Source: Methylococcaceae bacterium
GTDB lineage: Bacteria > Pseudomonadota > Gammaproteobacteria > Methylococcales > Methylomonadaceae
NCBI GenBank assembly: GCA_947505105.1
Contig: CANNKG010000001.1
Coordinates: forward strand, 1-64,000
DNA: 64,000 nt
Direction of reading: 5' to 3'
Shown here: positions 1 to 64,000 of the stretch, piece after piece
Layout of the letters: the number at the start of each line of letters is the position of its first letter
How positions within the stretch are numbered: position 1 is the first letter of the stretch
Program-made: the position numbers and the translations under genes
Notes under the pieces: model-generated
Database searches by the model: none
The model's input: the letters and a program-made list of their open reading frames with translations, nothing else
Told to the model about the DNA's origin: nothing

Positions 1-1
1 C

Positions 2-109
2 CAAAAAGGCGTGAAGATGAGTAAAATGGCATTTAAAGCTATTAGCCATAGGATAGAAAGAGACGCATCCCTACCGAAATACTACATGACTATCCAGCCT
101 CAAATTTAA
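2..109 (+). CDS. C-terminal tail of an unidentified protein (cut by window start)
   Basis: A reading frame is open from base 2 to a TAA at 107-109, encoding about 35 residues and ending KYYMTIQPQI. An internal ATG at 17 has no convincing ribosome binding site, so this is more likely the end of a gene that begins before the window. I do not recognise the protein. It stops 10 bases before a decayed kinase frame, so it may mark a rearrangement point that removed the front of that kinase. Confidence 0.3.
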   Translation, partial: QKGVKMSKMAFKAISHRIERDASLPKYYMTIQPQI

Positions 110-119
110 ACAGAATTAA

Positions 120-734
120 TGGAGGTTATTTTTTGCGAGTTACCTTAAACGCGGTTTAGATTCTGGTCGCATTGAGCTTGAAAAAATTAACGATTTTCTC
201 GACCCTATTATTCAAAACACCCACCGAGCTAGCCAAATTATCGAAAAAATCCGTGGTTTTATTCGTCCCCATATGCTTGAAAAACTATCGGTTAACCTAG
301 TCGAAATTGTTCACGAAACCCTAGAATTGATCAAATCAGAACTACATCGGCATAAGGTAGAAATTCATTTTTCATCAACCTCCAATGACATTAGAATCCA
401 GGGCGATACGATCCAAATTTCCCAGGTTTTGCTGAATATTTTTCGCAATGCAGTAGAAGCTATGCAGGAAGTTGATCAACGCACAATTTTTGTAAAACTT
501 GATCAAACCCAAGAACATGTTCATTTACACATTCAGGATTCCGGTCCTGGTTTAAATGTGGAATTACTCCAAAAAATCGGCACGCCCTTTTTTTCAACTA
601 AAGCAAATGGCCTTGGCATAGGCCTATCAATTTCCCGTAGTATCATTGAACAACACAATGGCAAATTGCTGATTAGTAATGCCGAAATTGGTGGCGCTTG
701 CTTTGATATTTATCTGCCGATTCTGGTAAAGTAG
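120..734 (+). pseudogene. Sensor histidine kinase remnant (DHp end plus ATPase domain)
   Basis: The frame is open from 120, right after an in-frame TAA at 117-119, to the stop at 734. It begins inside the dimerisation helix pair (ASYLKRGLDSGRIEL..., then IIEKIRGFIRP) just past where the phospho-acceptor His should be. It then runs through a complete HATPase_c domain: N box LLNIFRNAVEAM, G1 box DSGPGL and G2 box GLGIGLSI. The first ATG in frame is at 273, which would discard the helices. PAS-type kinases with this helix sequence normally carry several hundred more N-terminal residues. With no start, no His and an upstream stop it is probably a dead 3' fragment. A translated ATPase-only protein from 273 is the alternative. 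Confidence 0.6.
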
Positions 735-781
735 CTGGCAGATATTCATCACAACAGTGACTAGTTGGTAAATAGTGCGTC

Positions 782-1780
782 ATGAAAAATATACACTCCC
801 ACATTCGCGAGCTTATTCTCAAAGTCACCCATGCCGAGCATGTTTCCGAGCATGAAGTTATTCAACACCTGTGGAGCGGTTATGGCGAAATCGTGCGTTA
901 TCGCTTAACTGGTGGAACTACCGACAGTGTAATCGTTAAGCATGTGAAACTGCCAGGCCAAAGCAGTCAACGACGAACCTCTCATACCGATATTTCGCAT
1001 CAACGCAAAATACGTTCCTACCAGATAGAAACGACGTGGTACAGCAATTGGAGCAAGCGCTGCGACGACGCGTGCCGTGTTCCCGCCTGTCTCCTATGCG
1101 AGACCGTTGGAGATCAAGTGGTCATTCTGCTGGAAGATCTTGATGCGGCAGGTTTTTCTGCTCGCCATTCCGTTGTTAATACTCGTCAGATCCACGCTTG
1201 CCTAAACTGGCTGGCGAATTTTCACGCGACCTTTATGACCGAAAAGCCCAAAGGTTTATGGCCAATAGGCACTTATTGGCATCTGGCGACCCGTCCCGAT
1301 GAACTTGAGGCATTGAACGATCTGCCGCTCAAAAACGCCGCGGCGGCAATTGACCATAAACTGAGTGCCACGCCTTATAAAACAATTGTGCATGGCGATG
1401 CCAAGCCAGCCAATTTTTGCTTTGCTCCCGATAGCAGCCGCGTTGCGGCGGTCGATTTTCAGTATGTGGGTGGTGGTTGCGGAATTAAGGATGTGGCTTA
1501 TCTTATCGACAGTTGTTTGAATGGTGAGGAATGTCAACATCAGGAACAGGCGTTGCTGGGGGTTTATTTTCAAGCGCTCAAACAGGCCTTGAAATCCAAA
1601 CAAAAGCCTGTCGATCCAGAGGCAGTCGAGCAGAATTGGCGCGAGCTCTATCCCGTCGCCTGGACGGACTTTCATCGTTTCTTGAAAGGCTGGAGCCCTG
1701 CCCATTGGGATTACAACTGCTACAGTGAACGCCTGGCACGACAAGTCGTGGCCGAGTTGAGCAATACCTCGAAGAGCTAA
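782..1780 (+). CDS. Aminoglycoside/choline-kinase-like phosphotransferase
   Basis: This 332-residue protein has the protein-kinase-like fold of small-molecule kinases. The catalytic loop [11 protein letters not shown] (about residues 202-212) holds the Asp and Asn of the Brenner motif. [19 protein letters not shown] carries the metal-binding Asp, as in the CHK/APH families. An N-terminal lobe with [13 protein letters not shown] supplies the nucleotide-binding strand and Lys. It probably uses ATP to phosphorylate a hydroxyl group on a small substrate that I cannot name. The next gene starts one base after its stop and encodes a phosphatase of the inositol-phosphatase fold, so the two are very likely translationally coupled and may act on the same phosphorylated compound in opposite directions. 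Confidence 0.82.
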
Positions 1781-1781
1781 G

Positions 1782-2678
1782 ATGCAGCTGTACACAAATG
1801 AGTTATTTTTGCTAAGTCAATGCGCAATTTCGGCAGCCTATCAAGCTGGGCAACTGATTGCAGACTATTCTCAACGCACTGTTGCGGTCACAACCAAAGC
1901 AGGCGGCGCGAGTCTAGCCGCACAAGTGGTCACCGAAGTCGATCATTTAAGCCAAGATATCATCTTGCGAATACTTAGCCAAACCTGCGAAATGTTCGAT
2001 TTGGCATTACTATCTGAAGAAAGTCCCGACGACCATCAGCGTTTGCACAAAGATTATTTCTGGTGTATCGACCCGTTGGACGGCACCCTGCCCTTTATCG
2101 AATCTGTCCCAGGCTATTCGGTATCGATCGCCCTGGTTTCCCGTGCAGGGGTTCCGCTGATCGGTGTGGTCTATGATCCCTTAAGCCAAACGCTTTATCA
2201 TGCCCTTAAAGACTTTGGCGCATGGCGAAACAATCAAGGTTTAACACTGGTGAAGTCTCCCGCATCCCAGCAACAATCCCTGACCTTTATCACCGATAAA
2301 AGCTTTGCTCAAGACCCGCTTTATCAAACCACCTTGCCCGAACTGGAACGCATTGCAACAACCTTGGGCTATAGTGGCGCCAAGCTGCAATTACAAGGCG
2401 GCGCTGCCATGAATGCCTGTCAAGTGCTAAGCGACCCGGCGGCTTGCTATTTCAAATTTCCCAAACCGCAAGCAGGAGGCGGCAGCATTTGGGATTACGC
2501 CGCTAGCGCCTGTCTGTTTCAGGAACTCGGCGCCTTGGCCTGCGACATTTACGGCGCACCGCTGCAATTAAATCCCCCCGGTTCAACATTTATGAATCAT
2601 TGCGGGGTGTTATATTGCACCGATCCCGCACTCGCCGAACAAATGATCTTGGCCTATAAAAAACTGTCACATCAATGA
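1782..2678 (+). CDS. Inositol monophosphatase / CysQ-family phosphatase
   Basis: The protein has 298 residues with the hallmark metal sites of the Li-sensitive phosphatase superfamily: LLSEES, DPLDGT (about residues 100-105) and a C-terminal WDYAAS. This family hydrolyses inositol monophosphate, fructose-1,6-bisphosphate or 3'-phosphoadenosine 5'-phosphate. The Pro and Phe directly after DPLDGT fit the CysQ/3'(2'),5'-bisphosphate nucleotidase side slightly better than SuhB, but substrate cannot be settled by eye. The start codon lies one base after the stop of the upstream kinase, so the two form an operon. The protein looks full length and cytoplasmic. Confidence 0.85.
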   Translation: MQLYTNELFLLSQCAISAAYQAGQLIADYSQRTVAVTTKAGGASLAAQVVTEVDHLSQDIILRILSQTCEMFDLALLSEESPDDHQRLHKDYFWCIDPLDGTLPFIESVPGYSVSIALVSRAGVPLIGVVYDPLSQTLYHALKDFGAWRNNQGLTLVKSPASQQQSLTFITDKSFAQDPLYQTTLPELERIATTLGYSGAKLQLQGGAAMNACQVLSDPAACYFKFPKPQAGGGSIWDYAASACLFQELGALACDIYGAPLQLNPPGSTFMNHCGVLYCTDPALAEQMILAYKKLSHQ

Positions 2679-2790
2679 AAATCGGTGTTTAATTCGAAGC
2701 GCAAACTTTCGCTGCATTCAGCATAAAATTGGTAAAAACCACCCATGCTATAATGCCCCATTTTTATTAAAGCCAAAACACCTACCAACA

Positions 2791-3585
2791 ATGGAATTAC
2801 ACCCGCTTTGCACCTATTTTCCGCGCATGTCTGACGATGAATTTACTTCGCTTAAAGACAGTCTTAAAGAAAACGGACAAACTCATCCAATCTATACGCT
2901 TGACGGCATGATTCTGGACGGCGGCAATCGCTATCGGGCCTTATGCGAACTGGACATTGAGCCTGTTATGATTGAGTACACCGGTACCAATCCTACCCAA
3001 TTCATTTTGTCTTCAAATCTGCATCGTCGGCATTTGACGCAAGGGCAATCGGCAGCGATTGTCTCGGCATCTCAAAGCTGGATAACCAGCCAAGCGGAAA
3101 ATCAGCTGCAATTGGGCACCTCAGAGTCGCGCGCCAAACAATCGGGCGCGGGTCGACGGACTCAACAACTCGCTGACAAATTGGTCAAAGAAGCCTCCGA
3201 AGAGTTGATCAAAGAAGTTATCGACGGCAAAAAAAGTCTGAATAAAGCGATTAAAGAAATCACCCCACCCAAACCGATCGTTCCAAAAACGCCCACCGAA
3301 GAATTCGAAACCGAGTACGAAGAGGATCACTCTCCACCATTTGATGTTGACGAAGCTGAAGATGAACATAAAACCTCTTCGGGTCAAAATTACCCACAGG
3401 CCAAAGGTTCCGCCTCAAACGATAAACTGTTAGCTTCGCAGGCAGAAGTAAAAAAATTAACTGAGGCAAATAGGGTTTTAAACGCACGTATTAAAGAATT
3501 AATGCATGAAAAAGAAGAAGCACTCAAAAGCGCTCAGTATTGGAAAGAAAAGTTCTTGGCGTTAGACGCAAAAGCTACGACCTAA
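2791..3585 (+). CDS. ParB/Srx-fold nuclease-domain protein with coiled-coil tail (orphan)
   Basis: The N-terminal 90 residues match the ParB N-terminal (Spo0J/ParB-Srx) fold: LKENGQTHPIYTLDGMILDGGNRYRA, equivalent to the region where ParB binds CTP, followed by NLHRRHLTQGQ, the equivalent of the arginine-patch region. The middle (about 105-150) is helical and could be the HTH-like part. Residues about 160-215 are acidic and low complexity, and the last 45 form a likely coiled coil (LTEANRVLNARIKELMHEKEE). There is no parA next to it and no parS-like palindrome that I can see, so it is probably a ParB-related regulator rather than the chromosomal partition protein. The start has only a weak ribosome binding site. 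Confidence 0.72.
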   Translation: MELHPLCTYFPRMSDDEFTSLKDSLKENGQTHPIYTLDGMILDGGNRYRALCELDIEPVMIEYTGTNPTQFILSSNLHRRHLTQGQSAAIVSASQSWITSQAENQLQLGTSESRAKQSGAGRRTQQLADKLVKEASEELIKEVIDGKKSLNKAIKEITPPKPIVPKTPTEEFETEYEEDHSPPFDVDEAEDEHKTSSGQNYPQAKGSASNDKLLASQAEVKKLTEANRVLNARIKELMHEKEEALKSAQYWKEKFLALDAKATT

Positions 3586-3761
3586 CAAAAGTATTTTCAT
3601 AGAGTTACATGCATTACACCGACATAGAAGGTATTGATTGCTCAGCTTAACCGGTTTTTTTATGCCGAAATTCAAATCAATAAGTTGCATTTCGCGCAAT
3701 ACCAGCCAGAATTATCCTACCAGTTACTCACCCATGACCACGTTACGGAGCTTGCTATTTC

Positions 3762-5093
3762 ATGACGCCTGCCCAAGCCAATACGCTGATTCACCATTTC
3801 GCTCAGAAATATCTCGCCGACTTGCTTCCCGATATCGTATTTGATACGGGGATAATTGCTGATTATGACACCGCTCTGATTGATGACTGGGAACACAAGG
3901 TAGCGTTACTCAATCATCGGGAGCAAATGCCGTCGATTGATCGACGCAAATCGGAACAACAACGGTATCTTGGAACAATTAAGCGGGCGCTGTGGAATCA
4001 CCAGCAAGTATGGTTGAGTTATGAAGGTCGGGAAAACAGATTTCCCTTTAATTGTTTCGGTTTGGTACAACGCGATCAACAATTTTTTTTAGTCGGCTCT
4101 TTCGGGAACGATCAAGACCCAGTGTTATTGTCGGTGCGGAAAATCGTCGCGTTGGCGTTGACTCCTGAAGCCAGTATTCAACCAGCGCCAGATTTTAATT
4201 TACAAGATTACGCAAGTTTTCATTTGAATCAGTTACAAGAACCGCTACTTGCGCATATTGAAATTGAATTTCCGCTCCACCTACTGTCCTATGTGAAAGC
4301 CTATCCAATCGCTTCTGCAAGTGATTATGAAATTATCGAACATAACGATTATTTCACCTTGCGAGCGAGTAATGTTCCAGATTCGTTGCGTCTTCGTCAA
4401 TGGTTGTCAGGTTTTAGCGAAGAAGCGCGGATCATCGCCCCCGAAACCTTGCGGAAGCTGGTTAACAGTTCGTTGATCGATGAGTTGACTGATCTATATA
4501 ACCGCCGTTTTTTCGATCATTTATTCCAACGCGAAATTAAACGCTACTGCCGTGATCCTCAGTATCGGTTTACACTGTTGTCTATCGATATCGATCATTT
4601 CAAGAAAATTACCACCCGCTATGGCCATGATGCGAGCAATGAGGCCTTAAAGCAAGTTTCAACATCCTTAAAAAAGCTCCGTGATCAAGATGCCATTCGT
4701 TTCAGCGAACAAAAATTTATTATTTTATTGACCGAAACCACACATCAGGAAGGTGCGCAAGTGGTTGCAGAACGCATTAGAAAAGCGGTGAAAACCATTC
4801 AACTTTATTCGGAAAACGCGGGGGAACAAATCCCGTTGACAATCAGTATCGGCATTGCTGAATTTCCAACGCATCTCCCTGAACGGCTAAGCACAATCGA
4901 TACCCAAACAAAACTGGATAGCAAAACGATTCAGAATTTGATGGTAGCGATGTTAAAACAAGCTGATGACGCGTTATCTCGTGCGCAACAAATCCAGGAC
5001 TGTTACGCCTTAGCGACGGGACTAGATTTGGATAGGAAGGGTGCTATGAACCTCTATTTACCAGATGCGATCCAGAAATATTGGCCATTCTGA
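3762..5093 (+). CDS. WYL-domain protein fused to a degenerate GGDEF domain
   Basis: This 443-residue protein has two modules. Residues about 65-235 match a WYL ligand-binding region with its C-terminal extension: basic TIKRALWNHQQVWLSYEGRE, then FGLVQRDQQFFLVG. No winged-helix DNA-binding domain precedes it. Residues about 243-425 are a diguanylate-cyclase fold: DELTDLYNRRFF, then SIDIDHFKKITTRYGHD with the metal-binding Asp residues. The active-site GG(D/E)EF is replaced by SEQKF, so cyclase activity is unlikely. An RxxD sequence (RDQD) precedes it and could be a leftover c-di-GMP inhibitory site, though spacing to the signature is one residue short. The domain may therefore sense rather than make a nucleotide. 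No partner is obvious. Confidence 0.78.
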   Translation: MTPAQANTLIHHFAQKYLADLLPDIVFDTGIIADYDTALIDDWEHKVALLNHREQMPSIDRRKSEQQRYLGTIKRALWNHQQVWLSYEGRENRFPFNCFGLVQRDQQFFLVGSFGNDQDPVLLSVRKIVALALTPEASIQPAPDFNLQDYASFHLNQLQEPLLAHIEIEFPLHLLSYVKAYPIASASDYEIIEHNDYFTLRASNVPDSLRLRQWLSGFSEEARIIAPETLRKLVNSSLIDELTDLYNRRFFDHLFQREIKRYCRDPQYRFTLLSIDIDHFKKITTRYGHDASNEALKQVSTSLKKLRDQDAIRFSEQKFIILLTETTHQEGAQVVAERIRKAVKTIQLYSENAGEQIPLTISIGIAEFPTHLPERLSTIDTQTKLDSKTIQNLMVAMLKQADDALSRAQQIQDCYALATGLDLDRKGAMNLYLPDAIQKYWPF

Positions 5094-5127
5094 TGTGATG
5101 ATAAATGAACAAGATGCTGAATGACGC

Positions 5128-5160
5128 CACTATGACTCCATAAATGCTGTAGTCATAGTG
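5128..5160. terminator. Possible bidirectional terminator hairpin
   Basis: A perfect 10-bp inverted repeat (CACTATGACT / AGTCATAGTG, 13-base loop) sits between two convergent genes. There is no strong T-tract on either side, so it could be a terminator or simply a stable hairpin. Confidence 0.4.
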
Positions 5161-5172
5161 TTACGTTTGCAT

Positions 5173-5367
5173 TTATGCCCGCAAATCGATTTTGCTACCG
5201 ACCCGTCTATCGTAATCACCATCCGAATCCGGGGTCGCAGCTTGCACAGACTGAGTAGGCGGTTGTGGCGTGGTTGATTCCGTTGGTTTTGGTTTCATAG
5301 CCGCCCCATACTGGCTCGTATAAAGCGCAGATGGTTGTGTTGTTGATGATGATGAATTAATTAACAT
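5173..5367 (-). CDS. Small Ser/Thr/Pro/Gln-rich protein with acidic C-terminal motif
   Basis: The product has 64 residues, starting MLINSSSSTTQPS. The middle is rich in Pro, Thr and Gln, and it ends DSDGDYDRRVGSKIDLRA. A good ribosome binding site (GGGGAAAAG) sits 5 bases before the ATG, which supports expression. The Asp-rich motif followed by a basic, hydrophobic end resembles short uncharacterised proteins I have seen in many proteobacteria, but I can assign no function. It has no signal peptide or membrane segment. It is separated by about 150 AT-rich bases from the next gene upstream on its strand. Confidence 0.5.
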   Translation of the reverse strand: MLINSSSSTTQPSALYTSQYGAAMKPKPTESTTPQPPTQSVQAATPDSDGDYDRRVGSKIDLRA

Positions 5368-5515
5368 GACTTTTCCCCAAAATAAGCTAATGTATCGGGT
5401 TACTTAAAAAGCTAACCTTCAACTAAGTCCCCAATGCTAGTTATAGCACATTTTTAAAAGTTTTTTGGCTGTGATTAGATAAAACTGTGATGTGCAATAC
5501 AAATTTTTTGATCAC

Positions 5516-6166
5516 TTACTCTAATTCGATAATTTCAACATGATCGGTCACACGCTTAAATAGTTCCAGCATACGGTGCGCGCTGTTCCGTAATTCAATT
5601 TCCTCCGGTTTACCATTAAACACGCGCGTATATTCTTCGACGATGTGATCGACGGTAGTAATAGCTTGCTTAAGTTCCTTAGTTAGTGAAGTATTTTGAT
5701 CCTTCAGACGTAAAATTTCTTGATGCGCCAATGCCAATTCTTCACTGGGTGGGCAGTTTTCTTCGCTTGGCCGCAGGTGTTCGGTACTCAAACTTTGTTG
5801 TAGCACCTTACAATAAGGTTTAGCCAAGGCGTTGACATGATCTTGTAAGTCATTAAGCAATTCTGGATCCCTTTCCAACAAAATTTTGATGACAAACCGA
5901 TACAGGGCTTTTTCTTGCATATTGACATCATTTAGCAAAGTTTCCAGTAGTTGTGCATCAATATGGGCATTTTCGGTAATAATTGCCGACAAGTCCTCAG
6001 CATGATCTTTTTTAGAGGTTCCTAAATTGTTGACTAATTGCTCGGCGAATGAAAATGTTTGATTTTTCACTTTACGCGAAGAATATAACAGCCAGCCAAA
6101 CGCTATCAATAACGCGATTAATGCTTCAAACAATAATACCCATAAAGCAGGATTAAGCTCCATCAT
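5516..6166 (-). CDS. Membrane-anchored coiled-coil protein of unknown function
   Basis: The protein has 216 residues. One membrane segment lies at the N terminus (about 7-28, ALWVLLFEALIALLIAFGWLL). A largely helical cytoplasmic part follows, with a predicted coiled coil at about 150-175 (LAHQEILRLKDQNTSLTKEL) and an acidic C terminus. I do not recognise the family. Its start overlaps the stop of the upstream VWA-domain gene by four bases, so the pair is translationally coupled and probably acts at the same membrane. The VWA protein has its own C-terminal membrane segment, so the two may form a complex across the inner membrane. Confidence 0.6.
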   Translation of the reverse strand: MMELNPALWVLLFEALIALLIAFGWLLYSSRKVKNQTFSFAEQLVNNLGTSKKDHAEDLSAIITENAHIDAQLLETLLNDVNMQEKALYRFVIKILLERDPELLNDLQDHVNALAKPYCKVLQQSLSTEHLRPSEENCPPSEELALAHQEILRLKDQNTSLTKELKQAITTVDHIVEEYTRVFNGKPEEIELRNSAHRMLELFKRVTDHVEIIELE

Positions 6167-7956
6167 GATAATTTATCCAATAATTCGGTTTCTTTAGTAA
6201 GCTCTTTGTTCTTAAAATATCGATAAATGAAATAAGAGGCAATCAACAGTAAGATGTTAACCGCTACAATTACTATCACGCTCTGGCTCAACGTGAGTCC
6301 GTGACTTTCCTCATTTTCTGCAGGAACTTCCGCTTCGGGTTGAACCTCGGGAGTTTTTTCAGCTTCCTCTACTGGGTGCTCAGGTGGTTCAACCTTTTCA
6401 GCTTCAAATAGTTGAGCTTCCACCATGAAAGGCTTAATTTCCGGAACAATCTCCTCATCAGCATTTGTTTTAGCCTTGGCAACAAAGTTAACAACTAGTG
6501 GCGCCTCCTGGCTCGGTGCATCAACGGCTAATTCCCATTGATCCCCTTGTTTAGGAATATTCACCGTTTTCGATTCTTGTCCGATTTGAGTAAGCTGCGC
6601 TTCAATCGAAACACTATCCGCTTTTATCTGTGATAAGTCGGGGGTCAAAATCAGCTTGACTTGTTTTTTCTCTGCATCGAGCGCGGTAGTCAGCGTGATC
6701 GGGGTATCGAGCATTTCCAAACGAAGATTTATTTCGCGGGTAAAGGTTTTGCCATCGGCAACGATGGTCAGTAAATAACTACCTTTAGGAAGCGGTTTAT
6801 CCAACACGGCGTCAAAATAACCTTTGTGCTTGGCATCCGCTACCATATTTAAATCAGGGTACTCATGCTCACCATCAGAAATCCTGATCGTAACCTCTAT
6901 CAAATTTAAAAAATCTTCTCGTGTCAGCAATTCGCCTTTATCGGTGAAATGTGCACGAAATTTGATAGGCGTGGTTGTCATTTGATATTTTGGCAAGGCA
7001 TCAAGTTCAAATTTTAGATCGGTCACAATCATGACGCGATTATCAGGATCAGAGCCTGCTTTAATTTGCCAATCGCCAATTTCAGGTTCATTTATGGTCA
7101 TCAGATCATAATTTTTTTCACTGACCCATTGCACAGTATTGAGTTGGGTTGTTTCAGACAATAGCTGCTGAGTAGGTGTCAATAATTCAGTTTTACTTTT
7201 AGGATTTTTAAATATTAAAGCTGAAAATTCTTTAATGCTATTATCAATTATAAACTTATTATCTTGACTTAATGGAACTGTGGTTTGGGGAACGGATTCT
7301 TGAAACATGGTCCAAAAAACGCGCTCTAATTGCTGGTCGGATACAACCGTTTTATTCCAGCCATCCGTTGCTAGCGCGAGTTTTTTTAACAACTGCGCAT
7401 CAGCGTGTTTTGACAAGGCAATCGTTTGTAAATGAACCTTGGCTTGTTGCAAGCGCGGCAATAGCTCGCTCAAAATTCGCTGCCTAGACAGGGTATTTTG
7501 TTGGGCATCCTTGGAAATATCGACCATACCGTCTGTTAGCAACAAGACGTTACGTGAAATTTGCGGCACTTTAGGAGTTTGAGTAGTCCATTGATCGGAT
7601 GCGACAGTGATCACTTGTTCAATATCGGTAAATAACCCTGCAGAATGAACTTTTTCAACCGTTTGTAAGGCCTGTTGCTTCCATTGAGCATCCACGGGAT
7701 TCATTGGCACCAGAGGCGTGGTCTTTTCGTCAAAGAGCCAGATTCCGGCCCGAACGTTAGCCGGTAGTACATTAATTAATAATTTTAGTGCCGCTACCCG
7801 AAGATTGTGTGGATCATTTTGTTTCATACTGCCCGAAACGTCGATCAACACGGCAAGTTCATTGTTTATTTGAACATCCTCCGCAAGGCAAGCCAACGAA
7901 AAACAACTCAAAGATACCCAATAAATCAGCAAGATAATTTTATTTATTTTGAACAT
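6163..7956 (-). CDS. VWA-domain protein, exported, with C-terminal membrane anchor
   Basis: The chosen ATG gives MFKINKIILLIYWVSLSCFSLACLA as a signal peptide; an upstream TTG at 7992 would add 12 residues. A von Willebrand factor A domain follows (about residues 35-240) with an intact MIDAS start, VLIDVSGSMKQND, and the later Thr and Asp positions (LLTDGMVD). The middle of the protein is beta-rich, Ig-like. A Pro/Glu-rich stretch leads to a membrane helix (SVIVIVAVNILLLIASYFIY) and a short basic tail. It resembles the TIGR03503-type VWA proteins of gammaproteobacteria, whose function is unknown. The downstream coiled-coil gene overlaps it by four bases. Confidence 0.82.
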   Translation of the reverse strand: MFKINKIILLIYWVSLSCFSLACLAEDVQINNELAVLIDVSGSMKQNDPHNLRVAALKLLINVLPANVRAGIWLFDEKTTPLVPMNPVDAQWKQQALQTVEKVHSAGLFTDIEQVITVASDQWTTQTPKVPQISRNVLLLTDGMVDISKDAQQNTLSRQRILSELLPRLQQAKVHLQTIALSKHADAQLLKKLALATDGWNKTVVSDQQLERVFWTMFQESVPQTTVPLSQDNKFIIDNSIKEFSALIFKNPKSKTELLTPTQQLLSETTQLNTVQWVSEKNYDLMTINEPEIGDWQIKAGSDPDNRVMIVTDLKFELDALPKYQMTTTPIKFRAHFTDKGELLTREDFLNLIEVTIRISDGEHEYPDLNMVADAKHKGYFDAVLDKPLPKGSYLLTIVADGKTFTREINLRLEMLDTPITLTTALDAEKKQVKLILTPDLSQIKADSVSIEAQLTQIGQESKTVNIPKQGDQWELAVDAPSQEAPLVVNFVAKAKTNADEEIVPEIKPFMVEAQLFEAEKVEPPEHPVEEAEKTPEVQPEAEVPAENEESHGLTLSQSVIVIVAVNILLLIASYFIYRYFKNKELTKETELLDKLS

Positions 7957-7994
7957 TGGCACATTTTGAAACTCACTTTGATTATTACACAATA

Positions 7995-9365
7995 TTATTT
8001 GCCCTGAATAGTGACGAGATTCTTATAAATCTTTCCATCCTTCATAATTACGAGAAAATTCTTTTCAGGATCGGCCACTAATTCGAGGTTGGTGATCGGG
8101 TCGCCATCGACCAGTAGCAGATCGGCGAGAGCATTCACTTCAACAACACCTTGCTTGCCTGGATATGGGTTACGTAGGCCCGAGAGTCCGAGTAACTCTG
8201 CGTTGTCATGAGTTACTAATTTAAGCACTTCAGCCGGTGTTAACCAAGTTTTCAACTTGATGATATCGGTATTTTGGTTTTTATTTTGGGCGGGATTAAA
8301 CATAAAATCTGTTCCCCAGGCCAGTTTAACCTTGTATTTTTGTGCCCATTTGAAAGCATTATCTGTGCCTTCAACAACGGTGTGTTTCTTAGCTTTCACT
8401 TCCGGATTTGCGGTAGGCGGAGCTTCATCAAGCGCTTGGAGGCTAAGCCAGATACCCTTTTCACCAAGTAATTTCATGGTCGCTTCATCGAGCAATTGCC
8501 CATGTTCGATACATTTCACACCGGCCTCGATAGCCCGCCCGACGGCTTTTGGTGTATACGCATGAACGGTGACATAGGTTCCCCAATCATCAGCCGCCTC
8601 AACAGCCGCTTTCATTTCGTCCAGGGTATATTGTGCAACATCCAGCGGATCGTATGCAGAGGCTGCACCACCGCCTGCCATGACTTTAATCTGGCTCGCA
8701 CCGGCGCGTAAATCCTCACGCGTGGCCGTTAATACTTCATCACGACCATCGGCAATAAAGCCGATTCCCATCAACTCCCCCCTGGTTATTTGACCACCAA
8801 AGCGACGAGAACGATCACTTGGCATCCGAAAATCTCCATGCCCGGAAGTCTGCGAAATCATCGCGCCACTTGGATAAATGCGAGGGCCTAATGTTTTTCC
8901 GGAATCAATCGACCGTTTTATACCAAATACCGGGCCACCTACATCCCGAGCCGCCGTAAACCCTCGGAGTAACATCAGTTTCGCTTCTTCGCTTGCCTTT
9001 TTCTCCAGTGATTCAAAGCTTGCCTTAGGGTTGAGCAAAGCGGCTTGGCTGTTAGCACTCATAAAGATATGCACATGGTTATCGATCAGTCCAGGCATCA
9101 ATGTGCGACCATTACCTTGAATCGTGGTTACCGCTGTTTCAGAGGGCACGGCAATAGGCGCAGTAGAAATAGCTTTGATGACATTACCCTCTATCAAAAC
9201 ATTCGACGGCGCCGAAAGCTGGTCAGAGGTACCGGTAAAAATGCGAACATTTTCGAAAACCACCCCGGAGAGTTGAGGCTGTTGCGTTTGGGGCTGAGTT
9301 TGAGCATTTGCGGCACTAAGGATGAACATTGAGCCCAATAATGTCGTGAAAAGAGAAAATTGCAT
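7995..9365 (-). CDS. Exported metal-dependent amidohydrolase
   Basis: The start at 9365 is preceded by AAGGAAA and gives a signal peptide (MQFSLFTTLLGSMFILSAANA), so the enzyme is periplasmic or secreted; a longer frame to 9422 is less likely. The body is an amidohydrolase TIM barrel with the metal motif DNHVHIF, a Lys-containing KVMAGGGAAS strand, HAYT, KCIEHG and the catalytic Asp in WGTDFMF. This set fits the imidazolonepropionase-like / Xaa-Pro dipeptidase-type amidohydrolases, which cleave amide bonds in cyclic or peptide-like substrates. The substrate is unknown. It lies just downstream of the ebo-type cluster on the same strand, separated from it by a nasA pseudogene. Confidence 0.88.
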   Translation of the reverse strand: MQFSLFTTLLGSMFILSAANAQTQPQTQQPQLSGVVFENVRIFTGTSDQLSAPSNVLIEGNVIKAISTAPIAVPSETAVTTIQGNGRTLMPGLIDNHVHIFMSANSQAALLNPKASFESLEKKASEEAKLMLLRGFTAARDVGGPVFGIKRSIDSGKTLGPRIYPSGAMISQTSGHGDFRMPSDRSRRFGGQITRGELMGIGFIADGRDEVLTATREDLRAGASQIKVMAGGGAASAYDPLDVAQYTLDEMKAAVEAADDWGTYVTVHAYTPKAVGRAIEAGVKCIEHGQLLDEATMKLLGEKGIWLSLQALDEAPPTANPEVKAKKHTVVEGTDNAFKWAQKYKVKLAWGTDFMFNPAQNKNQNTDIIKLKTWLTPAEVLKLVTHDNAELLGLSGLRNPYPGKQGVVEVNALADLLLVDGDPITNLELVADPEKNFLVIMKDGKIYKNLVTIQGK

Positions 9366-9418
9366 CTTATTTCCTTGGGTAAGGTTAGGAATGGGCACTA
9401 AATAACTCAGGTTATCTA

Positions 9419-9870
9419 TCACAACGCGTTGATTTCAGAAATGCAGGAGCCGCAATTCGTTCCAGCTTTAAGGCATACTCCTACTTCCTAGTGAGTTTTA
9501 AGACATTTTTCTTTTATCGCAGTTTTGATCGATTTTTCATCGACATTAAAACAAGCACAAATAATAGCACCAATCTCTGCTGAACCCATAGACGGTTCTC
9601 CGGTCCATAGGCTCAACCGCTCGAATTTATCGATTGCGAGCTTTGCAAATAAACTACTCAGTCACCCCCGCTCGAGTAAGACATGTCCGCTTGGTAAACA
9701 ACCTAAAATGAATGGATTATTTATCTTACTCCCCCAAAGCCTTCGATTAAGTAGCGTATATTCCGAAAACATCGCATATTCTTCAAGCATCGGTCTGCCC
9801 TCATGAACATCTCCAATAACATGCCTTGTAACAGATTGATTATTAATTTTTTGACGAATCGCTCTTATTC
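9419..9870 (-). pseudogene. Pseudogene: 3' end of a second assimilatory nitrate reductase gene
   Basis: Read on the minus strand, this stretch encodes a clear relative of the NasA C terminus found intact at 35370-35650. About four in five residues match over the last 80, including the [2Fe-2S] BFD-type cysteines CACFNVD and GTNCGSC. It is broken by two in-frame stops: TGA at 9662-9664 where NasA has Trp, and TAG at 9488-9490 where NasA has Gln. Homology is strong to about 9670 and weak from there to about 9870. No start or catalytic domain is left. It lies in the same orientation as the intact gene, about 26 kb away, so the ebo region sits between two nasA 3' ends. Confidence 0.87.
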
Positions 9871-9973
9871 TCAGACAGGCTTCTGTTCACCGTCGGATGC
9901 GGAAAAACGGATGCCCGGTGGTGTGAGAAAGGTAACCGCCGCAATCCAATTAACCCGATCCGCAGTCAATAGA

Positions 9974-10777
9974 TTATGAGCAAGATAATGCCAACGCAAC
10001 CGCTTGGCGCTCCTGCAAATTTTCCGATAACAGTAAACGACGTAAGTGCGGCAGTTCAGAATTCGGAATAAATGGTCCGACACAGCGCCACAAGTCAATT
10101 GGTACTTGACGACCTGCCGCCCAGCGTTCATGCGCAAAATCAAATAAGGTATTCGCTAAATCTTGGTTAAGCCGCTGATCCAAGCTATAAACAGGTGCGA
10201 TAGGACATTCGATAAACAGCGCCTTTAAAATCATGTTGTTCCAGCGCTGCGTTTCAAAGTAGCCGAATGGATAGGGATTATTGTGAATGATCGCCTCGAA
10301 CACCGGTCGTATGTTAGTGCGCAGACCTTCACCCACTATGGGTTCCAGCGCCTCTGGTTCTGGATATACCGGTAAGCCTCGATACAGCGAGATAGCTTCA
10401 GATACGTCTGCGGTTTGTAACAGCACACTAAAACGAGCGGCAAATTCCAGTGCTTGATAGGGCAGCTCGACGAGCAACAGAATTCTCGCCAAATCAACTA
10501 AACTCCAAGTATTGGGCTGCCAACCAGCGATACAGGCTTCAGCACTGAGTAGATCTTGTGCAGATAAGTTTAATATTTCCTTGCCAAAGCGCCTGGATAT
10601 CAAGCTGAAGCCGGTATTGAACGCTTGAGCGTTCGGTTTGGTGCGCAATAACGAAACTTGCTGCTCAAACCATAGCGTATGATTGCGGTCGCTCTGACGA
10701 CATAACCAATTTCTCAATAACACCAATACTTGTTGTTGCTTTGATTCATCATTCATTGTTGATTTTTTACCATCCAT
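9974..10777 (-). CDS. eboA: EboA-family protein
   Basis: This is an EboA-type protein of about 267 residues, all helical, with the conserved W-x-L-x-x-L-A-R-x-L-L-L segment (WSLVDLARILLLV) and the C-terminal run ERWAAGRQVPIDLWRCVG then LPHLRRLL. The molecular role of EboA is not established; in cyanobacteria it is part of the ebo locus needed for scytonemin monomer to reach the periplasm. The start is uncertain: ATG at 10777 is used here, ATG at 10756 is also possible, and a TTG at 10792 looks poor. It is the last gene of the cluster and lies immediately downstream of the dehydroquinate-synthase-like gene. Confidence 0.82.
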   Translation of the reverse strand: MDGKKSTMNDESKQQQVLVLLRNWLCRQSDRNHTLWFEQQVSLLRTKPNAQAFNTGFSLISRRFGKEILNLSAQDLLSAEACIAGWQPNTWSLVDLARILLLVELPYQALEFAARFSVLLQTADVSEAISLYRGLPVYPEPEALEPIVGEGLRTNIRPVFEAIIHNNPYPFGYFETQRWNNMILKALFIECPIAPVYSLDQRLNQDLANTLFDFAHERWAAGRQVPIDLWRCVGPFIPNSELPHLRRLLLSENLQERQAVALALSCS

Positions 10778-10802
10778 AATAGTGAAGAGCAATTATTCAT
10801 TA

Positions 10803-11936
10803 TTACCGGGCAAACCTTGCCAGACAAGCGTTCATTACCGGGATATTGATGTGATTGACTTCCACGCATCTGCCTATCTCTTGCAGCAAAGGAATCGTCA
10901 ATTCACCCCCGAGATGTTCACGAAACTCCTCCAAAGCCGACAGTGGATCGATTTGAGCAAGTGCCGGATGATGAAGGTTGAAACCCAGCGTTTCCAACAA
11001 GGTGAGGATTTTTTCCAAGTCAGATTCAGCGAGCAAGCCCATGCGATGCGCATAACTTGAATCTATCGCAATACCGACCGCAACAGCTTCACCATGCCGA
11101 AGGCCGCTGCCGTTGAATTGTTCAAGTTTATGTGCGACCCAGTGTCCAAAATCTAAAGGTCTCGACGAGCCACTTTCGAATGGATCGCCACTGGAGGCAA
11201 TGTGCTGAATATGCAGTTCCGCGCATCGATAAATCATTTGATGCATGCTTAACGGATTGAAATCAGCAAGACTGTGCCGCATCTGATAGAGCGATTCGAA
11301 AAAATCCTGGTCCCGAATCAGCGCGACCTTAACTGCCTCAGCAATTCCTGCCCGCCGGTCTCGCTCGGATAGCGTTTCGATAAAGACGCTATCGTTAATT
11401 ACGGCGAACGGCGGAGTAAATGTACCGATAAAATTTTTCCGGCCAAATGCATTAATGCCATTTTTGACGCCTACCCCGGCATCATTCTGCGCCAACACAG
11501 TGGTCGGCACCCGGATCAGGCGGATTCCGCGATGAGCGGTCGCCGCAGCGAAACCCACCGCATCAAGGAGCGCTCCACCGCCAATGGCAATAATGAAGGA
11601 ATGACGACAAAGTTTGTAATGGTCGACTAAGGCATGAATTTTTTGCACGTTTGCGTAATCATTCTTACAGCTTTCGCCACCGCAGATTTGCAAGGGTGGC
11701 TCGACTAGCTGCATGATTTGCTTGTGGGTTTCGCTATAGCGGTCGATGTCGGCTATTACGTTAGGATTGGTTCGAATCACCTCGTTATCGATCACGATCA
11801 GCACTTGATTGAGCGATCGATTACCTTGAGCAATGATGTCAAGTAAGGCAACATTTTGAGGGTCGAAAACCTCACGCGTAAAAATGATCGGAAAAGTGTA
11901 ATTTACGGTGAATTGTTGATGAATTATGGGTTGCAT
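10803..11936 (-). CDS. eboD: 3-dehydroquinate-synthase-like protein EboD
   Basis: The protein has 377 residues with the sugar-phosphate cyclase fold. The NAD-binding GGGALLDAVGFAAATAHRG and PTTVLAQNDAGVG segments are present. Metal and substrate residues are seen in AGIAEAVKVALIRD (Glu), FGHWVAHKLE (His) and GLRHGEAVAVG (His). The fold is that of AroB, but this branch belongs to the ebo-type cyclases, which are thought to make a cyclitol-like product rather than supply the shikimate pathway. The surrounding ebo genes support that reading. The start ATG at 11936 is followed downstream by eboA, and a 284-base gap separates it from the upstream acyltransferase gene. Confidence 0.85.
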   Translation of the reverse strand: MQPIIHQQFTVNYTFPIIFTREVFDPQNVALLDIIAQGNRSLNQVLIVIDNEVIRTNPNVIADIDRYSETHKQIMQLVEPPLQICGGESCKNDYANVQKIHALVDHYKLCRHSFIIAIGGGALLDAVGFAAATAHRGIRLIRVPTTVLAQNDAGVGVKNGINAFGRKNFIGTFTPPFAVINDSVFIETLSERDRRAGIAEAVKVALIRDQDFFESLYQMRHSLADFNPLSMHQMIYRCAELHIQHIASSGDPFESGSSRPLDFGHWVAHKLEQFNGSGLRHGEAVAVGIAIDSSYAHRMGLLAESDLEKILTLLETLGFNLHHPALAQIDPLSALEEFREHLGGELTIPLLQEIGRCVEVNHINIPVMNACLARFAR

Positions 11937-12104
11937 CTACTGATTTAATCATGAATGTCATAGTCCGTTTTACGGACATTCAAAGTATTAGAAAGTCGGC
12001 AAACTACTACCGCTCCCTCACGATGCAAGCACTGTCGTATTCTGCCCAACGCTTACTAGCGTGAGAATATCATGTATTGATGCTTTTTAGTCCAGGCGTA
12101 AGGT

Positions 12105-12161
12105 GATAAAGCTGCATTATTCCTACTCACCCTCAGGGAGAGGGAAAGATGCCGCTTTATT
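12105..12161. repeat. Imperfect palindromic intergenic element
   Basis: GATAAAGCTGCAT (12105-12117) is repeated in inverted form as ATGCCGCTTTATT (12149-12161), 11 of 13 bases pairing, around a CTCACCCTCAGGGAGAGGG core that is itself part-palindromic. It resembles a single REP-like unit. It lies in the 284-base gap between two minus-strand genes. Confidence 0.4.
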
Positions 12162-12179
12162 TCCTTTGTTATCTATAAT

Positions 12180-12199
12180 CCTAAAAAGCTCTTTTTAGG
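12180..12199 (-). terminator. Possible terminator hairpin after the acyltransferase gene
   Basis: A perfect 9-bp inverted repeat, CCTAAAAAG-CT-CTTTTTAGG, lies 22 bases past the stop of the acyltransferase gene on the minus strand. There is no separate T-tract and the stem is AT-rich, so it may only attenuate read-through into eboD. Confidence 0.35.
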
Positions 12200-12220
12200 G
12201 TAATGAACCGCTTCGATTTA

Positions 12221-13600
12221 CTAGATTTTTGAACATTCATGATAAATTCGCTTGATGAACAGCGCCAAGATGGCTTCACCTTGCTGCGCTTCCACAGTTC
12301 GAGAATCATAGTTGAAGGTAATCACCATGCGTCCATCATAAGAGGCTATGCCAAATGCGCCGTGGGTATAGGCTCTGAACGGTGGCAGCAATTCGATGCG
12401 TTCGACAAGCATGTCGGCGGCCTGTACTTTGCCCTGGGCATTTAATAACGGCGAATCCGCCAGCGGTAAACCCAAATTACTGGTATTCACCGTCACTAAA
12501 CACTTTGAAAATAAAGGTCTGGGTTTTAAGAGTTGTTGAATTCCGCCATTGATCCTGCCTAAAAAGCGGGCAAATCGAATAAAGGTCAGGCCCATGAGAT
12601 TTTGTTTTACGTACTGGGTCTCTTCGGTCAAACTGGTGAACAGCTTACTCGGGTTAGAAAGGATATCCCCTGCTCTGTCTATAAAATACATGCTCAACAC
12701 ATTGGCCGGGGGAATCAGATCATCCTCGGTTTTTTTACGTAAATTAACCGCCATTCCGACTCGAATACGCACACTTTTGCCTTTCGAATGATGGGTGCGA
12801 TTCCATTCTTCCAGAGTTAAAAACAAGCACCACAGGAGAAAATCGTTGATGGTGCCTTGTTGATTTTTAGCAGCCGCTTTAAGCGTTTTGAATTCTGCCG
12901 CCGAAAATTCATGCCATGCCGAGCTTGGTGATTGGATAGCTTCTGGATTAATCAAGGTCTTACCTAAACATAAAGAGCGCGGTTGATACAGCAACATTTT
13001 GGCAATATATTTAAAATCAATGAACCGGCGTTTTTTCAAACTTTCCGGCGTTTGGTGAAATTCATCTCGACGCCGCAAGGTTTCCTGCACGATTGGGCGA
13101 AGTTTCGCTTCGTGTTCAGCCAAGCCATTTATTTGTTGGTCATAATAGGCCAGGATGTCCTCAATAAACATCCGCGACCCGGTAGCATCCACACAAGAAT
13201 GATGGGTTTGCAGAAGCAAAACGGTTTGTTGCTGCGCTTCTCGTAGAAACAACCGAAACCCGTATTCTTTAGTTAAATCGAAGCCCGAGCTTTCAGGGTT
13301 GGGATACCTGTAGGGCTCTTGATCGGCGACCCATTGGATAAACGGTTGATATTCGGCAGGCGTCCAATAAACATCTTTGGCTTTGCCTTTAACATTTCCG
13401 ACGATAATTGAGCGGAGCAATAGCGAACGTTGCAGCGCTTTCTTGACCGCCTGTTCAAATTGGCCATGGTTAAAAAGCCCGGTCAGCGTGACACGAGTAT
13501 AGAAAATTCCGGGATAATCCGAGGTATCGTCATTAAGAAAATAATGTTCAAACGCGCCAACCGGTAATTTGTCGAACTGGTGATTAGAGAGATTATTCAT
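12221..13600 (-). CDS. Condensation-domain / PapA-like acyltransferase
   Basis: A free-standing 459-residue protein of the CoA-dependent acyltransferase (condensation) superfamily. The catalytic motif HHSCVDATG (about residues 142-150) keeps HHxxxD with Ala in place of the usual Gly. The second half has NDFLLWCLFLTL and VTVNTSNLG, the counterparts of the lattice motif region. Such stand-alone enzymes (PapA5, wax-ester-synthase relatives) join an acyl group to an alcohol or amine. It overlaps no neighbour but sits 18 bases after the hydrolase gene, in the same operon as the MmpL-like transporter. That pairing recalls mycobacterial lipid loci and suggests the cluster product is acylated. The acyl donor and acceptor are unknown. 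Confidence 0.78.
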   Translation of the reverse strand: MNNLSNHQFDKLPVGAFEHYFLNDDTSDYPGIFYTRVTLTGLFNHGQFEQAVKKALQRSLLLRSIIVGNVKGKAKDVYWTPAEYQPFIQWVADQEPYRYPNPESSGFDLTKEYGFRLFLREAQQQTVLLLQTHHSCVDATGSRMFIEDILAYYDQQINGLAEHEAKLRPIVQETLRRRDEFHQTPESLKKRRFIDFKYIAKMLLYQPRSLCLGKTLINPEAIQSPSSAWHEFSAAEFKTLKAAAKNQQGTINDFLLWCLFLTLEEWNRTHHSKGKSVRIRVGMAVNLRKKTEDDLIPPANVLSMYFIDRAGDILSNPSKLFTSLTEETQYVKQNLMGLTFIRFARFLGRINGGIQQLLKPRPLFSKCLVTVNTSNLGLPLADSPLLNAQGKVQAADMLVERIELLPPFRAYTHGAFGIASYDGRMVITFNYDSRTVEAQQGEAILALFIKRIYHECSKI

Positions 13601-13618
13601 AGCGTTCTCCTCGGTTGG

Positions 13619-14569
13619 TTAAGGACCTTGATTTAATAATTCCAAAATAATCGGGTAAACCTGAGCGATTTGTTGATATTTATGTTCAGGTTCAATCAGA
13701 TCGTGCGGCAAATTGCTATCGACTGGAAATTCATATTTTTGAACATTGCCGCCATGTTCCTGCCAATGCCTAATGATCAATTCGCTGTCTTCATTGCGCA
13801 CCACATTATCGATAGGATTGATCGCAACAATAATGGATCGAGCGCTGGGTTTACTATACTGGGCGGCTTTTTTAACAATAATACCCAAACGTAACAAGGT
13901 GTTAATCGAGTGCGTCGAATAACCCAGATAGATATGTTTGGGTAATCGAGTTTGCTCTTTTAGTCTGGGATTCCAGTATTGAAATTTATTTTTTAATAAC
14001 GGAATCATCCGTGCATAAAAACCGTGTAATTTTTTGGGAATTTTATAGATGCCAAAAGCGCCCGACAGGATTAACACTTTGTCGACATCAGCTCGGTTCT
14101 GCGCCACCCAGGCCGCAATTAGTCCCCCCGTCGAGATACCGCAGACTTTAATGTTCTCACCCAAGCCACCGGCAATATCGATCGCTTGATCACCGAGCGT
14201 CGTCAATGTTTCGAGGGTCATCTGGGCGGTCGTAAGGGTTTTTCTATCCTTTAAACCATGAAATGGCAAACGGGTGATTAGAACATTGTCGCCTTGTTGA
14301 TAAAATTGATCGGCTAAGAGATCGAATTGATGCGGGCAACTAGTAAAACCGTGAAAAATCACGATTACATTTGATACTTTTCGTCCATGCGTTAAAAGCC
14401 GGGTCCCACATTCATCATGCAGATCCTCTTGCTGTTCATTAATCCACCATTGCTGCACGCGCTCAACAGCATCGTCATAATGGGATAACGGCGATGATTG
14501 ATAGGCTTGATGATGCTCGATGAACCACCAATGTCGAAGCCTTTTTACCAATGAAAATTCATATTGCAT
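13619..14569 (-). CDS. Alpha/beta hydrolase (serine hydrolase)
   Basis: The protein has 316 residues with an alpha/beta hydrolase fold. An oxyanion strand VIVIFHGFTSCPHQFD is followed by the nucleophile elbow CGISTGG (Ser at about 166), an Asp region around INPIDNVVRNEDS and a late His in SNLPHDLIEP. No signal peptide is visible, so it is likely cytoplasmic. The enzyme would cleave an ester or thioester. In its position between an acyltransferase and an MmpL-like transporter it could release or edit the acylated product, as thioesterase-like hydrolases do in lipid clusters. That role is inference from context. Confidence 0.8.
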   Translation of the reverse strand: MQYEFSLVKRLRHWWFIEHHQAYQSSPLSHYDDAVERVQQWWINEQQEDLHDECGTRLLTHGRKVSNVIVIFHGFTSCPHQFDLLADQFYQQGDNVLITRLPFHGLKDRKTLTTAQMTLETLTTLGDQAIDIAGGLGENIKVCGISTGGLIAAWVAQNRADVDKVLILSGAFGIYKIPKKLHGFYARMIPLLKNKFQYWNPRLKEQTRLPKHIYLGYSTHSINTLLRLGIIVKKAAQYSKPSARSIIVAINPIDNVVRNEDSELIIRHWQEHGGNVQKYEFPVDSNLPHDLIEPEHKYQQIAQVYPIILELLNQGP

Positions 14570-14618
14570 AATCCGCTTTGCCGCTCTTAAATCAATAAAA
14601 ACAAGTGGGCCACAGTTA

Positions 14619-16871
14619 TTAGGATTCCCGAATATCCGGCAATAATTTGTCCAACGATTTCGGCAACCACCAGTTTTTATCGCCCATTAACTTCATCGAC
14701 GCCGGCACCACCACCAACCTTACAATCGTCATATCAATCAAGATCGCAGCGGCGAGTACCAAACCAAGCTCTTTGGTGACCAGAACTTTGGTGAACGCGA
14801 ACGATCCGAACACGACAATCATGATCAAACCCGCCGTGGTAATGACTTTCGCGGAATCCTGGACCCCTAAAGCAACCGACTCTTCATTATTGGCACCATG
14901 GGAAAAATACTCCCGAATTCGACTCATCAAAAACACTTCATAGTCGGTACTCAAGCCATATAAAATCGCAAAACCGATGATCGGCGTATAAAAGGTGATC
15001 GAATTGAAGATTTCTGTCCCGAGCACACTGCTCGCAAAACCGTATTGAAAGACCATGACCAATACGCCAAAGCTGGCAAACAGCGATAGCAGGTTGGTAA
15101 TTACCGCTTTTAGCGGAATAATAATGGTCTTTAACAGAATAAGCAGGGTCAAAAAATTTACCAACAAGGTAATCACAAAATACATCGGCGCTTGATCATC
15201 GACCACCGTACCGAAATCGTAGTGCATGGCGGGCGCGCCTCCGACATAGACTTGCGCGTCGCTTAACGTCGGAGCCCATTGCTTGACATTGGCGCGAATG
15301 GTTTCAAGTAAGGCGACCGTGTCGGGATTAACTTCATTTTCTTTAGAAAAAACATAAATGACCGTCGTGCTATTTTTGGCATCGATATCGACCATATGTT
15401 TTGCCACGCGATAATAATCGGGGTTCGCGGCGACCGAGGCATGAGACAGCGATTGAGCCCACTTCAAAGAGAAATTCGGAATAATGCTCATCAGTGAACG
15501 GACGCCCTCAACGCGAGGATCCTGGGCAATTTTTTGATGCAATTCGTACAGCCCACCCATCACATTTTTATCCCAGATTTCGTTATCATGCGTGGTGATT
15601 GCAATCATGATCGGCCCGATAGTGCCTTTACCGTATTTTTCGGCCAGAATATCACCGCCATGACGCGATTCTACCGAAGCCGGTATCGCCTCTAGCGTAA
15701 CCCCGCGCCGATTCATGTCAGTGATCGGATAAGCCAATATAAATAGCACCGCCAAGCCAATCAACAGACTTTGCCAGGGATCAGCCATGATTTTATAGGT
15801 AAAGTTTTTCCAGAATTGATTGAGGTTCGGTCTAAGCGGATTTGCTTGATATTTCAGCGCTATTGAGGGGCCAATAAATGACAGAATCAGCGGCATCAGC
15901 ATCAGTGCCGTAAAAACCGCCACCAAGGCCGACAATGAAATCGCCATGGCAATAGAACGGATAATCATCACCGGAAACAAGCTCCAGACAATCATCGTAA
16001 AAAACAAGGTCAGCCCCGAGAGCAGAATCGAGCGTCCGGCCGTATCGAGAGTTTTGGCGATGGCTTCTTTACACGGCATAACCGCTACTTCGGTTCTGAA
16101 TCGATCTAGCGCAATCAATGAAAAATCGATCGTCAAACCTAAACCGATCATCGTCGAAATATTGATCGCAAAGATCGAGACATCGCTGGTGAATGCGATT
16201 GCTGCGACAATGCCTAAGGTGATCGCAATTGAAACCGCGCCGATCACGATCGGTAACAGGCCCAGGACTACACCTCTAAAGAACAAAAATAAAATCAACA
16301 GAACCAACGGAATCGAATAAACTTCAACCGCAGCGAGGTCTTGAGCGGTAGCCTGTTCAATATCATAGTTTGCAGCCAACACGCCGGTAATGGAGACTTC
16401 AAGCTCCTTTGAGCGCGCCGCCTCTCTGAAGGCGGGAGTGGCTTTTTCGATAGCTTCCTCGCTGCCTTTAAGATGCATGATCGCATATAAAGTATGATTG
16501 TCTTTGCTGACAAAATCGGGAATTCCGGTTTCGTAAAAGGTTTCGATATTGTCTACCAAGGCATTATTTTGTAGCCGTTCAAGCGAAGCGGTAACCGCAT
16601 CGTGATACACCTCGTCGTACACTTTCAAGCGGTCGGAATTGAAAATGACTAACGCGGTTTTATCGGATGAAATGCCCAGTCGCTCGTACAATATTTTGGA
16701 CGAGGCGTTAAATTCGGTTCCGGGGAGACTATAGCCGCCTACCTTTACCAAATCCTGGATATGCACGGTAAACAGGCCGATGATCAATACCACACCCCCC
16801 AGCCAGATCAGTGCGGCCCGAGTTTTATTTTCATACAGCATAGTAGCAATTCTATGAAAAATACTGTCCAT
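14619..16871 (-). CDS. MmpL-like RND transporter
   Basis: The protein has 750 residues with the MMPL family layout. One N-terminal membrane helix precedes a periplasmic loop (about 40-170). A block of helices (about 175-340) contains the TIGLGLTIDFSLIALDRFR motif. A second periplasmic loop and a second block of helices (about 560-735) follow, with YGLSTDYEVFLMSRI. The Asp in each TDY/IDF motif is the proton-relay residue. This subfamily exports lipids and hydrophobic compounds, best known from mycobacterial MmpL proteins. It lies 13 bases after the beta-propeller gene and ahead of the hydrolase and acyltransferase, consistent with one transcription unit dedicated to a lipid-like product. Confidence 0.88.
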   Translation of the reverse strand: MDSIFHRIATMLYENKTRAALIWLGGVVLIIGLFTVHIQDLVKVGGYSLPGTEFNASSKILYERLGISSDKTALVIFNSDRLKVYDEVYHDAVTASLERLQNNALVDNIETFYETGIPDFVSKDNHTLYAIMHLKGSEEAIEKATPAFREAARSKELEVSITGVLAANYDIEQATAQDLAAVEVYSIPLVLLILFLFFRGVVLGLLPIVIGAVSIAITLGIVAAIAFTSDVSIFAINISTMIGLGLTIDFSLIALDRFRTEVAVMPCKEAIAKTLDTAGRSILLSGLTLFFTMIVWSLFPVMIIRSIAMAISLSALVAVFTALMLMPLILSFIGPSIALKYQANPLRPNLNQFWKNFTYKIMADPWQSLLIGLAVLFILAYPITDMNRRGVTLEAIPASVESRHGGDILAEKYGKGTIGPIMIAITTHDNEIWDKNVMGGLYELHQKIAQDPRVEGVRSLMSIIPNFSLKWAQSLSHASVAANPDYYRVAKHMVDIDAKNSTTVIYVFSKENEVNPDTVALLETIRANVKQWAPTLSDAQVYVGGAPAMHYDFGTVVDDQAPMYFVITLLVNFLTLLILLKTIIIPLKAVITNLLSLFASFGVLVMVFQYGFASSVLGTEIFNSITFYTPIIGFAILYGLSTDYEVFLMSRIREYFSHGANNEESVALGVQDSAKVITTAGLIMIVVFGSFAFTKVLVTKELGLVLAAAILIDMTIVRLVVVPASMKLMGDKNWWLPKSLDKLLPDIRES

Positions 16872-16883
16872 AAAGGCTCTCCT

Positions 16884-18482
16884 CTAGCTAGTTTTTTTTC
16901 TAAAAAATATGGTGATCAGGGCCAACGCAATGAAAATCGCGCACAACAACAGCGCGATAAAGATTGGCGGTGTACCTGAAAACGTGGTTTCTTCACGGGC
17001 AAGTTTTGCTTTTGGCTGATGTTTCGCGCTAGCTTGCTTTGCGCCACTCACTGAAATATCCGCCTTCATCCAAGGATGCGGTAAACAGTAATAAGTGTAA
17101 TCGTCTGCTTTGTCGATGGTGATGGTCTTTGATTCTCCGGAATTTAAAAAGCCGGTATCAAAAGCCCCATTATGCGCGGTCGCGGTGTGCGGCACTTTGC
17201 CCATGTTGATGAAAGTTATTTTGTCGCCGGCCTTAACGCTAATCGAAGCAGGATCATAGCCCCATTTCATGACATCCGAATCTTCGATAATTTTGACGAT
17301 GACGCCCGAATCATCTTTCAAGTGATCGTAAAGAGCCCCAGCATTTGGAGCTTCAGGGGGAGCGGCCCATTCTTCACCCGAAGGATTTGCAACCTTTGGA
17401 CCTACCGCCGGTTTATCTCCTAGCTTCACCTTGAGTATTTGGCCCTGACCGTCATTGGCTTGATTGCCAAAATTAGAAATATACAAATAACCTTCCTTGT
17501 CGAAGGTCATCATGGTCGGGAACACCAGATTGGTCAGGACTTCTTTGGTGGTTCCATCTTTTAGCACTTTGTGCAAGACCCCGGTATACGGTTTGTATAA
17601 CAGCTTTTCATGATTGAACTGACCGGCAAACTGGAGAATGAACATGTCTCCTTCAGGGGAAAAAGCAACGTCTACGGCATTGGTAAGATTATTGATGTAG
17701 CCTTTTTGAATTTCGCCTTTAGGAGAAATTCGGTCGATAGTGCTGGTCCCCTTTAAATAAGGGGCGGGACTAAATTGGGCGATGTAAAGGTAGCCATCTT
17801 TATCCGCATCGATACCAGTGGTGACCGGTGAATTTTCGTATGCCGCAAACACTTCAATTTCGGCTTTTTTATTGACTTTGATGACGCGGTTGTAATTACC
17901 GTCAGTAATATAAATATCGGTCCCGACCGCAACCATATCGTAAGGATTGCCAATATGGGCATCGCCGTTGCTGGCTGGCGGTGGATTCTTGCTGTTGAAA
18001 TCACCAATGTCGGCGAAAACTTCCAGTTTACCGTTAACGATCTTATACAGTTTCGGAACTTCTGTCGCATGTAAGGCCGGAGCATAAAAGACTTCTCCGT
18101 TGACTAAAGCCAGTGCGGAAGGCCCGAGCATTTCCCGTCCGCCATAAAGACCCATATTAGGCAGGTTATTGATAAAATCATGGCGTTTACCGTCGCTGAT
18201 AAGCGAAATTCTGCCGGTATCGCCAAGCGGAGCAACCCCGTATGCGGCAGGAAGCGGTATCGTTACCTTCCCCGGTTTCCCAGATTCGGCGACGTATAAT
18301 TTACCGTTCTTATCAAATACCATCGCTTTGGGATTAATCAGACCCTCGGCAATTATTTCATAAGTCGTTTCAGTTTCAGCCAAGCCATTTTGTAAAAAAC
18401 CCAGGCAGAATAACAACAATAGGGTAGATAAATTCGAAACAACTGAATTTTTTTCTGAATCAATAAAGAGTTTTCTTTTCAT
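16884..18482 (-). CDS. ScyD/ScyE-like beta-propeller fused to a cupredoxin and membrane tail
   Basis: The protein has 532 residues. An N-terminal hydrophobic segment ends near GLAETE and is probably a signal peptide. Residues about 45-380 form an NHL/SGL-type beta-propeller with repeated blades (NGKLYVAESGKPGKV, GYLYIAQFSP, GYLYISNFGNQ) and match the ScyD/ScyE family of scytonemin loci. Residues about 400-480 form a plastocyanin-like domain with copper ligands in VPHTATAH and CLPHPWM. A C-terminal helix with a KKTS end anchors it in the inner membrane. It probably acts in the periplasm in redox maturation or binding of the exported product. It is directly upstream of the MmpL-like gene. Confidence 0.85.
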   Translation of the reverse strand: MKRKLFIDSEKNSVVSNLSTLLLLFCLGFLQNGLAETETTYEIIAEGLINPKAMVFDKNGKLYVAESGKPGKVTIPLPAAYGVAPLGDTGRISLISDGKRHDFINNLPNMGLYGGREMLGPSALALVNGEVFYAPALHATEVPKLYKIVNGKLEVFADIGDFNSKNPPPASNGDAHIGNPYDMVAVGTDIYITDGNYNRVIKVNKKAEIEVFAAYENSPVTTGIDADKDGYLYIAQFSPAPYLKGTSTIDRISPKGEIQKGYINNLTNAVDVAFSPEGDMFILQFAGQFNHEKLLYKPYTGVLHKVLKDGTTKEVLTNLVFPTMMTFDKEGYLYISNFGNQANDGQGQILKVKLGDKPAVGPKVANPSGEEWAAPPEAPNAGALYDHLKDDSGVIVKIIEDSDVMKWGYDPASISVKAGDKITFINMGKVPHTATAHNGAFDTGFLNSGESKTITIDKADDYTYYCLPHPWMKADISVSGAKQASAKHQPKAKLAREETTFSGTPPIFIALLLCAIFIALALITIFFRKKTS

Positions 18483-18590
18483 AAGGTTGCCAGATAGATT
18501 AACGGTGTTACTTAGCTTAAAAAATTATCCTGCAATACTTTAGGTATTGATCAAGACTGCGTATTAGTTATTAAAATGTATTGCCGAGGT

Positions 18591-19304
18591 TTAATCACCG
18601 CGAATATATCGCTGACAGAAACTGGTCAGCAACGCTCCGGCGACCCCCAATGCCAGCCAGGGCCATGCAACTAATAATCCCAACGCCGCGCCATCTAATA
18701 CTGAGATACCTGCCAGCATTGCAGGAATCCGAGAACCCAGATCAGTCGCAGTGCTTGAGTTTTCATATCTTGCGACCAAACTAAGCGCAATTACGTAGCA
18801 AAATTGCAGACTCCCCAACAGCAGAATGAATTGAGAAAGTTCATTCGTCAACGCCAACGAAACATTGACAAAAATCAGGGCGCGACAGGATGCCATCAGT
18901 AAAACGCTCCAAGCGCTTTGCTTGTGATACAGATCATAAGCGACAATCGTGACAATCAATGCAATACCCGCTAGCGCTCCACTCAGATAAGGCGTACCGA
19001 AAAACAATAATCCCAAGCCAATCCCAAACATAATCATGGCCATGCTCAACGCGGCACGCTCAGATATTCGCCCCGATGGAATCGGTCGCTGCGGACGATG
19101 GATTCGATCATATTCGATATCGCACCAGTCATTGAGCGTCATGCCTGCGATATAAAAACAGGAGTTCGCCAACAGCAGCCTCCAAAATATCTCAGGCAGT
19201 GATCCGGTCGCCAGAACACATGCCGCAATCACGTTGGTCCAAACCGTAGGAAGATTGCTTACCCGCCAAATTTCCAAATAGGCCTTGAGGGTGGTGTTCA
19301 TCAA
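18591..19304 (-). CDS. eboC: UbiA-like prenyltransferase EboC
   Basis: This 237-residue integral membrane protein, with about seven hydrophobic helices, carries the UbiA aspartate motif NDWCDIEYD (about residues 58-66) followed by RPIPSGRIS, the typical extension. The second motif region is YDLYHKQSAW. UbiA enzymes transfer a prenyl chain to an acceptor in the membrane. At 237 residues it is shorter than UbiA itself (about 290), which seems usual for EboC. The start directly follows the stop of the phosphatase-like gene (zero-base gap), so they are co-translated. The prenyl acceptor in ebo pathways is not known. Confidence 0.88.
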   Translation of the reverse strand: MMNTTLKAYLEIWRVSNLPTVWTNVIAACVLATGSLPEIFWRLLLANSCFYIAGMTLNDWCDIEYDRIHRPQRPIPSGRISERAALSMAMIMFGIGLGLLFFGTPYLSGALAGIALIVTIVAYDLYHKQSAWSVLLMASCRALIFVNVSLALTNELSQFILLLGSLQFCYVIALSLVARYENSSTATDLGSRIPAMLAGISVLDGAALGLLVAWPWLALGVAGALLTSFCQRYIRGD

Positions 19305-20675
19305 TTAGTCCGAGAACAGGTGACGCAAGATCAGCTTATACACATCGACTGCCGCTAGTGCATCGTTTTCCATTAATTGCGGTTCAGTGCTGATAAGCAG
19401 CGGGCCGTCATCGGGATGAACGACCATAGCCCCATGAGAACCCTTGACCAGACTCGGATCGAGTGGAATCACATCCATCAGATAACGCAAACCGAGCTGT
19501 TTTTTAGCCAGAATACTTGCGATCTTTAGCTTCGGGAAACGAATCGCTCGGTCGATAAAAAGTTCGCACGGATCATATCCGGGCTTGGCGTGAATATTAA
19601 CGGTCCGAGCATAATCGGGCGCAAGATTGTCATCGAGCCACCAGTAATAGCTAAACCAACTATCGACCGAAGCCAACAATACGATGTCGCCGGAACGCTC
19701 GTGATCTAAACCAAAGGCCGGTTTAGTTTCATGATCCAGCACATGGTTGACACCAGGGTGAGCTAAGAACAATTCGCGCACTCGCGAAATATCACGCGGG
19801 TCTTTAACATAGATATGGCAAATCTGATGGTCAGCAACAGCAAAGGCCCGGCTTGAACCCGGATCAAGATATTCCCGGCCGAGATCCACTTTAAGCGAGA
19901 TCAAACCAGCCTCGCGCAGTATCCGGTTCGGATGAATCACTCGCTTGACCGGGCTGATGCCATACTCGGAAAGCAGCATGATCCGGCAACCCTGTTCCTT
20001 GAAAAAATCGATCAATTGCCCACCGAGTGCATCGACATCGGCTAAATCGCTATCGATACTTCCAAGAGGGCCGTGCTTTTGCAAACAGTAGTCCAAATGC
20101 GGCAAATAGATCAACTGTAACGTCGGGCGATGTTGGCTCTCAATTGCCATAGCGGCTTTTGCAATCCATTGGCTCGAGGCAATTGAAGTGCTTGGCCCCC
20201 AGAAATGGAACAGCGGAAACTGCCCGAACTCACGATTAAATTGATCGCGCAGCTCTGGCGGCCAGCTGTAGCAGTCCGGAATTTTTTGGCCATCCGCGCT
20301 ATATAACGGTCTGGGCGTAATGGTAAAGTCGGCGTCGGTATTCATCGCATACCACCAAAAGGTATTGGCAACCGTGAAGGCAGAATTACGACGCCGGGCT
20401 TCGTGCCAAATTTTATCCCCTTGAATCAACCGATTCGATTGCCGCCAAAACAACACTTCCCCGAGCTTACGAAAATACCAGCCATTGCCTACGATGCCGT
20501 GACTGTTGGGTAAACGTCCGGTTAAATAGGTTGCCTGCATCGAACAGGTGACCGCAGGCAAAATGCTCTGGATAGTCACACTTTCAGACAGCATGGCTGA
20601 AAGCCGAGGCGTATTCCCCCTTTGTAGTAAACGTCGGCTAAGCCCAACGACATTAATGACAACGCATCGTTTCAC
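19305..20675 (-). CDS. eboF: Alkaline-phosphatase-superfamily protein EboF with altered metal site
   Basis: The protein has 456 residues with the nucleotide pyrophosphatase/phosphodiesterase fold: ILPAVTCSMQATYLTGRLP contains the nucleophile Thr region, and YLPHLDYCLQKHG and GSHGA supply Asp and His positions. Two canonical metal sites are altered. The first strand reads VVINVVGLS where Asp is usual, and LLSEYGIS stands where S-D-H-G is usual. Either the family binds metal differently or it is not a phosphatase in the classic sense. The gene overlaps the end of eboE by 23 bases and abuts eboC, so expression is tightly linked. Confidence 0.85.
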   Translation of the reverse strand: MKRCVVINVVGLSRRLLQRGNTPRLSAMLSESVTIQSILPAVTCSMQATYLTGRLPNSHGIVGNGWYFRKLGEVLFWRQSNRLIQGDKIWHEARRRNSAFTVANTFWWYAMNTDADFTITPRPLYSADGQKIPDCYSWPPELRDQFNREFGQFPLFHFWGPSTSIASSQWIAKAAMAIESQHRPTLQLIYLPHLDYCLQKHGPLGSIDSDLADVDALGGQLIDFFKEQGCRIMLLSEYGISPVKRVIHPNRILREAGLISLKVDLGREYLDPGSSRAFAVADHQICHIYVKDPRDISRVRELFLAHPGVNHVLDHETKPAFGLDHERSGDIVLLASVDSWFSYYWWLDDNLAPDYARTVNIHAKPGYDPCELFIDRAIRFPKLKIASILAKKQLGLRYLMDVIPLDPSLVKGSHGAMVVHPDDGPLLISTEPQLMENDALAAVDVYKLILRHLFSD

Positions 20676-21786
20676 AAAGCCGACTCTCTAGCCATTTTAA
20701 TTCTCTGACGATCGAATCGGAAACTGATCCAGTTCGCAGTTCCGCTGGGAGTACATCCCAGGTATAAGTTTCGACCTCCAGAAGCTGACTTTTGGCTAAT
20801 AAGGGTAAAATTTTTTCCAGAAACGAACGTGTCGTTCGATATTCGCTCATCTGGTCAATAAAAATCGGGACGTGAAAATGACAACGCCATTCATCGCCCG
20901 AAACCCTAACATGCTCTGCTTGAGCCACCGACAAATCAAGGTAGCGGGAGATTTTACCGTTACGCGCCTTAATGACCACCTGATGCAAATAACGTGGCTC
21001 ATCAAACTGATCGAGTAGAGTAGGACTAGGATCAAGCAAACTAAGCGCTGAAGACACTTGCACCTTAGCAATTCGAATGCCGGCATCGCTCAGGAGTTTA
21101 AGTGAATCGGCGGGGTCTTCGAACTCAACCGCTTGATGACAGCAATCATAACAAATGCCGATCACTGCTTGCAGTTCCGCCGGTAAAGCCAAAACCTCAA
21201 AGAAACGACACACTTCCTCTGTCGTTTCGAGAAAGCAAGCCGGTTCAGGTTCCAAAGCCAGAATAATTTCCTTACCCCGGCTATTTTTGAGTTGGATCAG
21301 GTGCTCAAGAACTGAGGTAAGCTGGCGTTTAATCAGCGGCAGGTCTTGCCAATTTAGGTTTGCTTTAAATCCAATGGGAACCGTGGAGATAGAACCCTGT
21401 AATCCTGGCGGCAACCATTCTGCCAGTAAATTGGCAAGGCTAATCGTGTATTTGACTCGCTCAGGACTGCGCCAATCCGGCAAATACACCTGCTCTTTGA
21501 TTCGTTCCTGATGAAAGGAACCATAAGAAAAACCGTTCAAGGTCGGCACAAAGCAGTTATGTTGCTTCATCCAGTTTATAAATCTTCGAGATTGTGCTTT
21601 ATCGCCTTCCAGTTGCAAGGCCGCTTGTTGTGAAAGACGTAAGCCAATCGGAAAATCGCGTTCCGGTGAAACTTTGGCTTTGATTTCGGGGATATGCCAT
21701 TGAAGAGCCAGCAGGGTTTGATGCCAGTCATCACTCGGATGGATGTTGGTACAGTATGTAATCAACTGATCTGACAGTTCGGACAT
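20653..21786 (-). CDS. eboE: TIM-barrel metabolite traffic protein EboE
   Basis: The protein has 377 residues with a xylose-isomerase-like TIM barrel. The family N-terminal motif ITYCTNIHPSDDW, then FSYGSFH, LALEPEPACFLET (metal-binding Glu) and GICYDCCHQAVEFED (metal-binding Asp/His) are all visible, as is a late HFHVPIF strand. EboE proteins are described as metabolite traffic proteins of ebo loci, though the fold suggests an isomerase or epimerase acting on a sugar- or cyclitol-like compound. It has no signal peptide, so it is cytoplasmic. Its 3' end overlaps eboF by 23 bases. Confidence 0.88.
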   Translation of the reverse strand: MSELSDQLITYCTNIHPSDDWHQTLLALQWHIPEIKAKVSPERDFPIGLRLSQQAALQLEGDKAQSRRFINWMKQHNCFVPTLNGFSYGSFHQERIKEQVYLPDWRSPERVKYTISLANLLAEWLPPGLQGSISTVPIGFKANLNWQDLPLIKRQLTSVLEHLIQLKNSRGKEIILALEPEPACFLETTEEVCRFFEVLALPAELQAVIGICYDCCHQAVEFEDPADSLKLLSDAGIRIAKVQVSSALSLLDPSPTLLDQFDEPRYLHQVVIKARNGKISRYLDLSVAQAEHVRVSGDEWRCHFHVPIFIDQMSEYRTTRSFLEKILPLLAKSQLLEVETYTWDVLPAELRTGSVSDSIVRELKWLESRLCETMRCH

Positions 21787-21877
21787 GATACAAACCCTTG
21801 GCTTAGCTCAGAATTAAGCGTCTATGCTCGGCGGGATCTAAAGGTTCATCGCTGAACGTGGCGATCGAGCCGAGCTA

Positions 21878-22804
21878 TTACTCGATGATAAGGTCATCTT
21901 TTGGACGAACTTTTCTCTGAGTTTCCACAACCGGCTCACGACCGCCACGCAGGATAGAACTCCCTTCGAATAAGGTGCGTTGATCAATCAACGGTTGATT
22001 GAGCCAATCTTCTTCATGCAATTGCCCACTCTGCCCGTAAGCCTCCAAAGCATTTTGATAGCAGACTAAGCGCACACTCTGTGGGTCAATACCGCGCTGC
22101 AAAGCTAATTTTGCGGTTTTTGCGACGGCCAAAGGTTCAGAAATTCCCCAGTCACAGGCCGAATCAACAATAATGCGATCAGCTCCGTATTCATGGAGAA
22201 TATCGACCATGCGCATATTACCCATTTTTGTGCTTGGATAAATCGAAAACGCCGCCCAAAACCCTCGATCCAGCACCTCTCTGACAGTTTCTTCGTTGTT
22301 ATGGTCAACAATGACTTTACTAGGTTCTAACCCATGTTCGATACAAACGTCCATCGAACGCGATGTGCCTTTTTTCTTATCACGATGCGGAGTATGGATC
22401 ATAACCGGCAAATCCAGTTCCTTAGCTAACTCCAGTTGAAGTCTGAAATACTTGTCTTCCAAGACAGTTTGTTCATCGTAACCAATCTCACCAATCGCCA
22501 CGACGCCCTCTTTCAACGCAAAGCGGGGAATAAGTTCCATAACTGCTTCTGCGAGCGGTTCATTGTTGGCTTCTTTAGAATTAAGACCGATGGTACAGTA
22601 ATGACATATTCCGAACTGACTGGCTCTATAGCGTTCAAAACCAACCAGTGACGACAGGTAATCCAAATAGGAACCGGGATTGGTGCGCGGCTGACCGAGC
22701 CAAAACGCTGGTTCGATCACTGCGACAATACCCGACGCCGCCATGGCCTCATAGTCATCAGTGGTGCGAGAGATCATATGAGCATGTGGATCGATGAACA
22801 TCAT
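21878..22804 (-). CDS. eboB: TatD-family metal hydrolase EboB
   Basis: A TatD-type amidohydrolase barrel of 308 residues: FIDPHAHM (metal HxH), a Glu in IGEIGYDE, MIHTPHRD and VDHNNEE His positions, and the catalytic Asp in IIVDSACDWG. Classical TatD proteins are nucleases or phosphoesterases, but the ebo branch has no known substrate. The start is one of two adjacent ATG codons. Ninety-one bases separate it from eboE downstream, and 138 bases with no visible gene separate it from the export genes upstream. Confidence 0.87.
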   Translation of the reverse strand: MMFIDPHAHMISRTTDDYEAMAASGIVAVIEPAFWLGQPRTNPGSYLDYLSSLVGFERYRASQFGICHYCTIGLNSKEANNEPLAEAVMELIPRFALKEGVVAIGEIGYDEQTVLEDKYFRLQLELAKELDLPVMIHTPHRDKKKGTSRSMDVCIEHGLEPSKVIVDHNNEETVREVLDRGFWAAFSIYPSTKMGNMRMVDILHEYGADRIIVDSACDWGISEPLAVAKTAKLALQRGIDPQSVRLVCYQNALEAYGQSGQLHEEDWLNQPLIDQRTLFEGSSILRGGREPVVETQRKVRPKDDLIIE

Positions 22805-22942
22805 TGTTGTGATATCTCTACTACGAATTAACGAATAGCGTGTTTGATGGAACGTGTCATTTCTGAAAGCCCGGCCGAATAATTACATGCAGTGGTGGCA
22901 GAGCGACTTAGATACTTTATGGCACACTCATCGCTAAGATAC

Positions 22943-23947
22943 TTACTCATCCAAGGCGATCTTGACATTGAGCTCCAGACCCACCGGAAGTTGTATCGGC
23001 TGTTCAGGCTCAATAAACACCTGAATCACGTCAATATCCTTGCGCTCAGTCGCTGATTTAGTAAAAACCGTTTTTTTACCCATAATTTGTTTCACCAAAC
23101 TGATGTGGGCTGGAACTTCACGATTTCCCAAACCTCTACCGAATAAGACTGCTTTTTGGCCATTACGCAATTGAAGCGCATAGTTCTCGTCAATTTCAGC
23201 GCGAACCAGCAACTTTGAAATATCGCCTAACAAGATAACCGGCTCAGGACTACCAGCGACATAAGTAGATTCGCCAACGTAGTGAATAATTTCCAACACA
23301 GTTCCATCAATGGGTGCAATCAGCCGAGTTTGCGCAAGATGCTGTTGTGCAGCTAATAAATTGGCTTCAGCGACACTCACTTGCTGTTGGCTTGCCTGCC
23401 GATCTACATCACGCACTGAATGAATCAAATTTTGAACTTCGGATTGCAAACGAAGATTTTCAGTACGTTTTAAACTGACGTTAGTTTCGGCCAAATCGTA
23501 ATCTTCTTCAGTCGCAAACTTTTTCTGTTCCAGCTGGCTAATCCGTTTCAACTTACGATTGGCAAATTCGGTTTCTAATAGCGCAGATTTTTGCGCATGC
23601 TTTTTAGCTTCAATTTCGAAAGGATTTATTCCGGCGATGGTTTTCTGATAATTGGCTTTTGCAGCCTGAAGCTGGTTTTCTGCAACTTTAACCGCCACTT
23701 GTTCTTCAACATTGTTTTGTTGCGACAAGATCTCACCGGCTTTAACGCTCTGTCCAAGTTTAACCTTGAGTTCTTCGATAATACCAGGATTTTTAAACGC
23801 AAGTCTACGCACTTCAGAGGCTGGCTCGGTATAACCGATACCTTGTATCCAATGCGGTGACCCATCCGATGGCTGAGCGCAGACCACACTGGACAGTAAA
23901 CTCAAAACCACAGCCGGAAATTGACGGACAAAATAATTCATATTCAC
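22943..23947 (-). CDS. HlyD/DevB-like membrane fusion protein
   Basis: The protein has 334 residues: a signal peptide (NYFVRQFPAVVLSLLSSVVCAQ), a lipoyl half-motif (GIIEELKVKLGQSVKAGEIL), a long helical hairpin of about 130 residues that would reach toward TolC, the second lipoyl half (LIAPIDGTVLEI) and a beta-barrel domain. It links an inner-membrane ABC transporter to an outer-membrane channel. The helical hairpin and the paired DevA- and DevC-like genes just upstream match DevB of cyanobacteria, which exports glycolipids. It stands between the exporter and the ebo genes, probably in one operon. Confidence 0.85.
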   Translation of the reverse strand: MNMNYFVRQFPAVVLSLLSSVVCAQPSDGSPHWIQGIGYTEPASEVRRLAFKNPGIIEELKVKLGQSVKAGEILSQQNNVEEQVAVKVAENQLQAAKANYQKTIAGINPFEIEAKKHAQKSALLETEFANRKLKRISQLEQKKFATEEDYDLAETNVSLKRTENLRLQSEVQNLIHSVRDVDRQASQQQVSVAEANLLAAQQHLAQTRLIAPIDGTVLEIIHYVGESTYVAGSPEPVILLGDISKLLVRAEIDENYALQLRNGQKAVLFGRGLGNREVPAHISLVKQIMGKKTVFTKSATERKDIDVIQVFIEPEQPIQLPVGLELNVKIALDE

Positions 23948-23971
23948 TTCTCTGTTGGATTCTACACTGTA

Positions 23972-24664
23972 TTATTTGACATTCTGTTTAACTTGCACAA
24001 TTCCATTTTCGATTGCCAAAATTCTGTCAAAAAGTGGCAACATCCGAACATCATGCGTTACAACCACCAACACCGCTTGCTCGACCCGAGCCTGATCCAA
24101 CAAGAGTTCTACGACTGTCTGGCCGTTGTGCCAGTCCAACGCTGCGGTCGGCTCATCCGCCAAAACAATAGAGGGTCTATGCAACAGCGCGCGAGCAATC
24201 GCCACCCGCTGCCGCTGCCCACCACTCAGCTGTGAAGGGAATTTTGGGGCCATAGCGACCAGTTGTAAGCGTTCAATTAACAGTTGAATACGCTGCTCAA
24301 TGTCATCAGCTTGCATACCGGTATTTCGCGCGAAGACCACTAGGTTTTCTTTGATGGTCAAGAACGGTAATAATTGGGCATGCTGAAATATGAAACCCAA
24401 TTTTAATCGTCTCACTTCAGTCAAGCTACTTTTGTCTTTAAAATTAACCGCTTCGGAATTAATGATCAGCTCACCCTCACTAGGCGCTAATAAACAGCCC
24501 AAAATGGAAAGCAAAGTGGTTTTACCGGAACCTGAGGGGCCAATCAATACCGAAGCTTGGCCTTTTTGAAAGGTCAAATCAACCCGAGACAAGACCTGTT
24601 CTTTCTGCTCGCCCTCACCGTAGGATTTCGAGATTCCCTGACAAACTAATACGTCGCTGCTCAT
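23972..24664 (-). CDS. ABC transporter ATPase (DevA/LolD/MacB type)
   Basis: The protein has 230 residues with Walker A GPSGSGKTT, Q-loop FQHAQLLPF, signature LSGGQRQRVAIARAL, Walker B VLADEPTAALD and a switch His in VVVTHD. It powers the FtsX-type permease encoded immediately upstream: its start overlaps the permease stop by four bases. Class membership (MacB/LolD/DevA) follows from its size and the FtsX-type partner. It would energise extrusion of the cluster product through the HlyD-like protein and TolC. Confidence 0.9.
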   Translation of the reverse strand: MSSDVLVCQGISKSYGEGEQKEQVLSRVDLTFQKGQASVLIGPSGSGKTTLLSILGCLLAPSEGELIINSEAVNFKDKSSLTEVRRLKLGFIFQHAQLLPFLTIKENLVVFARNTGMQADDIEQRIQLLIERLQLVAMAPKFPSQLSGGQRQRVAIARALLHRPSIVLADEPTAALDWHNGQTVVELLLDQARVEQAVLVVVTHDVRMLPLFDRILAIENGIVQVKQNVK

Positions 24665-25821
24665 CCGTGGAACACCATTACTGGATCAAGTTTAAATATT
24701 GCGCGGATCGAAAACCAAGAGGCCCCTATGCAACATAATAGAAAGAATATTATTAACGCAATCGACACGTAATTGGTTGTTTCAAGCGGTATCGGAGAGG
24801 TAGCAGAAGCGTTGCTCGCGACACCGAATAGCACGGCTCCCAGAGAGATCCCCAAGCCACCTAAACAAAAACTCTGACTCAAAATAATGGACCGTAAGGT
24901 CTTATGATGAAAACCGAGCGCCAACAAAGTCGCATAATTGGGCAAATGATCCTGGGTGATCGCAAACAGGGTCTGACTCATGATCACCGCGCCCACCAGC
25001 ATACCCAAGGCAGCGGTAATAATCACGGTTATGCCAATTCCGGTTTCCAACATCCAATATTTGACGGAACGTTCGGCAAACTCGGAACTGGTTAACGCTT
25101 CCACATTTGAGACCGATTGATTAATGAGGTCACGTACTTTCATAGGATCTTCACCCTCCGCTACTCTGGCAAGCACATACGAAATTTCATCATCTCGATA
25201 GTAAGGCGTGTATTTCTGCGCGTTTCTGATCGAGGTAAACACAAACGGCGCAGCCGTAAAAGTCCGCACTCCACGAGAGAACCCGCCCATAATGACTCGA
25301 TGGCCTTGAATTTCAGCTTCATCACCGACTTTCCACACCCCAAGCATATCGCCGTAAAGTTCATCAACGACCACGGTATCGGGTTGACGAGTAATTTCAA
25401 TACTACCGCTGGCAAACTCCCAAGGGCCTCCAGTAAAACTGTCGTCTAAGCCAATCACTTCAACGTTGATTCGTTTACCTTGCGGATGATGCCAAGTCGC
25501 CCAGCCAATTAACATGCTTTCAGCCCACTTGACACCCGGAACACTACTGACCTGCTGGACACGATGTCGAGGTATCGCAGTACCGTAATCGAAAGTGCGT
25601 GTTTCTTTCGCCATCACCCAGAGATCAGCGCCGGCATGATTGATAATCGCACTGTTGGTATTGACCCAACCTACCAACAAACCAATCTGAGCCGCGGCAA
25701 GAAAAAAAGCCATCGAAATCCCGGTCACTGTCATAAAAAAACGCAGTTTATTATGGGATAACATCTTTATAGCAACAGGCAAAATAACCGCATTCATGAA
25801 ATTATTCAGCTTCCTTAACAT
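24661..25821 (-). CDS. ABC transporter permease (DevC/FtsX-like)
   Basis: The protein has 386 residues with one N-terminal helix (about 27-50, FFMTVTGISMAFFLAAAQIGLL), a large periplasmic MacB-PCD-like domain (about 55-255) and three C-terminal helices. This is the FtsX/MacB/DevC layout. The periplasmic part includes GVKWAESMLIGWATW and conserved GGF-type turns typical of DevC. A start at residue 9 (MNAVILPV) is an alternative. It is upstream of and overlaps the ATPase gene by four bases, and a 310-base gap separates it from the tolC-like gene. Confidence 0.85.
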   Translation of the reverse strand: MLRKLNNFMNAVILPVAIKMLSHNKLRFFMTVTGISMAFFLAAAQIGLLVGWVNTNSAIINHAGADLWVMAKETRTFDYGTAIPRHRVQQVSSVPGVKWAESMLIGWATWHHPQGKRINVEVIGLDDSFTGGPWEFASGSIEITRQPDTVVVDELYGDMLGVWKVGDEAEIQGHRVIMGGFSRGVRTFTAAPFVFTSIRNAQKYTPYYRDDEISYVLARVAEGEDPMKVRDLINQSVSNVEALTSSEFAERSVKYWMLETGIGITVIITAALGMLVGAVIMSQTLFAITQDHLPNYATLLALGFHHKTLRSIILSQSFCLGGLGISLGAVLFGVASNASATSPIPLETTNYVSIALIIFFLLCCIGASWFSIRAIFKLDPVMVFHG

Positions 25822-26131
25822 TAATATTAGCTAATAACACCTGGAAGATGTTATCTACAAATCCGATCACCTATTCACTCAGACACCGCTAGATGCTTCG
25901 TGAATATAGATTGGGACGAGATGAATAACGTGCACTTCAATGTCATGAAAACTTATTTGTTTAAGTTTCATTAACCAATGCTTTAATTTTAAATTGCATA
26001 AGCCTCAAAACGAGATTCGATACCAAAATAAATTCTTACAAATAAATTATCTACCAATAAATAATAGCTAATCATCTTTAACGTTAATAAATTTTATTAA
26101 ACCGTTATTAATAATCACTAAGCATCAATAA
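25822..26131 (-). other. AT-rich intergenic gap between tolC-like gene and exporter
   Basis: This 310-base gap has no plausible coding frame. It is very AT-rich, with a 17-base palindrome TTAATAAATTTTATTAA at 26084-26100. It may hold a separate promoter for the permease gene, but no clear -35/-10 pair can be chosen by eye. Confidence 0.4.
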
Positions 26132-27502
26132 TTATTTAGCCGCTAACCAATAATTAATTTGTTGTAAATCATTTTTACTAATATCACTGATTGCAAATTT
26201 CAACTTAACACGATTTACAATATAACTGTATAAGGCCTGTGAATAATTACGCTTTGCTTTGTGTAACTTGCTTACTTCGGTTATAACATCCAATATTGTT
26301 CGTTTACCGGCATCAAATCCAGTTTCCGTTGATTCCAGAGCTGACTCACCGGATTGAATCGAGGTTTTTAATGCTTCGGCTCGGCTAATGCTGGTGATCA
26401 CGCCTCGATACGCATTATTGACATTTTTTTGCACTGTCCGTCGGGCAGCGTCTAATTTTTCTTTAGCCGCTTCGTATTCAAAACCCGCTTGACGAATCTT
26501 TGAACTCACCATCCCCCCTTCGAAAATTGGGACGTTAAGCTGTAAACCTATTAAATTTGAGCTACCACGAAGCCCGAACGTGCTGTTCGAATCCTGTTCT
26601 GTATGCGAGGCCAATAGATCTAATTGCGGGTAATGACCGCTTTGTTGTATCTCAATCGCTTTTCTAGCGACTTCAAGTTCGTTGGACAGGGCAATAATAT
26701 TCAAATTGTTACTATCTGCTAATCGCTCCCACTCGCTAACATTAACGGGATTTGGCTTAATCAACTCAGGTTTTTTGTCCAATTTTTTCAAGTCGGTCAG
26801 CTGAATACCGACTATTTCAACTAAGGTTTGACGTTCATCGGCAAGCAGGTTTTCGGCAGAAATTTCATCGGCAAGGATACCATCATAAGCTGCTTGAGCT
26901 TCTTGTATGTCTGCCACGATACCAAGACCAGCCTTATGTTTTTCGGTTGCTTGCTCCAACTTCCGCGCAACGACTTTTTTCTCATCGGCAAGAAATTTTA
27001 AATCATCCTCAGCGGCTAATACTTTGAAATAAGCTTCAACGACTTTTAAAGTGGTATTTTGCTTTACCAATTCATAATTAGCGATTGCTCCGGCAATTTG
27101 ATTATCTGCCTGATTTAATTGTATCCAATAATCATAATGAATTATGGGGGCTTTTAATTGCAAAGCAAAACCACTTGCCCAATAATTCTGATTACCAATG
27201 CCTATAAAATTTTCCTGTCTATTCTCAAGATAACCTTTATTACCTATTAATGTTGCTGAAAGAGTAGGCAGTAATCTTGCCAAGCCTTGATCGTCCATTT
27301 CATTAATAGCATTTTGTGTCGCATAAGCCTGCTTTAATACTGGATCATTATCCATGGCGAGTTGATAGACCGCTAATAAATCTTCAGCCGCACTTGTATT
27401 AACAAGCCCTAAAAACATAATATAGGCTAGTATGCAGTTCCGAGAATATTTGCAAATTATTATTACATAAAAATTTACTTTGTAAACAAACTTTGTAAAC
27501 AT
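26132..27502 (-). CDS. TolC-family outer membrane efflux protein
   Basis: The protein has 456 residues. A signal segment ends at VNTSAA, followed by DLLAVYQLAMDNDPVLKQAYA, the standard TolC N-terminal repeat start. Two long helix-rich repeats follow, with the conserved LNVPIFEGG strand in the second half and TGFDAGKRTILDV near the end. It forms the outer-membrane tunnel for tripartite export. It is the first gene of the minus-strand ebo-type cluster and is very likely the partner of the DevB/A/C-like exporter next to it. Its AT-rich, weakly defined 5' end makes the exact start uncertain. Confidence 0.87.
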   Translation of the reverse strand: MFTKFVYKVNFYVIIICKYSRNCILAYIMFLGLVNTSAAEDLLAVYQLAMDNDPVLKQAYATQNAINEMDDQGLARLLPTLSATLIGNKGYLENRQENFIGIGNQNYWASGFALQLKAPIIHYDYWIQLNQADNQIAGAIANYELVKQNTTLKVVEAYFKVLAAEDDLKFLADEKKVVARKLEQATEKHKAGLGIVADIQEAQAAYDGILADEISAENLLADERQTLVEIVGIQLTDLKKLDKKPELIKPNPVNVSEWERLADSNNLNIIALSNELEVARKAIEIQQSGHYPQLDLLASHTEQDSNSTFGLRGSSNLIGLQLNVPIFEGGMVSSKIRQAGFEYEAAKEKLDAARRTVQKNVNNAYRGVITSISRAEALKTSIQSGESALESTETGFDAGKRTILDVITEVSKLHKAKRNYSQALYSYIVNRVKLKFAISDISKNDLQQINYWLAAK

Positions 27503-27921
27503 TGATTTTCTCGCTTTTTGGACTCAATTAAATATAGCATAAGTAAATTTCAAAAGACCATATATTTTGGCTGATTAAGTTCTAGTATTAATCGATGATA
27601 AACCAACAATGCATTTTTTACATATATATCATCAGTCAATGTTGCCAACCATAATATCAATCGATGCAAAACCTTATTAGTCACTATTCAGAACCGTTCA
27701 TTAAATTCCTTCTCCCAAAAGAGGGATAAAATAGAGGGTCTAAATAATTATTCACAAACAACACCGATCCATAATGATTGATCAGTTGAGTGATATTAAA
27801 TTATAACTAGAAGCAATACCATCAAGCATGACTACTTTCGATGTCTAAATACTCCATAAATATCTAGCTCATCGGGCTTAAATAATTTCGAAACAATGCT
27901 TGCAATCAACCTTTAAAAGCA
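27503..27921. other. Intergenic region upstream of the ebo-type cluster
   Basis: This stretch of 419 bases holds no credible gene. It must contain the promoter of the tolC-like gene, but I see no clear consensus boxes. A short CCTTCTCCCAAAAGAGGGA palindrome at 27708-27726 resembles common intergenic repeat debris. Confidence 0.4.
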
Positions 27922-28851
27922 TCATGTCTGCTTATAAACTTGTTTAAATTTGATTAATGACTTTACCAAGCCGATATAGCGCATGAAAAAAATCTTAATT
28001 TTTTCTTCAAGAGGACGAGGGGCATCATTCAAATCGAACGAAATAATATGTTTAACAGGACGACCCATCAGTACGTCAATTCCAGTACGAAGCGCCATCG
28101 CACCATATAAGACAGCTGTATAAACCACTTGCGGAAAACCTGCTTCAGGATTTGCATATTGAAACTCCATGATCTCAATAATTTCAAAAGGAAGCTTAGT
28201 AAAAGGGATAATTTTTTGCAGAAATGGCATTGGTTCTAATGTTTCAAGCTCATTTTCCAAGACTTTGGCATTAAAAACCGGCATATTCTCTTTTCGATAG
28301 TCATAGACTAAAAGCAACTGCAACCCGGCAATGTCATATCCCGAGATAACCGGGACTTTATGTTTTTTAGCGCATTTATGTAGCGCAAATTTGCATAGTA
28401 TTGGCGGCTTATTGGTAACATCCACGCCGTCAAAAATAATATCCGCCCCCATCACCAAGGTTTCAACATTTGTATCGGTTATTCCGTCATCATGAACCGT
28501 AATTGAAACATATGGATTGATATCTCCGAGTCTACGCTTAAAGCTTTCTGCCTTATTGATACCCACATCCTGCAAGCGCACGCTCTGACGATTGATGTTA
28601 TGAAAATCATACCCATCAGGTTCGGCCAAAATAAAATTTTCTGCGCCGATTCGAATAAGTGGCTCAATGATTGCTCCGCCAATTGAGCCACATCCAGCGA
28701 CCAAAATTTTAGCTTTACGAATAACTCCCTGCTCTTCAGCAGAAATTATTCCATGATTACGCTTAATCATCTGCTGATACAGTGCTTCTCTTGGCGGTAA
28801 TTTAACAACTTCCCCTGTTGTGGTTTTATATTCTGTTAATTCTTCGGACAT
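27922..28851 (-). CDS. Stand-alone E1-like (ThiF/MoeB/HesA fold) adenylyltransferase
   Basis: The start at 28851 is fixed by a GGAGG site 5 bases upstream and gives 309 residues. The Rossmann ATP-binding loop VAGCGSIGGAI, the DFHNINRQ segment (the Arg and Asn that hold ATP), GINKAES (catalytic Lys) and IIFDGVDVTN (Mg-binding Asp) are all intact, so adenylation chemistry should work. The paired CxxC zinc sites of MoeB/ThiF are not seen, nor is any ubiquitin-like or JAB protein next door. It could activate an amino acid or peptide C terminus rather than ThiS/MoaD. The closest neighbour on its strand is an acyl-CoA ligase gene, separated by a MITE-like element. Confidence 0.8.
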   Translation of the reverse strand: MSEELTEYKTTTGEVVKLPPREALYQQMIKRNHGIISAEEQGVIRKAKILVAGCGSIGGAIIEPLIRIGAENFILAEPDGYDFHNINRQSVRLQDVGINKAESFKRRLGDINPYVSITVHDDGITDTNVETLVMGADIIFDGVDVTNKPPILCKFALHKCAKKHKVPVISGYDIAGLQLLLVYDYRKENMPVFNAKVLENELETLEPMPFLQKIIPFTKLPFEIIEIMEFQYANPEAGFPQVVYTAVLYGAMALRTGIDVLMGRPVKHIISFDLNDAPRPLEEKIKIFFMRYIGLVKSLIKFKQVYKQT

Positions 28852-28925
28852 TATTCCTCCAATCACTTACTCATCAACAATAGTTGTAAATTACAGCCAG
28901 CTGGCCTGCAAAGCTTTTTAGTTGC

Positions 28926-29080
28926 TCTAGTACTCAGTCAATTTAATTATGGCGGGTGTAGTTCAAAAAAAACCGTTCGTGGTGAGTTTGTCGAACCATG
29001 AACCGCAAATCCTTCGACAAGCTCAGGACGAACGGAGTATTTATAAGTACTCGACAAAACAAAATTGACTGAGTACTAGA
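28926..29080. mobile_element. MITE-like element, 155 bp
   Basis: The ends are a perfect 19-bp inverted repeat (TCTAGTACTCAGTCAATTT at 28926-28944 and its complement at 29062-29080). A CTAG at each end fits a TA/CTAG target as used by IS630/Tc1-type elements. Inside is a second inverted repeat of 23 bases (28973-28995 and 29013-29035, 20 of 23 pairing) with the core TTCGACAAGCTCAGGACGAACGG. There is no coding frame, so it is non-autonomous. Confidence 0.75.
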
Positions 29081-29167
29081 CTCTCACCGCCAGTAAATTG
29101 CAGCTCTAAAAAATTTACCCACCGCCTAGCCGATCAATCATGATGAACCGTTAACATGAGAGAGCAA

Positions 29168-30847
29168 TTATTTGTGGTAATTAGAGTATTTATCGCGTAA
29201 TTCACGTCGCAAAATCTTACTGACGTTGGATTTAGGCAACTCGTCGGCGAAAATGATTTGTTTAGGAATCTTATAATTCGTCAAACCTGTATGACAAAAT
29301 GCTTTTAAGTCATGCTCGGTTAATGAAGTATCTTTTTTAACCACCACCGCAACCACTGATTCGCCAGTTTTTTCATCCGATTTCCCAAACACACCTACCT
29401 CCTCTACGCCCGGATGCTCTAGAATAAAGCTTTCGATTTCATTCGGAAAAACGTTAAAGCCGGATACTAGAATCATGTCTTTTTTACGATCGACAATTTT
29501 GATAAAACCTTTTTCATCCATGATGCCTATATCACCGGTATGAAGCCAGCCATCATCACTCAGCACTCCGGCGGATTCTTCGGGCCTTTGCCAATATCCC
29601 CGCATCACCTGAGGGCCACGAATACAGATTTCACCAATTTGACCAATTCCAAGCGCGTTCCATAAATCATCCTGGATCGAAATTTCCGTAGAGGAAATCG
29701 GTAAGCCAATCATGCCGTTGAAGCTCTCCAATTCCATCGGATTCATGCATGCCGCCGGTGATGACTCGGTTAAACCATAAGCTTCGATCAAGGTAACGCC
29801 CGTAACGGCTTTCCATTTTTCAGCCACTAATGAATGAACCGGCATACCGCCGCTCAGAGACATTTTTAGATGAGAAAAATCAAGCTTCTTAAATTCCGGA
29901 TTATTTAACAATCCATTAAATAAAGTATTGACGCCAGTAATAGCCTCAAAACGAACTTTTTTTAATTCTTTGACCATGCCCTGCAAATCTCTTGGATTGG
30001 TGATCAAATAGTTCAACCATCCATGTTTCATTAATAACAGACAATTCGCAGTCAACGAAAAAATATGATAGAGAGGTAGCGCGGTAATTATGGTTCCCTT
30101 ATTACCCTGAATAGAATCAGCAATCCATGCCGAACACTGAAGTATATTTGCGACCAAATTTTTGTTCGTGAGAATCGCACCTTTTGATACGCCGGTCGTT
30201 CCGCCGGTATACTGAAGCAATGCGATATCGTGATGCTCGGTTTTGACCGTTACAAAATGATGCCGTGAACCACGCTTAAGCGCCTTTTTAAAACTGGTCG
30301 CATCAGGCAGATGATATGCGGGCACCATCTTTTTTACATGCTTTGAAACCAGATTCATGATATCCGATTTCGGAAATTTCAACATATCGCCCAATTGCGT
30401 AATAATTACATGCTTAATCGAGGTGTCATCGATAATCTCAGCAAGCAAACTGCAAAAGTTTTCAACGAGGATGATAGCTTCTGCGCCGGAATCATTCATC
30501 TGATGTTTAAGTTCGCGAGCCGTATACAGCGGATTAGTGTTAACCACGACAAATCCAGCACGTAACACCGCAAAGATCGCAATCGGATACTGCAATAAAT
30601 TAGGCATCATGATTGCAACGCGTGCGCCCTTCGCCAAACCAAGCTCGTCTTTAAGATATGCCGCTAATTGGTCAGTATAATTACCCAACTGCCGATAGGT
30701 AATTACCGTGCCGAAATTGGAGAAAGCGGGATGATCGGCGTAATTTTTTATACTATTATCAATAATATCTGCGACAGAATTAAATTCATCGAGCGAAATA
30801 TTTTCAGGAACACCCTTTGAATAACTATTCAACCAAGGTTTTTGCAT
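29168..30847 (-). CDS. fadD: Long-chain fatty-acid--CoA ligase
   Basis: The protein has 559 residues with a textbook AAAAGGAGG-type ribosome binding site 7-8 bases before ATG 30847. The AMP-binding motif YTGGTTGVSKGA (about residues 213-224), the second motif ITALPLYHIF, YGLTESSPAAC, WLHTGDIG and the C-terminal KDMILVSGFNVFPNEIE with a late catalytic Lys (NVSKILRREL) are all present. It activates fatty acids to acyl-CoA via acyl-AMP at the inner membrane face. It is divergent from the acyltransferase/cNMP gene and could supply its acyl-CoA. Length matches E. coli FadD (561). Confidence 0.92.
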   Translation of the reverse strand: MQKPWLNSYSKGVPENISLDEFNSVADIIDNSIKNYADHPAFSNFGTVITYRQLGNYTDQLAAYLKDELGLAKGARVAIMMPNLLQYPIAIFAVLRAGFVVVNTNPLYTARELKHQMNDSGAEAIILVENFCSLLAEIIDDTSIKHVIITQLGDMLKFPKSDIMNLVSKHVKKMVPAYHLPDATSFKKALKRGSRHHFVTVKTEHHDIALLQYTGGTTGVSKGAILTNKNLVANILQCSAWIADSIQGNKGTIITALPLYHIFSLTANCLLLMKHGWLNYLITNPRDLQGMVKELKKVRFEAITGVNTLFNGLLNNPEFKKLDFSHLKMSLSGGMPVHSLVAEKWKAVTGVTLIEAYGLTESSPAACMNPMELESFNGMIGLPISSTEISIQDDLWNALGIGQIGEICIRGPQVMRGYWQRPEESAGVLSDDGWLHTGDIGIMDEKGFIKIVDRKKDMILVSGFNVFPNEIESFILEHPGVEEVGVFGKSDEKTGESVVAVVVKKDTSLTEHDLKAFCHTGLTNYKIPKQIIFADELPKSNVSKILRRELRDKYSNYHK

Positions 30848-31500
30848 GTACTACCTCCTTAAATATGCAGCCTAATTTCTTAGTTTATATATCAAAAAGA
30901 TAAAACCGCTGGTGATTAGTCCGTCAGCTTTATAAAGATTTTATGATAGTGATAATTTATTATACACATATTTTTATACAAGATACCACTAAACTTAAGA
31001 AATGCTAACGATATAGTATACCTTGAGTAAAATCAAAGCGTTTATCATGACTGAATAAACTAGTTAAGTCAATATTGTTGATACTTCAAGAATATTTTTT
31101 ATCTTTATGCTTTGAAATTAAACATATTTATTTCTTAAAAAAAGACTATGCGCTTAATAATGTGTCTTTTACACTCTGCCACCGAAACAATATGACTTAA
31201 TGGGGAGCAATTCACAGAACTTTTTGCTAGATGCTTATTAAATGCTTAAATAAACCTCAAAACCCATCTATTGCAATTAACAAAGCCGTTAGAATAATTG
31301 ATTTACTGATTTACTTTGCTCGAACTATTTGTTTCAATTATTGAACAGGGTCATAATATATAAGTACGTAGTTTGCTTTAACTTCATTGCTTCAATATTA
31401 ACCTTGAAATAATTAGGACAATAAGAAACTACGTTTAACTTACTTTTAATAATATAATTTCTCTAAGGTTATTTATCTTAATAGAGAGGGAGGCCAGATC
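30848..31500. other. Divergent intergenic region, 653 bases
   Basis: No coding frame of note is present. It is strongly AT-rich and must carry promoters for fadD (minus) and the acyltransferase-cNMP gene (plus). A GGGAGG ribosome binding site at 31487-31492 serves the plus-strand gene. I cannot pick promoter boxes or regulator sites with confidence. Confidence 0.45.
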
Positions 31501-32634
31501 ATGTTAGCAGAATTTTTCATGCAGCTAGAAAAAGTCAAGGTCGCAAAATCTCGTGAAGAACTCGATGCGATTTATCGTTTTCGCTATGATATTTATTTTA
31601 AAGAATTACATCGAGAGATTGGCGGCGTTGACCATGATCGACAGATGGTCACTGATTCGGATGACGAAGATCCTACTAGCTTCCATCTTTACGTCGGTAA
31701 TTTAGACAACATCATCGGGACCGTCAGAATAATGACTTGGAAGGCTGACCATGTCCCCGAATACGTCTTTAAAAAACTCAGCATGGGATTGTTTGATAAT
31801 ATTAAACAATTAAATACCGCCGAACTAGGGCGCTTTATGATTAAGCCCAGCAATAGAGGTAAATTGATATTACCTTCGATGGCAAATGGTGCTTATAATT
31901 TTATAGTGGAAGAGCAAAATATTGATTTAGCGTTCCTATATTGTCGCCCTGGCTTAGTTAACCATTATCGTCGCCTTGGCGCGCGCCCATACGGCGGAGC
32001 AATGATTGACGCGCCCGAAGGCATGGAGGTCCCTTTGGTTATGGTCGCCTCCGATTATGAATATTATAAAAAAATGAAGTCGCCACTGGCCAGTTGCGTA
32101 AAGAAACATTTTGGCCCTGGTAAAAAACCGCCTATCGATATATCTCAATATTCCCAACTCTTTGATGACGATGTAAATCCTTTACTCGCTGACAGTAAAG
32201 AAGTTTGGCTAAATATCCAAGAGCATATTCTGACTCACCCTAATAAGAAAAATTCTTTTTTAGACGCGTTATCGGATAAAACCCTTAAAAAGCTATCTGA
32301 ATTTGGTTTTATTATGGATGCTCCGGCGGGTATGCTGATAACTCGCGAGGGCCATTTTGAACGTGAGATATATATTATTCTGGATGGAGTATTTGAAGTA
32401 TTTCAGGGCGATACTGTACTCAGACGCTTAAGCGAGGGCGATGTTTTCGGCGAAGTCGCCTTTTTTCATGAGAGCGGCAAACGTTCGGCATCTGTTAGGG
32501 CTATCGAAGATGGTCGAATAATTACTTTACGACGTAAGTTTTTAGACAAACTTAGTGAATCCGATCCAAAAATGGCTTTAAATATCACGTTTAACTTGGC
32601 AAAAACCTTATCCACACTGCTCAGTAACCCTTAA
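31501..32634 (+). CDS. FeeM/GNAT-like acyltransferase fused to a cyclic-nucleotide-binding domain
   Basis: The protein has 377 residues. Residues about 8-190 match the GNAT-fold family of N-acyl amino acid synthases and autoinducer synthases: IYRFRYDIYFKEL, IIGTVRIMTW, NTAELGRFMIKPSNRGK and LVNHYRRLGARPYGG. Residues about 250-375 are a cyclic-nucleotide-binding domain with the phosphate-binding cassette FGEVAFF..KRSASVRA, whose Arg suits cAMP or cGMP. There is no HTH. It may therefore transfer an acyl chain under second-messenger control. It starts after a GGGAGG site and is followed 72 bases on by the phospholipase gene. Confidence 0.8.
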   Translation: MLAEFFMQLEKVKVAKSREELDAIYRFRYDIYFKELHREIGGVDHDRQMVTDSDDEDPTSFHLYVGNLDNIIGTVRIMTWKADHVPEYVFKKLSMGLFDNIKQLNTAELGRFMIKPSNRGKLILPSMANGAYNFIVEEQNIDLAFLYCRPGLVNHYRRLGARPYGGAMIDAPEGMEVPLVMVASDYEYYKKMKSPLASCVKKHFGPGKKPPIDISQYSQLFDDDVNPLLADSKEVWLNIQEHILTHPNKKNSFLDALSDKTLKKLSEFGFIMDAPAGMLITREGHFEREIYIILDGVFEVFQGDTVLRRLSEGDVFGEVAFFHESGKRSASVRAIEDGRIITLRRKFLDKLSESDPKMALNITFNLAKTLSTLLSNP

Positions 32635-32705
32635 CCGATATTTTACTGATTCGCTCATTGAGGTCATTTTGGAATTACTATTTAAGAAAGATTTGGTGAA
32701 GATCA

Positions 32706-34964
32706 ATGAAGGAAATTGATGATCAGCTAAATAAGAGCGAACGCATCAAGTTTTTATCGAACGTTGCGCCATTCTCGGAACTCAATTACTCGGAACTTGA
32801 GATATTAGCTGACGATTTTCACAGCTTTTATTTGTATAAAGGGGAACTTCTAATTGAGCAAGGCGACTTGGACGATAGTTGTTACGTGCTTCGCAAAGGT
32901 CAGCTAGAAGTTTTTCAAACCAATCATCGGGGCGAACAAGTAAAAATCAATGTGATTGAACCTGGATGCATCGTTGGTGAAATTAGTTTTTATACCGGAG
33001 AACGACGCAGCTCCTCTGTTCATGCAACTGATGACTGTGAAATTCTGCAGTTATGTAAGTCAAGTGTGCTTAAGCTTGGTAGCGAATCTGCTCTACTACA
33101 TCATTTATCCGACGTTATAGCTGATCGACTTCAACGCAGTGAGTTACGTAAAGTATTATTCGTCAGCCCGTCATTTCATGAAATGAGTGACGCCGCAAAA
33201 CGTGATGTGGAAACTGAATTACAACTAGTCATTTGCCATAGCGGGCATATCGTTTTCCGCGAAGGGGAATTGAGCGCTGATATTTACATCATTATCAGCG
33301 GAAGGTTATGTATTACTGACAGTATTTCCGAACCTCATCGAGTCCTTTGTGAATTGGAGCATGGCCAAACTGTCGGCGAAATTGCTATGCTAACCGGACG
33401 CCCTCGCACGGCAACAGTTCGAGCGATTCGGGATAGTTTATTAGCTAAATTATCACCTGAGGCGTTTACTCGATTGTTGCAGAAGCATCCGGTCGATATG
33501 ATGAAGCAATTTGCCGGCAAACCGGTAACCCAGCTATGGCAGCAGACACTCGGCAAAGCCAAGAATCGGACGACCTTCATCAACTTGGCGATAATACCTA
33601 CTGATCCCAAGGTTCAGTTAACACTATTTGTTCAGAAACTGGCTGCCAGCTTATCTTTATTGGGGCCAACGCTTCACTTAAATCAATACCTTCTGGATAA
33701 TTATCTCAGTCCGCAAGGCATTGCCCAGACGCCGATGGAGGCCGCTAATAGCATTAACATTTCGCGTTGGCTTAATCATCAGGAATTGCGCTACAACTAT
33801 ATCCTGTATGAAGCGGATGCCACTTATACCGAGTGGACCAATCGCTGTTTACGGCAAGCAGATCGAATTCTGCTGGTTGGCGATGATGAATTATCGCCGC
33901 AACTCGGCTGTGTTGAGGCTCACATTCAAGAAAATGCAGGGTACGCGCATCTACCCAAGAGTCTGGTATTATTACATCGTACCCCGCCTTATACCGGCAC
34001 CCGTCAATGGCTAGATATACGGGATGTTGAAAGCCATTATCATGTTCTATTAAATGACGAAAATGATTTTGCGAGCATTGCCCGACTACTTGCAGGAAAA
34101 GGCATCGGCTTAGTGATTAGTGGCGGTGGGGCGCGTGGCTTTGCGCATATGGGTGGTATTCGCGCCTTACGTGAAGCGGGAGTCCCTATCGATAAAATTG
34201 GTGGCACGAGTGTTGGGTCAATTGTCGGCGCCATGACAGCATTGGACTGGACCTATAGCGACATGATTGAAAAGTCTCTATGTTTCAACTATAAGCTAGA
34301 CTATACTTTTCCTCTAGTATCGTTAACCACCGGCGCAAACTTTACCAAGGGCTTAAAGATGGGGCTAGGATTATCGCTAATCGAGGATTTGAGAATACCC
34401 TTTTTTTGTATCAGCACCGATCTATGCAGTTCGACTCAAAAAGTACATACCAAGGGTCCGGTCTGGAAATACGTGCGTGCCAGCGCTTCGATACCCGGCT
34501 TTTTTCCACCCATTGTTGAAGAGAATTGCGTACTGGTCGATGGTGCAATGATTAATAACATGCCTATCGATGTCATGAAAAGCAGTCATGATATCGGATG
34601 CGTAATCGCTTTTGACGTTATAGGAACCACCCAGTTGCAGAGTGGAACGCCGATTGACGGTACTTTATCCGGTTGGAAAGTGTTTATTCAGAGATACATT
34701 CCGTTCATGAAAAAAACCGATAATCTACCCCGACTTGCTCAAACCCTGATTCAGGCATCCCTCACCAAAAGCGAGGAAGCCAATAAAATGACCAAAGAGC
34801 TTGCTGATTATTATATTCAGTTTCCGGTTCAGCAATTTGGTTTACTGAAGTTCAATGACATCATTAAAATTTCGGATATAGGCTATCACTATGTGCGGGA
34901 TAAAATCGTCGAGTGGCGACAGAACGACCTGTGTGAATTTCCGGCTGATAAGGATAAACCTTAA
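32706..34964 (+). CDS. Patatin-like phospholipase (NTE type) with two cyclic-nucleotide-binding domains
   Basis: The protein has 752 residues. Two cyclic-nucleotide-binding domains (about 15-140 and 150-275) carry cassettes GEISFYTGERRSSSVHA and GEIAMLTGRPRTATVRA. A linker domain typical of neuropathy-target-esterase proteins (about 285-465) follows. The patatin core has the oxyanion motif SGGGARGFAHMG (about 470), nucleophile GGTSVGS (Ser about 502) and the dyad Asp in VDGAMINNMP (about 612). It deacylates phospholipids or lysophospholipids. Together with the acyltransferase just upstream, both with cyclic-nucleotide domains, it suggests coordinated release and transfer of acyl chains. No membrane helix is obvious. 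Confidence 0.88.
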   Translation: MKEIDDQLNKSERIKFLSNVAPFSELNYSELEILADDFHSFYLYKGELLIEQGDLDDSCYVLRKGQLEVFQTNHRGEQVKINVIEPGCIVGEISFYTGERRSSSVHATDDCEILQLCKSSVLKLGSESALLHHLSDVIADRLQRSELRKVLFVSPSFHEMSDAAKRDVETELQLVICHSGHIVFREGELSADIYIIISGRLCITDSISEPHRVLCELEHGQTVGEIAMLTGRPRTATVRAIRDSLLAKLSPEAFTRLLQKHPVDMMKQFAGKPVTQLWQQTLGKAKNRTTFINLAIIPTDPKVQLTLFVQKLAASLSLLGPTLHLNQYLLDNYLSPQGIAQTPMEAANSINISRWLNHQELRYNYILYEADATYTEWTNRCLRQADRILLVGDDELSPQLGCVEAHIQENAGYAHLPKSLVLLHRTPPYTGTRQWLDIRDVESHYHVLLNDENDFASIARLLAGKGIGLVISGGGARGFAHMGGIRALREAGVPIDKIGGTSVGSIVGAMTALDWTYSDMIEKSLCFNYKLDYTFPLVSLTTGANFTKGLKMGLGLSLIEDLRIPFFCISTDLCSSTQKVHTKGPVWKYVRASASIPGFFPPIVEENCVLVDGAMINNMPIDVMKSSHDIGCVIAFDVIGTTQLQSGTPIDGTLSGWKVFIQRYIPFMKKTDNLPRLAQTLIQASLTKSEEANKMTKELADYYIQFPVQQFGLLKFNDIIKISDIGYHYVRDKIVEWRQNDLCEFPADKDKP

Positions 34965-35369
34965 CTCGACCATCAATATTCGATGTTCAAGTTTCTTAAT
35001 TTTTGCAGCCTGATTCCTAGAAAATCATCCAGCTACTCGGTATTAAAAAGTGACGGTTATGCCTCTGATCCGATTAAAAAACTGCTCTAAATTCCATTTT
35101 TTGCCTTGGTACTCAATGTTAGATTCTCGTGCAACTGGCTGATCACCTGCCCATTACCAATAACCTGAAATCCTGATCCATAATGTTTACCCGATTATCA
35201 AGGCGTCGGCAAAATAGCTTTGACCTTAATCTTGGCGTGTCTTCTTATGCGAAAGGTTTTATAAATGGCGCAGTAGATACTTATGCCGCATGGGTGAACG
35301 CATAAAAAAACCGTCCATACTTCGATTGAGCTCAGCACGAACGGTTTTGTATGCGGTTAACTGCTCTGT
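34965..35369. other. Convergent intergenic region with hairpin repeat
   Basis: This region lies between the phospholipase gene (plus) and nasA (minus). No gene is seen. At 35301-35354 a stem forms between CATAAAAAAACCGT and ACGGTTTTGTATG. The inner TTCGATTGAGCTCAGCACGAACGG (35321-35344) is a diverged copy of the core found in the MITE-like element at 28926. It could act as a two-way terminator. Confidence 0.5.
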
Positions 35370-38060
35370 TTATATGACCGATCTTTCCGAAACGCTAGTT
35401 ATTGATAACAAGGCTTTGATTTCAGGAATGCAAGAGCCGCAATTCGTTCCGGCTTTTAGGCATGCTCCTACCTCCTGGTAAGTTTTAAGACACTTTTCCT
35501 TTATTGCAGTCTTGATCGATTTGTCATCGACATTAAAACAAGCACAAACAATAGCACCAACCTCTGCTGAGCCAATAGGCGGTTCTCCGCTTAATAGGCT
35601 AATCCGCTCGAATTTATCGATTGTGGGCTTTGCAAATAAGCGACTGAGCCAACCCCGTTCTGGTAAGACATATTGCCTTGAAACCAATAAGATACTTTGC
35701 AGTTGTTGCTCCTGAAAACTAGCCGCCCGATAAATGCCCTGAGTAGCGTCTTCGTATTCTTGCCACTCTAGTTTTGGGCAGGATGCATCATCTAATTTTT
35801 CCTTGGCCCATATCGGCCAGTGTTCAGGCAAGGTTTCGCCTGCCAGTTCGTAACGGTAGCAATTTTCCCCCTTAACTTTAACCCAATAGTCGATATCATC
35901 AAAGGCAAGCTCTGCGCGCGTCAGCACAAATCCGTACCATAACGGTGAATAAGCGCTAATTGAAACCGGAGTTTGTTTGGCTTCAGGTTGTTTCGAGATC
36001 GGATCGACCACAGGATTGACCAGCGCGCCTACTCTGCCATGAGCTGCTAATTGAGACGTCCAATGCATTGGAATAAAAAGGCTGCCAATCTGTTGGCTCT
36101 CGGTTATGTGGACGCGCGCAAGCATGCTGCCCCAACGGCTTTGAATTCTCGCCAAGCTTTCGGGTAACAATCCTAAGCGCGAGGCATCCTCAGGATGGAT
36201 TTCGACGAAAGGTTCAGGTTTATGTTGATTTAATTTTGCCGCAAGCGCAGTACGGGTCATGGTATGCCATTGATCCCGGATACGCCCGGTATTCAAGGTC
36301 AACGGATAGGCCTGATCCGGCAAGTTAACCGGAGTACGAGGCGTTATGGCGATAAATTGCGCTTTACCTGAAGCGGTAAAAAATGTCGGCTTATCGAATA
36401 GGCGTTTACGGCCATCAGGATAATCCTGATTCACGGGCCATTGAATCGGTTGTAGTTTGTCATAGTCGGTTTGGCTAATATTGGCTAGGCCTGAAATATC
36501 AAAATCACGCACCCCATGTTCCAGATCGTTTTCGAAACCTGACAGAGCCGCATGTTCTCGAAAAATATCAGCTACTGATTGATAGGCAAACGCCTTGGCA
36601 AAACCCATCCGCTGGGCAATTTGGCTAATAATCCACCAATCAGGTTTCGCCATCCCAGCTGCGTTCAATAAAGCCCGTTGCCGCGAAATACGACGTTCCG
36701 AATTGGTGACGGTGCCGTCTTTTTCACTCCAGCCTTGGGCCGGCAGCAAAACATGTGCAAATGCGGAGGTGTCGGTCTGGGCGATACAATCGGACACCAC
36801 GACAAAATCGCAACGCTCGAGCGCCTGTTTTACTATATCGGCGTTGGGTAAACTCACCACCGGATTAGTCCCCATAATCCAAATCGCTTTTACTTTGCCG
36901 TCGTAAACCGCATCAAAGAGTTCTACCGCTGCGTAACCGGGTTTTTGAGCAATCCTGGTGCTACCCCAAAAACGCGCGACTCGCTCAATATCGGCAGAAT
37001 TACTAAAGTCCATATGCGCCGCCAATTGATTCGCAAGCCCCCCTACTTCGCGTCCCCCCATCGCATTGGGTTGCCCGGTCAACGAAAACGGCCCCATACC
37101 CGGCTGACCGATTTTCCCGGTCGCCAAATGGCAGTTTATGATGGCGTTGACTTTGTCGGTGCCTGACGATGACTGGTTAATGCCTTGACTAAAGAGACTC
37201 ATGACTTTTTCAGACTCGGCAAACCAAGCAAAGAAAAGCGCCAAGTCTTGTTCGGTTAATCGACACTGCTCAGCCAGCTGGGAAATCGTTGCGCTTGACT
37301 GGCTTGCTGCAGCAAGGGCGTCTGAAAAGCCTTCCGTAAACGAAGCAATATAGTCCTTAGCAATGGCGTCTTGCTGCTGCAAATACTGTAATAAACCGTT
37401 AAAAAGATGAGCATCAGTACCGGGTGCAATTGCCAAATGCAGATCGGCGATATCGCAGCTATTGGTTTTTCGGGGGTCGATCACCACTATTTTTAAAGCG
37501 GGGTTTGCGGTTTTTGCGGCACGAATTCGTTGAAAAATGACCGGATGACACCACGCGGCATTGGAGCCGATCAAGACAATCAGCTCGGCGTGTTCAAAAT
37601 CTTCATAGCACCCCGGCACGGTATCGCTGCCAAAGGCCCTTTTATGACCGGCGACCGTCGACGACATGCATAAGCGACTATTGGTGTCCATATTGCCGCC
37701 GCCGATAAAGCCCTTCATCAGCTTATTGGCAACGTAATAATCTTCGGTCAATAACTGCCCGGAGCCATAGAAGGCAACCGCTTCAGGGCCGAATTCCTCG
37801 ATAATGCCCGATAAGGTCTCGGCAACCTTATCGAGTGCTTCGTCCCACTCACAGTCTTTACCTAATATTTTGGGCTGCATCAGTCGACCGGTGAGTTCAA
37901 CAGTATCAGCCAACGCCGCCCCTTTAGAACAGAGTCGGCCAAAATTAGCTGGATGCTGCTTATCGCCTTGAATAAGCAGGCCGCTTTGTTGATTAACTTC
38001 GGCTTCGATACCACAACCCACACCACAGTATGGACAGGTTGTTTTTATAAGCTTGTGCAT
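35370..38060 (-). CDS. nasA: Assimilatory nitrate reductase catalytic subunit NasA
   Basis: The protein has 896 residues. The N-terminal [4Fe-4S] motif CPYCGVGCGIEAEV...GRLCSKG is followed by a molybdopterin oxidoreductase core (SRLCMSSTVAGH, IGSNAAWCHP, GINQSSSGTDK, TGQPNAMGGREVGG) and a molydopterin-dinucleotide-binding domain (TGRIRDQWHTMTRT). The C-terminal 60 residues form a BFD-type [2Fe-2S] domain (CACFNVD, GTNCGSC). This is the bacterial assimilatory enzyme that reduces nitrate to nitrite in the cytoplasm. The FAD oxidoreductase gene just upstream (23 bases) probably passes it electrons. A broken copy of its 3' end lies at 9419-9870. Confidence 0.95.
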   Translation of the reverse strand: MHKLIKTTCPYCGVGCGIEAEVNQQSGLLIQGDKQHPANFGRLCSKGAALADTVELTGRLMQPKILGKDCEWDEALDKVAETLSGIIEEFGPEAVAFYGSGQLLTEDYYVANKLMKGFIGGGNMDTNSRLCMSSTVAGHKRAFGSDTVPGCYEDFEHAELIVLIGSNAAWCHPVIFQRIRAAKTANPALKIVVIDPRKTNSCDIADLHLAIAPGTDAHLFNGLLQYLQQQDAIAKDYIASFTEGFSDALAAASQSSATISQLAEQCRLTEQDLALFFAWFAESEKVMSLFSQGINQSSSGTDKVNAIINCHLATGKIGQPGMGPFSLTGQPNAMGGREVGGLANQLAAHMDFSNSADIERVARFWGSTRIAQKPGYAAVELFDAVYDGKVKAIWIMGTNPVVSLPNADIVKQALERCDFVVVSDCIAQTDTSAFAHVLLPAQGWSEKDGTVTNSERRISRQRALLNAAGMAKPDWWIISQIAQRMGFAKAFAYQSVADIFREHAALSGFENDLEHGVRDFDISGLANISQTDYDKLQPIQWPVNQDYPDGRKRLFDKPTFFTASGKAQFIAITPRTPVNLPDQAYPLTLNTGRIRDQWHTMTRTALAAKLNQHKPEPFVEIHPEDASRLGLLPESLARIQSRWGSMLARVHITESQQIGSLFIPMHWTSQLAAHGRVGALVNPVVDPISKQPEAKQTPVSISAYSPLWYGFVLTRAELAFDDIDYWVKVKGENCYRYELAGETLPEHWPIWAKEKLDDASCPKLEWQEYEDATQGIYRAASFQEQQLQSILLVSRQYVLPERGWLSRLFAKPTIDKFERISLLSGEPPIGSAEVGAIVCACFNVDDKSIKTAIKEKCLKTYQEVGACLKAGTNCGSCIPEIKALLSITSVSERSVI

Positions 38061-38082
38061 AAGTAAATCTCTTTATACTTGG

Positions 38083-39309
38083 CTAACCTAATGATCGCGT
38101 AAACGCTCGACCAAAAATCAAGCTGTTCCGAATGCCTGAAATATTCTGTTTATTTTCAAGTAACTCCTGATACCAGTGACCATCCTGGGTATCTCCATAC
38201 AAGACAGCGCCTTGCAGTTTATTGTCTTTGAGCAGAAGTTTTTTGTAATTGCCCATCGCAGGATCGGTAAAGCGAATCACCTCAGACTGTTGATCGCCTA
38301 AAAAATCGCCGATTGAAAACAGATTAATCCCGGTCACTTTCAGTTTGGTCGCAGTCGGAAGGGTTTTATATTCGGCAACCCCGTGGGCGCTGAGATGATT
38401 GGCGCAAACTTTAGCCTGTTCAAATAATGGCGCGACCAAACCAAAGGTTTGACCCCGATGTTGAATACATTCACCGACCGCATAGATACACGGATCATAA
38501 CTTTGTAGGGTATCGTTGACTACAATCCCCCGTTCGCAATAGAGTCCAGCCTGTTTCGCAAGAGAAATGTTCGGCTGCACGCCAACCGCAAAAACAAATA
38601 AATCGCAATCGACTTCACTGCCGTCATCAAAACTCACCGCCCGGATATGCTGAGCTTGATCACCGAGCAAGGCCTCAGTTTTAGCCGCCATTTTAAATTT
38701 CAAACCGCGTTTAACTAATTCTGCTTGCAGCATTTCACCGGCTTGTTTATCTATCTGGCGATTCAGCAAGACCTCATTATTGTGAATAACCCTGACCTCC
38801 ATACCTCTCAATAGCAGGCCATTTGCAGCTTCCAAGCCCAACAATCCACCCCCGAGCACCACCGCTTTGCGATGACTTTGACTATAGGCCAGCATGGTAT
38901 TGACATCGACGATATCTCGAAAACTAATTACGCCATCCAGATCGTTGCCTTGAATATCCGGAACCACAGGCCTTGAGCCGGTCGCGATCAGTAGGCGGTC
39001 ATATTCGGCGGTAGTTCCGTCCTGCGCATAGACTTTACATTGCCCACGCTCGATGCGCACGACCGCCTTATCGGGACCCGCATGGAGCGTAATCCCATGC
39101 TCCCGATACCATTTTCTATCATTGATGACGATGTCTTCGATAGTCTTTTCGCCGCAAAGCACCGCAGAGAGCATGATCCTGTTGTAATTGCCATAGGGTT
39201 CGGCCCCGAACACGGTAATCTCGTATTTATCGGGCGCTGAGAGTAATAACTCTTCAATCGTGCGCATACCCGCCATGCCGTTGCCGATCACTACTAATCT
39301 TTGTTTCAT
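38083..39309 (-). CDS. FAD/NAD(P)-dependent oxidoreductase, NasB/NirB N-terminal type
   Basis: The start at 39309 follows CAGGTGA and gives 408 residues beginning MKQRLVVIGNGMAGM. The FAD-binding GNGMAG, the NAD(P)-binding VVLGGGLLGLEAANGLLLRG and IYAVGECIQHRGQ are in order, and the C terminus is a nitrite-reductase-like dimerisation domain. It aligns by eye with the first half of NirB in the same operon and lacks any Fe-S cysteines. It is therefore the likely electron donor subunit for NasA, taking electrons from NAD(P)H. It lies between the phzF-like gene and nasA in one operon. Confidence 0.88.
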   Translation of the reverse strand: MKQRLVVIGNGMAGMRTIEELLLSAPDKYEITVFGAEPYGNYNRIMLSAVLCGEKTIEDIVINDRKWYREHGITLHAGPDKAVVRIERGQCKVYAQDGTTAEYDRLLIATGSRPVVPDIQGNDLDGVISFRDIVDVNTMLAYSQSHRKAVVLGGGLLGLEAANGLLLRGMEVRVIHNNEVLLNRQIDKQAGEMLQAELVKRGLKFKMAAKTEALLGDQAQHIRAVSFDDGSEVDCDLFVFAVGVQPNISLAKQAGLYCERGIVVNDTLQSYDPCIYAVGECIQHRGQTFGLVAPLFEQAKVCANHLSAHGVAEYKTLPTATKLKVTGINLFSIGDFLGDQQSEVIRFTDPAMGNYKKLLLKDNKLQGAVLYGDTQDGHWYQELLENKQNISGIRNSLIFGRAFTRSLG

Positions 39310-39339
39310 AAAATTCACCTGAAAATCATTCACCTTGAC

Positions 39340-40254
39340 TCAAATATGCATCATCCCTTCCGCCGAAATCACCGCCTGCCCGCCGACCCGAATGGTCAGC
39401 AGTTCTTCGCGCTTATTGTCCATTTCAATATAAATCACGCTACGACGGGACTTTTCCTCCCCTCTATCAAGCGTGAATACATGGGTTCCCTTCTGGGTAT
39501 GCTCAAAGGAACATAAATAGGCGCATAAGGCCGGCACTGCACTACCGACCGGCGGGTCATCATGCAAACCAATACGCGGTCCTAACAGGCGCGCATGAAA
39601 ATCTGAATCTTGATGCGGGGTATGCGGTGCGAACAGCAAAATTTCCTGCGCGGCAGTTTGCGGCGCAATCGACTGGCTCCAGGCGGCATAGTTAAATTTA
39701 GCTTTTCGCACCGAGTCATATTGCCAAACCGGCACGATCAAATACGGAAAACCGCATGAGACCAGACGCGGCGCATATTTTTTATGGTCGAGTTCAGCTT
39801 GTTTAATGCCGAGAAATTGCGCTAACTCCTCATCACTCGGTGCAAAGCGGTCAATCACCGACGCTGTGCGCCGCGTAAATTGCACGAAGCTTGGCATGCC
39901 GTTTTCGCTCGAAATATTGACTTCGATGAGACCTGCAGGCTGCTCAAAAATCAGCGGCGTGATCGATTCAGACAAGTCGATATGGCCCGAAATCCCCAAT
40001 ACATACGCCGCAGCAATAATCGGATGCCCCGCAAAGGCAATTTCGGCAGTGGGTGAAAAAATCCGCATGCGGTAGTGGTTTTTGGCGCTATTGGAACGAA
40101 AAATAAACACGCTTTCAGTCAAGTTAAGTTCGCGGGCGATCAACGTCATCGTGTTATCGTCCAGCCCTGCGGCATTTGGGAACACCGCAATTTGCGCACC
40201 ACTGAACAGGTGTTGGGTAAATACGTCGGCGATATAATAACGGTAGTTATTCAT
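39340..40254 (-). CDS. PhzF-family isomerase
   Basis: The start at 40254 (MNNYRYYIADVF) gives 304 residues. Family marks are FSGAQIAVF, LTESVFIF with the catalytic Glu, IFSPTAEIAFAGHPIIAAAYVL and a late GSAVPALCAYLC. PhzF enzymes are diaminopimelate-epimerase-fold isomerases; only some act in phenazine synthesis and most have unknown substrates. There is no other phz gene here. Its start overlaps the nirD stop (ATGAATAA), so it is co-translated with nitrite reductase. It may detoxify or repair a metabolite linked to nitrogen assimilation, but that is speculation. Confidence 0.85.
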   Translation of the reverse strand: MNNYRYYIADVFTQHLFSGAQIAVFPNAAGLDDNTMTLIARELNLTESVFIFRSNSAKNHYRMRIFSPTAEIAFAGHPIIAAAYVLGISGHIDLSESITPLIFEQPAGLIEVNISSENGMPSFVQFTRRTASVIDRFAPSDEELAQFLGIKQAELDHKKYAPRLVSCGFPYLIVPVWQYDSVRKAKFNYAAWSQSIAPQTAAQEILLFAPHTPHQDSDFHARLLGPRIGLHDDPPVGSAVPALCAYLCSFEHTQKGTHVFTLDRGEEKSRRSVIYIEMDNKREELLTIRVGGQAVISAEGMMHI

Positions 40255-40582
40255 GGCTGAGCCCCACAAGAATTCGGTTATCTTCAACCCGCACTGGATA
40301 GGTCGGAAGGCTAAGCGCTGCATCTTCGAAACAGCGTCCGGTAGTCAAGCTGTAATGCTGCTTGTATAGAGGTGAAGCGACCATCGGTTCACCGTTTAAA
40401 TCCCCGATCAAACCGCGCGACATCACATTGGCTGCGCCGATCGGATCGAAATTGCCGACGGCATAGACCTGTTGTAATTTCGGAATATAAAACAGTGCGA
40501 CTTGCACCTCTCCGACCAGTGCGCACACTCCGGAATCGGGTTGTAAGTCATCGACCGCGCAGACATCTATCCAGCTGTTCAT
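40247..40582 (-). CDS. nirD: Nitrite reductase small subunit NirD
   Basis: This Rieske-fold protein has 111 residues: VCALVGEVQVALFYIP, VYAVGNFDPIGAANVMSRG and SPLYKQHYSLTTGRC. As in other NirD proteins the cluster-binding Cys and His pairs are absent, so it binds no iron-sulfur cluster and serves as structural partner of NirB. It overlaps the end of nirB by four bases and the start of the phzF-like gene by eight, marking a tightly coupled run of three genes. Confidence 0.93.
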   Translation of the reverse strand: MNSWIDVCAVDDLQPDSGVCALVGEVQVALFYIPKLQQVYAVGNFDPIGAANVMSRGLIGDLNGEPMVASPLYKQHYSLTTGRCFEDAALSLPTYPVRVEDNRILVGLSHE

Positions 40583-43122
40583 GCTCCAGCCTCCTCAACT
40601 AAAGTAAAATGCCGCCGCTCATTTAGCTTGGCCGGACGAGGCTGGCCGCGTTCTTCAACAAACACAATATTCTGATCGGCTTGATCGCTATTGATAAAGT
40701 GGCGGAAGCGTTTTAAGCGCTGTTCATCTTGCAGAGTGGTTTGCCATTCGCATTGATAGCTGGCGATAATATGGCCCATTTGCTGTTCAAGCTCTGCACC
40801 GAGTCCCAACTTGTCGTCGATAACGACTGCTTTGAGATAATCCAGCCCGCCTTCCATGTTTTCCATCCAGACCGAGGTGCGTTGCAGACGTTCGGCGGTT
40901 CGTGCATAAAAAATCAAGACCCGGTCGATATATTTAATCAATGTGTCCTTGTCGAGATTGGTCGCAAACAAATCGGCATGACGAGGTTTCATACCGCCAT
41001 TGCCGCACACATAGAGATTCCAGCCGCCTTCGGTCGCGATAATCCCGATATCCTTGCTCTGGGCTTCCGCGCATTCGCGGGTACATCCCGACACTGCAAA
41101 TTTGATTTTATGCGGCGCACGCAGACCCTTGTAACGATTCTCCAATTCAATCGCCAGACCCGTACTATCATCAACGCCGTATCGGCACCACGTACTACCG
41201 ACGCATGATTTAACCGTGCGCAGCGATTTACCGTAAGCGTGACCGGTTTCAAACCCTACCGCAATTAGTTCTTGCCAGATTAACGGCAATTGTTCAACCC
41301 GCGCGCCGAATAAATCGACGCGCTGGCCGCCGGTGATTTTAGTGTAGAGTTGGTATTTTTTGGCGACCTGACCCAATACAATCAAGCCGTCCGGAGTAAT
41401 TTCGCCACCCGGCACGCGTGGCACGATTGAGTAAGTACCGTCTTTCTGCATATTGGCAAGGAAGGTGTCATTGGTATCCTGTAAACCAACGTGCTCTTGT
41501 TTGAGAATATAGTCGTTCCAATACGAGGCTAAAATCGATCCGACCGCCGGTTTACAAATTTCGCAGCCTAAACCGCGTCCGTGTTTGTCGAGTAATTCAT
41601 CAAAGGTTTTAATGCTCTCGACCCGGATCAGCGTATAAAGATCTTGGCGGGTGTGCGGAAAATGCTCGCAAATATCGGTATTAACTTCGACCCCGGCTTT
41701 TTTCAATTCGCAATCGAGCACCGATTTCAACAAGGCACCACAGCCACCGCAGCCGGTTCCGGCTTTGGTTTCGGTTTTCAAGGCCGAGACCGTGTTACAG
41801 CCGCCCGCAATCGCAGCGCAAACCTCGCCCTTGCTAACCGCGTAGCAAGAACAGATTTGCGCCGAATCCGGCAAGGCATCAGGCCCCAAACCAACCGATT
41901 GATCGGAACGCGGCGGTAAAATTAATGAATCGGGATTTTCTGGGAGTTCTATCCGGCTTAAACAGTATTGCAACAAGGTACTGTAGCCATTCGCATCACC
42001 GACCAGCACAGCACCCAACAGATATTTGTTGTCGTTACTGACTACCAGACGCTTATAAATTTCGGAACGTCCATCCTGATAGGTGTAAACCAGAGCACTC
42101 GGCGTTTTGGCATGCGCATCGCCGATGCTCGCCACATCAACGCCCATCAATTTCAATTTGGTGCTCATATCCGCACCCGTGAAAGCTTGTTGCTGATCCG
42201 ATAAATGCGCCACAACTGTTCGCGCCATACTATAACCCGGTGCGACCAGACCGAAAATTTGCCCGTTCCATAACGCGCATTCGCCAATCGCGTAAATATC
42301 GGGATCGTTAGTTTGGCAGGCATTGTTAATCACAATACCGCCGCGCTGACCCACTTCCAGATCAGAAGCTCGTGCGATATCATCACGCGGACGAATCCCG
42401 GCAGAAAACAGAATCAGGTCGGTTTCGAGCTCCTCGCCGTCGGTGAAACACATTTTATGTACGCACTGTTCACCGTCGATGATTTGGGCGGTATTTTTGC
42501 CGGTATGGACGGTCACGCCGAGCGCGCTGATTTTATGTTTCAACATCGCGCCGCCGCCTTCATCCAATTGCACCGCCATCAAGCGTGGCGCAAATTCGAC
42601 GACATGCGTTTCAAGGCCTAAGTCTTTCAAGGCCTTAGCGGCTTCAAGTCCGAGCAGTCCACCGCCGACCACGGTGCCGATTTTCGATTTTGCGGCGGCA
42701 GTTTGAATCGCCTCCAAATCTTCAATGGTCCGATACACCAGACATTGAGTGCGCTCATGCCCCGGCACCGGCGGTACAAACGGATAGGAGCCGGTCGCCA
42801 AGACGATTTTGTCGTAGTGGACGACCAAGCCTTGTGCCGAAATAACTTGTTTTTGAGCGCGATCAATCGTAACGGCCCGGTCGGACAGGTGGATCGTGAT
42901 GCCATGTTCTTCAAAAAAATTATCCGGAACCAAGGTCAAATCTTCAGCGGTTTTGCCGGTGAAATATTCGGATAAATGCACGCGGTCATAAGCAACACGC
43001 GGCTCTTCACAAAACGTGATAATGTCGTAATGGTCTTTTGCCGTGCTGGCGACCAATCCGGCCAAAAAATGCTGGCCCACCATGCCGTTGCCGATCACAA
43101 CTAAGGTTTGTTTAGGGCTCAT
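40579..43122 (-). CDS. nirB: NADH-dependent nitrite reductase large subunit NirB
   Basis: The protein has 847 residues, the usual size. The FAD/NADH part (about 1-400) contains VVIGNGMVGQHF and VVGGGLLGLEAAKAL. A BFD-type [2Fe-2S] domain follows (CSCYAVSKGE...GTGCGGCGALL). The ferredoxin-like half domain precedes a sulfite/nitrite reductase domain with the siroheme-[4Fe-4S] motif CVGSTWC...SGCTREC. It reduces nitrite to ammonium in the cytoplasm with NADH and pairs with NirD. It is preceded by a porin gene with a terminator-like hairpin between them, so nirB may have its own promoter or receive read-through from nrtABCD. Confidence 0.96.
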   Translation of the reverse strand: MSPKQTLVVIGNGMVGQHFLAGLVASTAKDHYDIITFCEEPRVAYDRVHLSEYFTGKTAEDLTLVPDNFFEEHGITIHLSDRAVTIDRAQKQVISAQGLVVHYDKIVLATGSYPFVPPVPGHERTQCLVYRTIEDLEAIQTAAAKSKIGTVVGGGLLGLEAAKALKDLGLETHVVEFAPRLMAVQLDEGGGAMLKHKISALGVTVHTGKNTAQIIDGEQCVHKMCFTDGEELETDLILFSAGIRPRDDIARASDLEVGQRGGIVINNACQTNDPDIYAIGECALWNGQIFGLVAPGYSMARTVVAHLSDQQQAFTGADMSTKLKLMGVDVASIGDAHAKTPSALVYTYQDGRSEIYKRLVVSNDNKYLLGAVLVGDANGYSTLLQYCLSRIELPENPDSLILPPRSDQSVGLGPDALPDSAQICSCYAVSKGEVCAAIAGGCNTVSALKTETKAGTGCGGCGALLKSVLDCELKKAGVEVNTDICEHFPHTRQDLYTLIRVESIKTFDELLDKHGRGLGCEICKPAVGSILASYWNDYILKQEHVGLQDTNDTFLANMQKDGTYSIVPRVPGGEITPDGLIVLGQVAKKYQLYTKITGGQRVDLFGARVEQLPLIWQELIAVGFETGHAYGKSLRTVKSCVGSTWCRYGVDDSTGLAIELENRYKGLRAPHKIKFAVSGCTRECAEAQSKDIGIIATEGGWNLYVCGNGGMKPRHADLFATNLDKDTLIKYIDRVLIFYARTAERLQRTSVWMENMEGGLDYLKAVVIDDKLGLGAELEQQMGHIIASYQCEWQTTLQDEQRLKRFRHFINSDQADQNIVFVEERGQPRPAKLNERRHFTLVEEAGA

Positions 43123-43159
43123 GAGTCACCTCGGATAAATTCATCTGCTAAAAGAGCTG

Positions 43160-43190
43160 AAAAGGGTGGGCAGAAAAGCCTTGCCTACCC
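43160..43190 (-). terminator. Intrinsic terminator between porin gene and nirB
   Basis: On the minus strand, GGGTAGGCA (43190-43182) pairs with TGCCCACCC (43172-43164), nine pairs with one G-U, and is followed at once by TTTTC. This is a fair intrinsic terminator just after the porin stop at 43208 and may reduce read-through into nirB. Confidence 0.6.
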
Positions 43191-43207
43191 TACATCTGCG
43201 TATTTCC

Positions 43208-44479
43208 TTAAAAGCTAACATTGCCCTGCAACCAGATTTTCTGGGTATCGGTGCCGAATTGATCGGCATCGTAATAGGCATATTTTGCTAAGACGCTGTA
43301 GTGTTTACCGAATTTCTTCAACACTTGCGCATTTATTTCCTGGCCGTAATGCAATCCGCCGGTATCGTCAGTAAAGTCGTGGTAAACCGCAGTCGCAATT
43401 AAGGTCCCTTGCATAAACATCCCGGTCACGCTGCCGAATACATCTCGGATACCGTCTTTTGGCGTGATCAGGAATAAATCGGCCCACCCTTGGAACGCAT
43501 GGTTGGTTCCGAGCGGAGTATCGAAGGTTTTATTAACCCCAAAACCATTCAGCTGTTCGACCGCACCCTGGAAGGTATAATTGAACGCCGTAAAACCACC
43601 CATAAAGTTAAAGCGATCCGCTTGGTATTGGGTAACCCCATGACCGTAATCCTGCTGATTACCCCATTCCGCGGTATAGACCAGTCCATAATCTTCGTTG
43701 ATTTTGTAGGTGTCACCCGGCTTTTGATAGTTAGTAAAGCGTAGCCCGTAGGTCTGGCTGGATTTTTCAAAATTCTCCTTTTCGGTATAATCCAGCCAGT
43801 AGCCGTAAGCTACGGCATTGCCGTAATCGCCGACCTTGTAACTAATATTTAGAATCGGCGCCTCAATATTTTCGGTCGTCGCGGTAATGCTCTGGATATT
43901 GCCGATATAGCCAACATTGACGACCAAGCCGAATAATTGCTGATTAGTGTGAGTAATCAGCACCGAGTCATAAGTCATTTCCATCTGCCGCCAGCCGACG
44001 TTACCTATAAAGCGGTCATCATCAAACTTGATGCGCTGCCGTCCTCCTTTCACGACGGTATCGGGAATGCCTTCATAGCTGATCCATAATTGATTTAATT
44101 CACTCCGGTCCGGGTCGGCAATCGTCGAATAGCCGGTATTGCCATTGCGGGTACTGTTGTAATCTTCCTGCATGGCAAGGTTACCTTCGTATTCGGCGTA
44201 ACCTTGCACGCCGTAAAACTTGGGCGATAACAAACCCAAACGCAAGCGCGCGGTATTGCCGTTGGCAGTATGTTGCTTGCCCTGATCCTGATTGACGTTT
44301 TCCCAACGGTAATTCAGGTCGAATTTAATCGCGCCGTTATTGCCGTAATGGTAAAAATTCAACGCATCTTCAACCGATTGCGTTACCGAAACGGCTGACG
44401 CCGGACCGCTAAACTGCAGGAATGACAGCAATGCCGCCGGAAGATAAATGCTAACGCTTTGGTGCTGTAGTTTTGGCAT
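43208..44479 (-). CDS. Alginate-export-type outer membrane porin in nitrate operon
   Basis: The start at 44479 (MPKLQHQSVSIYL) follows AGGGGGC and gives 423 residues with a signal peptide ending near GPASAVS. A longer frame exists but lacks such a site. The rest is beta-strand rich with alternating aromatic residues (FDLNYRWENVN, GYAEYEGNLAMQ, LWISYEG) and ends in VSF, the typical terminal Phe of outer-membrane barrels. It matches the alginate export family by pattern, yet no alginate genes are near. Between nrtCD and nirB, a role in passage of nitrate or nitrite across the outer membrane is plausible. Confidence 0.8.
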   Translation of the reverse strand: MPKLQHQSVSIYLPAALLSFLQFSGPASAVSVTQSVEDALNFYHYGNNGAIKFDLNYRWENVNQDQGKQHTANGNTARLRLGLLSPKFYGVQGYAEYEGNLAMQEDYNSTRNGNTGYSTIADPDRSELNQLWISYEGIPDTVVKGGRQRIKFDDDRFIGNVGWRQMEMTYDSVLITHTNQQLFGLVVNVGYIGNIQSITATTENIEAPILNISYKVGDYGNAVAYGYWLDYTEKENFEKSSQTYGLRFTNYQKPGDTYKINEDYGLVYTAEWGNQQDYGHGVTQYQADRFNFMGGFTAFNYTFQGAVEQLNGFGVNKTFDTPLGTNHAFQGWADLFLITPKDGIRDVFGSVTGMFMQGTLIATAVYHDFTDDTGGLHYGQEINAQVLKKFGKHYSVLAKYAYYDADQFGTDTQKIWLQGNVSF

Positions 44480-44621
44480 AAAGCCCCCTGTATAGAAATC
44501 GATAACGGCCATGCATCTGGCAGCCTGGCTAAGATTTAGGTAAGACCTTCCCCTAGGCGGGGTAAAGACCGCGCCTAAAAGTGATCGAATGATTAATTCA
44601 GAGTATATTAGTTGCTGAAGT

Positions 44622-46373
44622 TCAGTGAGTATGGTCGCACTCACTCAAAAAACTCAAGATGCTTTCACGGTATTGGTAATAATCTGGATGTTCAAGTAAT
44701 GCCTTACGCGTTCTGGGTCTGGGCAAATCGATTAGTTCGATTTTGCCGATTTTAGCATTCGGCCCATTGGTCATCATAACCACTCGATCCGCTAATAAAA
44801 TCGCCTCATCGACATCGTGGGTAACGACAATCGCTGTCACCTGGGTGCGCTGCCAGACTTCCATCAGCACTTCCTGCAATTCCCAACGCGTCAACGAATC
44901 TAACATCCCAAACGGTTCATCGAGTAACAGCAATTTCGGTGACAACGCAAAAGCTCTGGCAATACCAACCCGTTGCTTCATGCCGTTCGATAAATCAACT
45001 GCCTTCTTAGTTAAGGCGTCGCCTAAACCGACACGGGTTAGATAATAGGTAATAATTTCGTCGCGTTGTTTCGAGGTCGCATGCGGATAGACTTTTTCGA
45101 CCCCCAAGGCGACATTTTCATAGGCGGTCAGCCACGGAAACAAACTCGGTGCCTGAAACACCACCCCTTTGTCGGGACCTGCGCTATCGACTTCTCGGTT
45201 GTCGAGAATAATCCCGCCTTCCGAAACGCTGTTAAGACCGGCTGTCATCGATAACACCGTCGATTTGCCGCAGCCCGAATGGCCGATAATTGAGATGAAT
45301 TCGCCTTTCTTCATTTTCAAATCAAAGCCATCGACGACTTTTACCGTACCTTTGCCGTCCGAGGTCGGATAAATTTTCGATAACTGTGAAAATTCCAAAT
45401 AGCGCGGCGAACTGAGCTCCTTTTTAGCAGAATCCAGAGCGCTAGGCACTTGGTTCCAATCGTGTCGGGTATTCGGGCGCACATTAGGCAAGGTGCGTAG
45501 GTTGGTTTCGGATTGTTGAGTTTTCTCCATGCCGATTGCCATTAAATATTTTGTGATCGCGGCGCGCAGTTGTTTGAATTCCTGATTATGATTCAGCGCG
45601 GTCCGATCGCGCGGCCTCGGCAGATTCACCTTGAAATCTGGGCCAAAGGTGGCATTTGGACCCGGATTAAGCGGAATGACTCGGTCGGCCATGTAAATGG
45701 CTTCATCGACATCATTGGTAATCAGGATCACGGTTTTCTTTTCTTGTTCCCAAATCTGCAAAATCTCATCCTGCAAATTACCGCGCGTCAATGCATCCAA
45801 GGCACTTAAGGGTTCGTCGAGCAACAAAATATCGGGATTGGCCGCCAACGCCCGCGCCACATTAACGCGCTGGCGCATCCCGCCGGACAATTCAGCCGGC
45901 AATTTGTGCATCGCCGCACCTAAGTTCACCATACGCACATATTTTTCTGTGTGGGCTTTGCGTTGTTCGGCCGACCATTCCTTAAAGATAGCATCGACCG
46001 CCAAAGCGACGTTTTCAAACACGGTCAGCCACGGCATCAGCGAATAATTTTGAAACACCACGCCACGATCGGGTCCAGGCCCTGTAATCGCCTGACCTTG
46101 TTTTAAGACCTCGCCACTGTCGGGGCTGATTAAGCCCGCGATTGTTGAAATCAACGTGGTTTTGCCGCTGCCGGAAAAGCCGACAATTGCAATGAATTCG
46201 CCGGCTCTGATCGACAAATTAATATCGTTTAAAATCGAAACCCGGGCACTGCCTTCGCCGTAACTTTTGCACAGCTGTTTAAGTTCCACCAGCGGTAAAG
46301 CGACGTCGGTCATGGGAGTCCTTGCTTTTGAGTAATTATTAATCGCAATCACATTCTGTTGTAATGCTGACAT
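44622..46373 (-). CDS. Nitrate ABC transporter, two ATPase domains fused (NrtC/NrtD type)
   Basis: The protein has 583 residues with a strong AGGAG site before ATG 46373. Two complete ABC ATPase domains are arranged in tandem. The first (about 28-275) has GFSGSGKTT, LSGGMRQRVNVARAL, ILLLDEPLSALD and VILITNDVDEA. The second (about 320-580) has GHSGCGKST, LSNGMKQRVGIARAF, LLLLDEPFGMLD and VVTHDVDEA. Note Asn instead of His in the first switch loop. Cyanobacteria split these roles between NrtC and NrtD, and NrtC carries an extra substrate-binding-like domain that is missing here. It drives nitrate uptake with NrtB and NrtA encoded just upstream. Confidence 0.88.
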   Translation of the reverse strand: MSALQQNVIAINNYSKARTPMTDVALPLVELKQLCKSYGEGSARVSILNDINLSIRAGEFIAIVGFSGSGKTTLISTIAGLISPDSGEVLKQGQAITGPGPDRGVVFQNYSLMPWLTVFENVALAVDAIFKEWSAEQRKAHTEKYVRMVNLGAAMHKLPAELSGGMRQRVNVARALAANPDILLLDEPLSALDALTRGNLQDEILQIWEQEKKTVILITNDVDEAIYMADRVIPLNPGPNATFGPDFKVNLPRPRDRTALNHNQEFKQLRAAITKYLMAIGMEKTQQSETNLRTLPNVRPNTRHDWNQVPSALDSAKKELSSPRYLEFSQLSKIYPTSDGKGTVKVVDGFDLKMKKGEFISIIGHSGCGKSTVLSMTAGLNSVSEGGIILDNREVDSAGPDKGVVFQAPSLFPWLTAYENVALGVEKVYPHATSKQRDEIITYYLTRVGLGDALTKKAVDLSNGMKQRVGIARAFALSPKLLLLDEPFGMLDSLTRWELQEVLMEVWQRTQVTAIVVTHDVDEAILLADRVVMMTNGPNAKIGKIELIDLPRPRTRKALLEHPDYYQYRESILSFLSECDHTH

Positions 46374-46382
46374 GATTGGCTC

Positions 46383-47399
46383 CTAGAGAGTTCTTCCGAA
46401 GGCAAAGACGTTCTGGACCGATTGCATGATCCGATCCAGAATGAAGCCGATAATGCCGATTGTGAAAACTGCCACCATAATGCGTCCGAGCGAGTTGGAA
46501 CTGCCATTCTGAAATTCGTCCCAGACGAATTTACCTAAACCTGGATTTTGCGCGAGCATTTCGGCCGCAATTAACACCATCCAGCCCACCCCCAACGACA
46601 AGCGCATTCCAGTAAATATGTAAGGCAGGGCTGACGGTAAGACAATCTTTTTGATTTGGGTGCTCCAGTTCAAGCGCAACACTTTCGCGACATTGATCAG
46701 ATCTTTATCGATCGACGAAACGCCGACTGCGGTATTGATCAAAGTCGGCCATAATGAACACAGGGTCACGGTAATCGCCGAGGTGATAAAGGATTTTTCG
46801 AACCAAGAATCGTCAGTGGTGACATAAACCGCGCTGACCACCAAGGTGACAATCGGCAGCCATGCCAATGGCGATACCGGTTTGAAAATCTGAATCAAGG
46901 GATTAATCGCGGTATTGATCACTGGGCTCATGCCGCACAGCAACCCTAACGGCACCGCAATTAAGCTCGCGATCAGAAATCCAGCAAACACGGTGTACAG
47001 GCTGGTAAAAATCTTGTCGAGATAAGTCGCCTGACCGTTGTAGGGTCTGACTTTAATTTCAGCCTGCGGATTTTCGGCCAGTTTTTGGGCATTGCGTTCG
47101 GCCTGTTTTTGATAATATTCCTCAGCTTTCGCGCGCTCAGAAAAATGGTCTGCTAACAAACCGCCCGCTTCGTGCCATACCGCGCTGGGGCCTGGAATCG
47201 CGCCCAAACTGGTATTGATCTGACCTGCCGAGAAACCCCACACACCTAAGAACAATATAAAGGCAAAGATGGGGACACCCATAATCAGGAACAATTGGCG
47301 TAGTTGTTGGTTGACGTTGTCGCCCGCTGCAATTTTGACCAGTGGGACAAACCAAGTTAGACCAGTAATTGTTAAAAATTTGATCAGTGAGTTATACAT
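46383..47399 (-). CDS. nrtB: Nitrate ABC transporter permease NrtB
   Basis: The protein has 338 residues with six or so membrane helices. The permease signature loop is [21 protein letters not shown] followed by [18 protein letters not shown], typical of the nitrate/sulfonate/taurine family (NrtB, SsuC, TauC). Its N-terminal region has an extended periplasmic insertion (about 70-115) as in nitrate permeases. GAGGTG precedes the ATG. It forms the channel for nitrate together with the fused ATPase encoded nine bases downstream and NrtA upstream. Confidence 0.92.
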
Positions 47400-47442
47400 T
47401 GCACACCTCGAAAGCCTTTTTAAGTTTGATGTTCATTGATCG

Positions 47443-48843
47443 CTATTTTTCGACAACTTTGCCACCGGCAACGACTTGTTTGCCTTTCAATCCAATTGCA
47501 AATTTACTCAGATAATCATTCGGTTTAGTGGCATCAAAGGTAATACCGTCAATGAAATCAGCACTTGCGGGTTTAATACCGCTTTCGGTTTCCGCAGGAA
47601 AATCACTCGGCTTAGCCTTGCCTTCGGCAATTAACGCCTTTGCCGCTGTCATATAAATATCAGGTCGATAGACTTTTTTGGCGGTTTCCATATACCAGGC
47701 ATCAGGTTTGGCTTCGTTAATCTGTCCCCAACGACGCATTTGAGTCAAGCTCCAAATCGCATCGCTGTAGTAGGGATACGAACCATTGTGACGGAAAAAC
47801 ACGTTAAAATCCGGTAAGCTGCGTTTGTCGCCTTTTTCATATTCAAATGTACCCGACATACTGTTCGCCAATACTGCCGAATCCGCGCCGACATATTGCT
47901 TCTGCGACAACATCTCGACCGCTTCAGGTCGGTTTTTATTGCTTTCGGCATCGAGCCACATTGAGGCACGAATCAAGGCTTTAATCACTGCGATATGGGT
48001 TTTGGGATTTTTATCCGCCCATTCTTTATTCACCGCGAAAATCTTTTCAGCGCTGTTTTTCATCAATTCATAATCACTGATCACCGGTACGCCAATGCCT
48101 TTGAATACCGCTTGTTGATTCCAGGGTTCGCCCACGCAGTAACCAACAATAGTGCCAGAATCCATAGTTGCAGGCATTTGTGGCGGCGGTGTAACCGAGA
48201 GCATCGCTTCCGCGCCCAATTGACCAGAAGTATCGGCCGGCGGCTCGTAAAACCCTGGATTAATGCCGCCTGCTGCTAGCCAATAACGCAGTTTCATATT
48301 ATGGGTACCGACCGGAAAGGTCATCGCCATATTAAAGGGTTTGCCTTCCGCTTTATATTTTTCCAAGACCGGCTTCAAGGTGTCGGCTTTAATAGGATGC
48401 ACCGGTTTGCCATCCTGCATGGGAATCTGCGGTTTCATTTGCTTCCAGACGTCATTGGAAACCGTAATCGCATCGCCATTTAGTGTCAAGGTGAAAGCAC
48501 TGACAATATCGGCTTTCGTGCCATAACCAATCGCACCACCGAATGGCAAGGTAGCGAGCATGTGCGCGCCATCCAGTTCGCCACTGACCACCCGATCAAA
48601 TAAAACTTTCCAGTTCGCTTGCGCTTCAAGCTGGACCGATAAACCTTCTTCATCGAAATAGCCCTTTTCGAAGGCGACCGCTAACGGCGCCATATCGGTC
48701 AGTTTAATAAAGCCGAACTTTAAACTGTCTTTTTCGAGCTCAGCGGCGCTGAGTGAAATTGAACAGCTTAACGAGGTCACGGCGAGCGTTGCTGACAACA
48801 CTTTAGTCAATGTAGGGCGTAAGAATTTTGCGGCCTGTTTCAT
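47443..48843 (-). CDS. nrtA: Nitrate ABC transporter substrate-binding protein NrtA
   Basis: The protein has 466 residues with an N-terminal signal sequence (to about residue 34, ISLSAAE). The solute-binding core shows LKFGFIKLTDMAPLAVAFEKGYF, HMLATLPFGGAIG and VGYCVGEPWNQQAV, all diagnostic of the NrtA/CmpA branch that binds nitrate or bicarbonate. The nitrate enzymes encoded downstream make nitrate the likely ligand. It would be periplasmic. The gene is first in the operon and follows a leader with two ANTAR-type hairpins and a terminator, so its expression is under antitermination control. Confidence 0.93.
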   Translation of the reverse strand: MKQAAKFLRPTLTKVLSATLAVTSLSCSISLSAAELEKDSLKFGFIKLTDMAPLAVAFEKGYFDEEGLSVQLEAQANWKVLFDRVVSGELDGAHMLATLPFGGAIGYGTKADIVSAFTLTLNGDAITVSNDVWKQMKPQIPMQDGKPVHPIKADTLKPVLEKYKAEGKPFNMAMTFPVGTHNMKLRYWLAAGGINPGFYEPPADTSGQLGAEAMLSVTPPPQMPATMDSGTIVGYCVGEPWNQQAVFKGIGVPVISDYELMKNSAEKIFAVNKEWADKNPKTHIAVIKALIRASMWLDAESNKNRPEAVEMLSQKQYVGADSAVLANSMSGTFEYEKGDKRSLPDFNVFFRHNGSYPYYSDAIWSLTQMRRWGQINEAKPDAWYMETAKKVYRPDIYMTAAKALIAEGKAKPSDFPAETESGIKPASADFIDGITFDATKPNDYLSKFAIGLKGKQVVAGGKVVEK

Positions 48844-48874
48844 AAGTCACTTATCCTGTATCAAAATTTAGGGC

Positions 48875-48931
48875 AAAAAAAAGGCGTCTCGAAACCGGCG
48901 GTCAAAAGACCATGCCGATTAAGTAGACGCC
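48875..48931 (-). terminator. Leader terminator upstream of nrtA
   Basis: On the minus strand GGCGTCT (48931-48925) pairs with AGACGCC (48889-48883). An inner hairpin is formed by GGC..GGTC-TTTT-GACC..GCC, and eight T residues follow (48882-48875). This is a classical intrinsic terminator 31 bases before the nrtA start codon. Read-through would require the ANTAR regulator acting on the hairpins just upstream. Confidence 0.88.
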
Positions 48932-48942
48932 GTTGTCAGTTT

Positions 48943-48983
48943 GCTCAACGTTGAGCTTAATGTTTGGCTCCAACGTTGGAGCC
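48943..48983 (-). promoter_or_regulatory. ANTAR-binding double hairpin in the nrtA leader RNA
   Basis: Two successive stem-loops appear on the minus strand: GGCTCC-AACGTT-GGAGCC (48983-48966) and GCTC-AACGTT-GAGC (48956-48943), with nine bases between. Both have the same six-base loop AACGUU, with A at position 1 and G at position 4 as known for ANTAR targets such as the nasF leader. An ANTAR regulator gene is divergent and adjacent, and a terminator follows 12 bases later. This fits transcription antitermination by nitrate-responsive binding. Confidence 0.88.
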
Positions 48984-48997
48984 GCTGTCTTAAACAA

Positions 48998-49014
48998 AGC
49001 AGTTACCGTGCCAT
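48998..49014 (-). promoter_or_regulatory. Sigma-54 promoter of the nrtA operon
   Basis: ATGGCACGGTAACTGCT on the minus strand has GG and GC separated by exactly ten bases, with TGGCACG at -24 and CTGCT at -12. It predicts a start near 48987, four bases before the first ANTAR hairpin. NtrC-type activation under nitrogen limitation is expected; a half-site TGCACC at 49165 is only suggestive. Confidence 0.75.
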
Positions 49015-49311
49015 AACTCCAAAAGCAATAACCAATAGAATAAAAGATATTTTTTTACAGTATGTTATAGAATTTTCCGATATTAATAATCTCTGACTGA
49101 ACGGCGATTTTGGGTGACCGTTCCCCGACAATTGAACAATATAAGTGCGACATTGTGGCGTGTTTGCACCAATTGAACACAAATACCCAAACGAGCAAAG
49201 AATTTACGCTTAGACGAATTTACCCCCATCGATTTTTTTTGATGGGTGTAATAGAAATCCTGCGTTATTTACCGCATACTTTAGTAACCTCCTTTACTCG
49301 CGCTTAGGGCC

Positions 49312-49881
49312 ATGCTGAACTCATTATTAGTTGAAGATGATATTAAGGCGACTCTTTTAGAAACTGCACTTAAAGCTCATCAGTTCAATATTCTAAAAAC
49401 CCACTACAGCGCAGCATTTTTAAAGTTCGTGCAAGAAACGCGGCCCGATCTGCTTATTTTTAATCTCCGCTCCCCTTCCGAAGCCTTGCTCGCTGATATA
49501 CAAACGCTTAACCAAAAGTCACCCTTACCGGTCATTATGTTCACTCTAGACGGTCGTCATGAAACGCTGCAAAAAGCGATGCAGGCCGAGATCAGCGCTT
49601 TTGTGGTCGACGGTCTCGACAGTCAGCGGATCAACAGTATTATCCAGATCGGTCTTGCCCGCTTTAAACAGCAGCAAATTCTTAAACATGCGCTGGATGA
49701 GGCACTTACGCAACTGGAAGACCGCAAACAAATCGACCGTGCCAAGGCTATTTTAATAAAAACCCAAAATTACACGGAAGACGTGGCTTACCATACCCTC
49801 AGAAAATTAGCGATGGATCGAAATATTACCCTGGGTGAAATGGCGAAAAACGTCATTGCTATGGCCGATCTACTGAAGTAA
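49312..49881 (+). CDS. ANTAR-domain antiterminator (NasT-like)
   Basis: The protein has 189 residues. An N-terminal receiver-like domain (about 1-120) keeps the acidic pair EDD (9-10) but has Asn at residue 51 (LLIFNLRSP) where the phosphorylated Asp should be, so it is probably a pseudo-receiver. Residues about 130-189 are an ANTAR RNA-binding domain (LEDRKQIDRAKAIL, then YHTLRKLAMDRNITL). Such proteins bind paired hexaloop hairpins and block terminators. The divergent nrtA leader contains exactly that target. NasT is normally held by the nitrate sensor NasS, which is not encoded here; the GAF protein downstream may serve instead. Confidence 0.9.
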   Translation: MLNSLLVEDDIKATLLETALKAHQFNILKTHYSAAFLKFVQETRPDLLIFNLRSPSEALLADIQTLNQKSPLPVIMFTLDGRHETLQKAMQAEISAFVVDGLDSQRINSIIQIGLARFKQQQILKHALDEALTQLEDRKQIDRAKAILIKTQNYTEDVAYHTLRKLAMDRNITLGEMAKNVIAMADLLK

Positions 49882-49911
49882 CCACGAAACCGTGCTCAGG
49901 CATGCAACACT

Positions 49912-50835
49912 ATGAAAACCTTTATTAAAGTTATTGAAATCTGGATTCCTGACCAGGAACGCACCCAATTAGAATTTGGTTCCGGCTTATATGGCGCCTT
50001 CACCGAATTCAAGGCCGCCAGCACTCAGCAGACGTTTGCCTATGACGAGGGCTTACCCGGAAAGGCCTGGGCGCAGGGTCATCCGATTGTCTTAACGCGT
50101 TTTGAACATTCGTACTTTAAGCGCATTGATGAAGCTCAAAAAGCCGGTCTTACCTGTGGTATAGCCATTCCAATTTTTGCCGGTGAGTTTCTGCTCGCGG
50201 TCGTGGTGTTTTTATGCGGGGACGATGAGGAAAACGTTTGCGCTATCGAAGTCTGGTGCAACGATACGCTGAAGGGTGACGCACTCTCAGTCATGGATGG
50301 CTATTATGGAGCCCTAGAACCTTTTGAGCAGATTTCAAGAAAAATGTCCTTAGCTAAAGGCGATGGCATTCCTGGAATGGTATGGAAAACCGGCATGCCG
50401 ATGCTAGTGGAAGACATTAGCAAAATCAGCGGATCGACCCGATCTATCGACGCCCAAGCCGCCGGAATCACCACCGGTCTTGGAATTCCCATCATCAACC
50501 ATCATGGGAAGGTTTATATCATGACCTTTCTGTCCGCTAAGGCTGCTCCCATAGCCAAACGAATTCAAATTTGGATTCCTGATCCATTGGGCAAGCAGCT
50601 TATTTGTCAGCAAGGTTATAGTAAAAATAGTAACAATCTGGCGGAAATATTTGAAACCACGACGGTCAGAAAAGGTGAAGGCGCTTTGGGACGGGTTTGG
50701 TTGACGGGTCTCCCTGTAATCTCCGGTAGTCAAGTACGCGAGTATAATCCGGAACTTAGCGATCTAAGCAGTATGCTGGCAATTCCAGTGATTGAACAGG
50801 CCTCTTTAAAAGCGATAGTTACTTTTCTGTTTTAA
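49912..50835 (+). CDS. Triple-GAF-repeat protein, probable sensor
   Basis: The protein has 307 residues made of three tandem GAF-like units of about 100 residues. Each begins with a VIEIW-, AIEVW- or RIQIW-type strand, then contains a GLPGKAWAQG / GIPGMVWKTG / ALGRVWLTG segment, and ends with a GIAIPI-, GLGIPI- or MLAIPV-type strand. There is no output domain, signal peptide or membrane helix. The gene starts 30 bases after the ANTAR regulator gene, so co-expression is very likely. I infer that it senses a small molecule, perhaps nitrate or nitrite or redox state, and controls the ANTAR protein. No direct evidence for the ligand is visible. Confidence 0.75.
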   Translation: MKTFIKVIEIWIPDQERTQLEFGSGLYGAFTEFKAASTQQTFAYDEGLPGKAWAQGHPIVLTRFEHSYFKRIDEAQKAGLTCGIAIPIFAGEFLLAVVVFLCGDDEENVCAIEVWCNDTLKGDALSVMDGYYGALEPFEQISRKMSLAKGDGIPGMVWKTGMPMLVEDISKISGSTRSIDAQAAGITTGLGIPIINHHGKVYIMTFLSAKAAPIAKRIQIWIPDPLGKQLICQQGYSKNSNNLAEIFETTTVRKGEGALGRVWLTGLPVISGSQVREYNPELSDLSSMLAIPVIEQASLKAIVTFLF

Positions 50836-50948
50836 TCAATCATCCATAAGCTGGAAGATTCGCAACCTTTCGAAATGACTGCTTGTCTTGACTTTGTCAT
50901 AAAATTTACCTTTTAACCCATATAATCAAGCTAACCAGTTTATTAACG

Positions 50949-51986
50949 ATGCAAAGTCACAACACCTCTTATCTGCTGCGTCTCGATTCAATCCGTTTTA
51001 TCGCCGCCTCTATGGTGCTGTTATTTCACGGATCGGTTGTTCAGATCGCATTTCTCCACTCGCTAAATCCCTTTCTGGTATGGATTCAAGAAGGTCATCG
51101 CGGTGTGAATTTATTTTTTGCCTTAAGCGGTTTTTTATTCGCACTAATCGCCGGAAAAGGCCAGCCAATTATTTATAAAAACTTTATCTTTAATCGTTTT
51201 TTACGCATCTTTCCATTGCTGATTTTTGTATTTTTGATCACTGCCGCCATCAATAGAGATACGTGGCATGCCTATCAAGTGCTCGGACTGCTGCTGATAC
51301 AATTTAATCTCAGCGAGTTTCAGAGCCAGCCGACCCTTGGCACCAGTTGGACAATTTCAACTGAATTTATTTTTTACTTACTCTTTCCATTTTTACATCA
51401 ATTTGCCAACCGTTATGGGGAACGTTATCTGATCGGCCTTATCAGCTTGTTCATCATCATGCGCTTTTTGTGCCTACCCCTAATGCCTAACGAACTTAAC
51501 TATTTTTTTTCAATTCTTGGCCGTTTCGATGTACTCTTGGTCGGTATGCTGATTGGGCGCTACTATCTCCAGCATTCCAAAGTTTGTATCAATTATTACG
51601 CATTGCCGCTAACACTTTTACTTTTGACCGCTTACTTTATGCTCTTGTCTGGAATGCCGCATTCTCCGGCCTATCTGGTATTGCATCCTCCGTTTGAAGC
51701 CTTGCTGTGGAGTTTGCTCATTGTTACGACTCTCAATAGCAAGATTCTCTGGCTTTCGTTTGAAAAATTGACCGCAAGACTCGGAAGCGTCAGTTATTCC
51801 ATGTATCTGCTTCACCCATTTATCATCGTGAATTGCCAGAATCTCAACCTCATCGAAAATCCTTTAACCAATGCGCTGATCGTGAGTACCATGATTATCC
51901 TGCCATCAAGTATCGCCTTAGCTTTTTTAAGTTTTCATGTCATTGAAAAACCTTTTCTGGATTTTCGCGTTCGCTACTTTTCCTGA
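50949..51986 (+). CDS. Acyltransferase 3 family membrane protein (OafA/YrhL type)
   Basis: The protein has 345 residues with about ten membrane helices. The family marks are LRLDSIRFIAASMVLLFH near the N terminus with the catalytic His, GVNLFFALSGFL, GTSWTISTEFIFYLLFP and the final SYSMYLLHPF. These enzymes transfer acetyl or other short acyl groups to sugars of polysaccharides, lipids or antibiotics at the cytoplasmic membrane. The substrate is unknown. It has no obvious operon partner; mlaA follows after 111 bases. Confidence 0.9.
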   Translation: MQSHNTSYLLRLDSIRFIAASMVLLFHGSVVQIAFLHSLNPFLVWIQEGHRGVNLFFALSGFLFALIAGKGQPIIYKNFIFNRFLRIFPLLIFVFLITAAINRDTWHAYQVLGLLLIQFNLSEFQSQPTLGTSWTISTEFIFYLLFPFLHQFANRYGERYLIGLISLFIIMRFLCLPLMPNELNYFFSILGRFDVLLVGMLIGRYYLQHSKVCINYYALPLTLLLLTAYFMLLSGMPHSPAYLVLHPPFEALLWSLLIVTTLNSKILWLSFEKLTARLGSVSYSMYLLHPFIIVNCQNLNLIENPLTNALIVSTMIILPSSIALAFLSFHVIEKPFLDFRVRYFS

Positions 51987-52097
51987 TGTCAGACGAATAT
52001 CTGGATTTATTATTTGTTACGCTAAACCTTGCGGTGATGATGTATACTGCATTTTTTAATCATTTATATGATTCATAACAGTTATATAACATTCCAA

Positions 52098-52871
52098 ATG
52101 AAAACGTTGCCTCTTCATTCTCATAAAATCCTTCTTGCCTTCCTGGTCAGTTGCTTAAGCGCCTGCGCCACTACTCAAACTTCTGAATCTCAGGCGCATG
52201 ATGATTGGGAGCATACGAATCGGAAAATGCAGACCTTCAATGAAGACATCGATAGAATGGTGTTAAAACCAATGGCTAAAACTTATCTTTGGACAACACC
52301 AGAACCCGTTGATATTGCGGTCACCAATTTTTTTAACAATCTGGATGACATTGGCACTGCCGTAAATGACGTGCTGCAATTTAAACTAGTGGAGGGTGGC
52401 CTGGATTTTTCGCGATTTCTGGTCAACACCACGGTAGGAGTGGTTGGACTTTTTGATGTTGGCACCCAAATTGATCTACCTCGACATGATGAAGACTTTG
52501 ATCAAACACTCGGTGTCTGGGGGGTTCCGATGGGACCCTATATGGTTCTCCCCTTTGTCGGATCCAGTTCACCACGCGGAATGTTAGGTATGCTCGGCGA
52601 TGCCATATTTCATCCAATGACCTATACCTTCCTGTTAAGCGGTGGCGCAGTGTCGATAGCCAGTATCGGTTCAGGGGTGCTTGATGTCACCGATACTCGG
52701 GCGGGCTTATTGTCCTCGGAAAAAATCGTTAAAGAGGCGGCCATCGACCGCTACCAATTTCTAAAAAGTGCTTATATCCAGAGACGCGCTTATCTTATCA
52801 ATGACGGTAAAGTCACTGAAGATCCAGACGCCTTTCTTTTGGATGATAATTTTGATCAACCTAAAAAATAA
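52098..52871 (+). CDS. mlaA: MlaA/VacJ-family lipoprotein
   Basis: The start at 52098 gives a lipoprotein signal (HKILLAFLVSCLSAC, lipobox LSAC) and 257 residues; an ATG ten codons earlier is possible. The mature part shows the family sequence DDWEHTNRKMQTFNEDIDRMVLKP, NFFNNLDDIGTAVNDVLQ, TVGVVGLFDVGTQIDLPRHDEDFDQTLGVWGV with GPYMVLPFVGSSSPRG. MlaA is the outer-membrane part of the system that removes misplaced phospholipids from the outer leaflet. The other mla genes are not in the window. Confidence 0.92.
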   Translation: MKTLPLHSHKILLAFLVSCLSACATTQTSESQAHDDWEHTNRKMQTFNEDIDRMVLKPMAKTYLWTTPEPVDIAVTNFFNNLDDIGTAVNDVLQFKLVEGGLDFSRFLVNTTVGVVGLFDVGTQIDLPRHDEDFDQTLGVWGVPMGPYMVLPFVGSSSPRGMLGMLGDAIFHPMTYTFLLSGGAVSIASIGSGVLDVTDTRAGLLSSEKIVKEAAIDRYQFLKSAYIQRRAYLINDGKVTEDPDAFLLDDNFDQPKK

Positions 52872-52908
52872 TAGCTAATTTAAGCTTCTTGCACCTGTTA
52901 TCAAGCCT

Positions 52909-53421
52909 ATGTTTCCTCAATCATTACCCATCAATCTAAATTTAGGCCAACGAAGCCTGTGTTTGCTAATGCTACTGTTAATCAGTGGTTGCGCATCAGA
53001 AACTCCTAAACTACTTGGTAGCCCCAAGTCTGAAACTCACTATTATCCGAATAACAAAGCTTATAACCGCCCCTATACAGTCAAAGGAAAAACCTATTAT
53101 CCCCTGCCAAGTGCTGAAGGTTACCGAGAAACAGGCGTTGCCTCGTGGTATGGTCCGGAATCTGGAAACCGGACCGCTATGGGTACGCCATTCAAACCAT
53201 CTGGAATTTCCGCGGCGCATAAAACCTTGCCGCTTCCTTCCCGAGTTCGCGTCACTAACCTCGAAAATGGTCGAAGCGTTGATTTATGGGTGAATGATAG
53301 AGGCCCATTTCATCGAAACCGCTTGATAGATTTATCTCAAGGTGCCGCTAAAGCCATTGGAATGCGCGGCACAACTAAAGTTAAAGTAGAACATCTCGAA
53401 ATGCGCGCAGATAGCGACTAA
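52909..53421 (+). CDS. rlpA: RlpA-family lipoprotein (septal lytic transglycosylase type)
   Basis: The protein has 170 residues. A lipoprotein signal ends in LLISGC, followed by a linker rich in Tyr and Pro and the double-psi beta-barrel (about 70-165). The motifs ETGVASWYGPESGNRTAMG, AAHKTLPLPSRVRVTNLENG and VNDRGPFHRNRLIDLSQGAA are complete, including the catalytic Asp and Glu region. The SPOR domain that tethers longer RlpA proteins to denuded septal glycan is absent, so this is the short form. It lies 37 bases after mlaA. Confidence 0.9.
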   Translation: MFPQSLPINLNLGQRSLCLLMLLLISGCASETPKLLGSPKSETHYYPNNKAYNRPYTVKGKTYYPLPSAEGYRETGVASWYGPESGNRTAMGTPFKPSGISAAHKTLPLPSRVRVTNLENGRSVDLWVNDRGPFHRNRLIDLSQGAAKAIGMRGTTKVKVEHLEMRADSD

Positions 53422-53609
53422 TGACAGGAATTCTCCAAGACAGCACGTCTTTTGAACCAAGCGTGCTGCAGAAATTTACCCCAAAAACTCCAAATTCTAT
53501 TTGAAAAATCCCTGTCTTACCCCCATTACTCTCAAGACAACATTTTTTACTTTAAAAAAACGTTCTTAAAAATTGACATCAATCATCACCTAAACCTGAG
53601 AGATAAATC

Positions 53610-54266
53610 ATGTTTAAATGGCTAACAACTATTTTTATGTTAATAACCCTGAGTGGCTGTGGCTATAACACTCTGCAAGCCACAGATGAAGAAATCAAAG
53701 CAACCTGGGGCGAAGTCGTGAATCAGTATCAACGACGCGCCGATTTAATCCCGAATCTGGTGAATACCGTCAAAGGCTATGCTGATCATGAAAGCGAAGT
53801 TTTAATCGGGGTCACCAATGCCCGTGCCAAAGTTGGCTCAATTCAGGCTACTCCGGAATTAGTGAATGATGAGGTCGCTTTCAAAAAATTTGTCGCCGCT
53901 CAAAGCGAAATGACCAGCGCCTTGTCGCGCCTGTTACTCGTTTCCGAAAACTATCCGCAACTCAAAGCCGATGCCTCATTTCGCGACCTGCAAGCCCAAC
54001 TTGAAGGTACTGAAAATCGCATTACCGTGGCGCGCAACCGCTATATCGCCGCGATTAAAGACTTCAATATTACCGTTAGGTCATTTCCATCGAATTTGAC
54101 CGCCATGCTGTTCGGCTTCAAAACCAAACCCAGTTTTACGGTTGAAAATGAACAAGCAATCTCAACCGCACCGAGTGTCGACTTCGGCAAACCTGCCCTT
54201 CCGCCCGGAAGAAGACCAGGTGATGGTTTCGGCCCACCTGTTCCACAAGGGAAAGTCAGTCCTTGA
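53610..54266 (+). CDS. lemA: LemA-family lipoprotein
   Basis: The protein has 218 residues with a lipobox (MLITLSGC) and the LemA core: TWGEVVNQYQRRADLIPNLVNTVKGYA, VTNARAKV, SRLLLVSENYPQLKA and LQAQLEGTENRITVARNRYI. The helical bundle is anchored to a membrane. LemA function is unclear, though it is often paired with TPM-domain proteins as it is here. The next gene begins at or just after its stop. Confidence 0.92.
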   Translation: MFKWLTTIFMLITLSGCGYNTLQATDEEIKATWGEVVNQYQRRADLIPNLVNTVKGYADHESEVLIGVTNARAKVGSIQATPELVNDEVAFKKFVAAQSEMTSALSRLLLVSENYPQLKADASFRDLQAQLEGTENRITVARNRYIAAIKDFNITVRSFPSNLTAMLFGFKTKPSFTVENEQAISTAPSVDFGKPALPPGRRPGDGFGPPVPQGKVSP

Positions 54267-54271
54267 TCAAA

Positions 54272-55108
54272 ATGTTCCAACGTTTATTATTTCTGAGCGT
54301 CATGCTATGGCTGCTTGGGAGCAATGTCTCGTGGTCTGACGATGTGGCTGTTCCTCCGCTGACCGGCCACGTCATCGACCTCACCAACACCTTAAGCCTT
54401 GAAGAGCACCAAATGCTGAGCAACAAACTGGCGGCGCTTGAGACCCGTAAAGGCAGTCAGTTGGTGGTGTTGATAGTTCCGACGACCCAACCTGAAGATA
54501 TTGCGCAATTTGGTATTCGGCTCGCAGAACGCTGGAAACTGGGTCGTAATAAAGTTGACGATGGCATTATTTTGATAATTGCCAAAGACGATCGAAAATT
54601 GCGTATTGAAGTTGGCTATGGCTTGGAAGGAGTGATTCCCGATGCTATTGCCAAACGTATTACTTCTGAAATCATCACGCCCAAATTTAAGGCCGGTGAT
54701 TTTATCGGCGGCATCAACGCAGGGGTCGATCAAATCATTAAATTGATTGACGGTGAACCCTTACCGGCGCCCGCTAATACCTCGTCCGAGCCGGAAGGCA
54801 ATCTCTTTATGTTGATAGTGATCGTCGGCATCGTCATGGGTTGGTTGTTGTCATTGTTGATCGGAAAACCGCTAGGCGGTTTAGTTGCGGCGCTGGGCAG
54901 CGGAACTCTTGCCGCATGGCTTATTGGAACCAGTGTTGCGTTTATTATTGCGTTGATCGTCTTTTTCATGGTGGGAGTTCGCCAAACCAGTCACCGTAGC
55001 AGCGGCTGGAGTAGCGGTGGTTTTGGTGGTGGAAGCTTGGGCGGTGGCGATAGCTGGGGCGGCGGTGGCGGTGGTTTTGGCGGCGGAGGCGCCTCGGATT
55101 CATGGTAA
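54272..55108 (+). CDS. TPM-domain (YgcG-like) membrane protein
   Basis: The start at 54272 gives a signal peptide (MFQRLLFLSVMLWLLGSNVSW); a TTG three codons earlier overlaps the lemA stop. The TPM domain (about 30-165) contains HVIDLTNTLSLEEHQML, GSQLVVLIVPTTQ, RNKVDDGIILIIAKDDRKLRIEVGYGLEG and AKRITSEIITP. Two or three membrane helices (about 175-240) and a Gly/Ser-rich tail (GGGGGFGGGGAS) follow. The TPM fold has weak phosphatase or structural roles in other organisms. The gene overlaps the next by seven bases. Confidence 0.9.
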   Translation: MFQRLLFLSVMLWLLGSNVSWSDDVAVPPLTGHVIDLTNTLSLEEHQMLSNKLAALETRKGSQLVVLIVPTTQPEDIAQFGIRLAERWKLGRNKVDDGIILIIAKDDRKLRIEVGYGLEGVIPDAIAKRITSEIITPKFKAGDFIGGINAGVDQIIKLIDGEPLPAPANTSSEPEGNLFMLIVIVGIVMGWLLSLLIGKPLGGLVAALGSGTLAAWLIGTSVAFIIALIVFFMVGVRQTSHRSSGWSSGGFGGGSLGGGDSWGGGGGGFGGGGASDSW

Positions 55109-55602
55109 ATATTAAACGCTGGTGTATTCACAGTTTTATGCCGCCTTGGTCTTGGCGACGGAAATTCACCTCAAAAATTCTAGGCGACATCGAACAAGCC
55201 ATTACTGCATCGGAAAACCTGCATAGAGGTGAACTGCGATTTGTGATTGAAAATGCGCTGGCGCCGGCTTTAGTTTGGCGTGGCGTAACGACTCATCAGC
55301 GCGCCGTCGCCCTATTTGCTCAATTAGGCGTTTGGGATACCGAAGAAAACACCGGTATATTAATCTACCTGTCACTCGCCGATCGCGAAGCACATATCCT
55401 TGCCGATCGCGGCATTGCCAAACACGTCAGCCAAGCCGAATGGCAAGCTATTGCAAGCGCCATGCAGAGAGAATTCAAAATTGGTCAATATCGACAAGGC
55501 GCTTTACTCGGCATTAATCAAATTACGACTTTACTTGGGCGACATTTTCCAGCGGGCATCGATAATCTAAACGAACTTTCGAATAATCCGTTAATTTTAT
55601 AA
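55102..55602 (+). CDS. Second TPM-domain protein, soluble
   Basis: The protein has 166 residues with a basic N terminus (SWRRKFTSKIL) and a TPM-like domain: DIEQAITASENLHRGELRFVIE, ALFAQLGVWDTEENTGILIYLSLADREAHILADRGIAK, and a helical end. It lacks signal peptide and membrane helices. The frame overlaps the upstream TPM gene by seven bases, so the three genes (lemA, TPM, TPM) form a coupled operon as in many proteobacteria. Molecular function is not known. Confidence 0.87.
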   Translation: MVNIKRWCIHSFMPPWSWRRKFTSKILGDIEQAITASENLHRGELRFVIENALAPALVWRGVTTHQRAVALFAQLGVWDTEENTGILIYLSLADREAHILADRGIAKHVSQAEWQAIASAMQREFKIGQYRQGALLGINQITTLLGRHFPAGIDNLNELSNNPLIL

Positions 55603-55753
55603 AATAAAATTTTGTAAGTAATTATTTTTAAATAACTTTGTTATTTGCAATTTTGTTCAAACGAGCGCAGAATCAATCGCACTGTTCAGTCAGTTAGGGT
55701 TACCTTCGCACCTGATTGACTGATCGAACTCACCCCTTAAGTGGAGATTGATC

Positions 55754-57355
55754 ATGAATACAATACTAAAAAAGTCCCAATACCTGCTTGCCCTGTTAAT
55801 CCTGTTAAGTCTAAGTCAAATAGCGCAATCCGCCTTACCTACATTAAGCATTCCTACAACACCGTTTATCAAGATACCCGTAACGGCAATTTCACCCTCA
55901 CTGCAAGACCTACTAAAAATTCCGCCAACCTTACCCCCCGCAGTCAATGTCTGCCAATTCAACTATCCAGTGCCAGAAGTATTTTTTACCGGTCAATCCG
56001 AACAAAAAGTGAATGGCGTCGACTATGTCTATTATTCGCTGACGATTAATAACAAAGAAGCTTATCCCGATGGAATGTTCACCGAAGCCCCCACCTTGCC
56101 TCCCTGCGGTGCAAATACCAACTCGGCGCGCACCTGGGCCTTGATCTACGATCAAAATGACAATTATATTTATGGTTTTTGTGCCTTAGGCGCTGCCAGT
56201 CAACTAGATAGTCTCTGGTTTTCCAAAAAGAAAACCGATCCTGCGCCGGGCCCGGTCCACGTTATTCTGAAAGATCGTTTATGCAATAAGGAATATAAAT
56301 CCGCCCCGGTCGCAGTAGACCAACTCCCCGTTGTTTCAGGAGCACCGGTTATTTCGGGTATTGGCTTGGTACCGAGAACTTTTATTAACCAAACGACAGG
56401 ACTTGCGACGACTGGCGCTAGCGACGCGATCACAGTCAAAGACTCACCCTTTGGCAGCGGTCTTCGTTTCATCGGTAATATTGAGCGCTTAAGAAGCTTA
56501 GGTGTTGTCAGCTATGGCATCGGTTATTGCGACATGGCCAAATACACCTGCGCCGCGCTCGATTCCGGAAGTTTTAACGTTGCTCATTGGAGTTTCGTCA
56601 ACGATCCAAGAACCAACTATTTCTGGAATTCTACGACCGGTAAATTCGTTTTGCAGCAAGATTCACCGACTGAAATATACAACGATGGCACCTATCTGTT
56701 CAGAACCTATCTGATGCCTTCTGCGATCTTAAGCTGGTACTTCAATAATTTATTGTTCGATTGGTCAACCGACGGCACCGTCAAAGTTCCTTCCGGTCTA
56801 TACAAGGTTCATTTGTTTGGCTTTAATGGCCCAACTCTTGCCAACTTGATGGTTATTCCTTCGACTGAAAGCACCTTGGTGGTCAAAATCGATAATACCC
56901 CGCCGACTTTCAAGATCAATTCGATCAGCTATAAAGGTTCAGCCGTCAGTTCATGCAGCATTGTGACGCTTGAAAAAGCCACTGATCCGATCGAGTTTAA
57001 TATTACGGCATCCGACCCGGACGGTTATCTGCTGAGTTACACATTGCAGGGCGAATATGGCGATAACCAAATTCATAGTTGCGCGAGCGAAACTTACACC
57101 AGCTACCTTGCAGGAGGACACACGGGGCCTAGCTGGTCCGGTGTTTCCAGTTTAGCCCAAAACTGTAGTAATATTCCTAAATCTTGTGCCTATTCCTACC
57201 ATATTTCCGGTTGGGATAGGGCAATTAACGGCTACAACTACATCCATTACGCCGATTACTTTAAAACTTTGACGATCCAGGTTCCGTTACAACTGACTAT
57301 ACCGATCACACCGATCTTAACCAGAGAAAAAACCGGTGTGGTTTGTGGAAAATAA
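55754..57355 (+). CDS. Secreted protein of unknown function with Ig-like region and cysteines
   Basis: The ATG at 55754 follows GGAGA and gives 533 residues with a signal peptide ending near QIAQSA. The mature protein is rich in Pro, Thr, Tyr and Asn and has about a dozen cysteines, suggesting disulfides in the periplasm or outside. The stretch DNTPPTFKINSISY then ITASDPDGYLLSYTL resembles an Ig/cadherin-like fold near residues 380-440. I do not recognise the family. It is alone, between the TPM genes and uvrA. Confidence 0.6.
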   Translation: MNTILKKSQYLLALLILLSLSQIAQSALPTLSIPTTPFIKIPVTAISPSLQDLLKIPPTLPPAVNVCQFNYPVPEVFFTGQSEQKVNGVDYVYYSLTINNKEAYPDGMFTEAPTLPPCGANTNSARTWALIYDQNDNYIYGFCALGAASQLDSLWFSKKKTDPAPGPVHVILKDRLCNKEYKSAPVAVDQLPVVSGAPVISGIGLVPRTFINQTTGLATTGASDAITVKDSPFGSGLRFIGNIERLRSLGVVSYGIGYCDMAKYTCAALDSGSFNVAHWSFVNDPRTNYFWNSTTGKFVLQQDSPTEIYNDGTYLFRTYLMPSAILSWYFNNLLFDWSTDGTVKVPSGLYKVHLFGFNGPTLANLMVIPSTESTLVVKIDNTPPTFKINSISYKGSAVSSCSIVTLEKATDPIEFNITASDPDGYLLSYTLQGEYGDNQIHSCASETYTSYLAGGHTGPSWSGVSSLAQNCSNIPKSCAYSYHISGWDRAINGYNYIHYADYFKTLTIQVPLQLTIPITPILTREKTGVVCGK

Positions 57356-57471
57356 CCACTAGCTAACTGTCTCTTCACATTCGTTGGTGGCTAACCGTTC
57401 AACCGGTTAGTCACCGACAGACCACCTCAATCCTGAAAATAGCCAAGCATTGGCAGTCCTTCGTATAGAGC

Positions 57472-57487
57472 CTGAGTAAAATGTCAG
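57472..57487 (+). promoter_or_regulatory. Candidate LexA box upstream of uvrA
   Basis: CTGAGTAAAATGTCAG matches CTG-N10-CAG with an AT-rich middle, 37 bases before the uvrA start. E. coli uvrA is SOS-controlled from a box of this type. Flanking bases do not match the extended consensus well. Confidence 0.5.
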
Positions 57488-57524
57488 GTATATTATCCGT
57501 TCCGTAGCTCATCAGAACGTCACC

Positions 57525-60359
57525 ATGGCAACTATTAGTATTCGCGGCGCTAGAACTCATAATCTTAAAAACATTAATCTCGATTTGCCCAGAGACGCCC
57601 TGATTGTGATTACCGGCCTGTCGGGCTCAGGTAAATCCTCATTAGCATTTGATACGATTTATGCCGAAGGTCAACGTCGTTATGTCGAATCGCTTTCGGC
57701 TTATGCTCGACAATTTTTGTCGATGATGGAAAAGCCTGACGTCGATCATATTGAAGGACTTTCTCCTGCGATTTCGATTGAGCAAAAATCTACCTCGCAT
57801 AATCCGCGCTCAACCGTCGGCACGATTACCGAAATCTACGACTACCTGCGCTTGCTATATGCGCGGACCGGTACGCCTTTTTGCCCGGAACATCATATTT
57901 CGCTTGAAGCGCAAACGATCAGTCAAATGGTCGATAAAGTGCTCGAACAAGACCCCGAACAACGCTGGTTGTTATTAGCGCCCATCGTCAATCAGCGTAA
58001 AGGTGAACATCTACAATTGCTGGATAATCTGCGCAGTCAGGGTTTTGTGCGCGTGCGTATGAACGGTGAAATTCACGACCTGGATGCCCTGCCGACCCTC
58101 GATCCGAAAAAAAAACACACGATCGAAGTGATCGTTGACCGCTTTAAAATTCGCGATGACCTAGCCTTACGGCTAGCTGAATCGTTTGAAACCGCGTTGA
58201 GAATCAGCGAAGGGGTCGCCTTGGTCATGAATATGCCGGACGATGCTCATCCACAGATAACGACGTTGTTATTCTCGGAACGTTATGCTTGCCCGCATTG
58301 TGGCTACAGTATTTCCGAACTCGAACCGCGGATTTTTTCGTTCAACAATCCCAAAGGGGCTTGTAGCAGCTGCGATGGCCTGGGGGTTCAACAACACTTC
58401 GACCCACAGCTGGTGATTCATAATGCCAATATCAGTTTAGCAGGCGGCGCGATTCGTGGCTGGGATCGCCGCAATGCCTATTACTACCAAATCATCACGT
58501 CTTTGGCTCAACATTTCCATTTTGATCCTGAAGTACCCTTCAATACCCTGCCCGAAAAAATCCAACAGGTTATTTTGTATGGCAGCGGCAAAGAGAGCAT
58601 CGAATTCAAATTCAATACCGCCACCGGCAAGCCTAAAATCGATCGTTACCCCTTTGAAGGCATTATTGCGATTATGGAGCGGCGTTATCTTGAAACCGAT
58701 TCGCAATTAGTGCGCGAAGAGCTCGCCAAATATCTCGCGCAGAAAACCTGTACCGAGTGTCAGGGAACTCGACTCAATCTTGCCGCGCGCAACGTACTGA
58801 TTCAAGAATTTGCGCTACCGCAAATCGCTGCGATGCCGATTCAAGCCTGCTTGGATTTTTTTACCCAACTGCAATTGCCCGGCCAAAAAGGCGAAATTGG
58901 CAGCAAAATTATCAAGGAAATTCAACAACGCTTGGAATTTTTGGTCAACGTCGGGCTCGATTACCTGAGTCTGGATCGCAGCGCCGACAGCTTGTCGGGC
59001 GGCGAAGCTCAGCGGATTCGGCTCGCCAGTCAAATAGGCGCTGGTTTGGTTGGCGTGATGTATGTGCTGGATGAGCCCTCCATCGGTTTGCATCAGCGCG
59101 ATAATCAACGCCTGTTGAATACCTTGTTCAGATTACGCGATCTAGGCAATACCGTGATTGTGGTCGAACATGACGAAGATGCGATTAGAGCCGCTCAATA
59201 TATCGTCGACATCGGTCCTGGCGCTGGCGTCCATGGCGGAGCGATTGTCGCTCAAGGCGCTCCCGAAGATATTATCAAGCATCCGGACTCGCTGACCGGA
59301 CGATATTTATCGGGGAGCTTGGCGATTGAAGTTCCAGAAAAGACCACACCGATCAATCCGGAACAACAAATCACCATTCATAACGCCAAGGGTAATAATC
59401 TCAAAAACGTCACCATCAATATTCCGGTTGGTCTATTCACCTGTGTAACCGGTGTGTCGGGTTCGGGCAAATCAACCTTGATCAATGATACCTTGTACAA
59501 CTTTGCGGCCAAAGCCATCAATCAATCAAATACCATTGTCGCCCCCTGCGGCGAGATCACTGGTCTGGAACATTTCGACAAAATCATCGATATCGATCAA
59601 AGTCCAATCGGGCGCACGCCACGTTCCAATCCTGCGACCTATACCGGCGTGTTTACCCCGTTGCGTGAACTGTTTGCGGCAACTCAAGAAGCACGCTCTC
59701 GCGGCTACAGCGTCGGCAGGTTCAGTTTTAATGTCAAAGGTGGACGTTGCGAGGCCTGTAAAGGTGACGGCGTGATTAAGGTAGAAATGCATTTTCTTCC
59801 CGATATTTTCGTACCATGCGATATTTGCAACGGCAAACGCTACAACCGCGAAACCCTCGAAATTCGCTACAAAGGTAAAACGATTAACGATATTTTGAAC
59901 ATGACGGTTGAAGACGCCTACGAGTTTTTCAAAGCCATTCCGATGATTGCTCGCAAATTACAAACGCTGATCGATGTTGGCTTGAGTTACATCACCCTCG
60001 GCCAAAATGCAATTACCCTGTCGGGTGGCGAAGCGCAACGGGTCAAACTGGCCAAAGAATTGTCTAAACGCGATACCGGCAAAACCTTGTATATTTTGGA
60101 TGAACCGACAACGGGTCTGCATTTTCACGATATCAAACAATTGCTGGTGGTTTTGCATAAACTCCGCGATCATGGCAACACCATCGTTGTGATTGAACAC
60201 AATCTGGATGTGATCAAAACTGCCGACTGGATCATCGACATGGGTCCTGAAGGCGGCCATCGAGGTGGCACGCTGGTCGCCGAAGGCACGCCCAAACAAA
60301 TCGCCAATCACCCTTATTCACATACCGGCCAATTTCTTAAACGCTTCTTCCCGGCTTAA
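57525..60359 (+). CDS. uvrA: Excinuclease ABC subunit UvrA
   Basis: The protein has 944 residues, full length. Both ATPase heads are present: Walker [13 protein letters not shown] (about 33) and [12 protein letters not shown] (about 642), signatures [13 protein letters not shown] and [13 protein letters not shown], and Walker [11 protein letters not shown] and [10 protein letters not shown]. The UvrB-binding and zinc-finger regions are seen in [10 protein letters not shown]...CSSCDGLG and CEACKGDG...[10 protein letters not shown]. UvrA finds bulky DNA damage with UvrB and loads it for excision. It is monocistronic here, with a candidate LexA site upstream. Confidence 0.97.
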
Positions 60360-60436
60360 GCCGCTATTCAGTTTGGATTCAGGAGAATTACCTATGCTTT
60401 CATCATCAATTCCTATGTTAATTCGGTAAATTTACC

Positions 60437-61390
60437 ATGCCAAGAAAATTAATCCTTATCACCGCGTGTACCACGCTATTAACCGCCTGTGTGACCGATC
60501 CCTACACTGGCGAATCCCGGATGAGCAACACCGCCAAAGGCGCAGGCATCGGGGCCGCCGCTGGTGCCGGTGCGGGTGCGCTGTTCGGCGGCAATGATCT
60601 TAAAAATGCCGGATTCGGCGCCCTGGCAGGTGCAGCCGTCGGTGCGGCGATCGGTGCCTATATGGACAATCAGGAGCAGGAAATGCAGCAATCGCTGCAA
60701 GGCACCGGTATTCAAGTCGAACGCACCGCTGAAAATACCCTGAATCTGACCATGCCCAGCAACGTAACGTTCGGTTTCGACTCTGCGGATTTAACGCCGC
60801 AAGCTCAAACAGGACTCGATTCCGTCGCGAGCGTTCTGAATCACTATCCTGAATCAACTATTTCCATTACCGGTCACACCGACGATAAAGGTACGGACAG
60901 TTACAATCAAAAGCTCTCTGAACGACGTGCGGCAAGCGTCTCAAACTACCTATCCTCGCACGGGGTAAATTATTCACGTTTAAGCCAGCAAGGTATGGGC
61001 AAACGTATGCCAAAAGTCCCCAACACCAATGAAGAAAATCGCTCGCAGAATCGCCGAGTGGAATTGGTGGTTGTCGCCAATAACAATGCCGGCGCCCCAT
61101 CAGAATACCCTCAACAGCCACAAAATCAGGGCTATCCGCAACCGCAAAATCCAACCAAACCAGGGTATCCACAACAAAGCTATCCGCAGCAAAGTTACCC
61201 GCCACCACAAAATTATCCACAACCCAATTACCCGCAGCAGCAAGGCTATCCCCAGCAAAATTATCCGCCACCACCAAGCTATCCACCTCAAGGATACCCA
61301 CAGCCTAGCTATCCTCAACAAGATTTTCCTCAGCAGGGTTACCCGCAACCCGGCTACCCACCACAACCCTACTATTATCCACGCTATTAG
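60437..61390 (+). CDS. OmpA-family lipoprotein with glycine zipper and Tyr-Pro-Gln tail
   Basis: The protein has 317 residues. The lipobox LLTAC is followed by a glycine-zipper segment ([17 protein letters not shown], then [14 protein letters not shown]). An OmpA/peptidoglycan-binding domain (about 105-212) contains [37 protein letters not shown] and [16 protein letters not shown]. From residue 224 to the end runs a tail of YPQQ/YPQP/YPPP-like units. The first two parts match YiaD-like envelope anchors; the tail is unusual. It probably links the outer membrane to peptidoglycan, with the tail exposed or in the periplasm. Confidence 0.88.
61106..61387 (+). repeat. Repeats encoding a Tyr-Pro-Gln-rich tail
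   Basis: About 94 codons consist of imperfect repeats of TAYCCNCARCAR-type units giving YPQQ, YPQP, YPPP and related blocks. The unit length drifts between four and eight residues, so slippage and length variation between strains are likely. Confidence 0.75.
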
Positions 61391-61597
61391 GCTTAGCTCT
61401 GATTCAGTGATATCGTGACTGCTTCGCACGCAGAGCGCCTTATTTACGCGACACTAATCCAACTAACTGAGTTTACAATCCAATAGACGGGCAATGAAAC
61501 GCCTATTAAATAACGAAAAGCTGTAAACTCTAGTAAAATACTTTTCAATTAACTTTCATTTTTTTTCAACTTTTATAACCTAGAAACGACTTAAATC

Positions 61598-64000
61598 ATG
61601 GACAAGACTTACGCGCCACATAGCATCGAACAACGCTGGTATCAAACATGGGAGGAACGCGGCTATTTCGCGCCGCGTACTGATGGAGAATCTTACTGCA
61701 TTATGATTCCACCTCCGAATGTCACCGGTAGTTTGCACATGGGGCACGCCTTTCAGGACACCATTATGGACGGCCTGATCCGCTACCACCGCATGCAGGG
61801 CCGTAATACTTTGTGGCAGGCAGGTACTGACCATGCGGGTATCGCGACCCAGATGGTTGTTGAACGCTTGTGTAATGCTGAAAATAAAACCCGCCATGAT
61901 TATGGGCGCGAGAAATTTATCGAAAAAGTCTGGGAATGGAAAGAACAATCCGGCAACACGATTACCCGACAATTACGCCGCATGGGTTCATCGCTGGATT
62001 GGTCGCGCGAGCGCTTTACGATGGATGATGGAATGTCAGATGCGGTACAGGAAGTATTTATTCGACTCTATGAAGAAGGCCTGATCTATCGTGGTAAGCG
62101 TCTGGTGAATTGGGACCCGGTCCTGCACACGGCGGTTTCCGATCTGGAAGTGCTGTCCGAAGAAACGAAAGGCCATTTATGGCATTTACGTTATCCGCTG
62201 GCTAATGGGACAGGATATTTGATTGTCGCCACCACTCGCCCTGAGACCTTACTTGGCGACGCGGCCGTGGCGATTCATCCAAATGATGAACGTTACAAAC
62301 ATTTACTTGGCGAATATGTCATTTTACCGTTGAGTGGTCGTAAAATTCCGATCATCGCCGATGATTACGTTGACCCTGAATTCGGGACAGGCTGTGTCAA
62401 GATTACCCCAGCGCACGATTTCAATGATTACGAAGTATGGACACGCCATCGTCATACTTCGGCCATGCAAGCACTACCGCATGGCGGTTTGATCAATATT
62501 TTCACGATCGATGCCGAAATTCGCGCCAACGACGTGGATGAAGGCCAGTTGATTCCTGAACGGTATGTCGGCATGGATCGCTTCGTAGCGCGTAAACAAA
62601 TGTTGGCCGATCTTGAAACCCAGGACTTACTTGAAAAGATCCAAGACCACGTTTTGATGGTACCACGCGGAGATCGTAGTAATGCAGTTATTGAACCGTT
62701 TCTGACCGATCAATGGTACGTCAAAATCGCGCCATTAGCGGAACCTGCAATTAAAGCCGTCGAAAACGGCGACATCAAATTTGTGCCGGATAATTGGAAA
62801 AACACTTACTATGAATGGATGCGTAATATTCAGGATTGGTGTATCTCCCGGCAAATTTGGTGGGGTCATCGCATTCCGGCTTGGTATGATGCGCAAGGCA
62901 ACATTTATGTCGGACGTTCAGAAGCTGAAATTCGCGCACAACATGGTTTAGAAGCTGATTATTCATTAAATCAGGATGAGGACGTCCTCGATACCTGGTT
63001 TTCATCAGCACTTTGGCCATTTTCGACTCTAGGCTGGCCGGAACAAACTCCGGAACTCGCTACACATTACCCAACCAGCGTTCTGGTAACCGGTTTCGAC
63101 ATTATCTTCTTTTGGGTGGCCCGAATGATCATGATGGGACTGAAGTTTCAGGGCGAAGTACCGTTCAAGGAAGTTTACATTCATGGCTTAGTGCGTGACG
63201 CCGAAGGGCAGAAAATGTCCAAATCCAAAGGTAACATCTTAGACCCGATCGACATCATTGATGGCATTGATCTTGAGTCACTGGTGCAAAAACGCATCTC
63301 AGGAATGATGCAGCCGCACTTAGCGCAAAAAATTGAACAGGCTACCCGCAAACAATTCCCGGATGGTATTGTTTCTTTCGGAACCGACGCCTTACGCTTC
63401 ACCTTTGCTTCACTGGCTTCGAATGGCCGTGATATTCGTTTCGACTTGGAACGCACCGAAGGTTACCGGAATTTCTGCAATAAGCTGTGGAATGCCGCAC
63501 GTTATGTGCTAATGAATACCGAAGATCAGGATAATGGTCTGAATTTGGAAGCTTGCGCATTTACTCAGGTCGATCATTGGATTAACTCCCGTTTACAGGA
63601 AACCACGCAGTCGATCCGTCAAGCGCTCGATAATTATCGCTTCGACTTGGCCGCGCAGACGTTTTACGATTTTACCTGGAATGAATATTGCGATTGGTAT
63701 CTTGAACTCGCCAAAATTTCCCTCCAATCGGATAACGTCGACTTACAACGCGGCACGCGCCGAACCTTACTCCGCGTCATGGAAAGCATTCTGCGTCTGG
63801 CGCATCCGATCATGCCGTTTATTACGGAAGAAATCTGGCAACGCATAGCGCCTTTAGCCGGCGTTGAGGGAGAAACGATTATGTTACAACCCTATCCGGT
63901 TTTTGAGATTGAGCAAGTCGACGCAACAGCCACCGCCGAAATTAACTGGTTGATGACCGTGATTTTAGGAGTTCGTCGAATTCGTGGCGAAATGAATATC
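61598..64000 (+). CDS. valS: Valyl-tRNA synthetase (5' part, cut by window end)
   Basis: The first 801 codons of the gene are present and it runs off the window. The class I motif HMGH appears as [15 protein letters not shown] (about residues 39-53), followed by the editing domain ([29 protein letters not shown]), [16 protein letters not shown] and KMSKSKGN (about 538). An anticodon-binding domain begins near [10 protein letters not shown]. It charges tRNA-Val and edits threonine. The start ATG lacks a strong ribosome binding site. Confidence 0.96.

Follow-up and report, generated by a model that had tools for sequence, protein, structure and literature searches.

A three-hexaloop NasT-type attenuator is predicted ahead of nrtA in a methanotroph, with a triple-GAF protein as candidate sensor

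There is good reason to regard the nrtA leader in the window (the whole 64,000-nucleotide stretch of DNA analyzed) as a NasT-type transcription attenuator in which a triple-GAF protein, GAFx3, would stand in place of the sensor NasS. Anatomy, covariation and near-perfect co-occurrence with an ANTAR protein together make a good case for a nitrate antitermination switch. Judging from the sequence, binding of NasT and antitermination are almost certainly part of it, and nitrate is very likely the signal. The RNA switch is confirmed to be of a known kind, with a third hairpin that had been overlooked, and the departure from the known system likely lies on the sensor side, where GAFx3 would replace NasS.

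Anatomy of the nrtA leader

Read on the minus strand from 49013 to 48875, the leader consists of a sigma-54 promoter, three hairpins (HP1, HP2 and HP3) and a terminator, as follows.

48999..49013, minus strand: sigma-54 promoter TGGCACGGTAACTGC (GG at 49012-49011, N10, GC at 49000-48999)
48966..48983, minus strand: hairpin HP1, GGCUCC-AACGUU-GGAGCC (two-sided changes at 5/6 pairs in relatives)
48943..48956, minus strand: hairpin HP2, GCUC-AACGUU-GAGC (two-sided changes at 3/4 pairs; 98.8% paired)
48926..48937, minus strand: hairpin HP3, GAC-AACGGC-GUC, likely antiterminator (from its sequence, A1/G4 loop and terminator overlap)
48875..48931, minus strand: intrinsic terminator, 7-bp basal stem GGCGUCU/AGACGCC plus a further stem, then eight U

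The promoter with GG-N10-GC spacing, the two hairpins with AACGUU loops obeying the A1/G4 rule (HP1 at 48983-48966, HP2 at 48956-48943) and the intrinsic terminator with eight T had been described in the original prediction, and each was recovered at these positions. The arms of the terminator stem span 48931-48883 (GGCGTCT...AGACGCC), the T run occupies 48882-48875 and the fold has an energy of -27.7 kcal/mol; a simple terminator scan passed over it because its loop is longer than eight bases. Transcription is predicted to start near 48987, a few bases ahead of HP1. NtrC-like matches with three mismatches lie 5' of the promoter at 49133-49149 and 49165-49181, 32 bp apart, and their frequency in the window is not above chance. 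By chance, 64 kb would be expected to contain 0.15 tandem pairs of A1/G4 hexaloops, both strands counted; the nrtA leader is the sole such site in the window.

A readable nitrate antitermination switch built of two hairpins had been proposed. The switch stands, given its anatomy, covariation and co-occurrence with NasT, but two hairpins are an incomplete account of it. According to the ANTAR model in the literature, terminator formation is prevented by the second or last hexaloop, which is located at the terminator's 5' base (PMC3369931). Here neither HP1 nor HP2 shares bases with the terminator, whereas bases 48931-48926 are common to the 3' half of HP3 and the 5' arm of the terminator, and the switch therefore has three A1/G4 hexaloops. 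Because of this overlap, HP3 is the likely antiterminator.

The leader folds to -50 kcal/mol as HP1, HP2 and terminator (z = -5.1; 0/200 shuffles equal this), compared with -36.9 kcal/mol when HP3 and open hexaloops are imposed; the HP3 stem has 3 bp here (-1.9 kcal/mol). The RNA thus forms the terminator by default, and a protein would be required to keep HP3 in place. In the RNAfold prediction an A-U pair closes the AACGUU loops of this leader; since relatives often have C or A at position 6, it is the open hexaloop that is conserved.

The genes on either side are the following.

47443..48843, minus strand: nrtA, periplasmic nitrate-binding protein (PF13379, E = 2.6e-88; ATG at 48843)
40579..47399, minus strand: rest of the controlled cluster, delimited by layout and made up of the next four genes
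46383-47399, minus strand: nrtB
44622-46373, minus strand: nrtCD
43208-44644, minus strand: porin
40579-43122, minus strand: nirB
38083-39333, minus strand: nasB-like reductase partner (assigned by eye from sequence)
35370-38060, minus strand: nasA-like nitrate reductase (assigned by eye from sequence)
49312..49881, plus strand: nasT-like regulator, pseudo-receiver plus ANTAR, 189 aa (PF00072 and PF03861 above cut-off)
49912..50835, plus strand: triple-GAF protein GAFx3, candidate NasT partner, 307 aa (GAF_2 PF13185, E = 5.4e-18, 66 bits)

From this layout we infer that the nrtA-nirB cluster is co-transcribed.

NasT and its candidate partner

The gene transcribed divergently from nrtA had been said to encode an ANTAR protein, and 49312-49881 does encode a receiver (REC) domain followed by ANTAR. 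That this regulator is a separate pseudo-receiver protein and not NasR holds in so far as it is REC-ANTAR rather than NIT-ANTAR; the contrast carries no novelty, as such a protein is the NasT of the NasS-NasT system, known from Azotobacter, Pseudomonas and Paracoccus (PMC3795266, PMC5424462, PMC7261876). By its sequence the regulator is NasT, and it is the sole ANTAR protein of the source genome. Its predicted structure comprises REC, a long coiled coil and a three-helix ANTAR domain, in which the AK positions, the AYH motif and the Tyr are retained. The phospho-acceptor Asp is replaced by Asn51. Almost every NasT of the GAF-linked and NarK-linked clades has Asn at this site, but the NasS-linked NasT of locus L069 has Asp. 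Because the receiver is without the phosphorylated Asp, NasT presumably answers to a partner protein instead of a kinase.

The known partner, NasS, is an NrtA-like sensor without signal peptide, usually adjoining nasT. No NasS was found in the source genome, which is rated 100% complete: a PF13379 search returned NrtA and one distant protein at 58 bits, so that the sole strong NMT1_2 protein is NrtA itself. Directly 3' of nasT, beyond the end of the originally described region at 49881, lies the gene for GAFx3, which is the leading candidate for the sensor role that NasS would otherwise fill. The predicted structure of GAFx3 has three GAF-like repeats (pLDDT 85.6, pTM 0.88), and mean column identity is 78% across 34 sequences. 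PDB and Foldseek comparison returned tandem GAF domains, plant MYC-type factors, NifA-like GAF domains and NreA, none of them specific. Against the NreA NCBIfam model it scores 24.2 bits (cut-off 175), and in fold it resembles NreA no more closely than it does many GAF domains.

Relatives of GAFx3 occur in Methylococcales methanotrophs such as Methylovulum, Methylobacter, Methyloglobulus, Crenothrix and others, and on this basis a methanotroph of this kind is the most likely origin of the window. The gap between nasT and the GAFx3 gene is 11-54 bp in 79/96 loci, the other 17 being separate or cut off (two overlapping locus sets, with some species counted twice). NasT trees place the GAF-adjacent set in one clade (100/98), as do GAFx3 trees the nasT-associated copies (support 100/97 to 100/98), apart from the nif-linked paralogue and the Bradyrhizobium and Thiogranum copies. 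The adjacency is strong evidence for a shared function, yet it represents one evolutionary event, and the genomes are not independent. In a joint AlphaFold model of NasT and GAFx3, run as one chain read through the nasT stop, pTM was 0.60 with no confident interface. Searches of the open-access literature turned up no GAF protein described as a partner of NasT.

In the mechanism we propose, RNA from the sigma-54 promoter would present three hexaloop hairpins in a row within its first 60 bases. With no signal, HP3 would yield to the far more stable terminator and transcription would end ahead of nrtA. Free NasT would bind the A1/G4 loops, using HP1 and HP2 as recruitment sites, and would hold HP3, such that the terminator is blocked and the nrt-nir genes are read. 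GAFx3 would bind NasT without nitrate and release it upon binding nitrate (or nitrite). The balance tips slightly toward GAFx3 as the partner controlling NasT; that it binds nitrate itself, as its gene context suggests, is close to an even question and leans a little toward the doubtful. More tentative still is the full proposal that GAFx3 is a soluble, intracellular nitrate sensor, unrelated to NasS, NIT or NarX, that holds the NasT pseudo-receiver, with the family having exchanged NasS, a NarK-type transporter and a GAF protein on the same leader.

A somewhat doubtful but serious alternative keeps the attenuator as proposed and lets another factor control NasT, be it a NarK or NrtA transporter, a NasS in an assembly gap or another soluble protein, with GAFx3 doing a different job such as 2-oxoglutarate, redox or NO sensing for general nitrogen metabolism; we weigh these as one. 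Among the 65 NasT genomes of the family, 39 have GAFx3, 22 have a NarK-type gene upstream and 4, all of genus g14, have NasS (PF13379 matches adjoining nasT, L069). For the set of 22, 11 loci were read and the rest assigned from NasT relatedness and the absence of NasS and GAFx3. In the loci read (L064 6193-8251, L065-L068, L070, L071, L075-L077, L079), the NarK-family transporter gene lies just 5' of nasT, separated by a few bases or overlapping it. Because NasT is present in these 22 genomes without NasS and GAFx3, a sensor of another kind exists there, and the transporter could be that sensor. In one genome (G110), NarK-nasT coexists with a distant GAFx3 located well away from nas genes. 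The alternative also draws support from Methylobacter, in which GAFx3 does not adjoin nasT, and from GAFx3 relatives outside nas loci in Bradyrhizobium, Thiogranum and a nif-like cluster. Against it stand the complete genome without a detectable NasS and the restriction of the nasT-associated GAFx3 clade to genomes with NasT (39/39), where its place behind nasT is kept across about eleven genera, even away from nrt (in L196 and L198 the pair has no nas gene beside it and nrt lies elsewhere). Outside the family, NasS adjoins nasT in about 16/27 loci of the class and GAFx3 in none.

The paralogue of the nif-like cluster (L153 2552-9514, L154, L157) shares 52-54% identity with GAFx3 and is flanked by a glutaredoxin-BolA gene on one side and a flavodoxin gene on the other; with a NifM-like PPIase and a ClpX-like protein nearby, the cluster looks like nif-type.

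Relation to known nitrate and ANTAR systems

The closest likeness is to NasS-NasT of Paracoccus, Azotobacter, Pseudomonas and Bradyrhizobium (PMC3795266, PMC5424462, PMC6759348), which shares the receiver-ANTAR NasT, the nitrate assimilation target and leader hairpins with a terminator. It differs in that NasS was not found here, GAFx3 lies beside nasT and the phospho-acceptor Asp of NasT is Asn. The nasF leader of Klebsiella oxytoca (PMC7496416) likewise has A1/G4 hexaloops with the last at the terminator base; however, NasR is a single NIT-ANTAR protein acting on two hexaloops, in contrast to REC-ANTAR and three hexaloops here. The dual hexaloop antiterminator of EutV (PMC3369931, PMC8934654) shares the A1/G4 rule, the mutually exclusive terminator and the succession of recruitment and antitermination hairpins, whereas the present leader has an additional hairpin, serves another pathway and involves no kinase-phosphorylated receiver. 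Both hallmarks of ANTAR dual hexaloops are present, namely the A1/G4 loops and a last hexaloop, HP3, exclusive with the terminator. A three-hexaloop leader could help in working out how a single ANTAR dimer engages several loops one after another, a question also posed by EutV.

Among Rfam families, P11 RNA (RF00625) and narK RNA (RF03032) are also nitrate-related leaders, and the P11 consensus lends itself to a reading with three A1/G4 hexaloops, the last of them within the terminator. At curated thresholds, neither the window nor any of nine relatives gave an Rfam match; the window scores 26.7 bits for P11 (cut-off 70) and 24.2 for narK RNA (cut-off 43.2). The architectural resemblance to these RNAs, the former from Pseudomonas, is what would favor viewing the leader as an ordinary NasS-NasT or NasR target with nothing unusual about it. 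We consider this improbable, as NasR needs a NIT-ANTAR protein where the genome's sole ANTAR protein is REC-ANTAR, and NasS needs a second NrtA-like protein, none of which was found.

For GAFx3, the nearest functional parallel is NreA, the nitrate-binding GAF protein of Staphylococcus, which also accompanies a nitrate regulator and inhibits NreB in the absence of nitrate (PMC8139620). NreA, unlike GAFx3, has one GAF domain and acts on a histidine kinase, and the sequence similarity is very weak. In methanotrophs, the RNA target and NasT appear to stay constant, and the partner that would signal nitrate appears to change. Should GAFx3 prove to be the sensor, bacteria whose nitrate use is tied to methane removal would have a new way of perceiving nitrate, and GAFx3 would be a bacterial case beside the GAF-based sensing of NreA and plant NLP proteins.

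Conservation of the leader and co-occurrence with NasT

Sixty distinct methanotroph leaders were gathered by two features, the HP3 core and a run of T downstream of it, with HP1 and HP2 left out of the selection, and were aligned without structure before loop positions were counted. All show the same layout. The promoter elements GGCA and TGC are unchanged in 60/60, though the leaders were chosen partly by the same motif. Across the three loops, A1 and G4 are kept in 51-60 of 60 relatives: the HP1 loop has A1 in 51/60 and G4 in 54/60, and the HP2 loop has A1 in 57/60 and G4 in 59/59, with A, C or T at position 3 and T, C or G at position 5.

Covariation was assessed on 20 diverse leaders, in which 9/16 pairs changed on both sides (22 two-sided changes; 0/500 shuffles as high) and pairing reached 97%, compared with 33-52% in slid controls. 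The basal stem of the terminator is 100% paired in these 20 relatives; the HP3 stem and most of this basal stem are invariant, placing their pairing beyond the reach of covariation.

These data also bear on the reading of the AACGTT palindromes as operator DNA bound by a dimeric repressor or activator. HP1 and HP2 are perfectly palindromic over 18 and 14 bp, and the window alone cannot separate a DNA from an RNA reading, but this reading is largely refuted by the non-palindromic loops of the 60 relatives (AATGCT, AACGGC, ACAGCT), whose stems covary while A1/G4 stay; with the elements also lying downstream of the predicted start and ahead of the terminator, it is very improbable.

Two kinds of variant leader were seen. 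HP2 is duplicated in L104 (around 9192), giving four hexaloops in a row. HP1 is swapped in L129, L130 and L131 for another stem (GGCTAGT...GCTAGC) with no clear A1/G4 loop, HP2 and HP3 being kept, and these leaders may show which hairpins are essential.

A covariance model was built on 20 leaders including that of nrtA, whose own score of 117.9 bits is thus high by construction; the next site in the source genome scores 21.1, and the search gave no second convincing leader. The 12-base HP3 core GACAANGGCGTC has two further exact matches in the genome, both outside any such leader. A single leader fits with nirB sitting in the same cluster; in relatives with nirB apart from nrt, nirB has its own leader (L187, L193, L195).

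Across 121 genomes of the family, counted by hand with thresholds of E <= 1e-10 for the leader and >90 bits for NasT, the leader is present in 67 and NasT in 65. Both occur in 64 genomes and neither in 53, leaving four mismatches: G004, which is 77% complete, has NasT without the leader, and G040, G067 and G105 have the leader without NasT.

In Methylobacter relatives (L072 11431-13355 and 14879-17466; L073), NasT-type leaders are also found before an EAL/YkuI_C gene and an MCP chemoreceptor gene, which suggests that NasT may control c-di-GMP turnover and chemotaxis in these bacteria.
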